Made by a program: the position numbers and the translations under genes. From Aminobacter aganoensis (GTDB taxonomy: Bacteria; Pseudomonadota; Alphaproteobacteria; Rhizobiales; Rhizobiaceae): a stretch of 58,928 bases of DNA. Positions 1-58,928 of this stretch are shown piece by piece; the first letter of the stretch is position 1, and the number at the start of each line of letters is the position of its first letter. The notes below the pieces were generated by a model, which saw only the letters and a program-made list of their open reading frames with translations, was not told where the DNA came from and searched no databases. The stretch covers positions 1 to 58,928 of the forward strand of contig NZ_JACHOU010000025.1 of assembly GCF_014206975.1 (NCBI RefSeq). Reading direction: 5' to 3'.

Positions 1-38
1 CAGTTAATTTGAGAATCTGGCTGCAGGAATTCTCACGA

Positions 39-129
39 TTAAGTGCCTAACCCGGGCAAAACCACCGCATTCTTGCATTTAAATGCCAAGCGACAATTGT
101 GTTGCAAAGCTGCAATCCATTAAGTGGCC
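39..129. repeat. Three TTAARTG(G)CC repeats upstream of mucR
   Basis: Short related words occur three times: TTAAGTGCC at 39-47, TTAAATGCC at 79-87 and TTAAGTGGCC at 120-129. Their starts are 40 and 41 bases apart, about four helical turns. They lie just upstream of the mucR reading frame. Ros/MucR regulators are known to repress their own genes by binding several AT-rich sites, so an operator role is an inference from position and spacing. Confidence 0.35.
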
Positions 130-234
130 ATGCAGCAATCGTGTTGGTGAAAAGAGGCATTAAACGTGAGCGAAACCCCCATCGATGGATCTGACAGGCT
201 AATCGAGCTGACCGCAGATGTCGTTTCGGCCTAA

Positions 235-639
235 GTGTCGAACAATCCTGTACCTGTCGCCGAATTGCCCGGCTTGATCTCCAGGGTGTATACGAGCCTG
301 CTGCAGCAGACCGATGTCCCCACGGAAGTCGTATCAGAATCCAAAAAGCCCGCAGTCCCAATCAAGAAGTCGGTGACGCCGGACTACATCGTCTGTCTCG
401 AGGACGGAAAACAGTTCAAATCCCTGAAGCGCCACTTGTCGACCCACCATGGCCTCACCCCGGACGAATATCGTGTGAAATGGGGCCTGCCGGCAGACTA
501 TCCGCTGGTCGCGCCAAACTACGCCGCAGCGCGTTCCGCACTGGCAAAATCGATGGGATTAGGACGCAAGCCAAAGCCCGTCGAAGAACCGCCAGCGGCT
601 CCTGCCAGACGGAAGAGACTCGGCCTCAAATTCTCATAG
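235..639 (+). CDS. mucR: Ros/MucR family zinc-finger transcriptional regulator, N-terminus cut by a stop codon
   Basis: This encodes 134 residues of a Ros/MucR regulator, the family that controls exopolysaccharide, motility and symbiosis or virulence genes in alphaproteobacteria. The zinc-finger core is visible: [16 protein letters not shown], then a [12 protein letters not shown]-type segment, then a basic tail. The family's usual N-terminus is encoded just upstream in the same frame: a GTG at 166, preceded by AAAGAGG, starts a peptide of 22 residues ending VVSA, then TAA at 232-234, then GTG TCG AAC at 235. Intact relatives read tyrosine where the TAA stands, so this looks like a TAC/TAT-to-TAA change. 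The protein is either made by reinitiation at the adjacent GTG, made without its first 22 residues, or lost. The DNA-binding region is complete. Confidence 0.75.
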
Positions 640-988
640 GGCCTCTTTCGACCGTTCCCCAGGTTGCACCGGAACAACTCGCCGCCCCATTTGCGCGATT
701 CAATAGATGCCGTCCTGAATGCACCGGCGCTTCTCCATCGCGAACGGTGAGCAGGGTCAACGGCAGTTCGAAGAACAGACCACCGATGACCCGCACCACT
801 ACGGCACCGATGACGAATGTCAGATTCTGAAGGGCAATCCCAGCCGTGCGGCAGGAAGGCCGGTGCGCATCGGGGTCTTCACGTCATCTCCTAGTAAAGA
901 GCTGCCCTCTCGCGGTTCGGTGCGGGAGGGCAAGCAGGAACACCGTTCATGGATGTTGTCGCCGCAAGTCACTGCTTGCGCAACGGCG
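640..988. other. Gene-poor gap with a possible frameshifted membrane-protein remnant
   Basis: I see no intact gene here. On the minus strand a GTG near 882 preceded by GGAGA opens a frame beginning MKTPMRTGLP that stops after 20 codons. One base out of frame, the reading continues as a hydrophobic stretch containing VIGAVVVRVIGG and FFELPLTLLT down to about 740. This suggests a frameshifted small membrane protein gene downstream of the cupin gene. I do not recognise the family. Confidence 0.25.
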
Positions 989-1396
989 TTATTCGGTGGT
1001 CTTGCCGTCGAAGTGTTCATGCGCGGCGTCGGCTTCAGCCTTGGTTGGATGAACGACACCGTCGACGTGCTCGGGAGGGCTGTAGATCGTATAAAGCTTC
1101 AGCGGCTCATTCCCGGTGTTTTTGACGTTATGCCGCGCACCGGCCGGTACGATCATGGCCATATCGGCCCTGATCCTGCTCACATTGCCGTCGATCAGGA
1201 TTTCGCCTTCGCCGTCCTCGACACGGAAGAACTGATCGCCGTCGTCGTGAACCTCTTCGCCGATCTCCTCGCCGGGCTGAAGCGCCATCAGCACGAGCTG
1301 CATATTTCTTGCCGTATAAAGAACACGGCGAAAATCCGTGTTTCCTTCGGTCAGTTCCTCGATGTCATCAACAAATCCACGCATGATATGCTCCAT
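989..1396 (-). CDS. Cupin domain-containing protein
   Basis: A 135-residue single-domain cupin. It shows the two cupin motifs: the first around EEVHDDGDQFFRVEDGEG, the second around PAGARHNVKNTG, with the histidines and glutamate that usually bind a metal. Small cupins of this kind are cytoplasmic and range from sugar isomerases to dioxygenase-like proteins, so the substrate cannot be named. The start MEHIMRGF at 1396 has an in-frame alternative ATG twelve bases further in. It lies nine bases after the hypothetical gene 1406-1714 on the same strand, so the two are probably co-transcribed. Confidence 0.75.
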   Translation of the reverse strand: MEHIMRGFVDDIEELTEGNTDFRRVLYTARNMQLVLMALQPGEEIGEEVHDDGDQFFRVEDGEGEILIDGNVSRIRADMAMIVPAGARHNVKNTGNEPLKLYTIYSPPEHVDGVVHPTKAEADAAHEHFDGKTTE

Positions 1397-1405
1397 TTCA
1401 TTGGT

Positions 1406-1714
1406 TTATTGCAAAAATGTTAGCTCGTCGTTGATCTCACTCAAGTCTCCCCATAAGACTTTCGCATATGGTCGTGTCGCCGATGCGACTTTGGTAAGAG
1501 TATCCTCAAGCTGTCCTTCCAGCAGCGGCGCGTCCACATCAAAGCATCCGCCAGGGAATCGAGACTTGTCGACCTGTGCATTTACGCACGGAAATCCCTT
1601 TGGTTTAGGCGGCAATTCCACCACAGCTCCCCATGTGGTCGCCCGACGAACCAGAACCAAGGCAGCGGCCTGTGCATTCATGCAAGCCTGGCTTGCCGGT
1701 TTCACCAATCGCAA
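1406..1714 (-). CDS. Hypothetical protein
   Basis: A frame of 102 residues that I do not recognise. It has an alanine- and valine-rich first third, a proline-rich turn (ELPPKPKGFP) and an acidic C-terminus ending in SEINDELTFLQ. It ends nine bases before the cupin gene on the same strand, which supports its being real. The start is uncertain: an internal ATG (MNAQAAAL) would remove the first eleven residues. No signal peptide or clear membrane segment is visible. Confidence 0.45.
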   Translation of the reverse strand: MRLVKPASQACMNAQAAALVLVRRATTWGAVVELPPKPKGFPCVNAQVDKSRFPGGCFDVDAPLLEGQLEDTLTKVASATRPYAKVLWGDLSEINDELTFLQ

Positions 1715-1783
1715 TGCGGGGTCAAACCCTTAGATCAATGAGGCAGGGGACACCCCTTCCCCACTATCGAAAGGAACCCGATC

Positions 1784-2005
1784 ATGACCCAGAAAACCAT
1801 CCTTCGCAGCGATGAGCTTTCCTGCCCCTCCTGCGTACCCAAGATCGAGAAGGCGCTCAACGCCCTTCCCGGTGTGGCAAAGGCCGAGGTGCGCTTCAAC
1901 ACCGGCAAGATCGAGGTCGAGCACGACCCCGCGCAATCGAGCGTTGAAGCGCTGGTCGAGGCAGTGCGTGGAACCGGCTACGAGGCGCGGCCTGCCGCCT
2001 TTTGA
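1784..2005 (+). CDS. Stand-alone heavy-metal-associated (HMA) domain protein
   Basis: A 73-residue protein made of one HMA ferredoxin-like fold, the module that carries Cu(I), Zn(II) or related ions to P-type ATPases. The metal-binding motif is CPSC (family consensus CxxC) in DELSCPSCVPKIEKAL, followed by the usual GV..AEV and TGYEA elements. It lies 86 bases upstream of a P1B ATPase that has no N-terminal HMA domain, so the two probably act together as a split chaperone and pump. A good ribosome-binding site (GAAAGGAA) precedes the ATG. The metal cannot be settled from sequence. Confidence 0.9.
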   Translation: MTQKTILRSDELSCPSCVPKIEKALNALPGVAKAEVRFNTGKIEVEHDPAQSSVEALVEAVRGTGYEARPAAF

Positions 2006-2091
2006 TCGGCACTCCGCCTTTTTCGCCGCGCCGCGTGCCGGCGCGGCAGGCACGCTTTTCCGACATGGATGAAGATGAAAGGAGCGAGGAG

Positions 2092-4041
2092 ATGAGCAAT
2101 CTTGTCAGCAGGATCAAGAGCGCCTTCGTGCATCCGGCACGGCGGCGTTTCTGGCTGACGGTCGGCAGCGGCGGGTTGATCGCGGCCGGTCTTCTGGCGC
2201 GCTACGGCTTCGGCATGGTCGAGGCATGGACCGCGCTGATGGTCGCGGCCGCATTTCTTGCCGGCTCCGACATCGCGATCCGTGCCTGGCGCTCGCTGCG
2301 TGTAAAGCATTTCAGCATCGAATTGCTCGTCACCGTCGCGGCGGTCGGCGCGCTCATTATTGGCGAAGTCTGGGAGTCGGCGGCCGTCACCTTCCTGTTC
2401 ATGTTCGGCGGCTGGCTGGAGGCGCGCACCATGGGGCAGACCCGTGGCGCGCTGAAGGCATTGCTTGATGCCGCGCCCGCCACCGCGACCGTGCTGCGCG
2501 ACGGCGATCCCGTCGAGGTGCCGGCGCATATGGTCCAGCTTGGCGAGACCGTGCTGGTCAGGGCCGGTCAACGCATCCCGGTGGATGGTGAAGTAACCGA
2601 AGGCACCGCCGCCGTCAGCGAGGCGGCGATTACCGGTGAGCCGATGCCGGCCGAGAAAGCGCCTGGCAGCCACGTCCATGCAGGAACGATCGCCGAGAAC
2701 GGGTTGCTGCGCATCCGCGCCACCAATGTCGGCGCCGACACCACCCTTGCCCGCATTATTCAGCGCGTCGAGGAAGCGCAGGAGGAAAAGGCCCCGAGCC
2801 AGCGCATGATCGAGCGCTTTGCGCAATGGTATACGCCGTCGATCATCGGGCTCGCGGTCGCCGCCTTCGCGGTGACGCAGGACATCCGCCTGGCGCTGAC
2901 GCTGCTGGTCGTCGGTTGCCCCGGCGCGCTGGTCATCTCGACGCCGGTCTCCATCGTCGCCGGCATCGGCCGGGCGGCGCGCAGCGGCATCCTGATCAAG
3001 GGCGGCCAGCATCTGGAAAGTGCGGGCCGCATCGATACGCTGGCGCTCGACAAGACCGGCACGCTGACGGAAGGCAAGCCGCAGCTCGCCTCTATCGTCG
3101 CGCTCGGCGGCATTGCCGAGGCCGAGTTGCTGCATCTGGCTGCGACCGCCGAGACCGGATCGACCCATCCGCTCGGCCGTCCGATCGTCGAGGCCGGCCG
3201 CAAGCAGGGGCCGCTTTCCACGCTCGAATCGCTGGAGGAACATGCCGGCATGGGCCTGAGCGCCCGCATCGACGGCCGCATCATCGCCGCCGGCAACCGG
3301 CGCCTCATGGACACGCTCGGCATTGCGCTGGGCCAGGAGGGCGAAGCCGCTCTGGACCGTCTGCTGTCCAATGGCCAGACGCCGATCCTGGTGGCGCGTG
3401 ACGGGCAGTTGATCGGGATGCTGGGCATGTCCGACATGGCCCGTGAAGGCGCGGCGGAAGCCATCACCCGGCTGCGTAACATCGGCATAGGCCGTGTGGT
3501 CATGCTGACCGGCGACCAGCATGGCGCAGCCGAAGCCATCGCCCGCGAGGTCGGTATCGACGAGGTCCATGCCGGGCTGATGCCCGAGGACAAGCTGGAA
3601 CTGATCCGGAAGATGAAGGCGGATGGCGCGCATGTCGCCATGGTCGGCGACGGCATCAACGATGCCCCCGCTCTTGCCGCCGCCGACACCTCGATCGCCA
3701 TGGGCGCGGCCGGCAGCGACGTCGCCATCGAGACCGCCGACATCGCGCTCCTGAAAGACGATCTCGGCAAGATCCCCGAGGCGATGGCGATCTCGCGCGC
3801 AACGCTGGGCAATATGCGCCAGAACCTCGTCATCGCACTGGTGACGGTGGCCGGACTGCTGGCGGGCGTGTTCTCCGGCAATGTCCATATGGCCGGCGGC
3901 ATGCTGGTCCACCAACTTTCGGTGCTGATCGTCATCGCCAACGGCATGCGCCTTCTGCGCATGCCGAAGACGACCGCACCCGGCGGGAGGGCCTCAAAGG
4001 TCGCCACCGCCCGGCCCGCAACTGTGGCCGCGCGAGGCTGA
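2092..4041 (+). CDS. P1B-type heavy-metal ATPase with CPG instead of CPC
   Basis: An inner-membrane metal-exporting P-type ATPase of 649 residues. Visible elements in order are TM segments, the actuator loop TGEPMP, the TM metal-site motif GCPGALVIS (bases 2917-2925 encode Cys-Pro-Gly), the phosphorylation site DKTGTLT, the P1B THPLG nucleotide-binding motif and GDGINDAPAL. Most family members have CPC, SPC or TPC at the metal site; CPG removes one thiol. The last membrane helix has HQLSVLIVIANG rather than a typical P1B-2 or P1B-1 signature. The start at 2092 follows AAGGAGCGAGGAG; a longer frame from 2002 has no such signal. It has no N-terminal HMA domain, and the free HMA protein lies just upstream. 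A terminator follows the gene. The metal specificity is unknown. Confidence 0.9.
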   Translation: MSNLVSRIKSAFVHPARRRFWLTVGSGGLIAAGLLARYGFGMVEAWTALMVAAAFLAGSDIAIRAWRSLRVKHFSIELLVTVAAVGALIIGEVWESAAVTFLFMFGGWLEARTMGQTRGALKALLDAAPATATVLRDGDPVEVPAHMVQLGETVLVRAGQRIPVDGEVTEGTAAVSEAAITGEPMPAEKAPGSHVHAGTIAENGLLRIRATNVGADTTLARIIQRVEEAQEEKAPSQRMIERFAQWYTPSIIGLAVAAFAVTQDIRLALTLLVVGCPGALVISTPVSIVAGIGRAARSGILIKGGQHLESAGRIDTLALDKTGTLTEGKPQLASIVALGGIAEAELLHLAATAETGSTHPLGRPIVEAGRKQGPLSTLESLEEHAGMGLSARIDGRIIAAGNRRLMDTLGIALGQEGEAALDRLLSNGQTPILVARDGQLIGMLGMSDMAREGAAEAITRLRNIGIGRVVMLTGDQHGAAEAIAREVGIDEVHAGLMPEDKLELIRKMKADGAHVAMVGDGINDAPALAAADTSIAMGAAGSDVAIETADIALLKDDLGKIPEAMAISRATLGNMRQNLVIALVTVAGLLAGVFSGNVHMAGGMLVHQLSVLIVIANGMRLLRMPKTTAPGGRASKVATARPATVAARG

Positions 4042-4052
4042 AGCCTCCTCGC

Positions 4053-4085
4053 AGACCCCGCAGCGATGCGGAGTCTGTTGTTTTT
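4053..4085 (+). terminator. Rho-independent terminator
   Basis: An AGACCCCGCA stem pairs with TGCGGAGTCT around a short GCGA loop, with one mismatch, followed by GTTGTTTTT. It lies directly after the CPG ATPase gene and should end the HMA-ATPase transcript. Confidence 0.75.
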
Positions 4086-4133
4086 GCGACGTCAACCCTG
4101 TCTCATCGCTCGCATTTGTCGGAAAGGATCGAC

Positions 4134-4778
4134 ATGAATGCCAGGACCGCCCCATGGAACGACGTTTTCGACTTCTGGTTTCCCGAAGGCCGCTCCTCAC
4201 AGATAAAGGCTGAAACTCACCGCGATCACTGGTCGTGGCGGCTGCACGGCGGAGCGGATGACATGATCGTCGAGCGCTTCGCCGACCTCACGAGAAGCGC
4301 AGCTTCAGGCGATCTCGACGACTGGACCAGCGACCCCGAAGGCAGGCTGGCGCTAATCATCGTGCTCGACCAGTTCTCGCGCTCGCTCTGGCGCAACACA
4401 CAGCGCGCATTCGCGCAGGACCCTGCCGCGCTGTCGCTGGCGATGGAGGGGTTTTCGAACGGCCACTACGCATCGCTGGACATGCCCTGGTTCAGAATCG
4501 TCTACAGTCAGCCCCTTGGCCATTGCGAAGGCCCGGATCACCTCGCGCGCATCGACCTGCTCATCAGGCTTCGCGAAGAGATAGCGGCGGAAGCGTCCGC
4601 TTCCCTTCAACCGATATACCAGTCGCTGGTGGATCAGGCTGGCGACGTACGCAAGGTCATCGCCGCTTTCGACCGTCATCCGCACCGCAATAACGTCCTC
4701 GGCCGAGAATCGACGCCGGCGGAAGAAGCTTACATCGCCGGAAGGGATTTCCCGCACGAAAGGGCGTTTCAGGCGTGA
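4134..4778 (+). CDS. DUF924 family protein
   Basis: A 214-residue protein of the DUF924 family, a soluble alpha-helical family related to tetratricopeptide-like folds with no assigned reaction. Hallmarks are the N-terminal DFWFPEG, the central LALIIVLDQFSRSLWRNTQRAF, FRIVYSQPLGHCE, and the C-terminal FDRHPHRNNVLGRESTPAEEAY. The start at 4134 is preceded by GGAAAGGA at the right distance. A TTG at 4116 in frame is less likely. It follows a terminator and so is probably its own transcription unit. Confidence 0.9.
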   Translation: MNARTAPWNDVFDFWFPEGRSSQIKAETHRDHWSWRLHGGADDMIVERFADLTRSAASGDLDDWTSDPEGRLALIIVLDQFSRSLWRNTQRAFAQDPAALSLAMEGFSNGHYASLDMPWFRIVYSQPLGHCEGPDHLARIDLLIRLREEIAAEASASLQPIYQSLVDQAGDVRKVIAAFDRHPHRNNVLGRESTPAEEAYIAGRDFPHERAFQA

Positions 4779-4874
4779 CGCCTGGAGGCGAAGCGCATCG
4801 CGGGTTGATGCTTTCGTCGGCTGCTCGGGTAGATTACGGTTGTTGCGTATTCATATTCTCTGGAAGGAAAAAAC

Positions 4875-5105
4875 ATGGCTGACATCTGGCTTCCCTCACT
4901 CAAGACAGCGACCCCGCAGGAGGGGTTCGACCTTGCCACCAAAATGGCGCGGGTCGGCGTCAAGGTCACCCAACCGTCCGCAGAAATTCGCGACAAGCTG
5001 CGCGCGGCCTACGATCAGGACACCGCGCAACTGATCGCCTCCTCACAGGTGATCGCCATCCATTTCCAGACGGTGGCGGCCGCCAACAATTACTGGCGCG
5101 ACTGA
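4875..5105 (+). CDS. Hexameric tyrosine-coordinated heme protein (HTHP)
   Basis: A 76-residue protein that matches, by length and sequence from memory, the hexameric tyrosine-coordinated heme protein first described from a marine Roseobacter-group bacterium. Recognisable parts are WLPSLKTATPQEGFDLA, VTQPSAEIRDKLRAAYD and the C-terminal IHFQTVAAANNYWRD. Tyr46 (45 without the initiator Met) is the expected axial heme ligand. Family members bind six hemes in a ring and show peroxidase and catalase activity in vitro. A good ribosome-binding site (GGAAGGA) precedes the ATG. It ends at a hairpin shared with the convergent copA. Confidence 0.8.
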   Translation: MADIWLPSLKTATPQEGFDLATKMARVGVKVTQPSAEIRDKLRAAYDQDTAQLIASSQVIAIHFQTVAAANNYWRD

Positions 5106-5118
5106 CGCCCTCGCCTAC

Positions 5119-5140
5119 GACTGACGCCAGGGCGTCAGTC
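5119..5140. terminator. Perfect inverted repeat between convergent genes
   Basis: GACTGACGCC at 5119-5128 and GGCGTCAGTC at 5131-5140 form a perfect ten-base-pair stem with a two-base spacer. It lies between the HTHP gene and the convergent copA and probably serves as a bidirectional terminator, though there is no long T-run. Confidence 0.6.
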
Positions 5141-5155
5141 GCGTCAGCGTTTCAG

Positions 5156-7507
5156 TCACAGTTTCAGTCCCCGCAACCGCAGCGCGTTGGCGATGACGCT
5201 GACCGACGACAGCGACATGGCGGCTGCTGCGATGATCGGTGACAGGAGCAGGCCGAAAGAAGGGTAAAGCACGCCTGCGGCAACCGGGATGCCGGCGGCA
5301 TTGTAGATGAAGGCGAAGAACAGGTTCTGGCGGATATTCGCCATCGTCGCCTCGGACAACCGCCGCGCCTTGACGATCCCCATCAGGTCTCCCTTGAGCA
5401 GGGTGACGCCGGCGCTTTCGATGGCGACATCGGTGCCCGAGCCCATGGCGATGCCGACATCGGCGGCCGCCAGCGCCGGCGCGTCGTTGACGCCGTCACC
5501 CGCCATCGCCACCACCCGGCCTTCCGCCTTGAGCCGGCTTATGACTGCGCTCTTCGCATCCGGCAGCACGTCGGCCTCGACCTCGTCGATGCCCAGCTGG
5601 CGGGCCACTGCTTCGGCCGTTGTTTTATTGTCGCCGGTCAGCATGACGATGCGGATGCCCTCGCCATGCAGCGCGTTCAGCGCCTCCTGCGTCGTCGCCT
5701 TGACCGGATCGGCGATGGCGAAGATGCCGCCCCCCTTGCCATCGATGCCGAAGTAGATCGCCGTCGCGCCGTCATGGCGCAAGGCGTCTGCCTGTTCAGC
5801 AAGTAAGGTAACGTCGACGCCGTGTTCTTCGAGGAACGCCGCATTGCCGAGTGCGATCGCCTTGCCCTCGACGGTGCCGAGCGCCCCCTTGCCAAGCGGA
5901 GAGTCGAAATCCACGACGGACGGAATGGCGATGCCCTTCTTCTCCGCCGCTTCCACGATCGCCAGAGCAAGCGGGTGTTCTGACGCTTTCTCGACGCCAG
6001 CGGCCAGCCGCAGGATTTCCGTTTCGTCAAAACCGCCTGCCGCAACGATTGCCGTCACCGACGGCCTGCCCTCGGTGAGCGTGCCGGTCTTGTCGACCAC
6101 CAGCGTGTCGACCTTTTCCATATGTTCGAGCGCCTCGGCGTTCTTGATCAGGACGCCGGCGCTGGCGCCCTTGCCGACGCCGACCATGATCGACATTGGC
6201 GTCGCCAGCCCAAGTGCGCAGGGACAGGCGATGATCAGCACGGAAACGGCCACGACCAGCCCATAGGCGAGGCGCGGCTCCGGCCCCCAGATGCCCCAGA
6301 CGATGAAGGCGAGAATTGCGATGATGATGACCAGCGGCACGAACCAGCCCGAGACCTGATCGGCCATGCGCTGGATCGGCGCGCGCGAGCGCTGCGCATC
6401 GGCCACCATCTGGACGATGCGCGACAGCATGGTATCGCGGCCGACCTTCTCGGCGCGGATCACCAGGGCGCCGGTCTGGTTCAGCGTGCCGCCGATAACC
6501 TGATCGCCCACAGTGCGAGTGACTGGCATGGATTCGCCGGTGACCATCGCTTCATCAAGCGAGGAGCGTCCGTCCTCCACCACGCCATCGACCGGCACGG
6601 TCTCGCCGGGCCGCACACGCAGTCTGTCGCCGAGGATAACGTGCTCGACCGGAACGTCTTCCTCCACGCCATCGTCACCGACGCGACGCGCCGTCTTCGG
6701 CGCCAGATCGAGAAGCGCCCTGATCGCGCCCGAGGTCTGTTCGCGGGCGCGCAGTTCCAGCACTTGGCCAAGCAGCACCAGAACGGTGATGACCGCCGCC
6801 GCCTCGAAATAGACCGCGACCGTGCCATCTTCCGCGCGGAAAGCGGCGGGGAAAATTCCCGGCGCAAGGGCGGCGACGATGCTGTAGGCCCAGGCGACGC
6901 CGGTGCCCATGGCGATCAAAGTGAACATGTTGAGGCTGCGATTGATCAGCGAGGCCCAGGCGCGCTCGAAAAACGGCCATCCGCACCACAAAACCACCGG
7001 CGTCGCCAGAACGAGCTGAATCCAGATCGATATCCGCATTGGCACCAGATGGTGCAGGGCCGGGAAAAGATGACCGCCCATTTCGAGCACGAAGACCGGA
7101 GCGGCGAGAACCAGCCCGATCCAGAAACGCCGTGTCATGTCGGCGAGTTCGGGGCTGGGGCCGCTGTCGGCCGTCACCACCAGCGGCTCCAGCGCCATGC
7201 CGCAGATCGGGCAGCTTCCCGGCCCCTCCTGCCGGATCTCGGGGTGCATCGGACAGGTCCAGATCGCGCCCTCGGCCGCATCCGGAGCAGGTGCCGCATC
7301 TCCTGCCAGATATCGGGCCGGGTTCGCCTCGAACTTCGCCTTGCAGGAAGCCGAGCAGAAATAGTGGGTGTGACCCTCATGGGTCAGGTGATGTTCCGCA
7401 GTCTGCGGGTCGACCTCCATGCCGCAGACGGGATCCGTCACAAGCTGCGCATGACCCGAATGGTCATGATCATGCGAATGGTGCCGATGCTCACCGTGTC
7501 CGTTCAT
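5156..7507 (-). CDS. copA: Copper-exporting P1B-1 ATPase CopA
   Basis: A 783-residue inner-membrane Cu(I)-exporting ATPase. The N-terminus is histidine-rich ([16 protein letters not shown]). It is followed by a YHS domain ([10 protein letters not shown] ... [12 protein letters not shown]) and a heavy-metal-binding segment (CPMHPEI ... [10 protein letters not shown]) in place of HMA domains. The catalytic core has TGESMPV, the CPC metal site in [28 protein letters not shown] and [11 protein letters not shown]. The last helices carry YNAAGIP and [12 protein letters not shown], the P1B-1 copper signature. The ribosome-binding site is weak, but MNGHGEH is the natural start. It is separated from the downstream convergent HTHP gene by a hairpin. 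Confidence 0.95.
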
Positions 7508-7542
7508 TCTCTAACCCGCCGCCTCACCTGAACCTGAAAAAC

Positions 7543-8931
7543 TCATCTTTTCGCGACGTTGCCAAACAGCGCATTCAGTCCCTCGGCCATCGTCGGATGC
7601 GCGAGAATGGCGTCACGCAGGACGCTGTACGGCAAGCCGCCGAGCATGGCCGCCTGCACCACGGCCATCACTTCTCCAGCCTCCGAACCGATCATGGTAA
7701 AGCCTGCGATCCGGTCCTGCGGATCGACCAGCGCCTTCATGAAGCCGGCTGTCTGCGAGGTGGTCCGCGTCCGCAGCACCGCCTTCATCGGCAGTTTCGC
7801 AACGCGCATATCCATTCCATTGGCCCGCGCTTCCGCTTCGCTCATGCCGATGCGGGCAAGCGGCGGATCGATGAACATGCAATACGGCATCAGCCGGCCG
7901 GTAGTGGTCCTGTCGCCACCGCCGAGATTGTCCCGAATGACCCGGAAATCATCGAGCGAAGCGTGGGTGAATTGCGGACTTCCCGCGCATTCGCCGATGG
8001 CCCAAACGTCCTTTGCGGTCGTCTCCAGGCGATCGTTCACCTTGATGGTGCCGGGATCCGTCAGCGCAACCCCTGCCTCTTCAAGGCCGATGCCTCGCGT
8101 GTTGGGCGTGCGGCCGGCTGCAACCAGAATGTCTGTGCCTTCGATCATTCTCGAACCATCCGGCGTCCGAACGGTGACGCGCACGCTTCCGGCTGATCGG
8201 CCCTCCACGTTCGCAACTTCAGCCGACAAAAGCACCTCGACGCCCTCCGCCTCCAGGATCAGTCGGACCTCGTCGGAAACATCCTCATCCTCGCGCTTCA
8301 GCAGCCGCGGGCCACGGTCCACAACTGTGACGCGACTGCCGAAACGTCGATACGCCTGGGCAAGTTCAAGGCCGACATAGCCGCCGCCGAGCACGATCAG
8401 GTGGGCAGGCAACCGGTCCAGTTCGAGCGCCTCGATATGAGTGAGCGGCCTGGTCTCGGCGAGGCCGGGAACAGGCGGAATGGTTGCATGCGTCCCAAGA
8501 TTGAGGAACAGCTTTTCAGTGGCGAGCCGCCGCATCCCGCCGTCGTTCAAGGCAACTTGAATCGTCCCAGGCGCGACGAGGCGTGCATTGCCCATGACGA
8601 GTTCCGCGCCGGTCGCCTCGTAGCGCTCGAGATGAAACGCCACGAGGCTCTCGACCATGGCGCGCTTGCGCGCCACAACCGTCTTCATGTCGACCGAGAC
8701 GGGGCCGGCGACAACGCCATACTCCCCGGCATGGGCAACGGTATGAGCGACACCCGCGCTCCAGATCTCGTTCTTGCTGGGCAGGCAGTTGATGTTGGGA
8801 CACGAACCGCCGATCCAGCGCCGCTCCATGACGGCTACCTTCTGGCCGGCTTGCGCCATATCCCAGGCGAGGTATTTGCCGCCCTCGCCACTGCCGATCA
8901 CGACAGCGTCGTAGCGCTCCGCTTCCGTCAT
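7543..8931 (-). CDS. Pyridine nucleotide-disulfide oxidoreductase (mercuric reductase/dihydrolipoyl dehydrogenase family)
   Basis: A 462-residue FAD enzyme of the class I flavin disulfide reductases. It shows the FAD fold (VVIGSGEGGKYLAW), the redox-active disulfide in GGSCPNINCLPSK, the NAD(P) fold (VLGGGYVGLELAQAYRRFG), the second FAD motif (WAIGECAGSPQFTHAS) and the C-terminal catalytic HPTMAEGLNALF. It lacks the C-terminal CC pair of MerA, so mercuric reductase activity is not supported. Its substrate is unknown. The start is ATG at 8931, preceded by AAGGA. It is divergent from an acetoin reductase; the same gene pair recurs in decayed form at 22777-24919. Confidence 0.85.
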   Translation of the reverse strand: MTEAERYDAVVIGSGEGGKYLAWDMAQAGQKVAVMERRWIGGSCPNINCLPSKNEIWSAGVAHTVAHAGEYGVVAGPVSVDMKTVVARKRAMVESLVAFHLERYEATGAELVMGNARLVAPGTIQVALNDGGMRRLATEKLFLNLGTHATIPPVPGLAETRPLTHIEALELDRLPAHLIVLGGGYVGLELAQAYRRFGSRVTVVDRGPRLLKREDEDVSDEVRLILEAEGVEVLLSAEVANVEGRSAGSVRVTVRTPDGSRMIEGTDILVAAGRTPNTRGIGLEEAGVALTDPGTIKVNDRLETTAKDVWAIGECAGSPQFTHASLDDFRVIRDNLGGGDRTTTGRLMPYCMFIDPPLARIGMSEAEARANGMDMRVAKLPMKAVLRTRTTSQTAGFMKALVDPQDRIAGFTMIGSEAGEVMAVVQAAMLGGLPYSVLRDAILAHPTMAEGLNALFGNVAKR

Positions 8932-9223
8932 CAACTACGTATCCTTCTGCAACAGCGACTCACCGCACGATGAAAATATGGCGCTCGGACATATATGCGG
9001 AATCATGTCATACTCTTGCGGGGTCGAACAATTACTGTTGCTTTTGCGGGCGGCCCCTTGAGGTGGCCTTACTGCCAGTATCCGTGCCGTCGCATCATTT
9101 CCAGGCCACGGCCTTAAAATGGGCCGGGATCATGGAGTGGAGTGGGTTCTGCTCCGGCTGTATTGCCCGGAAAGGGAACATGCTGGCTGCACAGGATTGG
9201 CCGACTTTCTGTAGGAGAAAATC

Positions 9224-10003
9224 ATGTCGTTGAATGGCAAAGTCATTTTGGTAACCGGCGCTGGCCAGGGGATCGGACGCGGTATTGCGCTGCGGCTTGC
9301 AAAGGAAGGCGCTGATCTCGCGCTGGCCGACGTCAAGGCCGATAAGCTCGACTCCGTTCGCAAGGAAGTCGAAGCGCTCGGACGCAAGGCCACCACCGTC
9401 GTCGCCGATGTCAGCAAGCGCGACGAAGTCTACGCCGCCATCGACCATGCAGAGAAGCAACTCGGCGGGTTCGACGTCATGGTCAACAATGCCGGCATCG
9501 CCCAGGTCAAGCCGATCGCCGACGTCACGCCCGAGGACATGGACCTGATCTTCCGGATCAATGTCGACGGCGTGCTCTGGGGCATCCAGGCGGCTGCGAA
9601 GAAATTCAAGGATCGAGGTCAGAAGGGCAAGATCATCAATGCCTGCTCGATTGCCGGACATGACGGCTTCGCCATGCTCGGCGTCTATTCGGCAACCAAG
9701 TTCGCCGTGCGTGCGCTGACGCAAGCCGCCGCCAAGGAATATGCCAGCGCGGGCATCACGGTGAACGCCTACTGCCCCGGCATCGTCGGCACCGACATGT
9801 GGGTGGAGATCGACGAGCGCTTTTCCGAGATCACCGGAACGCCGAAGGGCGAAACCTACAAGAAATACGTCGAGGGCATCGCTTTGGGCCGCGCGCAGAC
9901 ACCGGAGGACGTGGCAGCGTTGGTCGCCTTCCTCGCGGGCGCCGATTCCGACTACATCACGGGACAGTCGATCCTGACCGATGGCGGTATCGTCTATCGA
10001 TAA
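9224..10003 (+). CDS. budC: Acetoin (diacetyl) reductase, short-chain dehydrogenase
   Basis: A 259-residue classical SDR closely resembling acetoin reductase/2,3-butanediol dehydrogenases. It has the NAD(H) fold [16 protein letters not shown] at the core, the catalytic Ser in [11 protein letters not shown], and Tyr and Lys in YSATK, then [12 protein letters not shown] and the C-terminal [14 protein letters not shown]. The enzyme reduces diacetyl to acetoin and acetoin to butanediol; the exact substrate here is inferred. AGGAGA precedes the ATG by a suitable distance. A truncated paralogue lies at 24548-24919. Confidence 0.85.
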
Positions 10004-10262
10004 AGCCGCCTGCCAAATCGCGAACGTTCAGAAGCGCCCACACCGGGAAACGGCCTTGTGAGAATTTTTCTCTCCAGCGGAATGGTTCCGTCTGGAAGAA
10101 CCGCGTTTTGTCGGAGAGAATTGTTCTCTTGTTGCTTGGCATGGTCATCGCCGCCTTCGGTCGCCATTCGCACTACAGGTTCTTGACCGGCAATCGACAC
10201 CTGCTGAAGATCGATCGGTTTCCTCATCTACGCGCGTTTCGAGCGGGATTGCCGTCATCCGG
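10004..10262. other. Intergenic region with nothing recognised
   Basis: Between the acetoin reductase and the convergent end of the P1B-4 ATPase gene I see no gene, hairpin with T-run or repeat that I can support. Confidence 0.4.
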
Positions 10263-12341
10263 TCAAACCCCTGACTGGTATGAAGGCTCTACAGGGCCGG
10301 CGTTGGATTGGCGTCGCAGTGAGGTTGCACTGCGCACCCGGATCGGGTCGGCGAGTAGCCTGAGGCCGTTCAGCACCACCAGCACCGTGCCGCCTTCGTG
10401 TCCGACGACCGCGAGCGGCAGAGGCAGGGCGAAGAACAGGCTCGAGGCGACCAGAAGCAGCATCATGCCGATGGCGAAAATCAGATTCTGGCGGATAATC
10501 CGGTGGGTGCGCCGCGCCAGCCGATGCGCGGCGGCAAGCCGGGCCATGTCCTCCGACAACAGCGCGACATCGGCCGCCTGCAACGCGACATCGCTGCCCG
10601 CCGCGCCCATGGCGATGCCGACATCGGCGCGCGCCAGCGCGGCGGCGTCGTTCACCCCGTCGCCGACAAAGGCGACTTTCCCATTCCTCGCCAGTTCGCC
10701 CACCAGCCGGACCTTGTCTTCAGGCAGCAGATCGGCATGGACATGTTTTGCTTCCAGTCCGAGCTCCGCGGCGATCCGCAAGCCGACAGAGCGCCGGTCG
10801 CCGGTCATCATGGCGATGGTGCCCACCCCAGCCGCTCTGAGCGCAGCCAACCCCGCGGCCGAGGTCGCGCGCGGACGGTCGGCGACGGTGAGCGCGCCAT
10901 AGACCCGATCTCCCCGCCCCAGCCACACCACGGTCTGGCTGCCGTCCGTCAGCTGCGCAAATTCGGGTGCGTCGAGCGATGCGCCCATGCGCGCGGCCAT
11001 GCGCGGATTGCCGGCCCAGAGCGGGCCCACGGCATCCTCCCCCGTAATCCCCTCACTGGGCACGGTTTCCACATCGCGCACCACGGCGGCGGTTATGCCT
11101 TTTTCGTCGATGTGGCGGCGGATCGCATCGGCAATTGGATGTTCGGAATGCGCCTCGAGACCCGCGATCAATGACAGGAACCGCTCTTCGGCCTGTGCTC
11201 CCGTTTCCGACGCCACCACCTGTGTCACCTCGGCCTTGCCTGTTGTCAGCGTACCGGTCTTGTCGAAGGCGAAGATATCGACATCGGCCAGCGTCTCCAG
11301 CGCCGCGCCGCCCTTGAACAGCACGCCGCCGCGCGCGGCCGCCGCCAATGCCGAGAGGATCGCGGCCGGGACCGATATCACCACCGCGCAGGGGCTGGCC
11401 GCGACAAGCAGCGTCGCGGCGCGATAAAGCGCATCCTGCATCGTCCAGCCAAGCGCGAGGAATATCGCCAAAGCAAGCACCGCACCCACCAGCACCGCGA
11501 TGGTGTAGCGCTGGCCGAACCAGGCGCTGAACCGTTCGGACGGAGCGCGTGCGGCCTGTGCCTCTGTCACCAGTTCGATCATCCGCGCCACCGTGCTTTC
11601 CGCGACCGGGCGGGTGACGCGGACCACCAGCACGGCGTTGAGGTTCACCGTGGCCTCAAACACCTTTGCACCGGGGCTTTTGCCGACCGGCATCGATTCG
11701 CCTGTGATCGTCGCTTCGTCGAGCGAGCCTTCCCCTTCCGCCACCTCGCCATCAGCCGGCACCCGCGCGCCGGGGCGCAGCACCACCAGATCGCCGGCCA
11801 CGAGATCGTCCACCGGAACTTCCGTGACTGTTCCATCCGAATCGCGCCTGAGCGCGGTGTCGGGACGCAGCGCCATCAGCGCCTCGACCGCATGGCGCGC
11901 CCGGCCCATCGCCCGCTGCTCCAACGTGGTCGAGAGGCTGAACAGCGTCAGCAGCACCGCCCCTTCGAGCGCAGCACCCACCGCCGCGGCGGCGAGGGCG
12001 GCCACGATCATTAGAAGATCGATGTCGAGGATCCGCTCACGCCAGAGCGTGGTCAGGGCCCGAACCGCCGTCGGCACACCACCGGCCAGATAGACCAGCA
12101 CGAGGCCGACCGGTCCCCATAGACCGGGGCTCAAAAAGGCATCGACAGTTGCAAGCGCCATCCCGGCAAGCGTGATGCCGGTCAATGCTGTCATGAAGCG
12201 GTCGGAAGAAAGATCGATTTGCAATTTGTGTTCCTGGCTGTGCCGCGACGGCGGCAGTGGCTGGGGAGACCGGCGATGATGCGCCGGATGGGCTGGCGAT
12301 CTGTCCGGTCGATCAGGTTCCTGGTCGCTATTCCTTTCCAT
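10263..12341 (-). CDS. P1B-4 type heavy-metal ATPase (SPC, HEGGT)
   Basis: A 692-residue inner-membrane P-type ATPase. The metal-site motif is SPC (AASPCAVVISVPAAIL) and the last helix has HEGGTVLVVLNGLRLL. That pair defines subgroup P1B-4, whose members export Co(II), Fe(II), Zn(II) or Ni(II). [26 protein letters not shown] and GDGVNDAAALA are present. The N-terminus is a proline- and histidine-rich extension (RSPAHPAHHRR) rather than an HMA domain. Its ATG overlaps the chrA stop (TAATG), so translation is probably coupled to chrA. Co(II) or Fe(II) efflux is likely; the exact metal is not determined. Confidence 0.9.
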   Translation of the reverse strand: MERNSDQEPDRPDRSPAHPAHHRRSPQPLPPSRHSQEHKLQIDLSSDRFMTALTGITLAGMALATVDAFLSPGLWGPVGLVLVYLAGGVPTAVRALTTLWRERILDIDLLMIVAALAAAAVGAALEGAVLLTLFSLSTTLEQRAMGRARHAVEALMALRPDTALRRDSDGTVTEVPVDDLVAGDLVVLRPGARVPADGEVAEGEGSLDEATITGESMPVGKSPGAKVFEATVNLNAVLVVRVTRPVAESTVARMIELVTEAQAARAPSERFSAWFGQRYTIAVLVGAVLALAIFLALGWTMQDALYRAATLLVAASPCAVVISVPAAILSALAAAARGGVLFKGGAALETLADVDIFAFDKTGTLTTGKAEVTQVVASETGAQAEERFLSLIAGLEAHSEHPIADAIRRHIDEKGITAAVVRDVETVPSEGITGEDAVGPLWAGNPRMAARMGASLDAPEFAQLTDGSQTVVWLGRGDRVYGALTVADRPRATSAAGLAALRAAGVGTIAMMTGDRRSVGLRIAAELGLEAKHVHADLLPEDKVRLVGELARNGKVAFVGDGVNDAAALARADVGIAMGAAGSDVALQAADVALLSEDMARLAAAHRLARRTHRIIRQNLIFAIGMMLLLVASSLFFALPLPLAVVGHEGGTVLVVLNGLRLLADPIRVRSATSLRRQSNAGPVEPSYQSGV

Positions 12342-13576
12342 TATGACATTGAGCTTACCTCCAGAATCGCGCCGCCGGCAGCCGCGATCAGCACCACGAG
12401 CCAGGGCGGGAATCTCCAGCTCATCAAGGCCACGAAACAGGTCAGCGCCAGCGCAAAGTCGCGGGGCGAACCGATCGCGCTGATCCAGAGCGGATCGTAG
12501 AGCGCAGCGCCCAGAATGCCGACCACCGCAGCGTTCGCGCCTGCCATCGGCGCCCGCACGCCGGAGCGTGCGCGCAGTGTGTTCCAGAACGGCAGCGCGC
12601 CGACAAGCAGCAGGAAGCCCGGCAGGAAGATCGCAAGAAGGGCGAGCGTCGCGCCGGCGATCCCGTTCGGGCCGGGTTCGAGCAGCATGCCGAGATAGGC
12701 GGCGAAGGTGAATAGCGGCCCCGGCACCGCCTGGGCCGCGCCATAGCCGGCCAGGAACGCATCGGGCGTGACCCAGCCCGGGCGAACCACTTCGGCTTCC
12801 AGCAAAGGCAGGACCACATGGCCGCCACCGAATACCAGAGCACCGGCGCGATAGAACGCGTCGATCACCGCCAACCCCTGCGCGGGAAACAGCGCCGCCG
12901 CCAGCGGTAGGCCGAAGATCAGGATGAAGAACAGGGCCAGCGCGACTATCCCCGCCTGTCGCGAGACCGGGAAGGGCAGCGCTTCACCCGTCTCTCCCGC
13001 CGTGTCCCGGCAAAGCCAGAGCCCGGCAAGTCCACCGAGCAGAATTGCACCCACCTGGCCCGTCGCGCCCCCGATCAGCACCACCATCAGGACGGCGGCG
13101 AGCGCGATCGTCTGGCGTGAGCGGTCGGGGCAGAGCGTGCGCGCCATCCCCCAGACCGCCTGCGCCACGATGGCCACCGCCACCAGTTTCAACCCGTGGA
13201 GCACCCCGATGCCAAGCGGGCCTGAAAACGCCCCCGCTCCGAGCGCGAACAACAGCAGCAGCAGGGCGGAAGGCAAGGTAAACGCCACCCAGGCAGCCAG
13301 CGCACCCACCGGTCCGGCACGCTGCAAGCCCAATGCAAAGCCGACCTGGCTGGATGCTGGTCCCGGAAGGAATTGGCATAGCGCGACCAGACCGGCATAG
13401 CCACGATCCTCGATCCAGCCGCGCCGGGCGACGAATTCCTCGCGGAAATAGCCCAGATGCGCGATCGGTCCACCGAAGGAGGTGAGGCCCAGTTTCAGGA
13501 AGGCGGCCAGAACCTCGCCGGGCGTTCCTTGTCGTTGGCGCTGAGGCATAACATTCAGCGTGTCATTGGCGGGCAT
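12341..13576 (-). CDS. chrA: Chromate transporter ChrA (long, two-domain type)
   Basis: A 411-residue membrane protein with two homologous CHR domains, the long-chain type that extrudes chromate from the cytoplasm. The first domain shows LKLGLTSFGGPIAHLGYF and FLPGPASSQVGFALG; the second shows FGGGHVVLPLLEAEVV and AAQAVPGPLFTFAAYLG. It has about ten to twelve hydrophobic segments. GGAGA precedes the ATG. It is the first gene of a two-gene unit with the P1B-4 ATPase, overlapping by one base. Confidence 0.95.
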   Translation of the reverse strand: MPANDTLNVMPQRQRQGTPGEVLAAFLKLGLTSFGGPIAHLGYFREEFVARRGWIEDRGYAGLVALCQFLPGPASSQVGFALGLQRAGPVGALAAWVAFTLPSALLLLLFALGAGAFSGPLGIGVLHGLKLVAVAIVAQAVWGMARTLCPDRSRQTIALAAVLMVVLIGGATGQVGAILLGGLAGLWLCRDTAGETGEALPFPVSRQAGIVALALFFILIFGLPLAAALFPAQGLAVIDAFYRAGALVFGGGHVVLPLLEAEVVRPGWVTPDAFLAGYGAAQAVPGPLFTFAAYLGMLLEPGPNGIAGATLALLAIFLPGFLLLVGALPFWNTLRARSGVRAPMAGANAAVVGILGAALYDPLWISAIGSPRDFALALTCFVALMSWRFPPWLVVLIAAAGGAILEVSSMS

Positions 13577-13761
13577 GATGTCTCCGTGATGCTCGCGATT
13601 TCAGGGGCTTGCGAGGCGCTATGAGAAGACGCATCCGACATTGTCCCTGTATTGGAGCAATGGAACAGACTGGTGACTGCCGAAGCGCGCGCCTTGTTGC
13701 TCCATCAGCATCGCAAGCGGTGTCCACAGGACCGCACCCCGCAAGAGAGATAACGGATGAA

Positions 13762-14685
13762 TCATGCCGTGGTTGTCCGGGGAGGACCCGCCTGTGGCCG
13801 GCGACCCTCCAGAAGATCGGCGTCAGCAGCGAGCGCGTCGGCCATGAAATCCATGAACGCGCGGATGCGGGCAGTGTTGCGCAGATCCTCATGGGTCAGC
13901 AGCCACAGATCGAGCCGGAAATCTTCCGGAAACATGGCGATGCGGACGAGGTCGGGCGTGCGGTCGGCCACGGCGCAAGGCAGTGGCGCAAGGCCGATTC
14001 CGGCCCTTGCCGCGGCAATCGCAGCCGAGATCGAATTGGTCCGGTAAATCGGCCGCACCGTCGGCAGCCAATCCGCCAACTGATGGCCAATCGCTCCATG
14101 TGACCGGCCGAAGCCGATCCAGTCATTGCCGGCAAGATCGTCATCGAGTCCGTGAGCGGCGCGTTCCGCCGAGACATAGGCTCCGAATGCCAGTCGGCCG
14201 ACGCGCCGGCCGACCAATGTTTCCTGCGGGGTGTTGCCGATGCGCAGTGCGACATCGGCCTCGCGTCGGGTCAGGTCCAGGGGAGTGTCCGAAACGATCA
14301 CTTCCAATTCGATCCCTGGCTGCGCTGCATGGAAGGCCGCCAGATGCGGCGGCAATAACCCGATCGCCAGCATATCGATGGCTGTGATGCGGATAAGCCC
14401 GCTCAGGCGCTGGTCCTGTCCGGTCACCTGACGCGACAGGGCGATAATCTCCTCATCGATCCGGATGGCGGTCTCGTGCATGGCCTCTCCGGCGCCCGTC
14501 AGCGCATAGCCATCCGGCAACCGCTCAAAGAGCCGGACACCCAGACGTTCCTCGAAGGCGCCGAGACGGCGAAACACGGTCGAGTGCGTTACGCCAAGGC
14601 TGCGTGCTGCTCCAGACAGCGTGCCCGCCCGGGCCACAGCGAGGAAAAAGCGCAGATCGTCCCAGTTCTGGTTCTGTGCATCCAT
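13762..14685 (-). CDS. LysR family transcriptional regulator
   Basis: A 307-residue LysR regulator. The N-terminal helix-turn-helix is clear (LRFFLAVARAGTLSGAARSLGVTHSTVFRRL), followed by the effector-binding domain with DVALRIG and the IAAARAGIGLAPLP segment. It sits head-to-head with the tetR gene at 14836 and upstream of chrA on the same strand, with a 185-base gap. Its target could be the chrA unit or an unlinked gene; its ligand is unknown. AAGGGGTGATCC precedes the ATG. Confidence 0.9.
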   Translation of the reverse strand: MDAQNQNWDDLRFFLAVARAGTLSGAARSLGVTHSTVFRRLGAFEERLGVRLFERLPDGYALTGAGEAMHETAIRIDEEIIALSRQVTGQDQRLSGLIRITAIDMLAIGLLPPHLAAFHAAQPGIELEVIVSDTPLDLTRREADVALRIGNTPQETLVGRRVGRLAFGAYVSAERAAHGLDDDLAGNDWIGFGRSHGAIGHQLADWLPTVRPIYRTNSISAAIAAARAGIGLAPLPCAVADRTPDLVRIAMFPEDFRLDLWLLTHEDLRNTARIRAFMDFMADALAADADLLEGRRPQAGPPRTTTA

Positions 14686-14804
14686 GAAGGATCACCCCTT
14701 GCAAGCCTGCTCCGATTGCCGGCAGGCTGCCCCCATCTTGCCCGCAACACCGCGCGTTCGCATTGCCTCGTCAGAAAAGCTTGACCACGATCATCGCTCC
14801 ATTA

Positions 14805-14826
14805 AGTATGTGACTGCTCACTTACT
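14805..14826. promoter_or_regulatory. Palindromic operator candidate for the TetR regulator
   Basis: AGTATGTGA at 14805-14813 and TCACTTACT at 14818-14826 form an inverted repeat with eight of nine base pairs around a CTGC centre. It lies nine bases upstream of the tetR start, where autorepression of tetR and the exporter operon would be expected. Confidence 0.6.
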
Positions 14827-14835
14827 AGGTGTTTT

Positions 14836-15432
14836 ATGCGAAAATCCGCGGAATTGCGCAAGGCCGAAATCGTCGCGGCCGTCCTCGACCTGGCCGACCA
14901 GATCGGACCGGACCGGGTGACGACAGGCGCTGCGGCGTCGGCGGTGGGCGTAAGTCAGGCTGCCCTGTTCCGGCATTTCCCGACAAAGGCCGCGATGTGG
15001 CTTGCCGTGGCGGATCATGTGGCCGGGGAACTGGCTATGGAATGGCAGCGGGCACTGGCTGGGACTGATAACCCCCTCGACCGGGTCACAGCGCTCATGG
15101 CCGCGCAACTGGGACAGATTGCAGCCACACCGACGCTGCCCATGCTGCTGTTCTCGCGCGAGCTGAATGTCGGCAATGAGGATCTGCGCGCGGCCTTTCG
15201 AGGCCTGTTGATGAAGTTTCAGGCGCTGATTGTAGCCGAACTGGCTCGCGGTCAGGACGCCGGCTGCCTGCGCCGCGAAGTCGCCCCGGAGGATGCCGCC
15301 GTTCTGCTGACGTCGCTGGTGCAGGGCATGGCGATCCGCTGGTCGCTCGGGGCGCGCAACTTCTCGCTGATCGGGGAAGGAAAGCGGGTACTTGAAATAC
15401 AACTTCGGCTTTTGACCGTGAAGGAGGATTAG
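14836..15432 (+). CDS. TetR family transcriptional regulator
   Basis: A 198-residue TetR-type regulator. The N-terminal helix-turn-helix reads TGAAASAVGVSQAALFRHFPTK, and the C-terminal ligand domain is helical. It is the first gene of an operon with an HlyD adaptor, an FtsX-type permease and an ABC ATPase, starting three bases before the adaptor. It probably represses this exporter until a toxic substrate binds. A palindrome at 14805-14826 overlaps the expected promoter. Confidence 0.9.
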   Translation: MRKSAELRKAEIVAAVLDLADQIGPDRVTTGAAASAVGVSQAALFRHFPTKAAMWLAVADHVAGELAMEWQRALAGTDNPLDRVTALMAAQLGQIAATPTLPMLLFSRELNVGNEDLRAAFRGLLMKFQALIVAELARGQDAGCLRREVAPEDAAVLLTSLVQGMAIRWSLGARNFSLIGEGKRVLEIQLRLLTVKED

Positions 15433-15435
15433 GCC

Positions 15436-16584
15436 ATGCGGCGTCGGTGGATGTTCGGTGCAGCGGCAGTGGTTCTCTTGTTCGGCGTGGGTGTGCTGTT
15501 CCTCACCGAGCGGCCGCTCACGGTCAACGTGGTGCAGGCCGAGCAGGATGTGGCCCTGCGCATCTACGGCCTCGGTTCGGTCGAGGCGCGGATTCTCAGC
15601 CGGGTGGGATTCGAGGTCGGGGCTGCCCTGACCGGGCTGGCCGCCGACGTCGGGGACCGGGTAGTCAGGGGGCAGGAACTGGCGACCCTCGATCCAGCCG
15701 AGCAGGAAGCGCGCACCGCCCGCGCCCGCGCCGCGGTCGAGGCCAATGTCGCCGCCCTCGCCCGCGCCGAGGCAACGGTGGCGCGTGCCAGTACCGTTCT
15801 GGCGCAGCGCCAGGCGGCAAATCAGCGTCAGCAGGGATTGGCGCAGCGCGATGTGACCTCGATCCAGCGCGCCGAGGAAGCGCAGCGCGACGAGGATGTG
15901 GCCCGTGCCGATCTTGCGGTTGCCGAGGCGGATGTGGCAGTGATCCGTGCTCAGGGCGCGGACGCTGCGGCAGCCCTGCAACAGGAGAATGTCCTTCTCG
16001 CCCGTCATCGGCTGAGCGCACCCTATGACGCGGTGATCGTCACGCGCCATGCCGAAGCGGGAACGGTGGTACGGGCCGGCGATCCGATCTTCACCCTGAT
16101 CGCCCCGGAAACCGTCTGGATACAGGCCTATGTCGATGAGGAGCGCGCCGGCCAGCTTGCGCTTGGCCAGCCCGGCACGATCCGGCTGCGCTCGCAGCCG
16201 CAGGCTGAGTTCCAAGGCAGTATCGCCCGCATCGGGCTTGAAAGCGACCGGGTGAATGAGGAACGCCGAATCTGGCTGACCTGCACAGACTGCCCCCAAC
16301 CGCTGTATCTCGGCGAGCAGGCCGAGGTGCGCATCACCACCGGCAACCGCAACAGTGCGCTGATGGTGCCGGAGGTGGCGATCACCGGTTTCGACGGGCA
16401 TCGCGGCCGGGTCTGGCTGGTGCGGGACGGACGGCTGGAGCAGGTCGAACTGTCCTTCGGCGCGCGCGACGATCGGGGCCGGGTCGAAGTCACGGGCAGC
16501 CTGCCGGACGATGCCGCCATCGTCGCCCGGATACCGCAAGGCGCGACCGAGGGGCGGCGGGCGCGGACCAGGACCACGCCATGA
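15436..16584 (+). CDS. HlyD-type periplasmic adaptor (membrane fusion protein) of an ABC exporter
   Basis: A 382-residue membrane fusion protein. It has one N-terminal membrane anchor (about residues 5-25), a first lipoyl half-motif (GFEVGAALTGLAADVGDRV), a long alanine-rich coiled coil (about 95-190), the second half-motif (LSAPYDAVIVTRHAEAGTVVRAGD) and a beta-barrel region. It links the inner-membrane ABC exporter encoded next to the outer membrane. AAGGAGGATTAGG, overlapping the tetR end, is its ribosome-binding site. It overlaps the permease start by four bases. Confidence 0.88.
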   Translation: MRRRWMFGAAAVVLLFGVGVLFLTERPLTVNVVQAEQDVALRIYGLGSVEARILSRVGFEVGAALTGLAADVGDRVVRGQELATLDPAEQEARTARARAAVEANVAALARAEATVARASTVLAQRQAANQRQQGLAQRDVTSIQRAEEAQRDEDVARADLAVAEADVAVIRAQGADAAAALQQENVLLARHRLSAPYDAVIVTRHAEAGTVVRAGDPIFTLIAPETVWIQAYVDEERAGQLALGQPGTIRLRSQPQAEFQGSIARIGLESDRVNEERRIWLTCTDCPQPLYLGEQAEVRITTGNRNSALMVPEVAITGFDGHRGRVWLVRDGRLEQVELSFGARDDRGRVEVTGSLPDDAAIVARIPQGATEGRRARTRTTP

Positions 16585-17714
16585 ACCTTGCCCTCAAGGA
16601 TATACGCCACGGACTGTTCCGCTTCGTCCTCACCTGTTTCGGGCTGGGGCTCTTGATGACAGTCGTGCTGTCGATGATCGGCATCTATAACGGCCTTGTC
16701 GCCGATGCGCTGGCGGTCGTGAAGGCGCCGGCAGCAGATGTCTGGGTGGTCGAGAGCGGCACCATGGGGCCGTTCGCTGAAGCCTCGAACATCCCGCTGA
16801 CCACGCGCGATGCCGTGGCGCGGATGCCCGGCGTGGCCGAAGCCGGCGCGATCAATTTCCAGAACATCGAGGCTGCCCATGCCGGTGCTTCGCTGCGGCT
16901 CTACGTCATCGGCTATGAACCAGAACATCCCGGCGGCCCGCAGCGCATCGCCGAGGGGCGCGGCATCGGCACAAGCCATTTCGAACTGGTGGCAGACCGC
17001 AAGACAGGCCTTCTGACCGGCGAGACGATCCGTCTCGGACGCAACCGCTTCGTCGTGGTCGGGCTGGTCGAGGGGGCGATGAACGCGGGCGGTGATCCGG
17101 CGGTCTATGTGACGCTTTCCGATGCGATGGCGCTCCAGACCGAACTCGACCCGGCCGCCCAGCGGGTACAGGCCGCGCGTGGGGTCGTTTCCGTCAAGTC
17201 CGCATCCGTCGCCGCCGTCATTGCTCGCATGGCGCCCGGCGCCGACGTCGATCTGCTCGCCGCAACGGTGCGGCAGTGGAAGCATCTGGCAGCTCTGACG
17301 CAGGCCGAGCAGGAAGAAATCCTTCTGTCCTCGGTGGTGGATCTGGCGCGCCGCCAGATCGGCCTGTTCCTCGGCATCCTGCTCAGCGTTTCAGCGGTGG
17401 TGATCGCGCTCATCATCTACACGATGACCATGGAGAAGCTGAAACAGATCGCCACGCTGAAGCTGATCGGCGCCCCCGACCGCACCATCGTCGCGCTGAT
17501 CGTGCAGCAGGCGCTGATCCTCGGCGCTTCGGGCTGGGGGATCGGCCTGGTGCTAATCCTGACCGTGAAAGACTATTTTCCCCGCCGGGTGGTGCTGGAG
17601 CCGTTCAACGCTATGGTTCTTGCCGGGATCATCTTCGCCGTCTGCATCGCCGCCTCGGGTCTTGGCGTACGGGCGGCAATGAAGGTCGATCCGGCCACGG
17701 CTCTGGGGAGCTGA
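16581..17714 (+). CDS. FtsX/MacB-type ABC transporter permease
   Basis: A 377-residue permease. One N-terminal membrane segment (about 15-40) is followed by a large periplasmic domain and three C-terminal segments (about 265-370), with KLKQIATLKLIGAPDRTI as the conserved FtsX loop. Such permeases act as mechanotransmission machines (MacB, LolCE). ATGA overlaps the adaptor stop, and the ABC ATPase follows two bases after. From 16734 on it is part of a sequence repeated at 30327; the other copy lacks the first 50 or so codons. Confidence 0.9.
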   Translation: MNLALKDIRHGLFRFVLTCFGLGLLMTVVLSMIGIYNGLVADALAVVKAPAADVWVVESGTMGPFAEASNIPLTTRDAVARMPGVAEAGAINFQNIEAAHAGASLRLYVIGYEPEHPGGPQRIAEGRGIGTSHFELVADRKTGLLTGETIRLGRNRFVVVGLVEGAMNAGGDPAVYVTLSDAMALQTELDPAAQRVQAARGVVSVKSASVAAVIARMAPGADVDLLAATVRQWKHLAALTQAEQEEILLSSVVDLARRQIGLFLGILLSVSAVVIALIIYTMTMEKLKQIATLKLIGAPDRTIVALIVQQALILGASGWGIGLVLILTVKDYFPRRVVLEPFNAMVLAGIIFAVCIAASGLGVRAAMKVDPATALGS

Positions 17715-18372
17715 CATGACGGACGGCGAAATCCTGATCGACGTGAAGGGTGTGGCCAAGCATTTTGGGGACGGCGAAACCCGTGTCGATGCGCTGCGCG
17801 ACGTCGACCTTCAGGTTCGCGCCGGCGAGGTGATCGCTCTTCTTGGCCCCTCCGGCTCGGGCAAGACCACGCTGCTCAACGTCATCGGCTGCATCCTGGC
17901 GCCATCGGCGGGCAAGGTGACGCTGGACGGCGAGACGGTGTTCGACGGGCAATGGCTGCGGCGCGACCTGAGGAGGCTCAGGCTCGACAAGATCGGCTTC
18001 ATCTTCCAGACCCATAACCTTTTGCCTTTCCTGACTGCGGAGGAGAACGTCGCCGTGGTCCTCGACCTCGCCGGCTGGTCGGTTGAGAAGGGTCGCGCGC
18101 GTGCCGGCGATCTGCTCGGTTATCTCGAGGTCGACCACCGCGCCGCGGCCAAGCCAGCGCTCCTGTCGGGTGGCGAGGCGCAGCGAGTGGCCATTGCGCG
18201 GGCGCTGGCCAACCGTCCCCGCATCATCCTGGCCGACGAACCGACCGCCGCGCTCGACGGCAAGCGGGCCGGACTGGTGATGGACCTTCTGCGCAAGCTT
18301 GCCGTCGAGCAGGAAGCCTGCATCGTCACCGTCACCCATGACGAGAAGATTTTTGACCGTTTCGACCGCCTG
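16734..18372 (+). repeat. Copy 1 of an about 1.64-kb identical direct repeat
   Basis: This stretch covers most of the permease gene and nearly all of the ABC ATPase gene and matches 30327-31965 at a constant offset of 13593. I found no difference by reading, and all six-frame translations agree. At 18373 the two copies differ abruptly and continue only about 78 percent alike. Confidence 0.9.
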
Positions 18373-18408
18373 ATCCACCTGCGCGACGGCCGCCTCGCCG
18401 ACGCCTGA
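17716..18408 (+). CDS. ABC transporter ATP-binding protein (LolD/MacB type)
   Basis: A 230-residue ABC ATPase with Walker A GPSGSGKTTL, Q-loop FIFQTHNLLPF, signature LSGGEAQRVAIARAL, Walker B IILADEPTAALD and the switch histidine in VTHD. It powers the FtsX-type permease encoded upstream. A copy at 31309-32001 differs in sequence only near the end (RLIHL here, RLVHL there). Confidence 0.93.
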   Translation: MTDGEILIDVKGVAKHFGDGETRVDALRDVDLQVRAGEVIALLGPSGSGKTTLLNVIGCILAPSAGKVTLDGETVFDGQWLRRDLRRLRLDKIGFIFQTHNLLPFLTAEENVAVVLDLAGWSVEKGRARAGDLLGYLEVDHRAAAKPALLSGGEAQRVAIARALANRPRIILADEPTAALDGKRAGLVMDLLRKLAVEQEACIVTVTHDEKIFDRFDRLIHLRDGRLADA

Positions 18409-18422
18409 CCCCGGAGGATGCC

Positions 18423-18617
18423 ATGACCGCAAGACACCTGTCTGTTTCCATCGCTGCCGGCGTGGCGGTGGCGTTCGGGCTGGCTACCGTCCTCTCAGGC
18501 GGCCGCGCGCTCTTCGGCGACGTGGACATGGGCGCGGTGGTGTCCTTCGTGCTGTGGTTCAACTTCCTTGCTGGCTTTGCCTATGTTCTGTCAGGCGGCT
18601 GCCGGCCTTTGCTTTGA
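18423..18617 (+). pseudogene. Truncated small membrane protein gene of the exporter operon
   Basis: The first about 57 codons correspond to the intact 125-residue protein at 32016-32393 (GLATV.SGGRALFG, VLWFNF.AGFAY). The match stops near 18590 (after YVLSGG) and the frame ends a few codons later (CRPLL). The lost half contains the remaining membrane segments. The break joins this operon to the end of the sulfite dehydrogenase block, so it marks a deletion or insertion boundary. Confidence 0.75.
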
Positions 18618-18708
18618 AGGTCAGCGAAGACCGCGATTATTCCTTCGCATAGGCGACGAAATCGGCCCGCTCGAGATGGCAAGAGCCCTTGCCGGCTCGG
18701 GACTCTGG

Positions 18709-19125
18709 CTACCGCTGCGACGAATAATGTTCCTTCAGGTAGTTGAGAATCGTCTCACGCAGCTCCTCACCACCATCGGCCATGCCCTGTTCCTCGATCA
18801 TCCACTTCCACAGATAATCCCACCTTGCATCCGAAAGACGTTGCTGCTTGACCAGAGCGATGGAGTGGCACGCCGAACACATATAGAAGGTCTCTTCCGC
18901 GCCCGGACCGTCGATCAGGCCGTCGAATTCCGGATTGCCTTCAGGCCGCGGAGCAGCGCCTGGTGATGGCATTGCAGGGCGCATCGGGTCATAGCGCATT
19001 GCCTGGGCGAGCAGGATTTCATCCGCCGCAGCCCGTGAGTCGCTTCCTTGCGCTGCGGCAGACAGCGAAATTCCTGTTGCCGCAGCGAAAGCAATGGCTG
19101 CACTCAGAAGAAGACGGGAATACAC
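18709..19125 (-). CDS. sorB: Sulfite dehydrogenase cytochrome c subunit SorB
   Basis: A 138-residue periplasmic monoheme cytochrome c. The start is GTG at 19125, preceded by GGAGCAG and twelve bases after the sorA stop; this gives a signal peptide (SRLLLSAAIAFAAATGISLSAAAQ). The heme motif is CSACH. Its position after a sulfite oxidase-type molybdoenzyme indicates that it receives electrons from sulfite oxidation, as in SorAB systems. Upstream-extended frames overlap sorA and are not needed. Confidence 0.85.
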   Translation of the reverse strand: MYSRLLLSAAIAFAAATGISLSAAAQGSDSRAAADEILLAQAMRYDPMRPAMPSPGAAPRPEGNPEFDGLIDGPGAEETFYMCSACHSIALVKQQRLSDARWDYLWKWMIEEQGMADGGEELRETILNYLKEHYSSQR

Positions 19126-19136
19126 GGCTGCTCCGA

Positions 19137-20483
19137 TCAGCTGGCGAACAGCGCGAGGCGATGGATCATGTTGTTGCCGTAGCCGCGCGGGTTCCATCCG
19201 GGGGTAACTGCCGGCTGCGAGACGTCGTTCATGTCCGTCGCGCGTGCCCATACCTCATAATAGCCCTGTTCGGGCGGGGTCACTTCGGCACGCCAGCGCT
19301 GCCAGGCATATTTGTTCGGCGCCGGCTCCAGCGTCGCTTCCTGCCAGGTCTGGCCGAAGTCGAGCGAGACATGCATAGCCTTCACGTCACCGTCGCCTGC
19401 CCAGGCGTGGCCACGCACTTCCACGGCCTGTCCTTGCGTTACTTCCGTGCCTGTCGTCGGCGCGGTGATGATCGATTTCACCGGCATGACGGTGAGGATT
19501 TCCATATCTTCTTCCGGCACCTCGGTGCCGGGCGCCACCGGATATTTCGGCATGCGATAGGAATAGCCGCCCATCTTCGGCCCATCATGCTCCTTGTCGC
19601 GAATCCAGATCCGGGTCAGGTATTTTTGCGAAACCGAGCCCGGATAGCCGGGAATGACCAGACGCAGCGGGAAGCCGTGCAGTGCTGGAATGTCCTCGCC
19701 ATTCATCTCCCATGCGATCAACGCCTCTGGCTCCAAGGCCTTTTCGATAGGCACACCGCGCGAAATCACGACCTTGTCCGGGTCGCCTGAGATGTCGACA
19801 TCGTTCCCGTAATGGCCGGTATAGACGGCAGAGGATTTCACGCCGGCCTTTTCAAGCACGTCGCGCAGCCGCACGCCGGTCCATTGCGGACAGCCGACCG
19901 CTCCCACCGTCCACTGGTTGCCGGAAGCGCCGGGCTGGAAGAACGCCCTGCCGTTGCCGCCGCATTCGAGCACCAGCGCCAAAGTGACATGCTCGAAATC
20001 GTTCTTAAGGTCATCGACGGTGAGCGAAAGCTCGTTCTCCACCTCGCCATCGATGGTGAGCGTCCAATCGCTCGCATCCTTGTCGAGCGCAGATTGCGGA
20101 ACGAGGCCGTTGGCGCGCACGAACAGCCGCGAATAGGGCGTGATGTCGTCATCGAGCAGATTGGCCGGCGTCTCGGCATTGAGCGGCCGATCGTTATGGA
20201 TCGTCAGGCCATCCTTTTCCGACATGAGGTCAGAGCCAGTGTCCTGCGCAAACGCCGCAGGAACAAGGCCATCGGGGAAGTGGCGTCCGAAGGGTACCGC
20301 CATGCCGAGCGCTGCGCCAAGGGCAGTCAGCCCGGTACTTTTCAGGAAGCCGCGTCGATCCGAAGAGGACAGCCGGTCGAAAACCGTTCTCGTTGCATGC
20401 GGCGAACGATCCTGATCGACGACTTCATGTGCGGACGCCGCCAAACGCTCCTTGCCTTCATCCCTGTCGAGTAGAAATGTCAT
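19137..20483 (-). CDS. sorA: Periplasmic sulfite dehydrogenase, molybdopterin subunit SorA
   Basis: A 448-residue molybdenum enzyme of the sulfite oxidase family. The N-terminus carries a twin-arginine signal (SSDRRGFLKSTGLTALGAAL ... AAFAQ). The molybdenum-binding cysteine lies in LVLECGGNGRAFF; the C-terminal immunoglobulin-like dimer domain is also visible (TQGQAVEVRGHAWAGDG, SLDFGQTW). It oxidises sulfite to sulfate in the periplasm and should pass electrons to SorB. GGGAGGAAAG precedes the ATG. Residues before the RR motif are unusually many (about 40). Confidence 0.92.
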   Translation of the reverse strand: MTFLLDRDEGKERLAASAHEVVDQDRSPHATRTVFDRLSSSDRRGFLKSTGLTALGAALGMAVPFGRHFPDGLVPAAFAQDTGSDLMSEKDGLTIHNDRPLNAETPANLLDDDITPYSRLFVRANGLVPQSALDKDASDWTLTIDGEVENELSLTVDDLKNDFEHVTLALVLECGGNGRAFFQPGASGNQWTVGAVGCPQWTGVRLRDVLEKAGVKSSAVYTGHYGNDVDISGDPDKVVISRGVPIEKALEPEALIAWEMNGEDIPALHGFPLRLVIPGYPGSVSQKYLTRIWIRDKEHDGPKMGGYSYRMPKYPVAPGTEVPEEDMEILTVMPVKSIITAPTTGTEVTQGQAVEVRGHAWAGDGDVKAMHVSLDFGQTWQEATLEPAPNKYAWQRWRAEVTPPEQGYYEVWARATDMNDVSQPAVTPGWNPRGYGNNMIHRLALFAS

Positions 20484-20804
20484 AGTTTCTTTCCTCCCTG
20501 TGCATAAAACAACCGGTTAGGCCATGAACAATAAATCCTCGGTCAATTCTCTTATCAGTGTAAGCGACAAGCCCCGGATAGACCACTCTTGTAATCAACT
20601 CGCCGCATCTGAGGTTTTTTATCGTGACCCGCAGGGGAGAAAACGTCGACAACCGGGCGCTGTGACCGGACGCCCCTCAATGCGGGTGCCTTTCATCTGC
20701 TTTCTGCCGTCGCAACCGGCATCGCTCTCGGCGACCGTCAGACAGCGATTCCGTACCGCGCTGCCCACCCCCGATAGAACGACCGTCGACTCTATTCGTT
20801 CCCG
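20484..20804. other. sorA upstream region, no gene seen
   Basis: This 321-base stretch holds the sorA promoter and the 3' side of the next gene. It contains an AACCGGTT palindrome close to the sorA start. A frame of 64 codons at 20458-20652 overlaps sorA and has no recognisable protein character, so I leave it out. Confidence 0.4.
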
Positions 20805-22226
20805 TTATTCCAGTGCCTCGGCGCCCATCGGCCCGCAGCCGGCAAGATCGGATATGCTGCATGGCGGCAGTTCGCGCGCGACCATGCGCAGCGCGGTGCG
20901 CAGGCCCTCTTCCAGCGTCGGATGGTAGAACGGCATGCGAAGCAGATCGTGAACCGTCAGCTTCCGGCCGATCGCCAACGCAAGAAGATGGCCCATATGC
21001 TCGGCCGCAGGCGCAACCATCTCGGCTGCCAGCAGGCGTCCATCCTCACGCGCGGCATAAACCCGAAGCAGCCCGTGGTTTTCCAGCATCGTGCGCGCCC
21101 GCCCCTGGGCGGCGAAGTTCACCTCGCCGACGAGGGTCGTCGCCGACTCCAGGTCGCTCGCTCTTTGACCGACTGCGACGATTTGCGGATCGGAAAACAC
21201 GATACTCAGCGGGGTGCGCCGGGAAAGACGGATCGGGTTTTCGCTGGTGGCGTTGAGCCCGGCGATGTGGCCATCATCGGCCCCTTCATGCAGCAGCGGC
21301 CTTTGCCCGTTGGCGTCACCGGCAAGCAGGACCGACGTGTCGCCGATCCGCATCGTGTAGGGATCGACGTCCGGCATGCCCTTTTCGTCGAGTGGCACGC
21401 CCAGTGTCTCGAGCCCCAGCCCTTTCAGGTTTGGCCGCCGGCCAACGGCAGCGATGACCTTGTCGACGACGACGCTGCCGCCATCCCAGCGCATCTCGAT
21501 CCCGCCATCGGCTTGCGCAAGCTCGACCTGCGCCTCAAGATGAATGGCAAATTCCTGCCCGAGCAGGTCTTTCGCAACCTGCGCGATCTTCTCGTCCGAG
21601 ATGCCGGCAATCCGGTCACCGCCATCGAAGCCGTGGACCTCGATCCCGAGCCGCGCCAGCGCCTGTGCGATCTCGACGCCGAGCACGCCGAGGCCGACCA
21701 CCCCTATCCGGCGGGGCAGGTCCTGCTGCTCGAAAAGCGTGTCTGAGGTGATGATCCTGTCGCCGAACGCGCGCCATGGCTCCGGCACGATTGGGCTTGA
21801 ACCGGGCGCCAGCACGATCTGCCTGGCTTCGACGATCCAGTCATCCACGATCAGCCGGTTCGGGCCGACGAGGCGCGCGTGCGCGGCTATGTTGCGCGGA
21901 CCCAAATTCTCCGTCGCCTTCAGAACGCCGGAAACGAAGTGATCCCGCAGCACCCGCACGCGATGAACAATGGCCGGAATGTCGGCTGCAAGCGCATCTG
22001 CGCCACGGATTCCAAATTCGTCGAGCTTCGTCCTCGCATGGAAGGCGTTAGCTGCGGCGATGAGCGCCTTGGACGGCATGCAGCCGACGCGGGCGCAGGT
22101 CGTGCCATAGTGCCCGGCATTGATGAGGACGAAGTTCTCCGTACGCTTGCGAACCTCGCGCAACGCGGCAAGCCCGGCGGTACCCGCGCCGACAATGGCT
22201 ACATCCACCCGTTCGATATCACTCAT
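20805..22226 (-). CDS. Dihydrolipoyl dehydrogenase-like disulfide oxidoreductase
   Basis: A 473-residue class I flavin disulfide reductase, distinct from the copies at 7543 and 22777. It has the FAD fold (VAIVGAGTAGLAALREV), the redox disulfide in CARVGCMPSK, the NAD fold (GVVGLGVLGVEIAQALARLG), the second FAD motif (LLAGDANGQRPLLHEG) and the C-terminal FYHPTLEEGLRTALR. It resembles dihydrolipoyl dehydrogenases, but no 2-oxoacid dehydrogenase genes lie near, so its partner is unknown. The ATG at 22226 is preferred; a TTG three codons earlier is possible. Confidence 0.85.
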   Translation of the reverse strand: MSDIERVDVAIVGAGTAGLAALREVRKRTENFVLINAGHYGTTCARVGCMPSKALIAAANAFHARTKLDEFGIRGADALAADIPAIVHRVRVLRDHFVSGVLKATENLGPRNIAAHARLVGPNRLIVDDWIVEARQIVLAPGSSPIVPEPWRAFGDRIITSDTLFEQQDLPRRIGVVGLGVLGVEIAQALARLGIEVHGFDGGDRIAGISDEKIAQVAKDLLGQEFAIHLEAQVELAQADGGIEMRWDGGSVVVDKVIAAVGRRPNLKGLGLETLGVPLDEKGMPDVDPYTMRIGDTSVLLAGDANGQRPLLHEGADDGHIAGLNATSENPIRLSRRTPLSIVFSDPQIVAVGQRASDLESATTLVGEVNFAAQGRARTMLENHGLLRVYAAREDGRLLAAEMVAPAAEHMGHLLALAIGRKLTVHDLLRMPFYHPTLEEGLRTALRMVARELPPCSISDLAGCGPMGAEALE

Positions 22227-22337
22227 TGCGGCCAACCTCTATCTCAATGCTTACTGGCTTTGGGATCCGAGCCATCTGCGTGGTTTGGCAAGGTGGCCGT
22301 CGCTCAGCGTGCCTTCACCGCGCCTGCGATGACCTGC

Positions 22338-22776
22338 TCAATCCTTGCTATCTGCGTTGCGGGCTCCACCACCTTCGGCCTCGGGAACCTTCAATAGTCT
22401 CTCGATGCGTTGAGCTGAGGCGAGCACATCGTCGAACGCTGGCGCAGCACCGAAGATCATCGCTGTCGTGTTGACATAGTCCGCCCCGAGTGCCTCGCAC
22501 CATGCCCGTGATCGGCTCGATGGCAAAGCTTCCCGGCAACGCCGAGGCGAGGTCGTAGTCCGGACGGTCGAAGAACATCCGGGCGTGCCGAACGCAGTCG
22601 GTGCCCAAGTCGAGATCAGCGATCGCAATTTGCCCGACCTCGGACTGGAGAAGGCAATGCAGTTCATAATAGTGCCGCGAGACGCGCTGGCCTTCCTGGC
22701 GCAGAACGCCCCGCCGCTCATACCAACGACGCAGACCGTACGCGATGACGATTTTGTCCCAAAAGGTCCGCGTTGC
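22338..22776 (-). pseudogene. C-terminal remnant of an AbiEii/AbiGii-type nucleotidyltransferase toxin
   Basis: After the break in the oxidoreductase gene the frame continues as TRTFWDKIVIAYGLRRWYERR, QRVSRHYYELHCLLQSEVG and CVRHARMFFDRPDYDLASALP, a pattern I recognise from the C-terminal part of AbiEii/AbiGii toxins (RTFWDK and RHYYDL elements). Near 22510 a frameshift moves the match to the next frame (CEALGADYVNTTAMIFGAAP ... RIERLLKV), which runs to 22338. The N-terminal nucleotidyltransferase part and any antitoxin are absent, so this is a relic. Confidence 0.6.
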
Positions 22777-23727
22777 TCCGGCGCACTCGCCAATGGCCCA
22801 GACGTCCCTTGCAGTCGTCTCCAGGCGCTCGTTCACTTGAATGTAACCGCGATCCGTCAGCGCAACGCCTGCCTCTTCGAGGCCGATACCTCGCGTGTTG
22901 GGCGTGCGGCCGGCCGCGACCAGCATGTCCGTGCCCTCGATCACTTTCGAGCCGTCCGACGTTCGAATGGTGGCGCGCACGCTTCCGGCTGACCGCCCCT
23001 CCACCTTCTCGATTTCGGCCGACAAAAGCACCTCTATGCCTTCCGCCTCCAGAATCCGTCGGATTTCGTCGGAAACATCCTCATCCTCGCGCTTCAGCAG
23101 CCGTGGCCCACGGTCCACAATGGTGACGCGGCTGCCGAAACGTCGGTAGGCCTGTGCGAGTTCAAGGCCGACATGGCCCCCGCCGAGAACGATCAGATGT
23201 GCCGGCAACCGGTCCAGTTCGAGCGCTTCGATATGGGTGAGCGGTTTGGCTTCGGCCAGACCGGGGACGGGCGGAATGGTTGCATGTGTTCCAAGATTGA
23301 GAAACAGCTTTTCAGCGACGAGCAGCCGCGTCCCGCCGTCGTTGAGTGCAACTTCAATCGTTTCTGGTCCGATGACGCGGGCGTTGCCCATGATGAGTTC
23401 CGCGCCCGTCGCCTCATAGCGTTCGAGATGAAACGCAACGAGACTTTCGACCATGGCGCGCTTGCGCGCCACAACCGTCTTCATGTCGACCGAGACGGGG
23501 CCGGTCGCAACGCCATACGCACCGGCATGGGCAACGGCGTGAGCGACGCCAGCGCTCCAGATTTCATTCTTGCTGGGCAGGCAGTTGATATTGGGACATG
23601 AGCCGCCGATCCAGCGCCGCTCGATGACGGCAACCTTCCGGCCGGCTTGCGCCATATGCCAGGCGAGGTATTTGCCGCCGTCGCCACTGCCTATGACGAC
23701 GGCATCGTATCGTTCCGCCGTGGGCAC
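22777..23727 (-). pseudogene. Truncated paralogue of the 7543-8931 disulfide oxidoreductase
   Basis: Residues 1-316 are nearly the same as the 7543-8931 protein, including VVIGSGDGGKYLAW, GGSCPNINCLPSK, VLGGGHVGLELAQ and the second FAD motif up to WAIGECAG. There the match stops at about 22777, and the last third, including the catalytic HPT..EG and the dimer interface, is replaced by a toxin fragment. The enzyme should be inactive. The start GTG at 23727 lies three bases after the FMN reductase stop, on the same strand. Confidence 0.85.
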
Positions 23728-23730
23728 TGC

Positions 23731-24303
23731 CTATGCGTCCTTGGGAAGTACAGAGCGAACCCTCGCGATGAATGTGTGGAACTCGGCCATGAAGTTGCGC
23801 AGGAATTCGGCCGTGCTGTCATTGGTGACCTCACCATCATCGGTGATGAGGCCCGGTGTGAACTGGATGTATGCCTCCGGAGCGTTCATCTGCGGCGAGT
23901 TGCAGAAGCTGAGTACGCTGCGCAGGCTCTGCTGGGCGACGGCCGTGCCGATCGCGCCCGGCGACGTGCCAATGACCGCCGAGGGCTTGCGCGTGAAGGC
24001 GTTGGTGCCGTAGGGGCGGCTGGCCCAGTCAATGGCGTTTTTCAATCCGCCTGGTATCGAGCGATTATACTCTGGCGTGACGAACAGCACGGCATCCACG
24101 GCGGTGATGGCGGCCTTAAAACTTCGGGCTACCGGCGGGTAGTCAGCGTCATAATCGTAGCTGTAAAGCGGCAAGTCCTTGAAGGTAATCTCCGACATTG
24201 CAAGCTCCGGCGGCACCAACCGCACGAGTGCGTTGGCCAGCTTTCTGTTGATTGATCCGGCGGCGAGACTTCCAATAAAGTAGCCTACTTTATGTGTAGT
24301 CAT
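23731..24303 (-). CDS. NADPH-dependent FMN reductase (ChrR/YieF type)
   Basis: A 190-residue flavodoxin-like NAD(P)H:FMN oxidoreductase. It shows the phosphate-binding loop after the first strand (GYFIGSLAAGSINRKLANAL), the TPEYNRSIPGGLKNAIDW motif that marks this family, and SPGAIGTAVAQQSLR. Relatives reduce quinones, chromate or azo dyes. AAGGAGCACGTC precedes the ATG at 24303. A longer frame to 24480 has no support. It lies between decayed copies of the oxidoreductase and the acetoin reductase; the intact block at 7.5-10 kb lacks it. Confidence 0.88.
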   Translation of the reverse strand: MTTHKVGYFIGSLAAGSINRKLANALVRLVPPELAMSEITFKDLPLYSYDYDADYPPVARSFKAAITAVDAVLFVTPEYNRSIPGGLKNAIDWASRPYGTNAFTRKPSAVIGTSPGAIGTAVAQQSLRSVLSFCNSPQMNAPEAYIQFTPGLITDDGEVTNDSTAEFLRNFMAEFHTFIARVRSVLPKDA

Positions 24304-24547
24304 GACGTGCTCCTTGTAAGAAGGGTATGCATGGTGTCCGGCGATGATCCCGTCTGCTGTGGGTTTTCTGCGCTCCTGCAAATCCGCCCCGCGTGCTCGC
24401 GTGCCATGGTCGGGGACTGCTCTCGGAAGTTTGCCGGTCGATCTGCCCGCCCTCCTGGTACGGAGGAAACGGACCGGCACCGAGATATGATCCTTGTGCT
24501 GTCAGTTTCGCCAGAAAGAGCATACACTTTTTCCAAGGGGGTGCCTA

Positions 24548-25044
<497 letters not shown>

Positions 25045-25094
25045 TGAATTGCGAGCCATTGTGGTTAGATTTGTTGGATTTTGCAGGAGTTACC

Positions 25095-26603
25095 ATGTCT
25101 AAGCAACAAGACGCCCGCAGCAATCGAACTCACGGATCGACCACTGGTGCTGGTGCTCCAGCGCCCAGCGACCGTAACTCGCTGACCGTCGGTCCGGACG
25201 GCCCCATCCTGCTTCATGACGTGCATTTCCTTGAGCAGATGGCGCATTTCAACCGCGAGAAGGTGCCGGAGCGGCAGCCCCACGCCAAGGGCGCCGGTGC
25301 GTTCGGCGTGTTCGAGACCACCGAGGACGTATCGGCCTATACGCGCGCGGCGCTGTTCCAGAAGGGCGCCTCGACTGAGATGCTGGCGCGCTTCTCCACC
25401 GTCGCCGGCGAGATGGGCAGCCCCGACACCTGGCGCGACGTGCGCGGCTTCTCGCTGAAATTCTACACGTCCGAGGGCAATTACGATCTGGTCGGCAACA
25501 ACACGCCGATCTTCTTCGTGCGCGATCCGATGAAGTTCCCGCACTTCATCCGCAGTCAGAAGCGGCTCCCCGATTCCGGCCTGCGCGACAATCACATGCA
25601 GTGGGACTTCTGGACCAACAATCCCGAAAGCGCGCATCAGGTGACCTATCTGATGGGTGAACGCGGGCTGCCGCGCACCTGGCGCAACATGAACGGCTAT
25701 GGTTCCCACACCTATATGTGGATCAATGCCAAGGGCGAGAAATTCTGGGTCAAATATCACTTCCATACCCAGCAGGGCATGGAGTTCTTCAGCAATGAAG
25801 AGGCCGCGACCATGGCCGGCGCCGATGCGGACTTCCACCGCCGCGACCTGTTCGACGCCATCGAGCGCGGCGAGCATCCGAGCTGGGTCCTGTCGGTGCA
25901 GGTCATGCCCTATGCCGAGGCCAAGACCTACCGGATCAACCCGTTCGACCTGACCAAGACCTGGCCGCACAAGGATTATCCGCTGATCAGGGTTGGCAAG
26001 ATGACGCTCAACCGCAATCCGGAAAACTTCTTCGCCCAGATCGAGCAGGCGGCGTTTTCGCCCGGCAACACCGTGCCCGGCATCGGGCTGTCGCCGGACA
26101 AGATGCTGCTCGGCCGCGCCTTCGCCTATAATGACGCACAGCGCAACCGCATCGGCACCAACTTCCATCAATTGCCGGTCAACCAGCCCAAGGTGCCGGT
26201 GAACACCTACATGTTCGACGGCCAGATGGCATACCATCACAGCGGCAACGCGCCGGTCTACGCGCCGAACAGCGGTGACCGCAGCTGGGCCGACGAAACA
26301 GGCCCGGTAGCCGAGAGCTGGGAGACCGATGGCGAAATGGTACGCAGCGCCTATACGCTGCGCAGCAATGACGACGATTTCGGCCAGCCGGGCATCCTGG
26401 TGCGCGAGGTGTTCAACGACGAGCAGCGCGCCGCGCTCGTGGACCAGGTCGCCGGCAGCCTGCTTGGCGGCGTGCGCGAACCGGTCCTGAGACGTGCCTT
26501 CCAGTACTGGAAGAGCGTCGATGCCGACGTCGGACAGCGGATCGAGCAGAGGGTGCGCGAAGGGAGTGCATCCAAGCCGGCCGAGGGCATGGGCGAAGGC
26601 TAG
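25095..26603 (+). CDS. katA: Monofunctional heme catalase
   Basis: A 502-residue clade-3-size catalase that breaks hydrogen peroxide into water and oxygen in the cytoplasm. The distal histidine is His63 in [14 protein letters not shown], the conserved Asn lies in [11 protein letters not shown], and the proximal heme-ligand tyrosine lies in [23 protein letters not shown] precedes the ATG at 25095. The upstream-extended frame from 25005 lacks a signal. The usual family sequence before the distal His is ERVVH; here it is ERQPH. The gene stands alone, downstream of the decayed acetoin reductase. Confidence 0.95.
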
Positions 26604-26861
26604 ACTTCCAGATGCCTGCGTAGATCTAGGGTGTCGCGCGTTTGCCGTCGCCCCTGAACAGCCGCAAGTACGGCCGCGAAAAAGTGCGGGTGTTCATCTT
26701 CCATGGGGCCTCCCCCGACGCTGTCTTCAATCGGGCTGGTAGGAGATCATCTTCGATGCACCCCCACACAGGCTTGACGCCACGCCGTAGGCTTCTTGCC
26801 GGTTTGCGGATATATGTCTGGGGATGCTCCCGGCCCTGAGCGGGGATCCTGGAGGATCTGG
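26604..26861. other. Intergenic region, nothing recognised
   Basis: Between katA and the AI-2E-family gene I find only a possible promoter for the latter (a TTGACG near 26774) and no gene or repeat that I can support. Confidence 0.35.
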
Positions 26862-27596
26862 ATGCGTACAATAGAGGACCAAGCCTTTCTGTGGCTCCTC
26901 GTAGCGACGTCGCTGGCGTTCGGATTGATCGTATGGCCCTATTTCGGTGCGATCCTCTGGGGCGTGGTGGCGGCGATCGTCTTTGCGCCGCTTTACCGCA
27001 GCTTGCTGAGAATGACCGGTAAGCGCGCCGGCCTTTCCGCGATGATCACCCTCGGAGTCGTCTTCCTTCTGGTCATCGTGCCCCTGATGCTGGTTGCGTC
27101 CTCCTTGGTGATCGAAGCGACCAATCTCTACAACAACATCCAGTCGGGGCGACTGGATCTGGACCAGTATCTCAGGAGCGTCGGAGATATGCTACCCGAC
27201 TGGGTCAAGGGATTGCTCGAACGCTTCGATATGTCGAACTTTGAAGCCGTTCGCGAGCGACTATCCCAGTTGTTTAGCCAGTTTCTCCAGTTGCTAGCTT
27301 CCTACGCGGTCACAGTTGGGCAGAGCACGATCGGCTTCGTCGTCGCGCTCGGCGTGATGCTCTATCTGACGTTTTTTCTGCTTAGGGACGGCTCCAGCCT
27401 GACGCGCCGGATCAAGGACGCGATCCCTTTGCGCCCCTCACAGCGGGATGCGCTGATCGAGAAATTTGCGGTCGTCGTTAGAGCCACCGTAAAAGGCTCT
27501 GTGTTGGTGGCGGCGCTGCAAGGCTTTCTCGGTGGCCTGATCTTCTGGCTGCTCGGCGTCAGCGCCCCGGTGCTGTGGGTGTCGATTTATGTTTGA
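26862..27596 (+). pseudogene. AI-2E family transporter (PerM/YdiK type), cut by the tni transposon
   Basis: The first about 239 codons of a polytopic membrane protein of the AI-2E/PerM exporter family. It has two N-terminal hairpin helices (FLWLLVATSLAFGLIVWPYF and a second pair), a coiled middle (ERFDMSNFEAVRERLSQLF) and later helices. Family members have about 350 residues. The match ends at 27579 where the transposon begins; the last six codons (SIYV and neighbours) are transposon sequence. GGAGGATCTGG precedes the ATG. The missing C-terminal part is not found on the other side of the element. Confidence 0.85.
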
Positions 27597-27607
27597 AACT
27601 GGGACTC
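27580..27607 (+). repeat. Left terminal inverted repeat of the tni transposon
   Basis: The sequence begins TGTCGATTTA, passes through CTGGG and ends CTC. It pairs with the right end at 22 of 28 positions. The TG...CA termini fit Tn5053/Tn7-group elements. Confidence 0.85.
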
Positions 27608-27636
27608 ACGCAGTGAGTGATTTCAATTGCTTGTGT

Positions 27637-27707
27637 GAGATTGAAGTGTAACACCTTACGCTTCAAATGAGACTCCAGCGGGCATACGTTACACTCAAAA
27701 TGAGATT
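27637..27707. repeat. Subterminal transposase-binding-like motifs, left end
   Basis: Three related words follow each other: GAGATTGAAGTGTAAC at 27637-27652, TTACGCTTCAAATGAGACTC at 27656-27675 and GTTACACTCAAAATGAGATT at 27688-27707. The last two share orientation with each other and the first is inverted. They match the motif repeated at the right end and are likely TniA binding sites. Confidence 0.65.
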
Positions 27708-27723
27708 GATCGACCGGTCGATC
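27708..27723. promoter_or_regulatory. 16-base perfect palindrome upstream of tniA
   Basis: GATCGACCGGTCGATC is a perfect palindrome that ends sixteen bases before the tniA ATG. It could be an operator limiting transposase expression. No dedicated repressor gene is present in the element, so TniA itself or a host protein would have to bind. Confidence 0.4.
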
Positions 27724-27739
27724 GACCGTAGTCTCGCGT

Positions 27740-29344
27740 ATGATCTCACCCCCAGATTACCCTGAACACGATGATTGCCCGGAGGAATTCCTTCGATATC
27801 TTCTCCGCCGTACAGGCGGTGAGGTCACTGCTGAGGTCGTCGCGGCAGCACGTGAAAAATTTGGCATCCCGCGATCAACGCTGTTTCGGCTCGCTGCACG
27901 GTTCAGAAAGACGCAACGCACATCCAGTCTCTGCCCCAGAAAACGCGGCACACAAGCAGGTGCTGTCAGGCTGGACCCGAGAACCGAGCGTGTCATTGCC
28001 GAGCAAGTGGATGGCTTCTGGCTTAAAAAAGAAAAACCAAGCTTTGCTGCACTCTTGCGGCGTATTGGGCAAGTCTGCCTAACGGAAGGTCTGTCCCCTC
28101 CTCACCGGAGCACCGTCCAGCGTAGAGTGTCGGAACTTATTCCTATGGCAGCGGCCCGCAAACGGGGGGAACGCGAGATTGAAGCCGCCTCGACGCCAAG
28201 CCCTGGTCAGTTCAATGTGGCAAAGCCGAACGCCCTTTGGCAGATCGATCATACCATCGTCGACGTCATAGTTGTCGACGAACAGTTTCGTAAACCCATC
28301 GGTCGACCAGTTCTGACGATCGCCATCGACGTTTGCACGAGAATGGTCGCGGGGTTCCATTTATCATTGGAAGCCCCATCGAGTACGTCAGTCGGCCTAT
28401 GCCTTCTGCATTCCGTATACGACAAGACTGCCTGGCTGGATGAGCGAGGAATTGACATCCCCTGGCCTGTCGCCGGATTGCCCGAGGTTCTTCATTGCGA
28501 CAACGGGGCAGATTTCAGGTCACGAGCGCTGGCCGATGCTTGCAGGGAGTACGGCATGAAACTCCTGTTCAGGCCGCCGGCCACACCCCGGTTCGGCGGA
28601 CATATCGAACGGTTGATCGGCACAATGATGGGGGCAGTGCATCTGCTACCCGGCACAACTTTCAGCAATGTGAAGATTAGAGGCGGCTACGATTCAGAGG
28701 GTCGCGCGAATCTTACATTGCGCGAGTTGGAAAAATGGATCGCGCTGGAGATCGTCGGCAAATATCACCAGCGGATACATACCTCGCTGTTGCGCCCTCC
28801 CCTGGCGGTCTGGCGCGAACGGCAAGGTGAAGTCGACTTCAACCTGCCATCTGATCGAATGGCATTCTGGACCAGCTTCCTGCCTGGCGAACGGCGGCGC
28901 CTGCTGAAAGACGGCATCCATCTGGAAAAGATCCGGTACTGGTCTGATGCATTATCACGCGATGTCGGTCGTGGCGGCGAACTCGAGATCAAATATGACC
29001 CACGAGACCTGTCCCGAATATTCGTTCGCCAATCAGATGGCCGATTTATTGAAGCACGGTACCGCAATCTCGCATTCCCACCTGTTTCCTGGTGGGAGTG
29101 GAAGCACGCCAAGAAGGCCCTTCGAGACCAGGGACGGTTTGAATTGCATGAGGACGTTATATTTGCGGCTATCGCACAACAGAGACAGATCGAGGATATC
29201 GCAGCATCCTCAAGCGCAAAAGCACGCCGGAATGTTACAAGAAGACCAACTGAACCGAGCCGTGAAGGACACAGTACCGTTCAATCTATCGATTTGACAA
29301 AACATAATCATTCTGACGACGACACGGAATATTGGGACCAATGA
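27740..29344 (+). CDS. tniA: TniA-type DDE transposase (Mu/TnsB family)
   Basis: A 534-residue transposase. An N-terminal helix-turn-helix region (about 1-130) is followed by an RNase H-like catalytic core with the three acidic residues in WQIDHTIVDV, VLHCDNGADF and FGGHIERLIG, then a Mu-type C-terminal beta-barrel domain (about 385-450) and a basic tail. It cuts and joins the transposon ends and should recognise the repeated end motifs. No clear ribosome-binding site precedes the ATG at 27740. Its stop overlaps the tniB start by four bases (ATGA). Confidence 0.9.
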   Translation: MISPPDYPEHDDCPEEFLRYLLRRTGGEVTAEVVAAAREKFGIPRSTLFRLAARFRKTQRTSSLCPRKRGTQAGAVRLDPRTERVIAEQVDGFWLKKEKPSFAALLRRIGQVCLTEGLSPPHRSTVQRRVSELIPMAAARKRGEREIEAASTPSPGQFNVAKPNALWQIDHTIVDVIVVDEQFRKPIGRPVLTIAIDVCTRMVAGFHLSLEAPSSTSVGLCLLHSVYDKTAWLDERGIDIPWPVAGLPEVLHCDNGADFRSRALADACREYGMKLLFRPPATPRFGGHIERLIGTMMGAVHLLPGTTFSNVKIRGGYDSEGRANLTLRELEKWIALEIVGKYHQRIHTSLLRPPLAVWRERQGEVDFNLPSDRMAFWTSFLPGERRRLLKDGIHLEKIRYWSDALSRDVGRGGELEIKYDPRDLSRIFVRQSDGRFIEARYRNLAFPPVSWWEWKHAKKALRDQGRFELHEDVIFAAIAQQRQIEDIAASSSAKARRNVTRRPTEPSREGHSTVQSIDLTKHNHSDDDTEYWDQ

Positions 29345-30219
29345 TTGAACTCCCTCACCTGGCACCCGGCGCTGCCGCACTGGCAAATGGACCAAACCAT
29401 ACAAGGATTCGTGCCATTCGGTCCGATCGATGGGTCGGCTTTGATCGCGCTCGTCGGGTATTGCGGCATCTTGATGCGTTATGCGATCATCCGCCAACAA
29501 CACGCCCACCCGGCCTCGCTATTTATGGTCATAGCGGCATGGGCAAGACCATGCTCGTGGAGAAGTTCAAGCGCGATCATCCGCCCACCATCAACCACAG
29601 CACCGGCGTGGAGAGCATGCCGGTGCTGGCAATTACATTGACGTCGCGCCCAACAGAGCGCCGGATATATGGGCAGTTGCTGATGGCAATGGGAGCCAGC
29701 ATCAACGAACGCCTGACCCTCATGGAACTTGAGATCAGAACCGTCCTCCTGCTGAAAAGCAACAATGTGCGCGTTCTGGTGTTTGACGAGGTTCATAACC
29801 TTCTCGCTGGGACTCCGAGGGAACAGCGCGTGATCCTGCAGCTTCTGCGATATCTGAGTAACGAGATCAAAGCCTCGCTTGTCTGCCTTGGCGTGTCGGA
29901 AGCGCGAGACGCTATTGCCGGCGACACCCAACTGGCCCGACGGCTGGATCAGTTCGTACTGCCCAGGTGGAAGGCAGATGAGGAGTTCCAGGAATTGGTA
30001 ACCGCGATCCTGCGCAGCCTGCCGCTCAGACTTCCATCGGGTCTATCGAGCCAAAGCCTTCGCCATCTTTCTCGCCTCGGTGACGGCATCACGGCTCGGG
30101 TGTTCGAGATATTAAACGAACTTGCAATCGAGGCGATCAAGGACGGTATCGAGCGCATCACCGATGAAAGCATTGGATGTTGGAGGCCTGCCCTGGAAAA
30201 GGAAGCAGCGTTCGCATAG
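29341..30219 (+). CDS. tniB: TniB-type AAA ATPase, transposition regulator
   Basis: A 292-residue ATPase of the TniB/TnsC group. Walker A is GHSGMGKT, Walker B is VLVFDEVHNL, and sensor regions lie in KASLVCLGVSEARDAI and GDTQLARRLDQF. Family members form filaments on target DNA and connect target choice to the transposase. The start ATG overlaps the tniA stop. In known Tn5053-type elements this gene is followed by tniQ and a resolvase; here it is followed by the right end. Confidence 0.9.
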   Translation: MIELPHLAPGAAALANGPNHTRIRAIRSDRWVGFDRARRVLRHLDALCDHPPTTRPPGLAIYGHSGMGKTMLVEKFKRDHPPTINHSTGVESMPVLAITLTSRPTERRIYGQLLMAMGASINERLTLMELEIRTVLLLKSNNVRVLVFDEVHNLLAGTPREQRVILQLLRYLSNEIKASLVCLGVSEARDAIAGDTQLARRLDQFVLPRWKADEEFQELVTAILRSLPLRLPSGLSSQSLRHLSRLGDGITARVFEILNELAIEAIKDGIERITDESIGCWRPALEKEAAFA

Positions 30220-30228
30220 CCGCCAGAC

Positions 30229-30279
30229 GTTACACTCCAATTGAGACTCCCCTGCCCTGAGTCTCAATTGGAGTGTAAC
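30229..30279. repeat. 21-base perfect inverted repeat at the right transposon end
   Basis: GTTACACTCC... at 30229-30249 and its exact reverse complement ...GGAGTGTAAC at 30259-30279 face each other over a nine-base spacer. Each arm is one copy of the transposase-binding-like motif. The pair could also form a hairpin ending the tniB transcript. Confidence 0.75.
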
Positions 30280-30298
30280 TTTCTCGCGCAGAGTGCCA

Positions 30299-30326
30299 GA
30301 GCCCCAGATTGAAGTGTAAATCGACA
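30299..30326 (-). repeat. Right terminal inverted repeat of the tni transposon
   Basis: Read inward from 30326 it begins TGTCGATTTA and contains ACACTTCAATCTGGGG, so it also holds a copy of the internal binding-like motif. Sequence identical to the ABC permease gene begins at the next base. Confidence 0.85.
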
Positions 30327-31307
30327 GCAGATGTCTGGGTGGTCGAGAGCGGCACCATGGGGCCGTTCGCTGAAGCCTCGAACATCCCGCTGACCACGCG
30401 CGATGCCGTGGCGCGGATGCCCGGCGTGGCCGAAGCCGGCGCGATCAATTTCCAGAACATCGAGGCTGCCCATGCCGGTGCTTCGCTGCGGCTCTACGTC
30501 ATCGGCTATGAACCAGAACATCCCGGCGGCCCGCAGCGCATCGCCGAGGGGCGCGGCATCGGCACAAGCCATTTCGAACTGGTGGCAGACCGCAAGACAG
30601 GCCTTCTGACCGGCGAGACGATCCGTCTCGGACGCAACCGCTTCGTCGTGGTCGGGCTGGTCGAGGGGGCGATGAACGCGGGCGGTGATCCGGCGGTCTA
30701 TGTGACGCTTTCCGATGCGATGGCGCTCCAGACCGAACTCGACCCGGCCGCCCAGCGGGTACAGGCCGCGCGTGGGGTCGTTTCCGTCAAGTCCGCATCC
30801 GTCGCCGCCGTCATTGCTCGCATGGCGCCCGGCGCCGACGTCGATCTGCTCGCCGCAACGGTGCGGCAGTGGAAGCATCTGGCAGCTCTGACGCAGGCCG
30901 AGCAGGAAGAAATCCTTCTGTCCTCGGTGGTGGATCTGGCGCGCCGCCAGATCGGCCTGTTCCTCGGCATCCTGCTCAGCGTTTCAGCGGTGGTGATCGC
31001 GCTCATCATCTACACGATGACCATGGAGAAGCTGAAACAGATCGCCACGCTGAAGCTGATCGGCGCCCCCGACCGCACCATCGTCGCGCTGATCGTGCAG
31101 CAGGCGCTGATCCTCGGCGCTTCGGGCTGGGGGATCGGCCTGGTGCTAATCCTGACCGTGAAAGACTATTTTCCCCGCCGGGTGGTGCTGGAGCCGTTCA
31201 ACGCTATGGTTCTTGCCGGGATCATCTTCGCCGTCTGCATCGCCGCCTCGGGTCTTGGCGTACGGGCGGCAATGAAGGTCGATCCGGCCACGGCTCTGGG
31301 GAGCTGA
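30327..31307 (+). pseudogene. 5'-truncated second copy of the ABC permease gene
   Basis: From 30327 the sequence is the same as the permease gene from 16734 on, so the first about 51 codons, including the N-terminal membrane segment and start, are missing. A TTG at 30309 inside the transposon end would keep the frame open but would give no first helix, so a working permease is unlikely. The C-terminal three membrane segments and FtsX loop are intact. Confidence 0.85.
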
Positions 31308-31965
31308 CATGACGGACGGCGAAATCCTGATCGACGTGAAGGGTGTGGCCAAGCATTTTGGGGACGGCGAAACCCGTGTCGATGCGCTGCGCGACGTCGA
31401 CCTTCAGGTTCGCGCCGGCGAGGTGATCGCTCTTCTTGGCCCCTCCGGCTCGGGCAAGACCACGCTGCTCAACGTCATCGGCTGCATCCTGGCGCCATCG
31501 GCGGGCAAGGTGACGCTGGACGGCGAGACGGTGTTCGACGGGCAATGGCTGCGGCGCGACCTGAGGAGGCTCAGGCTCGACAAGATCGGCTTCATCTTCC
31601 AGACCCATAACCTTTTGCCTTTCCTGACTGCGGAGGAGAACGTCGCCGTGGTCCTCGACCTCGCCGGCTGGTCGGTTGAGAAGGGTCGCGCGCGTGCCGG
31701 CGATCTGCTCGGTTATCTCGAGGTCGACCACCGCGCCGCGGCCAAGCCAGCGCTCCTGTCGGGTGGCGAGGCGCAGCGAGTGGCCATTGCGCGGGCGCTG
31801 GCCAACCGTCCCCGCATCATCCTGGCCGACGAACCGACCGCCGCGCTCGACGGCAAGCGGGCCGGACTGGTGATGGACCTTCTGCGCAAGCTTGCCGTCG
31901 AGCAGGAAGCCTGCATCGTCACCGTCACCCATGACGAGAAGATTTTTGACCGTTTCGACCGCCTG
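30327..31965 (+). repeat. Copy 2 of the about 1.64-kb identical direct repeat
   Basis: This matches 16734-18372 without any difference that I could find. It begins exactly at the transposon's right end and ends inside the ABC ATPase gene at 31965, where similarity drops to about 78 percent. Confidence 0.9.
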
Positions 31966-32001
31966 GTCCACCTGCGCGACGGCAGGCTGGCCGACGCGTG
32001 A
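31309..32001 (+). CDS. ABC transporter ATP-binding protein, second copy
   Basis: A 230-residue ABC ATPase, the same as the 17716-18408 protein except one residue near the end (RLVHL). Walker A GPSGSGKTTL, signature LSGGEAQRV and Walker B LADEPTAALD are all present. Its permease partner here is truncated, so it would need the permease from the first operon. It has lost its original promoter. Confidence 0.88.
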   Translation: MTDGEILIDVKGVAKHFGDGETRVDALRDVDLQVRAGEVIALLGPSGSGKTTLLNVIGCILAPSAGKVTLDGETVFDGQWLRRDLRRLRLDKIGFIFQTHNLLPFLTAEENVAVVLDLAGWSVEKGRARAGDLLGYLEVDHRAAAKPALLSGGEAQRVAIARALANRPRIILADEPTAALDGKRAGLVMDLLRKLAVEQEACIVTVTHDEKIFDRFDRLVHLRDGRLADA

Positions 32002-32015
32002 CACCGGAGGACACC

Positions 32016-32393
32016 ATGACCGCAAGGCCACTTTCCCATTCTATCACCGCAGTTGTGGCGATCGTGTTTGGCCTGGCTACCGTCATTTCGGGCGGCCGCG
32101 CGCTCTTCGGCGGCGCTGATATGGGAGCGGTGGTTCCCTTCGTGCTGTGGTTCAATTTCGTGGCGGGCTTCGCCTATCTGCTGGCAGGGATCGGACTATG
32201 GCGCGGCACGGCCTGGGCGCCTGCCCTGTCCATCGGTATCGCGGCGGCAACGGCCGTGGTCTTCGTTTTCTTCCTTTGGCACGTCTGGCGCGGCGGGGCC
32301 TACGAGAGCCGCACGATGGCCGCGATGGTCCTGCGGCTCGGCATCTGGGTTGCCATTTCGACAGTTGCGGTAAAGATCCGATGGCCACGATAG
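32016..32393 (+). CDS. Small polytopic membrane protein of the ABC exporter operon
   Basis: A 125-residue protein with four hydrophobic segments: ITAVVAIVFGLATVI, VPFVLWFNFVAGFAYLLAGI, ALSIGIAAATAVVFVFFLWH and a C-terminal VLRLGIWVAISTVAV. I do not recognise the family. CCGGAGG precedes the ATG at 32016, fifteen bases after the ABC ATPase stop, so it belongs to that operon. Its counterpart after the first operon is cut at 18590. Confidence 0.75.
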   Translation: MTARPLSHSITAVVAIVFGLATVISGGRALFGGADMGAVVPFVLWFNFVAGFAYLLAGIGLWRGTAWAPALSIGIAAATAVVFVFFLWHVWRGGAYESRTMAAMVLRLGIWVAISTVAVKIRWPR

Positions 32394-32512
32394 TGGTGCG
32401 CGACGACTGTGCTGGCGAGTCGACAGGCATTCGCTACGTCCAGTATCGCGATATGGCGAAGTTGGATCGAACTAACCTTTGGCAAACCTAACCACTAAAT
32501 GACAGGGCAACT

Positions 32513-34282
32513 ATGCAGGTACTTGTTTTTAACGCCGGCAGTTCCAGCCTCAAGTTCGGCATCTTCAGCGTGACGACTGAAACACACGAAGTGTTCAAGG
32601 GTTCTTATGAGCGCTTTCGGGCCGGAGGATGCGAATGCCGTTTTCGGCATGGAGAAACCGACGAGCGGGGTGCGGTCGAATTCGATAGTCCCAGCGAAGC
32701 GCTGAAAGGGGTTCCGGCCGCGCTGAAGCGTTTCGGGCTCGACGCAATCGACGCTGTCGGGCACAGGATCGTCCATGGCGGCGCAAGGTTTACCTCGCCG
32801 ACACTGTTAGACGACGAGACAGTCGAGGCCATCGAAGCCCTGACACCGCTGGCTCCTTTGCACAACCCGGCGAACTTGGAAGCAGTCAGGCTCTGCCGCG
32901 GCCTATGGCCGGACATAAGCCAAGTGGCCGTGTTCGACACGGCCTTCCACCTCGGCAACCCAGCCTTCGCAAACACCTATGCGGTGCCGGCAAGGTGGCG
33001 GGATGCCGGTCTGCGCCGCTACGGGTTTCATGGTACCTCTCACAAATATGTGGCCGAGAGGGCGGCCCAAGAGATCGGCCGGCCGTTTTCCGACCTCCAA
33101 CTGGTGAGCATTCATCTCGGCAACGGCGCCAGCATCTGCGCCGTCAACCGCGGGCACAGCATGGACAGTTCGATGGGCATGACGCCGCTCGAGGGGCTGG
33201 TGATGGGTACCCGCTCCGGTGACGTGGACCCAGGCGCGTTTGGCTTTCTGTCGCGCGAACTTCAGCTTTCGGTGCAGGAGATCGAGGATGCGCTCTATTA
33301 CGAGAGCGGGCTGAAGGGGCTGGCAGGCTCGTCCGACATGCGCGACATTGAAGACAGGGCGGCTAAGGGCGACCCCGAGGCCCAACTCGCGATCGAGATC
33401 TACGCATACCGCGCCAAAAAGTATGTCGGGGCTTATGCTGCAGCGATGGGAGGACTGGACGCGATCGTCTTCACCGGCGGCATCGGCGAGAACTCTCCCT
33501 CCATGCGCCGGCGCATCTGCGACGGGCTGGACTTCATGGGTTTGCAGCTTGACCACGACCGCAACATGGCCGTGAACCTGTCAGACCGCGCGGCGCCGCA
33601 GATCCAGGCTTACGGTTCGCGTGTCCGCGTCTTCGTGACTGAGACCGCTGAGCAGCTCATGATCGCCCGCGAGACGGCGGCGGCGCTCGCTGCCGGAAAG
33701 TCCGGTGACGGGCTACGCCTGCCCATCGCGGTCTCGGCCAGGCACGTCCACCTCGCGCGCGAAGCGGTCGATGCCCTGTTCGGCAAGGGCTACGTACTCG
33801 ACCAGGCGACGCCCTTGCGGCAGCCCGGCCACTGGGCCGCAAAAGAACGGGTCACGCTCGTCGGTCCTAAGGGCAGGCTCGAACGTATCGCGATCCTCGG
33901 ACCGCTGCGCCAACGCACGCAGATCGAAGTTTCCCGCACCGACAGCTTCGCGCTCGGTATCGACGTGCCGGTGCGGGACAGCGGCAGGCTTGAAGCTACG
34001 CCGCAGGTCACGATCGAGGGGCCTGCCGGAAGCTTCACCACCGACGGCCTCATCATCGCGGCAAGGCACGTCCATACCAATCCCGCCGATGCTGCTCGAC
34101 TGGGGATCGAGGACGGCGAATATGTCGACGTGCGCGTCAACGACGAAGATCGCACGCTGACCTTCGGCCGGACTCTGGTACGGGTGGGCAAGGACACCTT
34201 CACGGAAGTGCACATCGACACCGATGAGGCCAACGCTGCAGGGATCGAAGTGGCTGCAGCGGGCGAACTGGTACAGGTTTGA
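32513..34282 (+). CDS. Acetate kinase fused to a PduL-type phosphotransacylase
   Basis: A 589-residue two-domain protein. Residues 1 to about 395 are an acetate kinase: FNAGSSSLKFG, GHRIVHGG, YGFHGTSHKYV, IHLGNGAS, MGTRSGDVDPG and FTGGIGENSP. Residues about 405-589 are a PduL-like phosphate acyltransferase with the metal-binding histidines in VSARHVHL and IIAARHVHTNPADA and the core RIAILGPLRQRTQIEVS. Kinase turns acetyl-phosphate plus ADP into acetate plus ATP; PduL turns acetyl-phosphate plus CoA into acetyl-CoA. The convergent neighbour is a phosphoketolase, which makes acetyl-phosphate, so both fates of that product sit in one chain. Confidence 0.93.
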   Translation: MQVLVFNAGSSSLKFGIFSVTTETHEVFKGSYERFRAGGCECRFRHGETDERGAVEFDSPSEALKGVPAALKRFGLDAIDAVGHRIVHGGARFTSPTLLDDETVEAIEALTPLAPLHNPANLEAVRLCRGLWPDISQVAVFDTAFHLGNPAFANTYAVPARWRDAGLRRYGFHGTSHKYVAERAAQEIGRPFSDLQLVSIHLGNGASICAVNRGHSMDSSMGMTPLEGLVMGTRSGDVDPGAFGFLSRELQLSVQEIEDALYYESGLKGLAGSSDMRDIEDRAAKGDPEAQLAIEIYAYRAKKYVGAYAAAMGGLDAIVFTGGIGENSPSMRRRICDGLDFMGLQLDHDRNMAVNLSDRAAPQIQAYGSRVRVFVTETAEQLMIARETAAALAAGKSGDGLRLPIAVSARHVHLAREAVDALFGKGYVLDQATPLRQPGHWAAKERVTLVGPKGRLERIAILGPLRQRTQIEVSRTDSFALGIDVPVRDSGRLEATPQVTIEGPAGSFTTDGLIIAARHVHTNPADAARLGIEDGEYVDVRVNDEDRTLTFGRTLVRVGKDTFTEVHIDTDEANAAGIEVAAAGELVQV

Positions 34283-34311
34283 CGCAACGGAGTGGCTGTC
34301 GCCAGACGCCA

Positions 34312-36699
34312 TCAATCTCCCGCATAGGCGGCAGTCTTATAGGGCCAGCTCCATTCCCGGATCTCAGGCATGTCCTCACCGTATTGCCGGACATACGACG
34401 CGTGCTCGGCCAGCGCTTGCTCGCACCGCTCGACCACTCGTTCGCCGCCCATGCCAGGATTCGGCAGCCGCCTGACCGCGGCCATGACCAGATGGAAGCG
34501 GTCGAGCTCGTTCATGACTGCCATGTCGAAGGGGGTAGTGGTCGTGCCTTCTTCCTGGAACCCGTGGACGTGGAAATTGTCGTGGTTGGTCCGCTTATAG
34601 GTCAGGCGGTGAATGAGGTACGGATAGCCGTGATAGGCGAAGATCACGGGCCTGTCCTTTGTGAAGAGAGCGTCGAATTCATCGTCGGTGAACCCGTGCG
34701 GGTGGGTGGTGTGAGATTGCAGCGTCATCAGGTCGACGACATTGACAATCCTGATCCGGAGATCGGGTAGCTCGCGGCGCAGCAGATCGACGGCGGCGAG
34801 AATTTCCAGTGTCGGCACGTCGCCGCAGCAGGCCATTACCACATCGGGCTCCTCGCCAGCCGGGCATGTGGAAGCCCATTCCCAAATCCCGGCGCCCGCC
34901 TCGCAATGGCGTTCCGCCTGCTCGGCGGTGAGCCATTGCGGCTGAGGCTGCTTGCCGGCCGTGATCACGTTGATCCGGTTCCAGGTTCTCAGGCAGTGGT
35001 CGGTAACCCAGAGCAGGGTGTTGGCATCCGGAGGAAAATAGAGGCGGACGGTGTCGGCCTTCTTGTTGGCGACGAAGTCGGCGAAGCCCGGATCCTGGTG
35101 GCTGAAGCCATTGTGGTCCTGGCGCCAGACATGCGAGGTCAGAAGATAGTTAAGCGACGCGATCGGCTTGCGCCACGGCAACTCGGCGGAGACCTTGAGC
35201 CATTTGGCATGCTGATTGACCATAGAATCCACGATGTGGATGAAGGCCTCGTAACAGGAGAATAGGCCATGCCGCCCGGTCAGCAGGTAACCCTCCAGCC
35301 ACCCTTGGCAAAGATGCTCCGACAGAACCTCCATCACCCGGCCCTCGCGCGCGAGGTGCACGTCGTAGGGCTCGATCGTCTCCATCCAGACCCGATCCGT
35401 GACCTCGAAGACTGCATCGAGCCTGTTCGAGGCGGTCTCGTCCGGTCCCATCAGACGGAAATTCCTCGCCTCCGCATTGAGGCTTATCACCTCGCGCAGA
35501 TAGACGCCCATGAAGCGGGTCGTCTCGACGATCGTCTCCCCGGGCCGACGGACATCGACGGCGAGGTTCTTCCACTCCGGCAGGATGAGGTCCTTCTTCA
35601 ACACTCCACCATTGGCATGCGGCAGCGCTCCCATGCGCTTGTCACCATCGGGAGCAAGTGTAGCGAGTTCCGGCAGGAGGCGACCGTCGCCATTGAACAG
35701 TTCCTCCGGCCGATAACTGCGCAGCCAGTCCTCGAGGATCTGGCGGTGGTCGACATCGCCTCGGGCGTTGGACACCGGAACCTGGTGCGACCGCCAGAAG
35801 TCCTCGACCTTCTTGCCGTCGACCTCCTTAGGCCCAGTCCATCCCTTCGGGCTGCGCAGGACGATCATGGGCCAGCGCGGCCGCTCGCCTGACCAGCCTT
35901 CTGTCCGCGCCCCGTCTTGAATCGCGCGGATGCAATCCATGCACTCATCAAGCGCCTCGGCCATCGCCCTATGCATGGGTGCCGGATCACGGCCCTCGAC
36001 GAAGATGGGATCATAGCCATAGCCGATGAACAGGCTGCGGAGCTCGTCATCGTCCATGCGTGCCAGCAGCGTGGGATTGGCGATCTTGTAGCCGTTGAGG
36101 TGGAGGATCGGCAGGACCGCGCCGTCCACCTTTGGGTTGAGGAACTTGTTGGAGTGCCAGGCTGCCGCCAGCGGTCCCGTCTCCGCCTCCCCGTCGCCGA
36201 CGACACAGGCCACGATGAGGTCGGGGTTGTCGAAAGCGGCGCCGAAGGCATGGACAAGCGCGTAGCCGAGTTCGCCGCCTTCGTGGATCGAACCCGGCGT
36301 CTCTGGGGCGACGTGGCTGGGTATACCGCCAGGAAACGAGAACTGGCGGAACAGTTTTCGCAATCCGGCCTCGTCCTGCGTGATCTCCGGATAAATCTCG
36401 CTGTAGGAGCCCTCAAGATAGATGTTCGCCACCATCGCCGGTCCGCCGTGGCCGGGCCCGCAGATGTAGAGGACGTCCATATCCCGCTCCTTGATGACGC
36501 GGTTCAGGTGCACATAGACGAAATTCAAGCCAGGTGTCGTTCCCCAGTGGCCGAGAAGGCGTGGCTTAACGTGTTCGGCCGCAAGAGGCTCTCGAAGTAG
36601 GGGATTGTCCATCAGGTAGATTTGGCCGACAGATACGTAGTTGGCGGCTCGCCAGTAGCGATCAATTAGACCGAGTTGGGTGTCACTGACGTCTGCCAT
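34312..36699 (-). CDS. xfp: Xylulose 5-phosphate/fructose 6-phosphate phosphoketolase
   Basis: A 795-residue thiamine-diphosphate enzyme that splits xylulose 5-phosphate (often also fructose 6-phosphate) into acetyl-phosphate and an aldose phosphate. Typical features are [38 protein letters not shown], the diphosphate-binding [26 protein letters not shown] and the C-terminal [26 protein letters not shown] in two parts. MADVSDTQ at 36699 is preferred; an in-frame ATG at 36723 adds eight residues. It faces the acetate kinase-PduL gene and is divergent from a cytochrome c gene, with an FNR-type box between. Confidence 0.93.
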
Positions 36700-36888
36700 C
36701 CTGAAGTCACTCCGCGCTCGCATTCCGACCAGTGATTAGGCCAACGCTTCCCGACCCGAAGGTAAGCTTTGTCCCACGTTCATCTTGCTGGGTACGTCCG
36801 TCGACCTCCTATACGCTGCGTATCGATCACTTGGACAACAGCTCAAGGACGTGCGACGTCTGAGATATAGCTGAGATTTCTCCGAGCG

Positions 36889-36902
36889 TTGATCGAAATC
36901 AA
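36889..36902. promoter_or_regulatory. Perfect FNR/FixK/Anr-type box
   Basis: TTGATCGAAATCAA is an exact match to the TTGAT-N4-ATCAA consensus. It lies 89 bases upstream of the cytochrome c start and about 190 upstream of the divergent phosphoketolase, so either or both may be induced at low oxygen. Confidence 0.8.
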
Positions 36903-36990
36903 CACAGGAAGCTTATCAAGGTGATTGTCAATGAACAGGTAGCATTCTTTCGTGCTACGAGACTGAAATCACGATCAGGGAGCTGGGTCA

Positions 36991-37314
36991 GTGTCCGAAA
37001 GGTTGCTCAAAATAGTCGGAATGGCAAGTCTTGTCGGTCTTGTCGCGACGTCGGCCGGGGCGGACAACATTGCCGAGGGAAAGGCGCTGGTGGAACTCAA
37101 CTGCGCGCGCTGCCATGCCATGGATCGAACCAGCGAGAGCAGTCATTCCGACGCCCCACCATTCAGGACGCTTTCGCAGCGCTACCCCATTGATGCGCTC
37201 GAGGAAGCATTTGCCGAAGGCATCTCCACGGGGCATCCCGACATGCCCGAATTCGTTGCAACACCGGAACAGATCCAGGCTATCCTTGCCTATATCAGCA
37301 GCCTCGGCGACTGA
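36991..37314 (+). CDS. Small periplasmic cytochrome c
   Basis: A 107-residue monoheme class I cytochrome c. It has an N-terminal signal peptide (LLKIVGMASLVGLVATSAGA), the heme motif CARCH near residue 39, and the distal methionine probably in GHPDMPEF. The start is GTG at 36991. A perfect FNR-type box lies upstream, suggesting expression at low oxygen. Its electron partner is unknown. Confidence 0.85.
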   Translation: MSERLLKIVGMASLVGLVATSAGADNIAEGKALVELNCARCHAMDRTSESSHSDAPPFRTLSQRYPIDALEEAFAEGISTGHPDMPEFVATPEQIQAILAYISSLGD

Positions 37315-37378
37315 AGCTCGGCCGCCCAGGCCTCAATGCAGGAGCGATAGCGCTGCAAAACGATAGAACTGGAAGGAC

Positions 37379-38224
37379 ATGGCCTTGGAATCATGCCGTC
37401 TGCGAAGCCTCCTTGTTGGCGTAGATGCGGATAGCTCCGCGTCAGCTCCGGCGTTGACCCGTGCAATGGACATGGCCTTGGCTTACCGATCGACGCTCAC
37501 GGTCTACGTGTTCGCTCCAGACTTGCTGCAGCCATTCCCGCTGACGCTTGGCTCCTCCTCGATCTGGATTGAACAAGAGGAGGACAGGATCGAACAGGCC
37601 TCTGAAGAGGCCGCGCGGTCGGTTCGCCAGCTTGCAGCTGAAAAGGACGTGGCTGTGGCGCTTGAACATGCCCACTCGCCCTTCGAAGGGCGCTACCAGC
37701 GCTTCATCGCATTGGCACGTGTTCATGATCTGACAATCCTTCCGGCGACCGAGCCATCGCGCTCGTGGGCCCGTCCGGCGATCGAGCACGCGATCTTCGA
37801 CACTGGCCGACCCGTGCTTGTAACCCAGAAGGAGCGTCGGCCAATAGCAGCCAAGGTGGCCATCGCCTGGGACGGGAGTGCAAGAGCCGCGCGCGCGGTT
37901 CGTGACAGCATCGACTTGTTGATGATGGCCGATCAGGTCAGCATCGCGACGGTTCTGGACACCAAGGGATCGGAGGGACTGCAATCAGCCGATGAGCTAG
38001 GCAACTATCTCAGGCTCTACGGCATTGAGCCCAAAATCGCGGTGGTCGCGAACCCGCCGGGCGACGACGAGGGCGAGCCGATACGCTCGTTTCTTGCCAG
38101 CGAGCAGATGGAACTTCTGGTCATGGGAGCATTCGTGCATTCGCGTCTGCGTCAAATTGTATGGGGCGGGATGACCCGCTCGATACTCGAAAACTGTCCC
38201 GTTCCTGTGATGATGTCCTATTAG
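37379..38224 (+). CDS. Universal stress protein (tandem UspA domains)
   Basis: A 281-residue protein with two UspA folds. The N-terminal half (LLVGVDADSSASAPALTRAMDMA) is degenerate in its nucleotide site. The C-terminal half has VAIAWDGSARAARAVRDSI and the ATP-binding LVMGAFVHSRLRQIVWGGMTRSIL pattern (G-x2-G-x9-G). In proteobacteria such proteins often accompany phosphoketolase and acetate kinase genes under FNR-type control. It lies 64 bases after the cytochrome c gene on the same strand. Confidence 0.88.
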   Translation: MALESCRLRSLLVGVDADSSASAPALTRAMDMALAYRSTLTVYVFAPDLLQPFPLTLGSSSIWIEQEEDRIEQASEEAARSVRQLAAEKDVAVALEHAHSPFEGRYQRFIALARVHDLTILPATEPSRSWARPAIEHAIFDTGRPVLVTQKERRPIAAKVAIAWDGSARAARAVRDSIDLLMMADQVSIATVLDTKGSEGLQSADELGNYLRLYGIEPKIAVVANPPGDDEGEPIRSFLASEQMELLVMGAFVHSRLRQIVWGGMTRSILENCPVPVMMSY

Positions 38225-38250
38225 GTCGGAATCGGTTCAAGCTAATCGTT

Positions 38251-38284
38251 CAACTGACTAGCGCTCGCGATCAAAGGTCAGTTG
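38251..38284. terminator. Inverted repeat between convergent genes
   Basis: CAACTGAC at 38251-38258 and GTCAGTTG at 38277-38284 can pair around an 18-base loop, between the convergent universal stress protein and VIT genes. There is no T-run, so terminator function is only a guess from position. Confidence 0.35.
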
Positions 38285-38312
38285 TTGGTCCGATGCCCGC
38301 CGCCAGCATCGC

Positions 38313-39008
38313 TCACACGGCCTGACCGACCAGCGCGCCGATTCCTGCGGTGAGCCCCATCGCCAATGCCCCCCAGAAAGTGACCCGCCATGTGGCCCGC
38401 ATGACGTTGGCCCCGCCCGCCTTTGCGCCGATCGCTCCCAAAAGCGCCAGGAACAGCAGTGAGGCGGCTGAAACCGCCCAGACCAGCGAAGCGGCCGGCG
38501 CCAGAATTACCATGGCCAGCGGCATAGCCGCGCCGACGGCGAAAGTTGCTGCCGACGTCAATGCCGCCTGGGCCGGACGTGCCGTTGTCGTCTCGGAGAT
38601 TCCAAGCTCATCTTGGGCGTGAGCGGCGAGCGCGTCCTTCGCCATCAGTTGTTCCGCGACTTGGTGTGCAAGTTCATCCGACAAGCCGCGCTGGACGTAG
38701 ATCTGCGCGAGTTCCTTCTTCTCGAATTCAGGCTGTGTTTCCAGCTCCAGCCGTTCCCGAGCGAGGTCGGCATGCTCGGTGTCCGACTGCGAACTCACCG
38801 ACACATACTCGCCTGCCGCCATCGACATTGATCCGGCGACCAGCCCGGCGATTCCCGCGACCAGGATCTCCGAAGTCCCCTGTGCCGCGGCGGCAACGCC
38901 GACGATGAGGCTCGCCGTGGAAACTATGCCGTCATTTGCGCCGAGCACGGCAGCCCGCAACCATCCGATCCGCGAGACGAGATGCTTCTCTGTGTGCACC
39001 CTGCTCAT
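38313..39008 (-). CDS. VIT/CCC1 family iron-manganese transporter
   Basis: A 231-residue membrane protein of the vacuolar iron transporter family. It begins EKHLVSRIGWLRAAVLGANDGIVSTASLIVGVAAA, with the conserved GANDGIVS, then MAAGEYVSVSSQSDTE and a cytoplasmic acidic linker rich in Glu (LELETQPEFEKKELAQIYVQRG), then three further membrane helices. Relatives export or store Fe(II) or Mn(II). ATG at 39008 overlaps the stop of an upstream OsmC stump by four bases. Confidence 0.92.
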   Translation of the reverse strand: MSRVHTEKHLVSRIGWLRAAVLGANDGIVSTASLIVGVAAAAQGTSEILVAGIAGLVAGSMSMAAGEYVSVSSQSDTEHADLARERLELETQPEFEKKELAQIYVQRGLSDELAHQVAEQLMAKDALAAHAQDELGISETTTARPAQAALTSAATFAVGAAMPLAMVILAPAASLVWAVSAASLLFLALLGAIGAKAGGANVMRATWRVTFWGALAMGLTAGIGALVGQAV

Positions 39009-39154
39009 GCGAGCGATACCAGGATCAGTTCTTCAGGGTTGAAGGCATCAGTTTGACCAGCGGGATCCGTTTCAAGGTGGATCTGCGCGGTCTTTGCCCC
39101 TGCGATAGACCCGTGGGCATTCACCCGGCGGGGTTCGACCTTGTATTCGAGCAT
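39005..39154 (-). pseudogene. N-terminal stump of an OsmC-like peroxidase gene
   Basis: ATG at 39154, preceded by AAAGAGGTTGAG, opens 49 codons reading MLEYKVEPRRVNAHGSIAGA, then KTAQIHLETDPAGQ, then DAFNPEELILVSLA and a stop. This is the start of an OsmC-family protein, whose intact members continue after ASLA with the active-site cysteine. Here the frame stops just before that cysteine, at ATGA shared with the VIT start. A deletion seems to have joined an OsmC gene to the VIT gene. Confidence 0.65.
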
Positions 39155-39311
39155 CACTCAACCTCTTTCCTAAGCACGACAAGTGCGACGCGCGCCGATC
39201 ATCGTGTACTTCAAAAGATAGCCGAAGATGTTGATCTGAATCACCCCATGGCGCGCGTCAACGGCCGAGGTTGATTGTCTGCTCAACTGAGCCGGAGCCC
39301 GCCCCATCCTG

Positions 39312-40565
39312 TCAGACGGCCATCCCGAGCCAGAAAGCGACACCGGCCGCCGCAGCCGCGGCCAGCGTGATGATGGCAAGCGGCAGAGAGAAGCGGACGG
39401 GGCCGGCAAGGATCGACAGGAACAGCTTGCCGATTGCATTTGCGGCGAGCGCCACCAGCACCGCTCCGCCCACGGTATTGATGGCTGCCGTCTGCTCGAC
39501 AAGACGCAGTGCGCTCAACACGGCGACATCGACATCAAATGCGCCCGACACCGCCGAGGTCATCAGAAGTCCCCCCTCCCCGAAGCGGCTGGCGAGAGCC
39601 GCACTCACGGTTGAGACGACCGCAAATGAAGCGGCGAAAAGAAGCAACGAGCCGAGCTCAAACGGATTGCGCTCGCCTCCTTTCTCCCTTGTCGGATGAA
39701 CGCCGTTGCGAACCAGCAACACAGCTCCGCTTGTCGCGAGGACCATCGCGGCGGCGAGCGCCGGTGCCACGATCCACCCTAGGACCTGCGGTGCGATGAT
39801 CGCGACGATAACTAAGACTCGCAGGATCGAGATCAGCGCTGCAAGTCCGGCGGCCCCGGCGAGCGGCAACGCATTGCCCTCTGCCTTTGCCATGCGGGCC
39901 AGTGCCACCGTCACGGCAGTCGACGACACGACGGCACCTGCGAGCGTACCGACGAGCAGGCCACGTGTCTGGCCGAGAACTCGCACCGCAACGTAACCGC
40001 CAAAGGAAATTGCCGCGATGACAACCGTGAAGAACCAGATTTCGAACGGGTTCAAGCCGCCCCAGGGATCGATCGCCCGATCGGGCAGCAACGGCAAGAC
40101 AATGGCCGTCATGACAGCGAGGATCATTGCCGAGCGGAGTTCGATCCAGGTCAGGCGCCGCAGCAAATCGTGCAGCACCTCGCGGCTGGCGAGGACGGCG
40201 GCGAGTGCCGCGCCGCCGGCAGCGGCAGCGCGCGTTTCACCGACCACGGCCAGCGCGCCGAGGGCAAAGACGATCAGGCCAGCCGCGACGCCCGTCACGC
40301 TGAAGTTCTGGTCGTGCTCGGCTTCGCGCGCCGAGAACCACGCGAAGATCGCGGCGAAGCCGAGGAAGCCAGCGATCAGCACCCCGGAGCCGAGCGCCTC
40401 GGAGAGCGCAGCGAAGATTCCACCGAGCAAACCAACCAGCCCAAACGTCCGGAGACCAGCGGTGCGGCTGCGGTCGGGCGCGTCACGCTCGCGCCAGCCC
40501 CGCTCCAGGCCGACCAGCAGGCCGATAGCAAGTGCGAGGCCGAGTTGGGCGATCAACTGGTCCAT
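39312..40565 (-). CDS. MgtC/SapB and DUF4010 domain membrane protein
   Basis: A 417-residue polytopic inner-membrane protein. The N-terminal part (about 1-135) is MgtC/SapB-like (LGLALAIGLLVGLERGWRER, AGLRTFGLVGLLGG). The remainder (about 180-400) is DUF4010, with several helices and GLLVGTLAGAVVSSTAVTVALARM and SAVSGAFDVDVAVLSALR. The function is not established; MgtC relatives affect magnesium limitation and membrane energetics. It is on the same strand as the VIT gene with a gap of about 150 bases. Confidence 0.88.
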   Translation of the reverse strand: MDQLIAQLGLALAIGLLVGLERGWRERDAPDRSRTAGLRTFGLVGLLGGIFAALSEALGSGVLIAGFLGFAAIFAWFSAREAEHDQNFSVTGVAAGLIVFALGALAVVGETRAAAAGGAALAAVLASREVLHDLLRRLTWIELRSAMILAVMTAIVLPLLPDRAIDPWGGLNPFEIWFFTVVIAAISFGGYVAVRVLGQTRGLLVGTLAGAVVSSTAVTVALARMAKAEGNALPLAGAAGLAALISILRVLVIVAIIAPQVLGWIVAPALAAAMVLATSGAVLLVRNGVHPTREKGGERNPFELGSLLLFAASFAVVSTVSAALASRFGEGGLLMTSAVSGAFDVDVAVLSALRLVEQTAAINTVGGAVLVALAANAIGKLFLSILAGPVRFSLPLAIITLAAAAAAGVAFWLGMAV

Positions 40566-41102
40566 CTGCGTCAGCCGGCGAAAATCGACAACTGGTCGCG
40601 TGCCCAGCGCATGATGAGGCCCGACGACACAGAGCCCGAGGTGCGCCCAGTCTCGTAGCCGCGGTGATCCAAGGTCTGGATACTGCGGATACCAAGCTTG
40701 GAGACTACCTCACGTTGGACACCGGAACCAGGCCGACCGAGTGGGTCGGCGTCGACCGGTACAGGGCGGCTCCCGAACAACTTCACGTCACACGTGCAAT
40801 AGCATGCGAGGTATTCGAACATCCACCGGACCTCGCTCTCTGTGCGGTTGTTGACGAATGCTCTCGACTGTATCGACCCTGTCGTCAAGCGTTCCGTGGC
40901 TCGCGGTGAACGAGCATGCTCGCATGCACCCGAAGCTGTTTCGTGGGGTTGGAACGCCGTAGGCACCGTATCCCTGGTGACCGACGGTTCCCGGTCGCTT
41001 GGTCGCAGCGATGCGGCGACACAAAAAAATCTCGAGCCCGCAGTTCGTCGTCGCGCACGCAAGACACCGGCCCGTACGAGCCGGCAGGGCGCCGCTATTT
41101 CC
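40566..41102. other. 537-base region with no gene I can support
   Basis: One open frame on the minus strand (40571-41062) has protein-like stretches near its end (GSRPVPVDADPLGRPGSG, VVSKLGIRSIQTLDHRGYE, SGLIMRWARDQLSIF), but the first half looks random and I recognise no family. It may be the 3' end of a lost gene. No repeats or hairpins stand out. Confidence 0.3.
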
Positions 41103-42164
41103 TCAGATGAAAGATGCGGGCATCTGAAGGGCAGCCTTGATGCAAGGTGCCAGTTCCCGGGCCGTGCGGCCCGCGCCGATCAACGTTGCTGACGCGGCAC
41201 CCGTCCAGTTTCCATATCCCTGCAGCCAAAGCCGCGGTTCCTCGACCGCACGTTGATCGACCACTTCGATGCGGCCATCGGAACCGACCACGCCAAGCGA
41301 CCGAAGGTGTCCTGTCGCCGGACGGAATCCGGTGCACCACAGGACGGCGTCGACATGCGTCTCCGTTCCGTCCGCCCACACGACGCCGTCCGTCGTGAAG
41401 CGAACGAAGGGGCGGACCGATTTCAGCACGCCGCGGTCTCGCGCTTCTTTCACCGGAGGAACCATGACGATGTCGCCCAAGGTCGTGGTTGAAGCCGGGT
41501 CGAAGTCCCCGCGCGCGCTGGCGCGCTCGAACAGGACGCGCCCGTCGACGTCGTCGGGCAGGAATACAGGGTCCTTCATGGTGACCCAGACCGTCTCTGC
41601 GACCGCGCTGACCTCGGCGAGAATCTGCGCCCCGGAGTTGCCGCCGCCAACAACCAGCACCCGCTTGCCAGCGAAGGGGATGGGACTGCGATATTCTGCC
41701 GAATGGAGCTGAACGCCGCTGAACAATTCGCGGCCAGGATCATCGGGAATGTAGGGTGCGCTCCACGTTCCCGTTGCGCTGACGACGGCCCTCGCGGTGA
41801 AGGTCCGCCCATCACTCAACCGGAGACAGAGCTGTTCGCCATCCCGTTCCACGGTTTCGACGTGACATGACCGCTCGATCGGAAACGCATAGCGTTGCTC
41901 GTAACGCGTCAGGTAGTCGATCACCTCGTCTCTGGTCGGGAAGCCATCAGAGCGGCTCGGCGGCATCGGCCAGCCGGGAAGCGAGCTGTAGGTCGCTGGC
42001 GAGAACAGACGCAGGGAGGCCCAGGCATGAAGCCACGCGCCGCCGGGGCGGTCCTCGGCATCGAGCACGAGGAAATCGATTCCCGCGCGACGCAGGTAAT
42101 AGGCGACAGCGAGGCCTGCCTGACCGCCTCCGATCACGACGACATCATGATCGGCTTCATTCAT
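41103..42164 (-). CDS. arsO: ArsO-type flavin monooxygenase of the arsenic operon
   Basis: A 353-residue FAD/NAD(P)-binding monooxygenase. It has the FAD fold ([21 protein letters not shown]), the ATG motif region ([15 protein letters not shown]), the NADP fold ([17 protein letters not shown]) and [13 protein letters not shown]. ArsO proteins occur at the end of ars operons and are linked to organoarsenical or arsenite handling, but the reaction is not fully settled. The ATG overlaps the arsH stop by four bases. Confidence 0.85.
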
Positions 42165-42916
42165 GCGGAGCGCTTCTGTGGCATGATCGCAATCGCAGAA
42201 AGGTCGGTGGTTGGATCGATCGTCTGCCCTGCGGCCTTCCTCTCCGAGTAGCGGTCGACGAGGCGCGCCGCATGTGGACGGGTGAGAATGGTGAACCGGA
42301 CCAGTTCTTCCATCACGTCGACGATACGTTCGTAATAGGCCGACGGCTTCATGCGTCCGTCTCCGTCGAACTCTTGATAGGCCTTGGCGACGCTCGACTG
42401 GTTGGGGATGGTGATCATCCGCATCCAGCGGCCGAGCAGGCGCAGCGTGTTCACGGCGTTGAAGCTCTGCGAGCCGCCGGAAACCTGCATCACCGCAAGC
42501 GTGCGCCCCTGTGTCGGGCGGATGCCGCCCATGTTAAGTGGCAGATTGTCGATCTGCGCCTTCATCAGCCCGGTTATCTGACCGTGCCGTTCGGGACTGC
42601 ACCAGACCATTCCCTCCGACCAGATCGCGTGCTCTCGCAGTTCGCGGATCGCCGGATGGTCGTCGCCCGCCACCTGGTCGGGAAACGGCATGTCGGACGG
42701 ATCGAAGATCCGCACCTCGGCACCGAAAAAGCGGAGCAGGCGCGCAGCTTCTTCCGTGGAAAGCCGCGAGAAGGAACGCGGCCGCAGCGAGCCGTAGAGC
42801 AGCAGGATTCGCGGGGCGTGCTCCTCCGGCCCCAGTCCGAGGCCGGGCCGATCCTCGGCATACCTGAGATCGAGCGCCGGCAGATGGTCGGGATCATTGA
42901 GTTCACGCAAACGCAT
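42161..42916 (-). CDS. arsH: ArsH organoarsenical oxidase / NADPH-dependent FMN reductase
   Basis: A 251-residue flavoprotein. The FMN phosphate loop is [20 protein letters not shown], followed by [22 protein letters not shown] and the conserved [24 protein letters not shown], which together identify ArsH. ArsH oxidises trivalent methyl- and aryl-arsenicals to the less toxic pentavalent forms. GTAGGAGCC precedes the ATG at 42916; a longer frame from 43102 runs antisense-like through acr3 and is rejected. Confidence 0.93.
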
Positions 42917-42926
42917 GGTGCGGCTC

Positions 42927-44021
42927 CTACGGTCTGGCTGTCGCGGCCGCCGGCACTGCATCAGGCGCAGTATCGGCGAACCAGCGCCTGCCCAACCTGA
43001 GCGCCACGTGCACCAGCAGTACAAGCACGGGGACTTCGACCAACGGTCCGATGACCGCCGCGAACGCGACCGGGGAAGCAAGACCAAAAGCGGCGATGGC
43101 AACCGCGATCGCCAGTTCGAAATTGTTGCCTGCGGCCGTGAAGGCGATGGCCGTCGTGCGAGGATAGTCAGCCGCGATCAACTTGCCCATCAGGAAGCTG
43201 ATGACGAACTGCACGACGAAGTAGATCACCAGAGGAACGGCGATCAGAAGCGCATCGGAGGGTAGCCGCACGACATCGCCGCCCTTGAGGCTGAACATGG
43301 CCACGATGGTGAAGAGCAGCGCGACGAGCGTGATCGGGCTGATCCTGGGCAGGAACACGCCCTCGTACCAATCGCTCCCCTTGCTGGAGATCAGGAAGCG
43401 CCGCGTGAGGTATCCGGCTGCGAAGGGGATGCCGAGGTAGATCAGGACGGCCTTGGTGATCGTCCAGAAGCCGACGTCGACAACGCTGCCTTCCAGGCCG
43501 AACAGCGGCGGGAGGACGGACAGGAAGAACCAGGCATAGGTCGAGAAGAACAGGATCTGGAAGATCGAATTGAACGCGACGAGGCCAGCGACATACTGGT
43601 TGTCGCCCTTGGCCAACTGGTTCCAGACCAGCACCATGGCGATGCAGCGCGCCAATCCGATCAGGATCACGCCCGTCATGTATTCGGGGTGGTCGCGCAG
43701 GAAGATCACCGCGAGCCCGAACATCAGCGTTGGACCGATAATCCAGTTCTGGACCAGCGACAGGACCAGCACACGCTTGTCGGCGAAGACGCGGTGCAGC
43801 TCCTCGTAACGCACCCGGGCGAGCGGCGGATACATCATCAGGATTAGGCCGATGGCGATCGGGATGTTCGTCGTGCCGACCGACATGGCGTCGAGCGAGG
43901 CCGGAAGGGTCTCGAAGGCGGTTCCGAGGAAGACGCCGAGCGCCATCGCCGCGAAGATCCAGACCGTGAGGTAGCGATCGAGGAAGGACAGCCGGCGTGC
44001 CGGAGGTGTTGCGTTCGACAT
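42927..44021 (-). CDS. acr3: Acr3-type arsenite efflux transporter
   Basis: A 364-residue membrane protein with ten predicted helices. It shows the Acr3 hallmarks [39 protein letters not shown], the conserved cysteine in [20 protein letters not shown], and [20 protein letters not shown]. It exports As(OH)3 using the proton gradient. AGGAATTCC precedes the ATG at 44021. It is the fourth gene of the ars operon, between arsC and arsH. Confidence 0.95.
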
Positions 44022-44038
44022 CGGAATTCCTGTGGTTG

Positions 44039-44470
44039 TCAGGCGAGCCTGTTGCCTGCCGCATCGGTCACCTGCTCGCCATCTTCCTTGGCGAAGGCGC
44101 CCTTCTGGGCAGGTAGGAGGTCGAGGACCGTCTCGGACGGGCGGCAAAGCTTCACGCCTTTCGGCGAGACGACGATCGGACGGTTCATCAGAATCGGATG
44201 CTTCTCAATCGCATCGAACAGCTGCTCGTCTGTCAGGGCGGGATCGCCAAGGCCGAGCTCCCCGTAAGGCGTGTCCTTCTCGCGGAGGATACTGCGGAGC
44301 GACGTGCCCATCCGCTCCACCAGCTGACGCAGCAGCTCTCGCGTCGGCGGTGTCTTCAGGTACTCGATAACATGCGGTTCGATTCCTGCATTGCGGATCA
44401 TCGCAAGCGTGTTGCGCGAGGTCCCGCATTTGGGGTTGTGGTAGATGATCACGTCCATGCCGGGTCTCAT
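44039..44470 (-). CDS. arsC: Arsenate reductase, glutaredoxin-dependent (ArsC, E. coli type)
   Basis: A 143-residue enzyme that reduces arsenate to arsenite with glutaredoxin and glutathione. The active-site cysteine lies in [18 protein letters not shown], and the arginines that bind arsenate lie in [12 protein letters not shown] and further on in LCRPSE. The ATG at 44470 overlaps the stop of the other arsC by four bases; a second ATG at 44458 is possible. The operon has a second, unrelated arsenate reductase. Confidence 0.93.
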
Positions 44471-44985
44471 GCTGTTGCGGCCGCCGAGACTTCGAGCTTT
44501 CCGATCTCGCGCAACCTGGACTGGAGCGACATCCGGTCGATCGAAGCTAGCGGCAGTGCCAGGAAGGCGGAAATGCGGTTCGATAGCTGCCGATAGGCAT
44601 CGGCGAAAGCAAGGTGCTTCTCGGCATCCGTGCCTTCAGCGGCGGCGGGATCCGGAATGCCCCAATGCGCTGTCATCGGCTGTCCGGGCCAGACCGGGCA
44701 GGATTCGTTTGCCGCGTTGTCGCAGACGGTAAAGACAAAATCCATCTTCGGAGCACCGGGCGCCGCGAACTCGTTCCAGGATTTCGAACGCGCGAAAGAC
44801 GTATCCAGCTTCAGGTTCCGAAGGAGTTCGATGGCAAACGGATGGACCTCGCCATTCGGCTGCGATCCGGCCGAGAAGGCCTGGAAGCGCCCAGCGCCGA
44901 GATTCCGCAGGATCGCTTCTGCAAGGATCGAGCGGGCGGAGTTTCCTGTGCAGAGGAAGAGTGCGTTGTAGAGCCTGTCGGACAT
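44467..44985 (-). CDS. arsC: Arsenate reductase, low-molecular-weight phosphatase type (ArsC, thioredoxin type)
   Basis: A 172-residue LMW protein tyrosine phosphatase-fold arsenate reductase. The P-loop is LFLCTGNSARSILAEA, and the two resolving cysteines lie in VFTVCDNAANESCPVWPG. Reduction is by thioredoxin in the best-known members. It is the first enzyme gene after arsR. A C-terminal extension after the fold (SIDRMSLQSRLREIGKL) is typical of alphaproteobacterial members. Confidence 0.92.
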   Translation of the reverse strand: MSDRLYNALFLCTGNSARSILAEAILRNLGAGRFQAFSAGSQPNGEVHPFAIELLRNLKLDTSFARSKSWNEFAAPGAPKMDFVFTVCDNAANESCPVWPGQPMTAHWGIPDPAAAEGTDAEKHLAFADAYRQLSNRISAFLALPLASIDRMSLQSRLREIGKLEVSAAATA

Positions 44986-44997
44986 AGAAAATCGCTC

Positions 44998-45330
44998 CTA
45001 ACAATCGCAGGTCACGGCATTGATGACTGGACGGCAGAGTTCGGGCGCGCCGTTGCAGCAGTCTTCCATCAGGTAAGCGAGCAGGTCACGGAATCCGGTC
45101 ATGTCGGCGACGTAGCGCACGGTCCGGCCATCCCGCTCGGGGCGGATGAGGCCCGCATGCGTCAGGATCTTCAGATGGGAGGATGTCGTGTTCTGAACCG
45201 CTCCCACTCGCGTCGCAATCTCTCCCGCTGCAACCCCTTCTGGCCCCGCTCGCACAAGGAGGCGGAAAATGTCCAGGCGGGTTTCCTGCCCCAACGCGGC
45301 TAAGGCGGCCAGAGACGCTTTCTTGTCCAT
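44998..45330 (-). CDS. arsR: ArsR family arsenic-responsive repressor
   Basis: A 110-residue ArsR/SmtB winged-helix repressor. The DNA-binding region is GEIATRVGAVQNTTSSHLKILTHAGL. The C-terminal region is cysteine-rich (MEDCCNGAPELC and a final TCDC), which fits As(III) sensing by C-terminal cysteines as in the alphaproteobacterial and actinobacterial types. ATG at 45330 is preceded by AAGGGCAG; a longer frame to 45522 has no signal. It is the first gene of the ars operon and should repress it. Confidence 0.92.
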   Translation of the reverse strand: MDKKASLAALAALGQETRLDIFRLLVRAGPEGVAAGEIATRVGAVQNTTSSHLKILTHAGLIRPERDGRTVRYVADMTGFRDLLAYLMEDCCNGAPELCRPVINAVTCDC

Positions 45331-45963
45331 AAATCTGCCCTTCTCGATATAACGACACGCGGTAGATAGCATGAGACGCTGCCGACGAAAAGGCCTGGTT
45401 TGCCTCAAAAGAAAGACAGGTCCCCGCCTCTTCGGCCAGCAGCAGTGCGATGCCCTCGGTGGGGAAATCGCCCGCAGGCTAGCTGAGGTACGGCAGCCCG
45501 TCCGAACCGCTGGGTAAAGCATTCCTCCTCAGTGTTGCGCGGGCGACTGTGGCGCGGGTCGCTGAACAGGCGAGCGCCACGCTCGCTGCGCGCACTGATG
45601 TTTCGCATCGAGATCAACACCCATCACCGCTTCGCGTGGACGATGATGAAGAGCCAGGATCAACTCATCTGCACCAAACAAGGAGTGTCTCACCTTCTGC
45701 CTGCCCAGGCACAGACGCATCTCGCAGGCCTCGAGGGCAACGCCCGATCGGCACGGCAACGAGAGCTGTTCGACACGGAAGGCCTGATCGCCCTCCGCTG
45801 CGTTTCACCAGACTGTCGCTCATTTCCACTTCCAAGGGACCGAAAACGCATTTCGTGACACACAAAAATACCGCTCGAACGGTCAATACTAAGGATTCGT
45901 GGATCGGTTGACTTGCTGGCTGCGACGGTCGCGGTGAGGGGTGCCCGCACGGTTGCATTGAGT
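45331..45963. other. Region between arsR and sulP, mostly without clear genes
   Basis: This 633-base stretch contains the ars promoter side. On the plus strand an ATG at 45598 opens 86 codons beginning MFRIEINTHHRFAWTMMKSQ, loosely like small YegP/DUF1508-type proteins, with a degenerate end; it may be a small gene or a relic. No repeats or mobile-element ends were recognised. Confidence 0.3.
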
Positions 45964-47694
45964 TCATCTCGTGCTTGGCCGATCAGTTGTGTCCAGGCAT
46001 CGCAGCGCGTCATACTGACTGAGGAATACCTTGCCAGTCAGGCATTCGAGGAAATGGGTCCGCTTCAGCCTGTCCATCACTGGCCCCTTGACTTCGGACA
46101 GATGGAAAGTGATGCCCGCGTCCTTCAGGCGATGATTGATCTCCTCAAGGCTTTCGAGCGCCGAGGCATCGATTATGTTCACGGCCGAGCACATGAGCAC
46201 GACATGTTTGAGCTGCGGCCGCTCGGCGACAAGCGCGGCGATACGATCTTCCAGATAGCGGGTATTGGCGAAATAAAGGCTTTCATCAACCCGCACGGAC
46301 AGGATTTCAGGTGATGTTTCCACCACGTGGCGCTCGACATTGCGGAAGTGCTCGGTGCCGGACAATTGGCCGACGACGGCCATGTGCGGGCGCGAAGTGC
46401 GGTAGAGATGGAGCAGCAGCGATAGCACAACGCCCATGACGACGCCGATCTCCACGCCGACAAACAGCGTGCCGAGAATGGTCGCGGCCATGGCCGAGAA
46501 GTCTACCTTGGAATATGCCCAGACACGACGGATGGCGGCGACGTTCACCAACGATAGGACAGCGACGATGATCGTTGCAGCCAGTGTCGCCTGCGGAAGG
46601 CTGGCGAGAAGCGGCGTGAGGAACAATGTGGCGAGCGCGATGCCGATGGCGGTGTAGATGCCGGCGGCAGGCGTTTCAGCGCCGGCATCGAAATTGACGA
46701 CCGAACGGGCAAAGCCGCCCGTGACCGGATAGCCCGACGAGATCGCCGAGGCGATGTTGGCCACGCCAAGCCCGATCAGTTCCTGATCCGGCACGATGCG
46801 CTGGCGGCGCTTGGCGGCCAGCGTCTGCGCGACCGAGACCGATTCCACGAAGCCTATCAGCGAGATCAGCAGAGCAGGGACGGCGAGCATGCGGATGAGT
46901 TCGAGATCGAAGACAGGCAAAGCAGGGACGGGCAAGCCTTGCGGGATGGCGCCGACGAGCGCGACGCCCTGCGGGCCGAGGTCGAGCATCGTTGCGGCGA
47001 GGATCGTCGCGGCAACGGCCGCAACCGGTCCGGCCTTGGTCGTGATGTCGGCCATGCGCGCCGAAAGGCCGAGCGCGACTAAGACGCGCTTGAGGCGCAG
47101 TCGCACGAAGTAGAGAAATGCCAGCACCGACGTGCCGATGGCGAGCGTCGGCAAATTGATCGAGCCGATATTCTCGACGAGGCCGGTCGCGATCTGCGGC
47201 AAGGTGTGGCCGCCGGCAGGGATGCCAAGCAGATATTTGAGCTGGCCGGCCGCAATCAGCAGTCCCGAGGCGGTGATGAAGCCGGAAATCACCGGGTGGC
47301 TCAGGAAATTCGCGACAAAGCCCAACTTGAACAAGCCCATAGCGATCAGCATAGCGCCGGACAGGAAGGCCAGCAGCATGGCGGCAGCAAGATAGGCGGG
47401 CGTGCCCTGAGCTGCGATCTCCCCGATGGCAGAGGCGGTCATCAAGGAGACGACGGCCACTGGACCCACCGCAAGCGTCCGGCTGGTGCCGAACGCTGCA
47501 TAGGCGACCAGCGGCAAGATCGAGGCGTAGAGCCCGATCTCGGCCGGTAGGCCTGCCAGCATCGCATAGGCGAGCGATTGCGGAATCAGCATAATAGTAA
47601 CGATAATCGCTGCGACCATGTCGTTGGTCAGGGTCGCGCGGGAATAGCGCCGACCCCAATCAAGGATCGGCAGATAATCTGCCAGCCGGCTCAT
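45964..47694 (-). CDS. SulP family sulfate/anion transporter with STAS domain
   Basis: A 576-residue SLC26/SulP transporter. It has the conserved N-terminal IMLIPQSLAYAMLAGLPAEIGLYASI, about twelve to fourteen helices, GYPVTGGFARSVVNFDAGAETP, and a C-terminal STAS domain (about 440-555, with ILSVRVDESLYFANTRYLED and LMCSAVNIIDASALESLEEI). It sits last in the sulfide/persulfide operon, where a TauE-type exporter is usual, so sulfate or sulfite transport linked to sulfur oxidation is the likely role. Confidence 0.92.
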   Translation of the reverse strand: MSRLADYLPILDWGRRYSRATLTNDMVAAIIVTIMLIPQSLAYAMLAGLPAEIGLYASILPLVAYAAFGTSRTLAVGPVAVVSLMTASAIGEIAAQGTPAYLAAAMLLAFLSGAMLIAMGLFKLGFVANFLSHPVISGFITASGLLIAAGQLKYLLGIPAGGHTLPQIATGLVENIGSINLPTLAIGTSVLAFLYFVRLRLKRVLVALGLSARMADITTKAGPVAAVAATILAATMLDLGPQGVALVGAIPQGLPVPALPVFDLELIRMLAVPALLISLIGFVESVSVAQTLAAKRRQRIVPDQELIGLGVANIASAISSGYPVTGGFARSVVNFDAGAETPAAGIYTAIGIALATLFLTPLLASLPQATLAATIIVAVLSLVNVAAIRRVWAYSKVDFSAMAATILGTLFVGVEIGVVMGVVLSLLLHLYRTSRPHMAVVGQLSGTEHFRNVERHVVETSPEILSVRVDESLYFANTRYLEDRIAALVAERPQLKHVVLMCSAVNIIDASALESLEEINHRLKDAGITFHLSEVKGPVMDRLKRTHFLECLTGKVFLSQYDALRCLDTTDRPSTR

Positions 47695-47727
47695 TGTCGT
47701 GGTCTTTCGATTTTTGTCTTGCGCGTT

Positions 47728-48159
47728 TCAGACGGTACGGGGTGACGCGCTGCCTTCGCCAAGAAGGCGAGCGGCCCACATGCCGAGGATCATGGCGGGG
47801 ATGAAGGCGAGGGTTCCAGTCGCGCCGAGCCCAAGCGCGGTCAGCGCTGGACCCGGGCAAAAACCGCCAAGCCCCCAGCCGATACCGAAGAGCGCCGGGC
47901 CGGCAAGAATGCGCGCGTCGATGTCGTTGCGCGTCGGCAGGTGGAAACGGTCGCCGGCGATCGGTTCGCCGCGGGCGAGAACCAGTCGGTAGCCGACGAA
48001 CGCGACGAGAACTGCGCCGCCCATGACGAAGGCAAGGGAGGCGTCCCAGGTGCCGGCCAGATCGAGGAAATTCAATACCTTCGCTGGGTCCGACATGCCG
48101 GAGACGAGGAGGCCAACGCCGAATAGAAGGCCAAGCGCGAGATTGATGAGGAATGACAT
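47728..48159 (-). CDS. pmpB: YeeE/YedE (DUF6691) sulfur transport membrane protein PmpB
   Basis: A 143-residue membrane protein with four helices and the GIGWGLGGFCPGPALTALG motif of the YeeE/YedE half-transporters, whose cysteine handles thiosulfate or persulfide-type sulfur. It follows its partner PmpA by four bases. Together they form one full YeeE-like unit split over two genes. Confidence 0.9.
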   Translation of the reverse strand: MSFLINLALGLLFGVGLLVSGMSDPAKVLNFLDLAGTWDASLAFVMGGAVLVAFVGYRLVLARGEPIAGDRFHLPTRNDIDARILAGPALFGIGWGLGGFCPGPALTALGLGATGTLAFIPAMILGMWAARLLGEGSASPRTV

Positions 48160-48163
48160 GGGC

Positions 48164-48592
48164 TCAGGCTCCGATGACGTGGCGGATGAGGAAGACAGTG
48201 ATGATGGCCGTCGTCATAAAGATGCCGGTGGCGACGAAGGAGCGGGTCGACAGTCGCGAGAGTCCGCAGACACCGTGACCCGACGTGCAGCCATTGCCCC
48301 AGACCGACCCGAAGCCGACGAGGAGGCCCGCTCCGAGCATTAGCGGAATGTTGGATGAAACCGTCTGGCTCACCTCGACATCGCCGACCGCGATCATGGC
48401 AATCGGCGCCGTAACGAGGCCGATAACGAAGCCGAAACGCGACAGGAACGCGCTGTCGCGATAGGGCGGCAGCAGGCGTCCTGCTATCCCGGAAATGCCC
48501 GCGATGCGGCCTTCCCACAGCATCAGCAGCACAGCCGACAGGCCGATCATCATGCCGCCGATGAGCGAGGCGAGTGGGGTAAATCCGGTCAT
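48164..48592 (-). CDS. pmpA: YeeE/YedE sulfur transport membrane protein PmpA
   Basis: A 142-residue membrane protein with four helices and the motif VWGNGCTSGHGVCGLSRLSTRS, the other YeeE/YedE half. The cysteines are the expected sulfur-transfer residues. The start overlaps the bigR stop by four bases. In Xylella and Agrobacterium the same gene order belongs to the BigR-controlled sulfide-detoxification operon. Confidence 0.9.
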   Translation of the reverse strand: MTGFTPLASLIGGMMIGLSAVLLMLWEGRIAGISGIAGRLLPPYRDSAFLSRFGFVIGLVTAPIAMIAVGDVEVSQTVSSNIPLMLGAGLLVGFGSVWGNGCTSGHGVCGLSRLSTRSFVATGIFMTTAIITVFLIRHVIGA

Positions 48593-48939
48593 GGATTGGA
48601 TCCTTCGCGCGGCTTGGCGCAGAACATGACGTGCATCATGGAGACGAATTCAGCGACCCGGCCGTCTTCGAGCCGGTAGAACATATGCTTCGCTTCCTTG
48701 CGGCCGACTATGAAGCCAGCCTCGCGCAGTTCAGCGATCTGCTGCGACAGGCCCGGCTGGCGGATGCCGAGCGTGTCTTCGAGATCGCGTACCGAGCGCT
48801 CGCCATCAACGAGTGCGCAGACGATCATCAGCCGCGAGGGATGGGCGAGCTTCTTCAGGAAGTCCGCCGCCTCGCCGGCATTTTCGACCATCTCGGCCGT
48901 CTCTTGCGACAGTTCGCGTGTCATGGCGGTCAGTCCCAT
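48589..48939 (-). CDS. bigR: BigR/SqrR persulfide-sensing ArsR-family repressor
   Basis: A 116-residue winged-helix repressor. Cys41 (in LMIVCALVDGE) and Cys107 (in HVMFCAKP) match the two cysteines of BigR/SqrR that form a di- or tetrasulfide with reactive sulfur and release DNA. The helix-turn-helix reads DTLGIRQPGLSQQIAELREAG. GGAGGGTGCGGC precedes the ATG at 48939, which overlaps the blh end by ten bases. It should repress the whole operon. Confidence 0.92.
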   Translation of the reverse strand: MGLTAMTRELSQETAEMVENAGEAADFLKKLAHPSRLMIVCALVDGERSVRDLEDTLGIRQPGLSQQIAELREAGFIVGRKEAKHMFYRLEDGRVAEFVSMMHVMFCAKPREGSNP

Positions 48940-50237
48940 GCCGCACCCTCCAGCACGTCGAGCGGGAATTTGAGATAGCGCTTGCCATTCGCCTCAGGCG
49001 CGGGCAGGCGACCGCCATTCATGTTCACCTGCAGAGCGTGCAAAATCAGCTTGGGCATGGGCAAGGTCGCATCGCGCCTCTCGCGAACTGCAACAAACTC
49101 GTCTTTCGTCCGGCATTTCGACATGTGCGTGTTCTCTGCCTTCTCCTCCGCGACGGTCGATTCCCATTGCGGTGCGCGACCTTCTGGCTGGTAATCGTGA
49201 CCGACAAAAATGCGGGTTGCGTCCGGCAGGGCCAAGATCTGCTGGATCGAATCCCAAAGGCGCGCCGCGCTCCCGCCGGGAAAGTCGGCCCGCGCGGTCC
49301 CTGAGTCCGGCATGAACAGCGTGTCGTGGACGAAGGCCGCATCGCCGATCACATACGTGATGGAGGCGAGTGTATGGCCTGGCGAAAACAACACCTTCGC
49401 ATCGATCGTCCCGACCTTGAACCGCTCGCCCTCGGCAAAACGCTTGTCCCACTGCGAGCCGTCTGCCGGGAAGTCAGGCCAGTTGTAAAAACCCTTCCAG
49501 AGCTTCTGCACTTCGACGACTTTCTCGCCAATGGCGGTCGGCGCGCCGGTCTTGTCCTTGAGATACCGCGCGGCGGAGAAATGGTCGGCATGGGGATGAG
49601 TGTCGAGAATCCACTCGACCGTCAGCCCCTTGCTCTCGATGTAGCCGAGAATGCGGTCGGCATTGATCGTCGCCGTCGCGCCCGACTTTTCGTCGAAATC
49701 AAGCACCGGATCGATGATGGCGCACTGCTTGGTGACCGGATCGGAGACGACATATTGCACCGAGAAGGTGCGGTTGTCGAAGAACGCCTTCACGTCGGGC
49801 ACAGTGCTTTCGCGACGGGCTTGGTTGGCATCGAGCCATTTGACGGCGCCTGACAGATCCAGGCCGAGGCGCTGGCCGAGCGGCAAGATGTCGCTGCGGG
49901 CCATACGCCCTTCGAGCACTTCGCCGATCGCGTGGAGTGTCGCCGAGCGTGTGCCGGTCTTGCAATGGGCGAGCACCGGCCCATCCGCCCTTTTCAGCGC
50001 CAGCTGGAAATTGATGACATGGTCCTTGTTGATCTGGCCAGGCACGACCGGGATATGCGTGTAGCCGAGCCCCGCCGCCTCGGCGGTCCGGCGATTCGCG
50101 GACGCGCTCGGCTGGCCCGTTTCCTCGTCGTCCGGGCGGTTGTTAATGATAGCCGCAATGCCATTCGCCCTGGCCACCCGGATGTCGGCCGCGGTGAGTT
50201 GCGGGGCAATGAAGAGCTTGTCGGAAATCTGTTTCAT
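48930..50237 (-). CDS. blh: Bifunctional sulfurtransferase/persulfide dioxygenase Blh
   Basis: A 435-residue two-domain enzyme. Residues about 1-110 form a DUF442 phosphatase-like sulfurtransferase domain with the Cys loop in VLAHCKTGTRSA. Residues about 150-400 form an ETHE1-type metallo-beta-lactamase persulfide dioxygenase with the metal-binding THPHADHFSAARYL, SPGHT and GHDY. It oxidises glutathione persulfide to sulfite. MKQISDKL at 50237 is preferred because GGAGAG lies just before it; an earlier ATG at 50252 would overlap that signal. It is the first gene of the BigR operon. Confidence 0.93.
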   Translation of the reverse strand: MKQISDKLFIAPQLTAADIRVARANGIAAIINNRPDDEETGQPSASANRRTAEAAGLGYTHIPVVPGQINKDHVINFQLALKRADGPVLAHCKTGTRSATLHAIGEVLEGRMARSDILPLGQRLGLDLSGAVKWLDANQARRESTVPDVKAFFDNRTFSVQYVVSDPVTKQCAIIDPVLDFDEKSGATATINADRILGYIESKGLTVEWILDTHPHADHFSAARYLKDKTGAPTAIGEKVVEVQKLWKGFYNWPDFPADGSQWDKRFAEGERFKVGTIDAKVLFSPGHTLASITYVIGDAAFVHDTLFMPDSGTARADFPGGSAARLWDSIQQILALPDATRIFVGHDYQPEGRAPQWESTVAEEKAENTHMSKCRTKDEFVAVRERRDATLPMPKLILHALQVNMNGGRLPAPEANGKRYLKFPLDVLEGAAWD

Positions 50238-50295
50238 GTATCTCTCCTGCATACTCGGCCGCTACGGCCAATTTACTTTCGCCCATGTAAAAACG

Positions 50296-50313
50296 ATTGC
50301 GATAAAACGCAAT
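50296..50313. promoter_or_regulatory. Inverted repeat upstream of blh, candidate BigR operator
   Basis: ATTGCG at 50296-50301 and CGCAAT at 50308-50313 face each other across a six-base AT spacer, 59 bases upstream of the blh start. Size and position suit a BigR/SqrR operator, but the half-sites are not the known consensus, so this is a candidate. Confidence 0.45.
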
Positions 50314-50450
50314 AGATAAGTTGTTATTGTTCCTTCCGGGTCTGTGCAGGGCGGTGACAAACTAGGCCATTGGAGCGCCGTCATGTTGGCTGTGCGGGCG
50401 GAGTAAAAACCGTCCATTGGCTAGGTTGGCCCCTTTGGGGGTCGGCCGGG

Positions 50451-50575
50451 ATGTTTGCCGTGGAAGTCTATGCCGCCGTCCGACATTTCGTTTTCGTGGA
50501 GGGGAACAGCCGCCGCGAGCGGCCCGGATATTCGGGCTGAGCCGCGAGACGATAATGAAGACGTGTCGCTTCCAT
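50451..50575 (+). pseudogene. 5' remnant of an IS21-family istA transposase gene
   Basis: ATG at 50451 opens MFAVEVYAAVRHFVFVEGN then SRRE. After a frameshift near 50518 the next frame reads ARIFGLSRETIMKTCRF. This is the N-terminus of IS21-family IstA as found in rhizobia. The upstream GTCGGCCGGG and preceding about 100 bases also fit the leader of such elements. The match ends near 50570. The catalytic domain and istB are gone. Confidence 0.7.
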
Positions 50576-50824
50576 CAGCGATTCCAATGGCGGGATCTCA
50601 ACGCGCCGACAAGCGCGTGACAGGTTAGCACCGCAGGCAACGAAACCGGGCGTGTTATTGGGAAATGGGATGGCGATGTGCCTGCGGCGAGATCGGAGAG
50701 GCGGGAAACGGCGCCTTTAGGGGACATCAGTCAGATTATCGTGAGCGCTTTGGCCTGGATCAACAGGGGAGCGCACTCGAGAAACCGCCCACCGCCGACT
50801 GGCTGAGCTGAGCCGGAAGCGGTC
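50576..50824. other. Intergenic region, nothing recognised
   Basis: Between the istA remnant and the DUF454 gene I see no gene, repeat or regulatory site that I can support. Confidence 0.35.
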
Positions 50825-51340
50825 CTATTCGATGGGAACCCATGCCGTTCTGTGTCTATGCGGCTCCGATTGGGGGGAATCGGCGTCTGCTTTTGCCGCC
50901 CAGGCGGACAGTGGCCGCGGCCGAGCTGCGTCGCCCTCCGGCGGCAGCGGTCGGGTCAGGATGAAGATCGCCGGAAAAGCCAGCACGAGACATTGGAGGC
51001 CCACCACATAAAACGGCGCACCAATGAGGAGGGAGGCGCGCGGTACTGCGAAAATCACGATCATCGCGTTGCGCTTGGTCGGGCCGGAAATCGCTCTGTG
51101 CCTGCTCCATTGTTCAATCGGCGGTCCGAGGCGGGGATGCTCGTTCAACCAACGATGCAGGCGAGGCGATCCGCGGGCGAAACAGCAAGCCGATAGCAGC
51201 AGGAACGGCGTCGATGGCAGCAGCGGCACAAGGATGCCGAGGAGTCCCAAACAAACGCAAAGCAGCCCGAGTCCCGCCCACATAATCCGGACGGCGCTTC
51301 GCGCCAGCGGCGCAGCATTTTGTTCAGGCCGCCGGCGCAA
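50825..51340 (-). CDS. DUF454 (YbaN) family membrane protein
   Basis: A 171-residue inner-membrane protein with about three to four helices. It has the family pattern GLLCVCLGLLGILVPLLPSTPFLLLSACCFARGSPRLHRWL, given here in two linked parts, followed by HPRLGPPIEQW and KRNAMIV. The function is unknown; relatives often lie near respiratory and NO genes. Its start overlaps the end of nsrR by seventeen bases, so the two are probably co-transcribed. Confidence 0.85.
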   Translation of the reverse strand: MRRRPEQNAAPLARSAVRIMWAGLGLLCVCLGLLGILVPLLPSTPFLLLSACCFARGSPRLHRWLNEHPRLGPPIEQWSRHRAISGPTKRNAMIVIFAVPRASLLIGAPFYVVGLQCLVLAFPAIFILTRPLPPEGDAARPRPLSAWAAKADADSPQSEPHRHRTAWVPIE

Positions 51341-51752
51341 TGCCGAATTCTTCCGAGCTAAGGATCAGGTCTGCGAGCGTGTAGCGATCTAGCGAGGTGA
51401 CAAACGCCTCCAGCGCCTCGCGCAGCGCGCGTCGCAGGCGGCAGCAATTGGTGATGGTACAGCGGTTTCCGGTAGTGAAGCACTCGACCAGGGCAAAGTC
51501 CGGTTCGGTCCGCCGGATGACGTCCCCGACCAGTATCTCGCCTGCGGCCATACCCAACATGAGCCCCCCCGAACGGCCGCGCACCGCTTTGAGATAACCG
51601 GCGCGGGTGAGAGCGTTCACCACCTTCATCAGGTGCGCCCGTGAAATGCCGTAGAAGCGCGCCGTTTCGTCGATCGTGATCAGACGGCTGTCTTTCGAGC
51701 CGGCATACATGAGCACGCGCAAGGCATAATCGGAAAAGTTGGTCAATCGCAT
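51324..51752 (-). CDS. nsrR: NsrR-type Rrf2 family nitric oxide-sensing repressor
   Basis: A 142-residue Rrf2-family winged-helix protein beginning MRLTNFSDYALRVLMYAG. The iron-sulfur ligands are in the VECFTTGNRCTITNCC segment (Cys91, Cys98, Cys103 or 104), as in NsrR. NO destroys the cluster and releases DNA. An NsrR-like box at 51892-51914 lies between this gene and the divergent DUF2249 operon, which supports the identification and suggests that both directions are controlled. Confidence 0.88.
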   Translation of the reverse strand: MRLTNFSDYALRVLMYAGSKDSRLITIDETARFYGISRAHLMKVVNALTRAGYLKAVRGRSGGLMLGMAAGEILVGDVIRRTEPDFALVECFTTGNRCTITNCCRLRRALREALEAFVTSLDRYTLADLILSSEEFGIAPAA

Positions 51753-51891
51753 AGAATTTTCCCGTGTTACGACGGCCAGGCCGCTGGCGGTCGAGTGCGG
51801 TTAGATGCCTGTGACGAGCATGCGATTCAAGCAGTCCGTCTACAGACTTCTCAGCGCTCATTGGCTCCGCCACCTGATCGAGCAGCGACAT

Positions 51892-51914
51892 AAGATACAT
51901 TGACAATATATCTT
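51892..51914. promoter_or_regulatory. NsrR-type operator
   Basis: AAGATACATT and AATATATCTT face each other around a three-base centre, giving a 23-base site very close to the NsrR consensus AAGATGYATTT-N-AAATRCATCTT. It lies about 130 bases upstream of the DUF2249 operon and 140 from nsrR. Confidence 0.85.
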
Positions 51915-52020
51915 TCACAAGCAAGAGTGTCGACAACGGTCAGGGTGACAGGCGGGCCGTTTCCCCACTCGGCATTCCGGGGCGGTCGCGATCGCGGTGT
52001 GCTGTTCGGAAGACGCGACC

Positions 52021-52296
52021 ATGGAGCCAGACCCCATGTCGAACACCCCTCAAACATCCGACGCAAACACGGTGGACGTGCGCATGCTCGTGCCTGCGCA
52101 ACGCCACCAGAAGATCTTCCAGCTGGTAGACGAGTTGCAGCCGGGAAAAGCCTTCGTCCTCGTCAATGACCACGATCCCAAGCCGCTCTACTACCAACTC
52201 GAGGCTGAATATCCCGGCCAGTTCTCCTGGATCTATCTGGAGCGCGGGCCGGACGTCTGGCGCGTCGAGATCGGCAAGCAGAAGCAGGCGGCCTGA
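52021..52296 (+). CDS. DUF2249 domain protein
   Basis: A 91-residue protein made of one DUF2249 domain (VDVRMLVPAQRHQKIFQLVDEL, VLVNDHDPKPLYYQLEAEYPG, FSWIYLERGPDVWRVEI). The domain is related to TusA-like folds and is common in NsrR regulons; it has no settled reaction. GGAAG precedes the ATG at 52021, and MSNTPQ at 52036 is an alternative. It is the first gene after the NsrR box. Confidence 0.85.
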   Translation: MEPDPMSNTPQTSDANTVDVRMLVPAQRHQKIFQLVDELQPGKAFVLVNDHDPKPLYYQLEAEYPGQFSWIYLERGPDVWRVEIGKQKQAA

Positions 52297-52361
52297 CGCG
52301 ACGGTGCGTCGCGAGAGGGAGGCGGCGCGACGCACCAACACCAGGCGAAGGAGAATCCCCG

Positions 52362-53717
52362 ATGGTGGGCGCTTCCCTGTCGAGATGGTCGATGTCCTAT
52401 TTTGCGGTCGCGCTCCTCGCGCTGATTGTCGCGGAAGGATTGATGACCGCAGGATTCGGGTTTCCCGTAGCGCCGATCCATGCGCCGGAGACGCTGGCGC
52501 TGGTGCATCTCATTGCGATCGGGTGGCTGAGTCTGCTGATGCTCGGTGCGCTATTCCAGTTCGTGCCGGTACTCGTCGCGCGGCCTCTGTACAGCGATTG
52601 GCTGCCGCTGCCCACACTGGCGCTACTGCTGGCTGGGCTGACGGCGCTGCTTGCAGGTTTCCTCCAACTGGCCGGGGTCATTTCCGTTCCCCATAGCTGT
52701 TTCCCAGCCGCCAGCATCCTTTTGGGCGCGGGCTTTTCGCTCGCCCTTTGGAACCTGGGCCGCACACTTTGGGCGGCGCGCCCGCTGCCGGTACCTGCAC
52801 GTTTCGTCACCGTCGGACTGGCCGGCATCGCCGCCACCGCGCTGCTCGGCATCATCTTCGCACTCACGCTTGGCGGCGTCATTTCCAACCCAGCACTCCT
52901 CGCCATCGCCTCGCAAGGCGTGCCGGTGCATGCGATTGCAGGACTTGGCGGCTGGCTCACTTTTACCGCCATGGGCGTCAGCTATCGCCTGCTGGCCATG
53001 TTCATGCTCGCGCCTGAACTCGACGGCACGAGCACGCGAGCGGCATTTTGTCTCGGAACTGCCGCGCTCACGTTGCTGATCCTGGGAGGGGTCGGCGCTA
53101 TCTGGATGGACGGCAATCTCGATTTCGTCCTGATAGCAGCCGCTACGCTCGGACTCGCCTGTGCGGCGCTTTACTGGAAAGACATGATTCACCTTTACCG
53201 GGCGCGCAAGCGGCGGGTAATCGAACTCAATAGCCGCATGGCCGGCTTTGCGCTCGCGTCGCTCGCGTCGGCTGTGGTGCTGACACTTATCCTTGCATTG
53301 CTGGGTGTCCTGCCACGCCATGGCGGAGCCATAGCGTTCATCACTGCTTTCGGATGGCTGAGCGGTCTCGCACTTGCAATGCTTTATAAGATCATCGCGT
53401 TCATGACCTGGCTCGAATGCTACGGTCCGGTTCTTGGCAAGAGACCGACGCCGCGCGTCCAGGATCTGGTCACGGAGCGCGTCGCCTTTCCGTGGTTCCT
53501 TGTCTACTTTATAGCCGTTTGGTCCGGTACGGTGGCGCTCCTGTGCGACCAGGCGACACTCTTCCGCGTCTGCGCGGGCGCGATGTTGCTCGCAACAGTC
53601 GGCCTTTGCATTCAGTTCGTGCGTACGCGCTTTCTCGACAACGTCCCTGTCCCGGCGCGCTTTCCCGAGGGCGTGCGCAGGCCGCGCCTGCTTCTTTCCC
53701 TTACGCAACCCCGATAG
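52362..53717 (+). CDS. Polytopic membrane protein, COX1/NnrS-like, NsrR-regulated
   Basis: A 451-residue protein with about twelve hydrophobic segments. Histidines lie near or within helices: ALVHLIAIGWLSLLMLGALFQFVPV and GVPVHAIAGLGGWLTFTAMGVSYRLLAMF, shown here in parts, recall heme-binding helices of heme-copper oxidase subunit I and NnrS. I do not recognise a named family. It lies 66 bases after the first DUF2249 gene in an operon with an NsrR box, so a role in NO defence or respiration is inferred. AAGGAGAATCCCCG precedes the ATG. Confidence 0.75.
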   Translation: MVGASLSRWSMSYFAVALLALIVAEGLMTAGFGFPVAPIHAPETLALVHLIAIGWLSLLMLGALFQFVPVLVARPLYSDWLPLPTLALLLAGLTALLAGFLQLAGVISVPHSCFPAASILLGAGFSLALWNLGRTLWAARPLPVPARFVTVGLAGIAATALLGIIFALTLGGVISNPALLAIASQGVPVHAIAGLGGWLTFTAMGVSYRLLAMFMLAPELDGTSTRAAFCLGTAALTLLILGGVGAIWMDGNLDFVLIAAATLGLACAALYWKDMIHLYRARKRRVIELNSRMAGFALASLASAVVLTLILALLGVLPRHGGAIAFITAFGWLSGLALAMLYKIIAFMTWLECYGPVLGKRPTPRVQDLVTERVAFPWFLVYFIAVWSGTVALLCDQATLFRVCAGAMLLATVGLCIQFVRTRFLDNVPVPARFPEGVRRPRLLLSLTQPR

Positions 53718-53732
53718 CCGAGGAGAAATCTG

Positions 53733-54266
53733 ATGACCGTCAAATACGTGGATCTCGACGTTCGGCCCGCCCTGCGCGCTGGAGAAGAACCCTTCGAACA
53801 GATCACGGCCGCGGTGGCGACTCTGCCGGCGGGACAGGGCCTTCGCCTGTTTGCGACCTTTAAGCCGGTGCCTCTGCTGCATGTGCTTGGATCGAAAGGC
53901 TTCTCCCATGAGCTGAAAGAGCTGGAAGACGGCGAATGGGAAGTGCTCTTTACGCCGGAAGCCACTACCGAAGCGGCGACGGAGGCCGATGTCGTTGCGA
54001 CGCCAGCAGAGGGCGTCTGGCCCGATTCGGCGCTCACGCTCGACAACCGCGACCTCGATCCGCCCGAACCGATGGTGCGCATTCTTGCTGCGCTCGAGAA
54101 GATGCACGAGGGCGAGGTCCTGTCGGCGCTGCTCTGCCGCGAGCCCGTATTCCTTATGCCGGAACTCGCCAAGCGAGGCCATCAATGGCAGGGCGCATTC
54201 GAGGGCGACGGCGCCACTTACAGAATCCTCGTCCGCGTCGGCTCCAGTCGGGAGGCGGCGGCGTGA
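53733..54266 (+). CDS. Tandem DUF2249 domain protein
   Basis: A 177-residue protein with two DUF2249 domains. The first (about 4-75) reads YVDLDVRPALRAGEEPFEQI, RLFATFKPVPLLHVLGSKGF and GEWEVLF; the second (about 98-172) reads LDNRDLDPPEPMVRIL, LLCREPVFLMPELAKRG and ATYRILV. It starts sixteen bases after the membrane protein gene. The two domains may bind a shared partner or metal. The exact role is unknown. Confidence 0.85.
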   Translation: MTVKYVDLDVRPALRAGEEPFEQITAAVATLPAGQGLRLFATFKPVPLLHVLGSKGFSHELKELEDGEWEVLFTPEATTEAATEADVVATPAEGVWPDSALTLDNRDLDPPEPMVRILAALEKMHEGEVLSALLCREPVFLMPELAKRGHQWQGAFEGDGATYRILVRVGSSREAAA

Positions 54267-54598
54267 CAGTCGAGGCCAACGACGCGCTTGCCGAACAGGT
54301 GCGTGAAGCGCTTCGGCTCGTGATCGATCCCGAGCTCGGATACAACATCGTCGACCTCGGCCTGATCTATTTCGTTGGCATCGCGGATGGCGGCGTTGCG
54401 AACATCGTGATGACGACCACGACCAAAGGATGTCCAGCGACGAACTATCTCAAGGAAGGCGCGCGAGACGGTGCCTGGAGCGTGTCCGGGATCGAATTTG
54501 TCGATGTCGCATTGACCTACGAGCCGCCATGGACGCCTGAAATGATGACCGACGAGGCGAAGGAGCATCTCGGAATCAGGGGCGGAGGCGGATGGTGA
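54263..54598 (+). CDS. MIP18/DUF59 family metal-sulfur cluster assembly factor
   Basis: A 111-residue protein of the DUF59 (MIP18/PaaD/SufT) family that helps in iron-sulfur cluster delivery. It shows LRLVIDPELGYNIVDLGLIY, VNIVMTTTTKGCPA-like (IVMTTTTKGCPATNYL) with the conserved cysteine, and VDVALTYEPPWTPEMM. The start is GTG at 54263, overlapping the tandem DUF2249 stop by four bases, with GGGAGGCGG before it. Its presence suggests that a product of this operon carries a cluster or that clusters are repaired after NO damage. Confidence 0.88.
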   Translation: MTVEANDALAEQVREALRLVIDPELGYNIVDLGLIYFVGIADGGVANIVMTTTTKGCPATNYLKEGARDGAWSVSGIEFVDVALTYEPPWTPEMMTDEAKEHLGIRGGGGW

Positions 54599-54825
54599 CG
54601 GAGCGCGCTGCGGATATGGACTTACCTTCGACCAAGCAAGCAACCGCCGCTGAGCTCGCCGCAATCCTGCTCGACAGCCTCGGAGAACTGGCGAAGACCG
54701 GGAATGTCGAATCCGCATGTCGCTTGGCAGGGCGCGCCTGCGCGAGGCTGCGCAATGCGGAGCCCCAGATGGCGCGCCGTTTCGACGTGTTCCTGCATCG
54801 TCAGACCAGGCATCTTGAATGGTAG
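54592..54825 (+). CDS. Small helical hypothetical protein
   Basis: A 77-residue protein rich in alanine, arginine and leucine, probably all alpha-helical (ELAAILLDSLGELAKTGNVE, CRLAGRACARLRN). I do not recognise it. It begins seven bases inside the DUF59 gene and ends 18 bases before the next gene, so it is part of the NsrR-linked operon. Confidence 0.6.
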   Translation: MVTERAADMDLPSTKQATAAELAAILLDSLGELAKTGNVESACRLAGRACARLRNAEPQMARRFDVFLHRQTRHLEW

Positions 54826-54843
54826 CCGCGGGGAGTGGAGCAT

Positions 54844-55134
54844 ATGACAAGCATCGAATTCGGCGATGGCGAGGTACTGGTCGACGCGGCCGTGATCGCG
54901 AAGGGACTGAAGCTGAAGGCGGAAGCCGTTCAGGAGATGATGCGCGAAGGTTGCATCACCAGTCTGTGCGAGCGGGGAACAGGCGAGGATGCAGGCTGTT
55001 TCCGTCTGACGTTCTTTACCGACAACCGCCGTTTCAGGCTCGTGGTGAATGAGGCCGGAAGGATCATCCAGCGGCTGGGGGTCGATTTCGGGGATCGTCC
55101 GATGCCCGCATCCGCCCGTATTCCTGGGAGGTGA
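54844..55134 (+). CDS. DUF6522 family protein
   Basis: A 96-residue protein with IEFGDGEVLVDAAVIAKGL, a short helical MREGCITSLCERGTGEDAG segment with three cysteines, and LTFFTDNRRFRLVVNEAGRI, a pattern I recall as DUF6522. The function is unknown; members lie near denitrification genes. ATG at 54844 follows GGGGAGTGGAG. It is in line with the preceding NsrR-linked genes. Confidence 0.7.
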   Translation: MTSIEFGDGEVLVDAAVIAKGLKLKAEAVQEMMREGCITSLCERGTGEDAGCFRLTFFTDNRRFRLVVNEAGRIIQRLGVDFGDRPMPASARIPGR

Positions 55135-55210
55135 TGCGGGACGAACCGCAAAATACCCAATGCCGTCGATTAGACAGCCAGCCGTCCAACAAAGCGAGAA
55201 AGCAGCGACC

Positions 55211-55360
55211 ATGTCTAAAGATAGAAATGGTGACGAGCGAACTCACGCTCCGGGCGATCAAGCCGGAGACGATAATTCCAACAGCACCCTGTTGCCCATG
55301 CTGATCGCCGGTCTCGTGCTTATCGTCGTCGGTGCGATCGTTGTCATGAGCTTTGTGTAG
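55211..55360 (+). CDS. Small single-pass membrane protein
   Basis: A 49-residue protein: a hydrophilic N-terminus (KDRNGDERTHAPGDQ) and one membrane helix (LLPMLIAGLVLIVVGAIVVM). I do not recognise the family. It lies 76 bases after DUF6522 on the same strand and is convergent with narK. The ATG at 55211 is the natural start. Confidence 0.55.
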   Translation: MSKDRNGDERTHAPGDQAGDDNSNSTLLPMLIAGLVLIVVGAIVVMSFV

Positions 55361-55444
55361 GATCCTGGTGGCAACGAGATCTTGCGGAGCATCGCCTGTA
55401 GAGGGCGGCGTGCGTCTTCTCTCACTGCACAAGCCAGAGAGAAG

Positions 55445-56692
55445 TTACCTGCCTCTAGGCACTACTTCCTCGCCCATCACAGGGGCACGGCGCACCTCGG
55501 TAAGGAAATTCAACACCAAAGACACCGAGACGATTCCATAGAGAAGCATGAAACAACTGGAATTCACGCCGAGCCAGTCGAGAATGGCGCCGAACATGAT
55601 CGGCAGCAAGAAGCCGCCGAGCCCGCCCGCCATGCCGACCACGCCCGACACCGCACCCATGCTGTCGGGAAAGTCGTCCCCGATATACTTGAAGGTCGAA
55701 GCCATACCGCAGGCGAAGGCGATGCCGAGCACGAACAACAGGAACGTAAACAGCCACGTGGGCAGCGCGATGCCGAAACTCAGCGGCCCTTCAACGGTGT
55801 GCACGATCAGTTCCGTCCTGGGGTAGGAGAGCAGGAAAAGGCAGATCCAGGCGATCCATAGCACCCACCAGGTTACGGCATGGGCTCCGAAACGGTCCGA
55901 CAGCCATCCGCCGAGGGCGCGAAACGCGCCGCCAGGCAACGCGAAGGCGGCGGCGAGTAATGACGCCTGAGCGATCGAGTAGCCGTACTCCGTCGTGAAA
56001 TATTGCGGCATCCAGATTGACAGGGCCGTGAAACCGCCGAACACGATCGAGTAGTACTGGCAGTACTTCCACACCCGCGGATTGCGCAGCACAGCGAGCT
56101 GCCGCATCATGGACCGAGCGGCATTGCCGGACCGCGCCGGGTCGGGCGCGGAGAAAATCCAGAACAGCGCGGCTGTGATCACCAGCGTCACCGCGTAAAC
56201 CTTCGGCACCATTTCCCACCCGTACTGTTCGATGAGAAACGGCGCGACGAACATGTTGAGCGCGGCACCCACCGTGCCGGCGCCGAAAAACCCCATGGCG
56301 AAGCCGCGCTGCTCCTTGGGGAAGAATCGCGCCACATATGGCGTGCCGACCGAGAAGGCCGCGCCGACGACGCCCAGGGCGAGGCCAAGCAACAGAAATT
56401 GCCAGAGCGCCGTGGCATAGGCCGAAATCCAGACGGGCACGGCGCAGCCGAGCAACAGCGCCAGCATGATGCGACGCCCACCGAAACGATCCGTCCAGAT
56501 GCCGAGCGGCAGCCGAAACAGCGCTCCGGTCAGCACGGGCGTGGCGGTCAACAGCCCGAATTCGGTCGAATCGAGTTGGAGTTGACTGCGGATCGGAATG
56601 CCCGTCACGCCGAACATCATCCACACCGCAAAGCAGACCGTGAATGCGAAGGTCGTGATGAACAATACGCCGAGATTCCCGCTCCTATCCAT
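55445..56692 (-). CDS. narK: NarK-type nitrate/nitrite transporter (MFS)
   Basis: A 415-residue major facilitator with twelve helices. It shows TGIPIRSQLQLDSTEFGLL, LTGALFRLPLGIWTDRFGGR and the nitrate signature in AVSGVVGMAGGLGGFLLPIMFG. NarK proteins exchange nitrite for nitrate or co-transport nitrate with protons. It is the last gene of a nar segment (narI remnant, ppiC, two small genes, narK), all on the minus strand. Confidence 0.93.
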   Translation of the reverse strand: MDRSGNLGVLFITTFAFTVCFAVWMMFGVTGIPIRSQLQLDSTEFGLLTATPVLTGALFRLPLGIWTDRFGGRRIMLALLLGCAVPVWISAYATALWQFLLLGLALGVVGAAFSVGTPYVARFFPKEQRGFAMGFFGAGTVGAALNMFVAPFLIEQYGWEMVPKVYAVTLVITAALFWIFSAPDPARSGNAARSMMRQLAVLRNPRVWKYCQYYSIVFGGFTALSIWMPQYFTTEYGYSIAQASLLAAAFALPGGAFRALGGWLSDRFGAHAVTWWVLWIAWICLFLLSYPRTELIVHTVEGPLSFGIALPTWLFTFLLFVLGIAFACGMASTFKYIGDDFPDSMGAVSGVVGMAGGLGGFLLPIMFGAILDWLGVNSSCFMLLYGIVSVSLVLNFLTEVRRAPVMGEEVVPRGR

Positions 56693-56765
56693 CCACGCCT
56701 CTCGTGCTATCCGTCTTCCAGGTTCGCCTTGCGGCGAGTGAAAGCTGCCGCGCCATCTCCTGGTG

Positions 56766-56990
56766 TCAGAAGAATATCAGCGCGATCGCGATGATGACGC
56801 AAACGATGGTGGTCACCGCCCAGATCATGGGCCATGCGGCTCCTTCATTCTTCTTGACGGAAACCGTCGCCATCGGATCGGTGCCGCTCTGGTCGGGACC
56901 ATAGGTGGCGTCATGCGCCTGCTTCAGAGCGGGATTGAGCGGCGCGCTGTCGGCGGCGTGCGCCGGCCGGTCCGGAGGGTTGGTGCTCAT
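56766..56990 (-). CDS. Small single-pass membrane protein of the nar segment
   Basis: A 74-residue protein with a long hydrophilic N-terminus (PPDRPAHAADSAPLNPALKQ) and one C-terminal membrane helix (WPMIWAVTTIVCVIIAIALIF). The family is unknown to me. It starts 21 bases after the 57012 gene and ends 73 before narK, which supports its being a real part of this segment. Confidence 0.65.
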   Translation of the reverse strand: MSTNPPDRPAHAADSAPLNPALKQAHDATYGPDQSGTDPMATVSVKKNEGAAWPMIWAVTTIVCVIIAIALIFF

Positions 56991-57011
56991 CGTTTGCTCC
57001 TCGTCTGAGCG

Positions 57012-57314
57012 TCAGGAAGAATGCCTCTCGCACGTCGTTGCCGCCAGCCGCCAGGCCACCATGGCGGCGAGGCATGCTGTCCCCGGGTCTTCATGGTCGC
57101 GTACAATTCTGGTGAGCTGCGCCCACGCTTCTTCATCGGCAAAGCGGCTGAAATCGGCGACCGCCGCTCGCGCGAAGCCGCTCGGGGAATCTCCGGCGCG
57201 CGCAGCCGCCATTCTCACCTCTTCGGCAAGATCAGGGTCGGCGGTTTCGATCCACCGCTGGAGGCCGGCCGCCGAACGACGCGCCGCGCCAAGCATGTCG
57301 CCCAGCGTTGGCAT
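57012..57314 (-). CDS. Small hypothetical protein of the nar segment
   Basis: A 100-residue, alanine-rich, probably helical protein beginning MPTLGDMLGAARRSAAGL. It resembles HEAT-repeat-like small proteins (DPDLAEEVRMAAARAG, AWAQLTRIVRDHEDPGTACL). The ATG overlaps the ppiC stop by one base (TGATG), giving the start. I know no function; its place in the nar cluster suggests a maturation or accessory role. Confidence 0.65.
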   Translation of the reverse strand: MPTLGDMLGAARRSAAGLQRWIETADPDLAEEVRMAAARAGDSPSGFARAAVADFSRFADEEAWAQLTRIVRDHEDPGTACLAAMVAWRLAATTCERHSS

Positions 57315-58237
57315 CAGGCGCCTCCTATGGCGGCCGGATCGATCTGCACGCCTTCTATCTCCGCCGATCGCGCCAGCTTCGCCGTGTAATGCGACGCCGC
57401 GACAGCCCAGGCGCGCGCCTCCAGCATGTCGACGATCTTGTCCTTGACCACGTCGAAGGGAAGCGTTCGCCCATCGATCTTGCGCTGCAGCCTGAGCACA
57501 TGCCAGCCAAAGCGCGAGCGGACCGGCTCGCGGCCCGTGGTTCCCTCGGGAAGCGCCTCCAGCGCCGTCTGGACGGCGTCGACCAGTTCCCCCCGCCTTA
57601 TCTGACCGAGCGAACCGTTCTGATGCGCCGACGGGCACTTGGAGAACTCGCGCGCCGCCGAGGCGAACATTTGTGGATCGTCTCCCAGTTCCGCCACAAT
57701 GGCTGAGGCCTGCGCCTCGGCCGAGGCCCACGCGCCATCGTCATCGCCATCCGGCTCGATAAGGATGTGGGAAGCTTCAAAGAGATCAGGCGTGCGGAAA
57801 CGATTGATACGGTTCTGGTAGTAGCGCCGGCATTCTTCTTCCCCGGCCGCCGCCGGTTCGAGCTGCCGCTCCAGCAGGACACGGATAATCGCATCCTCCT
57901 CTATCTCGCCGCGTCCGGCCTCATCCTCTTGCGAGTCCGGCTCGATGCCGAGATGCCGAGCCTCCTGAAGCAGGAGTTCGCGGATGGCCAGCGCCCGCGC
58001 CGCCTCTTTCCAGGCGGTCACCCCGTCCGGGGCGGGATGATGCTGGATTTCCAGCGCGATCGCCTCGGGTTCAATCTCCACGCCATTGACAATGACGGCG
58101 CCGAAACTCGGCGGCGCGGGCGCCAGCCGTGGATCGTGGCTCGATGAACCGCAGCCGCCGCTTTCACAGGCGCTGGGCATTGCCGCCGCTGGCCGCGCCG
58201 CGGTTCCAACATTGTCGATAAGGGTATGTCTGGTCAT
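57314..58237 (-). CDS. Parvulin-type peptidyl-prolyl isomerase of the nar operon
   Basis: A 307-residue PpiC-like protein. The N-terminal part is a SurA-like helical region (ALAIRELLLQEARHLGIEP), then the parvulin domain (about 150-250) with FEASHILIEPDG, FSKCPSAHQNGSLGQIRRGEL and SRFGWHVLRLQRKIDGR. No signal peptide is present, so it acts in the cytoplasm, as do the PpiC proteins encoded next to narI in many nitrate reductase operons. The ATG overlaps the narI stop by four bases. Confidence 0.88.
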   Translation of the reverse strand: MTRHTLIDNVGTAARPAAAMPSACESGGCGSSSHDPRLAPAPPSFGAVIVNGVEIEPEAIALEIQHHPAPDGVTAWKEAARALAIRELLLQEARHLGIEPDSQEDEAGRGEIEEDAIIRVLLERQLEPAAAGEEECRRYYQNRINRFRTPDLFEASHILIEPDGDDDGAWASAEAQASAIVAELGDDPQMFASAAREFSKCPSAHQNGSLGQIRRGELVDAVQTALEALPEGTTGREPVRSRFGWHVLRLQRKIDGRTLPFDVVKDKIVDMLEARAWAVAASHYTAKLARSAEIEGVQIDPAAIGGA

Positions 58238-58845
58238 TGCGCGCTCTCGCTATGGGATCGAGGAACGGTATCGCCGCCGAAGCTCGGGGCGAGCCCTGCC
58301 GGGCCGAGCGTCGGCGTCGTGCTGACGCCGGTCTTCGAATGTGACCGTACGATCTGGTAGCCGGGCCGGAAAAGATACCAGATTGGCGCGCTCCAGATAT
58401 GGACGAGGCGCGTAAACGGCGTAATCAGGAAAAGCGTCAGGCCGAGCACGATATGCAGCTTGTAGACAAGCGCTGTGTCGAGGATCAGCGCCGAGGCGCC
58501 CGGATCAAACCGGGTAAGGCCGCTCGCCCAGCCCATGAACAGCACCATCTCGTGCCCGTCGAGCGCGTTCACCGTCCAGATGGTGGTGGACAGGCCGAGG
58601 AAGAGTTGCAGCCACAGCAACACCAGCACCATGATGTCGCCCTTGGAGGAACTACGCCGGATGCGCGGGTCAAAGAGACGGCGGTGGAGAAGAAGGCTGC
58701 ACCCGATGAAGGCGGCGATGCCGGCGATGCCCCCGACGGCAAGTGCGGTGACCTGCTTGAAGCCATGGCTGACGCCGACGAAATTAAAAACGGCCGCCGG
58801 TGTAAGCAGCCCCACAAGATGACCGACGAACAGTGTGACTTTCCA
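58234..58845 (-). pseudogene. narI: narI, respiratory nitrate reductase gamma subunit, 5'-truncated
   Basis: The open frame covers about the last 200 residues of NarI, the cytochrome b that feeds quinol electrons to NarGH. The four heme-ligand histidines remain (VGHLVGLLTP, VGVSHGFKQ, YKLHIVLGL, RLVHIWSAP). The N-terminal membrane helix and part of the second are missing: the match starts around KVTLFVGHL, and TAA at 58846-58848 stands directly upstream. Without its first helix and start codon it is unlikely to work. Confidence 0.85.
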
Positions 58846-58928
58846 TTAAACCGCAAGAATCGGAACATAATGATATCAAAGCGGTGCGAGGGCATTTAAT
58901 TTGATAATTAGCAGTTAATTGCGATAAT
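58846..58928. other. AT-rich junction beyond the narI break
   Basis: Where narI should continue, the sequence changes to an AT-rich stretch (TTTAATTTGATAATTAGCAG and similar) running to the window end. It holds no gene that I recognise. A short frame starting MPSHRFDII reads toward narI and may be the start of a foreign gene or mobile element. Confidence 0.4.

What the first reader, a model, noticed from the sequence alone, without database searches (positions are those of the whole stretch)
51324..55360. NsrR-controlled seven-gene set of unknown function
An NsrR gene and a near-consensus NsrR box precede a DUF2249 protein, a 12-helix COX1/NnrS-like membrane protein, a tandem DUF2249 protein, a DUF59 cluster-assembly factor, a small helical protein, a DUF6522 protein and a single-pass membrane protein. 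No NO reductase, nitrite reductase or flavohemoglobin is present. Overlaps show tight coupling of several genes. The set may be an unrecognised membrane NO-detoxifying or NO-sensing complex that needs cluster delivery.
Basis: partly seen in the sequence, partly recalled or inferred. Interest (0 to 1): 0.75.

Follow-up and report, generated by a model that had tools for sequence, protein, structure and literature searches.

The report
Nitric-oxide-controlled membrane heme-protein operon
A group of bacteria that respire nitrate carry a conserved little set of genes, with control sites of nitric-oxide regulators and built around an unstudied membrane protein shaped like respiratory oxidases, which probably helps the cell survive or handle nitric oxide.

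Summary
The genes are real and at the stated coordinates. An nsrR-type gene and an NsrR-like box (51892-51914) precede DUF2249, a 12-helix membrane protein (MP), a double DUF2249, DUF59, a small helical protein (HEL), DUF6522 and a one-helix protein. No second box within 3 mismatches exists in the genome.

Across 85 MP loci the core is MP, double DUF2249 and DUF59 (80), often with the first DUF2249 (54) and HEL (47); DUF6522 (10) and the one-helix protein (5) are optional, so "seven-gene set" is too wide. The box recurs in 41 of 83 upstream regions; 29 of the other 42 carry an FNR/NnrR-type site.

MP's predicted fold is that of heme-copper oxidases and NO reductases, but only two histidines are invariant, which suggests one heme and no B metal. 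In 297 genomes of the order MP goes with NirK (10 of 12 with MP, 49 of 285 without). The core lies in the Sinorhizobium meliloti pSymA denitrification island. The window's genome has NirK, NorCB and NnrS on other contigs, so it does not stand in for missing NO enzymes.

Best reading: an NO-responsive accessory operon of denitrification for NO tolerance; its biochemistry is unproven.

The parts
51324..51752 (-). nsrR-type Rrf2 repressor gene, divergent from the operon; cysteines C91, C98, C104 conserved
   Evidence: Rrf2 6e-31; best NCBIfam NsrR 136 bits, cut-off 182; best PDB match NsrR 5n07 E 4.5e-21, best IscR 8e-7; three Cys at least 95% conserved in 28 aligned sequences
51892..51914 (.). 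NsrR-like operator, containing a candidate -35 hexamer TTGACA at 51900-51905
   Evidence: no + strand promoter-like site found there; one minus-strand site (51933-51905, toward nsrR) is no more than chance
51997..52296 (+). DUF2249 protein (D1); ATG at 52036 is a likelier start than the GTG at 51997
   Evidence: PF10006 1e-30; start by inspection of the sequence
52362..53717 (+). MP: 12-helix membrane protein of predicted heme-copper-oxidase fold, invariant H49 and H190
53733..54266 (+). D2: double DUF2249 (second half TusA-like, CPxP cysteine replaced by proline)
   Evidence: PF10006 2.3e-36, TusA 2.8e-9; PPEPM in 84 of 84
54263..54598 (+). DUF59 / iron-sulfur assembly factor (PaaD/SufT-like), C57 invariant
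   Evidence: PF01883 9.3e-14; Cys in 81 of 81 aligned
54592..54825 (+). HEL: 77-aa three-helix protein without a named family; C43 and H69 invariant in 31 aligned sequences
   Evidence: no Pfam or NCBIfam hit
54835..55134 (+). DUF6522 protein, optional member
   Evidence: PF20132 2.5e-33; same strand within 4 kb in 10 of 85 loci
55211..55360 (+). 49-aa single-pass membrane protein, rare member
   Evidence: 5 of 85 loci; no family over cut-off

Best explanation
It is a nitric-oxide-responsive accessory operon of denitrification. SHOWN by sequence: a conserved core (membrane protein MP, double DUF2249, DUF59, often a leading DUF2249 and a 77-aa helical protein), an operator of NsrR type, and linkage to nitrite-reductase genes. 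INFERRED: without NO, cluster-loaded NsrR sits on the operator over the -35 element and blocks transcription; NO destroys the cluster and the operon is switched on. MP, with the 12-helix oxidase fold but only two invariant histidines (helices 2 and 6), holds one heme and no copper or non-heme iron B site. MP and its soluble DUF2249 partners then buffer, transfer or slowly turn over NO at the membrane and/or protect respiratory metal centres, while DUF59 supplies or repairs iron-sulfur clusters in proteins outside the operon. This is an NnrS-like role carried by a different family.
For: Core synteny: D2 in 83, DUF59 in 81, both in 80 of 85 loci picked by MP alone. Operator (18 or more of 22 positions) in 41 of 83 upstream regions; 0 of 4150 Markov resamplings and 0 of 83 coding controls reach that score; 29 of the 42 others have TTG-N8-CAA (NnrR/FNR type) against 1 of 83 coding controls. 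Operator single in the genome. Fold: pLDDT 93, pTM 0.92; the first 43 Foldseek rows, 13 of them at E 0.001 or better, are all oxidases or NO reductases, best cbb3 3mk7 (TM 0.64) and NOR 4xyd (TM 0.59). H49 and H190 in 85 of 85 and kept in three distant relatives, each with a DUF2249 hit beside it. MP goes with NirK: 10 of 12 against 49 of 285 genomes (Fisher 2e-6; without the own genome 9 of 11, 1e-5); in 6 of these 12 MP lies within 7 kb of nirK (coordinates). S. meliloti pSymA: hemN - pirin - DUF2249 - MP - DUF2249 - cluster factor - IS element - nnrS - nirK, nor genes beyond hemN (core also in strain 1021).
Against: No heme or NO binding was shown; whether H49 and H190 face each other was not measured. 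Of 40 cassette genomes (taken from the 80 scan loci) 19 have no NirK over cut-off, so the tie is not strict; NirS was not searched. 13 of 83 loci have neither kind of site, 6 loci with an nsrR gene have no box, and the nearest relative (L017) has no box. Profile comparisons with NnrS and with NorB/cbb3 are insignificant. The DUF59 client is unknown: MP and D2 have no invariant cysteine. Related genomes are not independent, which the Fisher tests ignore.
Confidence: 0.5

Rival explanations
1. Assembly or maturation module: MP and its partners insert or exchange heme, copper or iron for denitrification enzymes (NirK, Nor, Nos, Nar), and have no NO chemistry of their own.
For: Tracks NirK; neighbour clusters include HemN-like, NosR-like, NirV-like and heavy-metal P-type ATPase families, and hemN, nnrS and nirK in S. 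meliloti; a dedicated DUF59 factor.
Against: 19 of 40 cassette genomes have no NirK over cut-off and 24 of 50 no NorB-like hit at E 1e-20 (quinol-type hits came as weak as 1e-22, so some may be missed), so no single client among these fits; the NsrR-type operator points to NO itself.
Confidence: 0.25
2. Signalling module: MP senses NO or nitrate at the membrane and DUF2249 proteins pass the signal on, as proposed for DrpA/DrpB of Thermus.
For: DrpA and DrpB are DUF2249 proteins that alter nitrate-reductase expression in T. thermophilus (PMC6282519, passages).
Against: No output domain found in the operon's proteins; an NsrR-type regulator is already there; the passages seen on Drp mention no 12-helix partner.
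Confidence: 0.13
3. A true NO-reducing or NO-oxidising enzyme complex with a single-heme membrane subunit, fed electrons by quinol.
For: Oxidase/NO-reductase fold and very high conservation around helix 10.
Against: Only two invariant histidines, so no HCO/NOR-type dinuclear site; no cytochrome c found in the operon; 26 of 50 cassette genomes, the own one included, already have a NorB-like gene.
Confidence: 0.1

Closest known systems
NnrS (PF05940)
   Same: Membrane protein of NO regulons and denitrification clusters (PMC1274295, passages); stands near the cassette in S. meliloti and in 20 of 85 loci
   Different: No sequence hit, profile comparison insignificant; the two NnrS genes of the own genome have no DUF2249 or DUF59 directly beside them
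Three-unit heme-copper-oxidase-homology (HCOH) proteins, Pei et al. 2014 (paper not held, content recalled; cited in PMC11218638)
   Same: 12 helices, two conserved histidines, oxidase fold, denitrification context
   Different: Could not check whether this very family is among those named there
NO reductase NorB / cbb3 oxidase CcoN (PF00115)
   Same: Fold of the predicted model
   Different: Lacks the other histidine ligands; no PF00115 hit
COG4309-norB operons predicted under NsrR or NnrR (PMC1274295, passages)
   Same: DUF2249 (recalled identity of COG4309) in NO regulons
   Different: The passages seen name no MP, DUF59 or helical protein, and report NsrR in alphaproteobacteria only for R. 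capsulatus E1F1
DrpAB of Thermus (PMC6282519, passages)
   Same: DUF2249 proteins next to a nar operon
   Different: DrpB also carries DUF1858; no 12-helix partner in the passages seen
Sphingopyxis granuli SGRAN_3394-3396 (PMC6472365 and PMC7713065, passages)
   Same: Operon divergent from nsrR, 100- to 200-fold induced by anaerobiosis or an NO donor; three genes, as MP-D2-DUF59 in Sphingobium locus L079
   Different: Identity with this cassette is a lead, not tested: the sequence was not held; the first gene is called TatC there

Membership tests
NsrR | Rrf2 domain with three cluster cysteines | tested here: met
NsrR | Score above the curated NsrR model cut-off | tested here: not met
   136 of 182 bits; still its best family, and the nearest PDB chain is NsrR
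NsrR | Palindromic operator of NsrR type upstream of target genes | tested here: met
   2 of 14 positions differ from the published consensus
NsrR | NO-sensitive DNA binding | not testable with these tools
   needs protein
NnrS (PF05940) | Match to the family profile | tested here: not met
   no hit at E 0.1; the two genomic NnrS lie on other contigs
Heme-copper oxidase / NO reductase catalytic subunit (PF00115) | 12-helix fold | tested here: met
   on a predicted model
Heme-copper oxidase / NO reductase catalytic subunit (PF00115) | Six histidine ligands for two hemes and a B metal (recalled) | tested here: not met
   only H49 and H190 invariant in 85 sequences
Heme-copper oxidase / NO reductase catalytic subunit (PF00115) | Match to PF00115 | tested here: not met
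   one search lists no hit on C25
HCOH (features recalled) | 12 helices and two conserved histidines | tested here: met
HCOH (features recalled) | Three repeated four-helix units | tested here: inconclusive
   only a repeated GWL at 54, 197 and 331 was seen
HCOH (features recalled) | Sequence membership in a published HCOH family | not testable with these tools
   paper not held
DUF2249 (PF10006) | Profile match above cut-off | tested here: met
   105.8 and 123.9 bits, cut-off 29.5
TusA sulfurtransferase | CPxP cysteine (motif recalled) | tested here: not met
   PPEP in 84 of 84
DUF59 / FeS_assembly_P | Profile match and the conserved cysteine | tested here: met

The most novel reading that the evidence does not exclude
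MP with its DUF2249 partners is a new kind of membrane NO-handling heme complex: an oxidase-fold protein without a B-metal site that binds NO on one heme and passes it, or electrons, on with the help of TusA-like proteins that lack the catalytic cysteine, as an NO buffer working between nitrite reductase and NO reductase.
Probability: 0.2. Interest if true: 0.8.

Novelty: new variant of a known kind. Interest (0 to 1): 0.55.

Why it matters
How denitrifiers keep NO low bears on N2O emission and on rhizobial symbiosis. A conserved operon inside the nir-nor region of the model species S. meliloti, annotated as hypothetical protein plus DUF2249 in the record read here, with control sites of two different kinds of NO-related regulator across its relatives, is a directly testable missing part. 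It would also give the unknown domain DUF2249, perhaps DUF6522, and an unnamed 77-aa family a pathway.

Tried and rejected
Rejected: (1) 'The cassette replaces a missing NO reductase': in the order sample NorB is present in 6 of 10 NirK+ MP+ genomes and 19 of 49 NirK+ MP- genomes, Fisher 0.30. (2) 'MP is an NnrS or a COX1 by sequence'. (3) 'D2 is a sulfurtransferase'. (4) A seven-gene conserved unit. (5) A fold relative for the 77-aa protein: no match at E 0.001 (model pLDDT 79).

Led nowhere: no solved-structure relative by sequence at E 1 for MP or DUF6522; the Bradyrhizobium NnrR-regulon paper named no recognisable cassette gene in the passages seen (PMC6710368); three further papers gave no gene tag for the S. 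meliloti operon in the passages seen (one reference there, de Bruijn 2006, on a conserved NO-induced S. meliloti operon, was seen as a title only and may be this one). No S. granuli genome could be identified: a sample of the family of L079's genome gave only two already known loci among 397 genomes. Coordinates of the MP model were not available, so the H49-H190 distance was not measured. NirS, flavohemoglobin and quinol-type NO reductases were not searched with models of their own.

For some searches, 40 of the 80 scan loci were chosen by me for spread of genus; one search adds 10 genomes.
Full report
What is there. Family scans give Rrf2, DUF2249, a 451-residue membrane protein without family (MP), a double DUF2249 whose second half also matches TusA, DUF59, a 77-residue protein without family (HEL), DUF6522 and a 49-residue one-helix protein (NCBIfam). 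Downstream on the other strand follow a NarK-type transporter (TIGR00886, 195 bits, cut-off 311.7) and genes that I read by eye as nar genes (NarI-like 58234-58815, a peptidyl-prolyl-isomerase-like protein 57314-58237); the contig ends with the window.

Conservation. They were chosen by MP alone. Counts, window included: double DUF2249 83, DUF59 81, both 80, leading DUF2249 54, HEL 47, NsrR within 5 kb 26, DUF6522 on the same strand 10 (14 on either strand), one-helix protein 5. Of the five loci without both D2 and DUF59, L029 and L074 lie on contigs under 4 kb; L043, L088 and L092 do not. All seven plus nsrR occur only in the window and L033. Hosts named span what I recall as alpha-, beta- and gammaproteobacteria (for example Mesorhizobium, Afipia, Bradyrhizobium, Devosia, Sphingobium, Candidimonas, Pandoraea, Rhodanobacter). 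The gene is rare in even samples: 8 of 289 genomes of the class at E 0.001, 4 of them strong; 12 full-length of 297 of the order; 2 of 397 in the family of L079's genome, both already known loci. On plasmids it was found in 114 of 72,556 records, 50 Sinorhizobium and 42 Rhizobium.

Control. A site AAGATRYATTGNCAATRYATCTT scoring at least 18 of 22 lies upstream of the lead gene in 41 of 83 loci with enough sequence; in 4150 first-order Markov resamplings of the same regions the best was 17, and 0 of 83 coding stretches reached 18. TTGACA lies inside 37 of the 41 boxes. Of the 42 loci without a box, 29 carry TTG-N8-CAA between -300 and -60 (coding control of the same length 1 of 83); 4 loci have both, 13 neither. 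An nsrR gene is present in the locus with 22 of the 41 boxes, absent with 19, and present without a box in 6 loci. The consensus was taken from the window, so the window's own match is circular; the other 40 are not. The nearest relative, L017, has no box but a TTG-N8-CAA site. In the own genome no second site lies within 3 mismatches, so this NsrR may serve this operon alone. A midpoint-rooted tree of MP, without support values shown, has two architectures: box with D1 and HEL, and FNR/NnrR site mostly without HEL; box and HEL go together (36, 5, 8, 34; Fisher 1.5e-10, not corrected for kinship). A clade nested in the box group (L050, L052, L037, L029, L043, L031) shows no box, no leading D1 and no HEL, although L029 is a short contig.

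The membrane protein. AlphaFold2 on 42 natural sequences gave pLDDT 93 and pTM 0.92 with twelve long helices. Foldseek's first 43 rows are all heme-copper oxidases or NO reductases with probability 1.00; 13 reach E 0.001, best 1.9e-6 with TM 0.64. H49 in helix 2 and H190 in helix 6 are the only histidines kept in 85 of 85. Three distant relatives keep both positions and have a DUF2249 hit beside MP. By analogy with helices 2, 6 and 10 of the oxidases (recalled) the pair could hold one heme; this is inference, since no coordinates could be measured. A local hhalign match puts H49 on the helix-10 HxH of NorB, but it is statistically insignificant, as is the match to NnrS.

Pathway. The own genome carries three NirK hits over cut-off, a NorC-NorB pair 91% and 87% identical to the one beside the cassette in S. 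meliloti, annotated there as cytochrome c and nitric-oxide reductase large subunit, two NnrS and a gene near nirK that I read by eye as the Crp/Fnr regulator NnrR. In the order sample MP goes with NirK (10 of 12 against 49 of 285) and more weakly with NorB (6 of 12 against 41 of 285, Fisher 0.005; without the own genome 5 of 11, 0.016). Against a strict tie: 19 of 40 other cassette genomes have no NirK over cut-off and 24 of 50 no NorB-like hit at E 1e-20; NirS was not searched, and many are metagenome assemblies. Neighbour clusters within 9.5 kb in the 85 loci include NnrS (20 loci), Crp/Fnr regulators (35), NosR-like (12), COX1 family (12), NirV-like (14), HemN-like (13); each was named from one representative. 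In S. meliloti ml45 pSymA the four core genes lie between hemN-pirin and, past an IS element, nnrS-nirK, with norCBQD beyond hemN; strain 1021 has the same four genes; HEL, DUF6522 and NsrR were not found in the two pSymA stretches.

Literature. Rodionov 2005 (PMC1274295, passages) predicted COG4309 with norB under NsrR or NnrR; that COG4309 is DUF2249 is recalled. DUF2249 is linked to nitrate respiration in Thermus (PMC6282519, passages) and Haloferax (PMC11218638, passages). In Sphingopyxis granuli the most NO-induced operon is a three-gene one divergent from nsrR, annotated as protein transport, first gene TatC (PMC6472365 and PMC7713065, passages); locus L079 (Sphingobium) has nsrR divergent from MP-D2-DUF59. 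The match in layout is suggestive and untested. Ten searches of the held library listed no paper that I could recognise as treating this operon as a unit; subscription papers are mostly not held.

Verdict. A real, conserved operon with NO-regulator sites, of the denitrification accessory class, with a two-histidine oxidase-fold membrane protein at its core. The NO-tolerance role is the best reading; the biochemistry is open.

Noticed in passing
window 32513-34279 (+) and 34315-36723 (-): One frame joins an acetate kinase domain and a phosphate propanoyltransferase (PTAC) domain, and lies next to a phosphoketolase gene on the other strand: a possible fused acetyl-phosphate unit.
   Followed up: no
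window 48164-50252 (-): A beta-lactamase-hydrolase-like phosphatase and metallo-hydrolase fusion, an ArsR-type regulator and a weak sulfur-transporter match: looks like a sulfide-detoxification set (BigR type, recalled) beside this region.
   Followed up: no
L117 12878-15027 (own genome, C9): A second Rrf2 gene similar to the window's NsrR (157.9 bits with the local profile) stands directly before a COX1-family gene, on the contig that carries a NirK and a NnrS.
   Followed up: partly
L116 2812-3261 (own genome, C5): A further DUF2249 protein (E 6e-32 with the D1 profile) lies about 4.3 kb from norB in the own genome.
   Followed up: no
L050, L052 against the window: The two of nine congeners that have MP carry one only about 60% identical, without box, leading D1 or HEL, while the nearest MP found (77%) is in another Rhizobiaceae assembly (L017): may reflect horizontal transfer.
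   Followed up: partly
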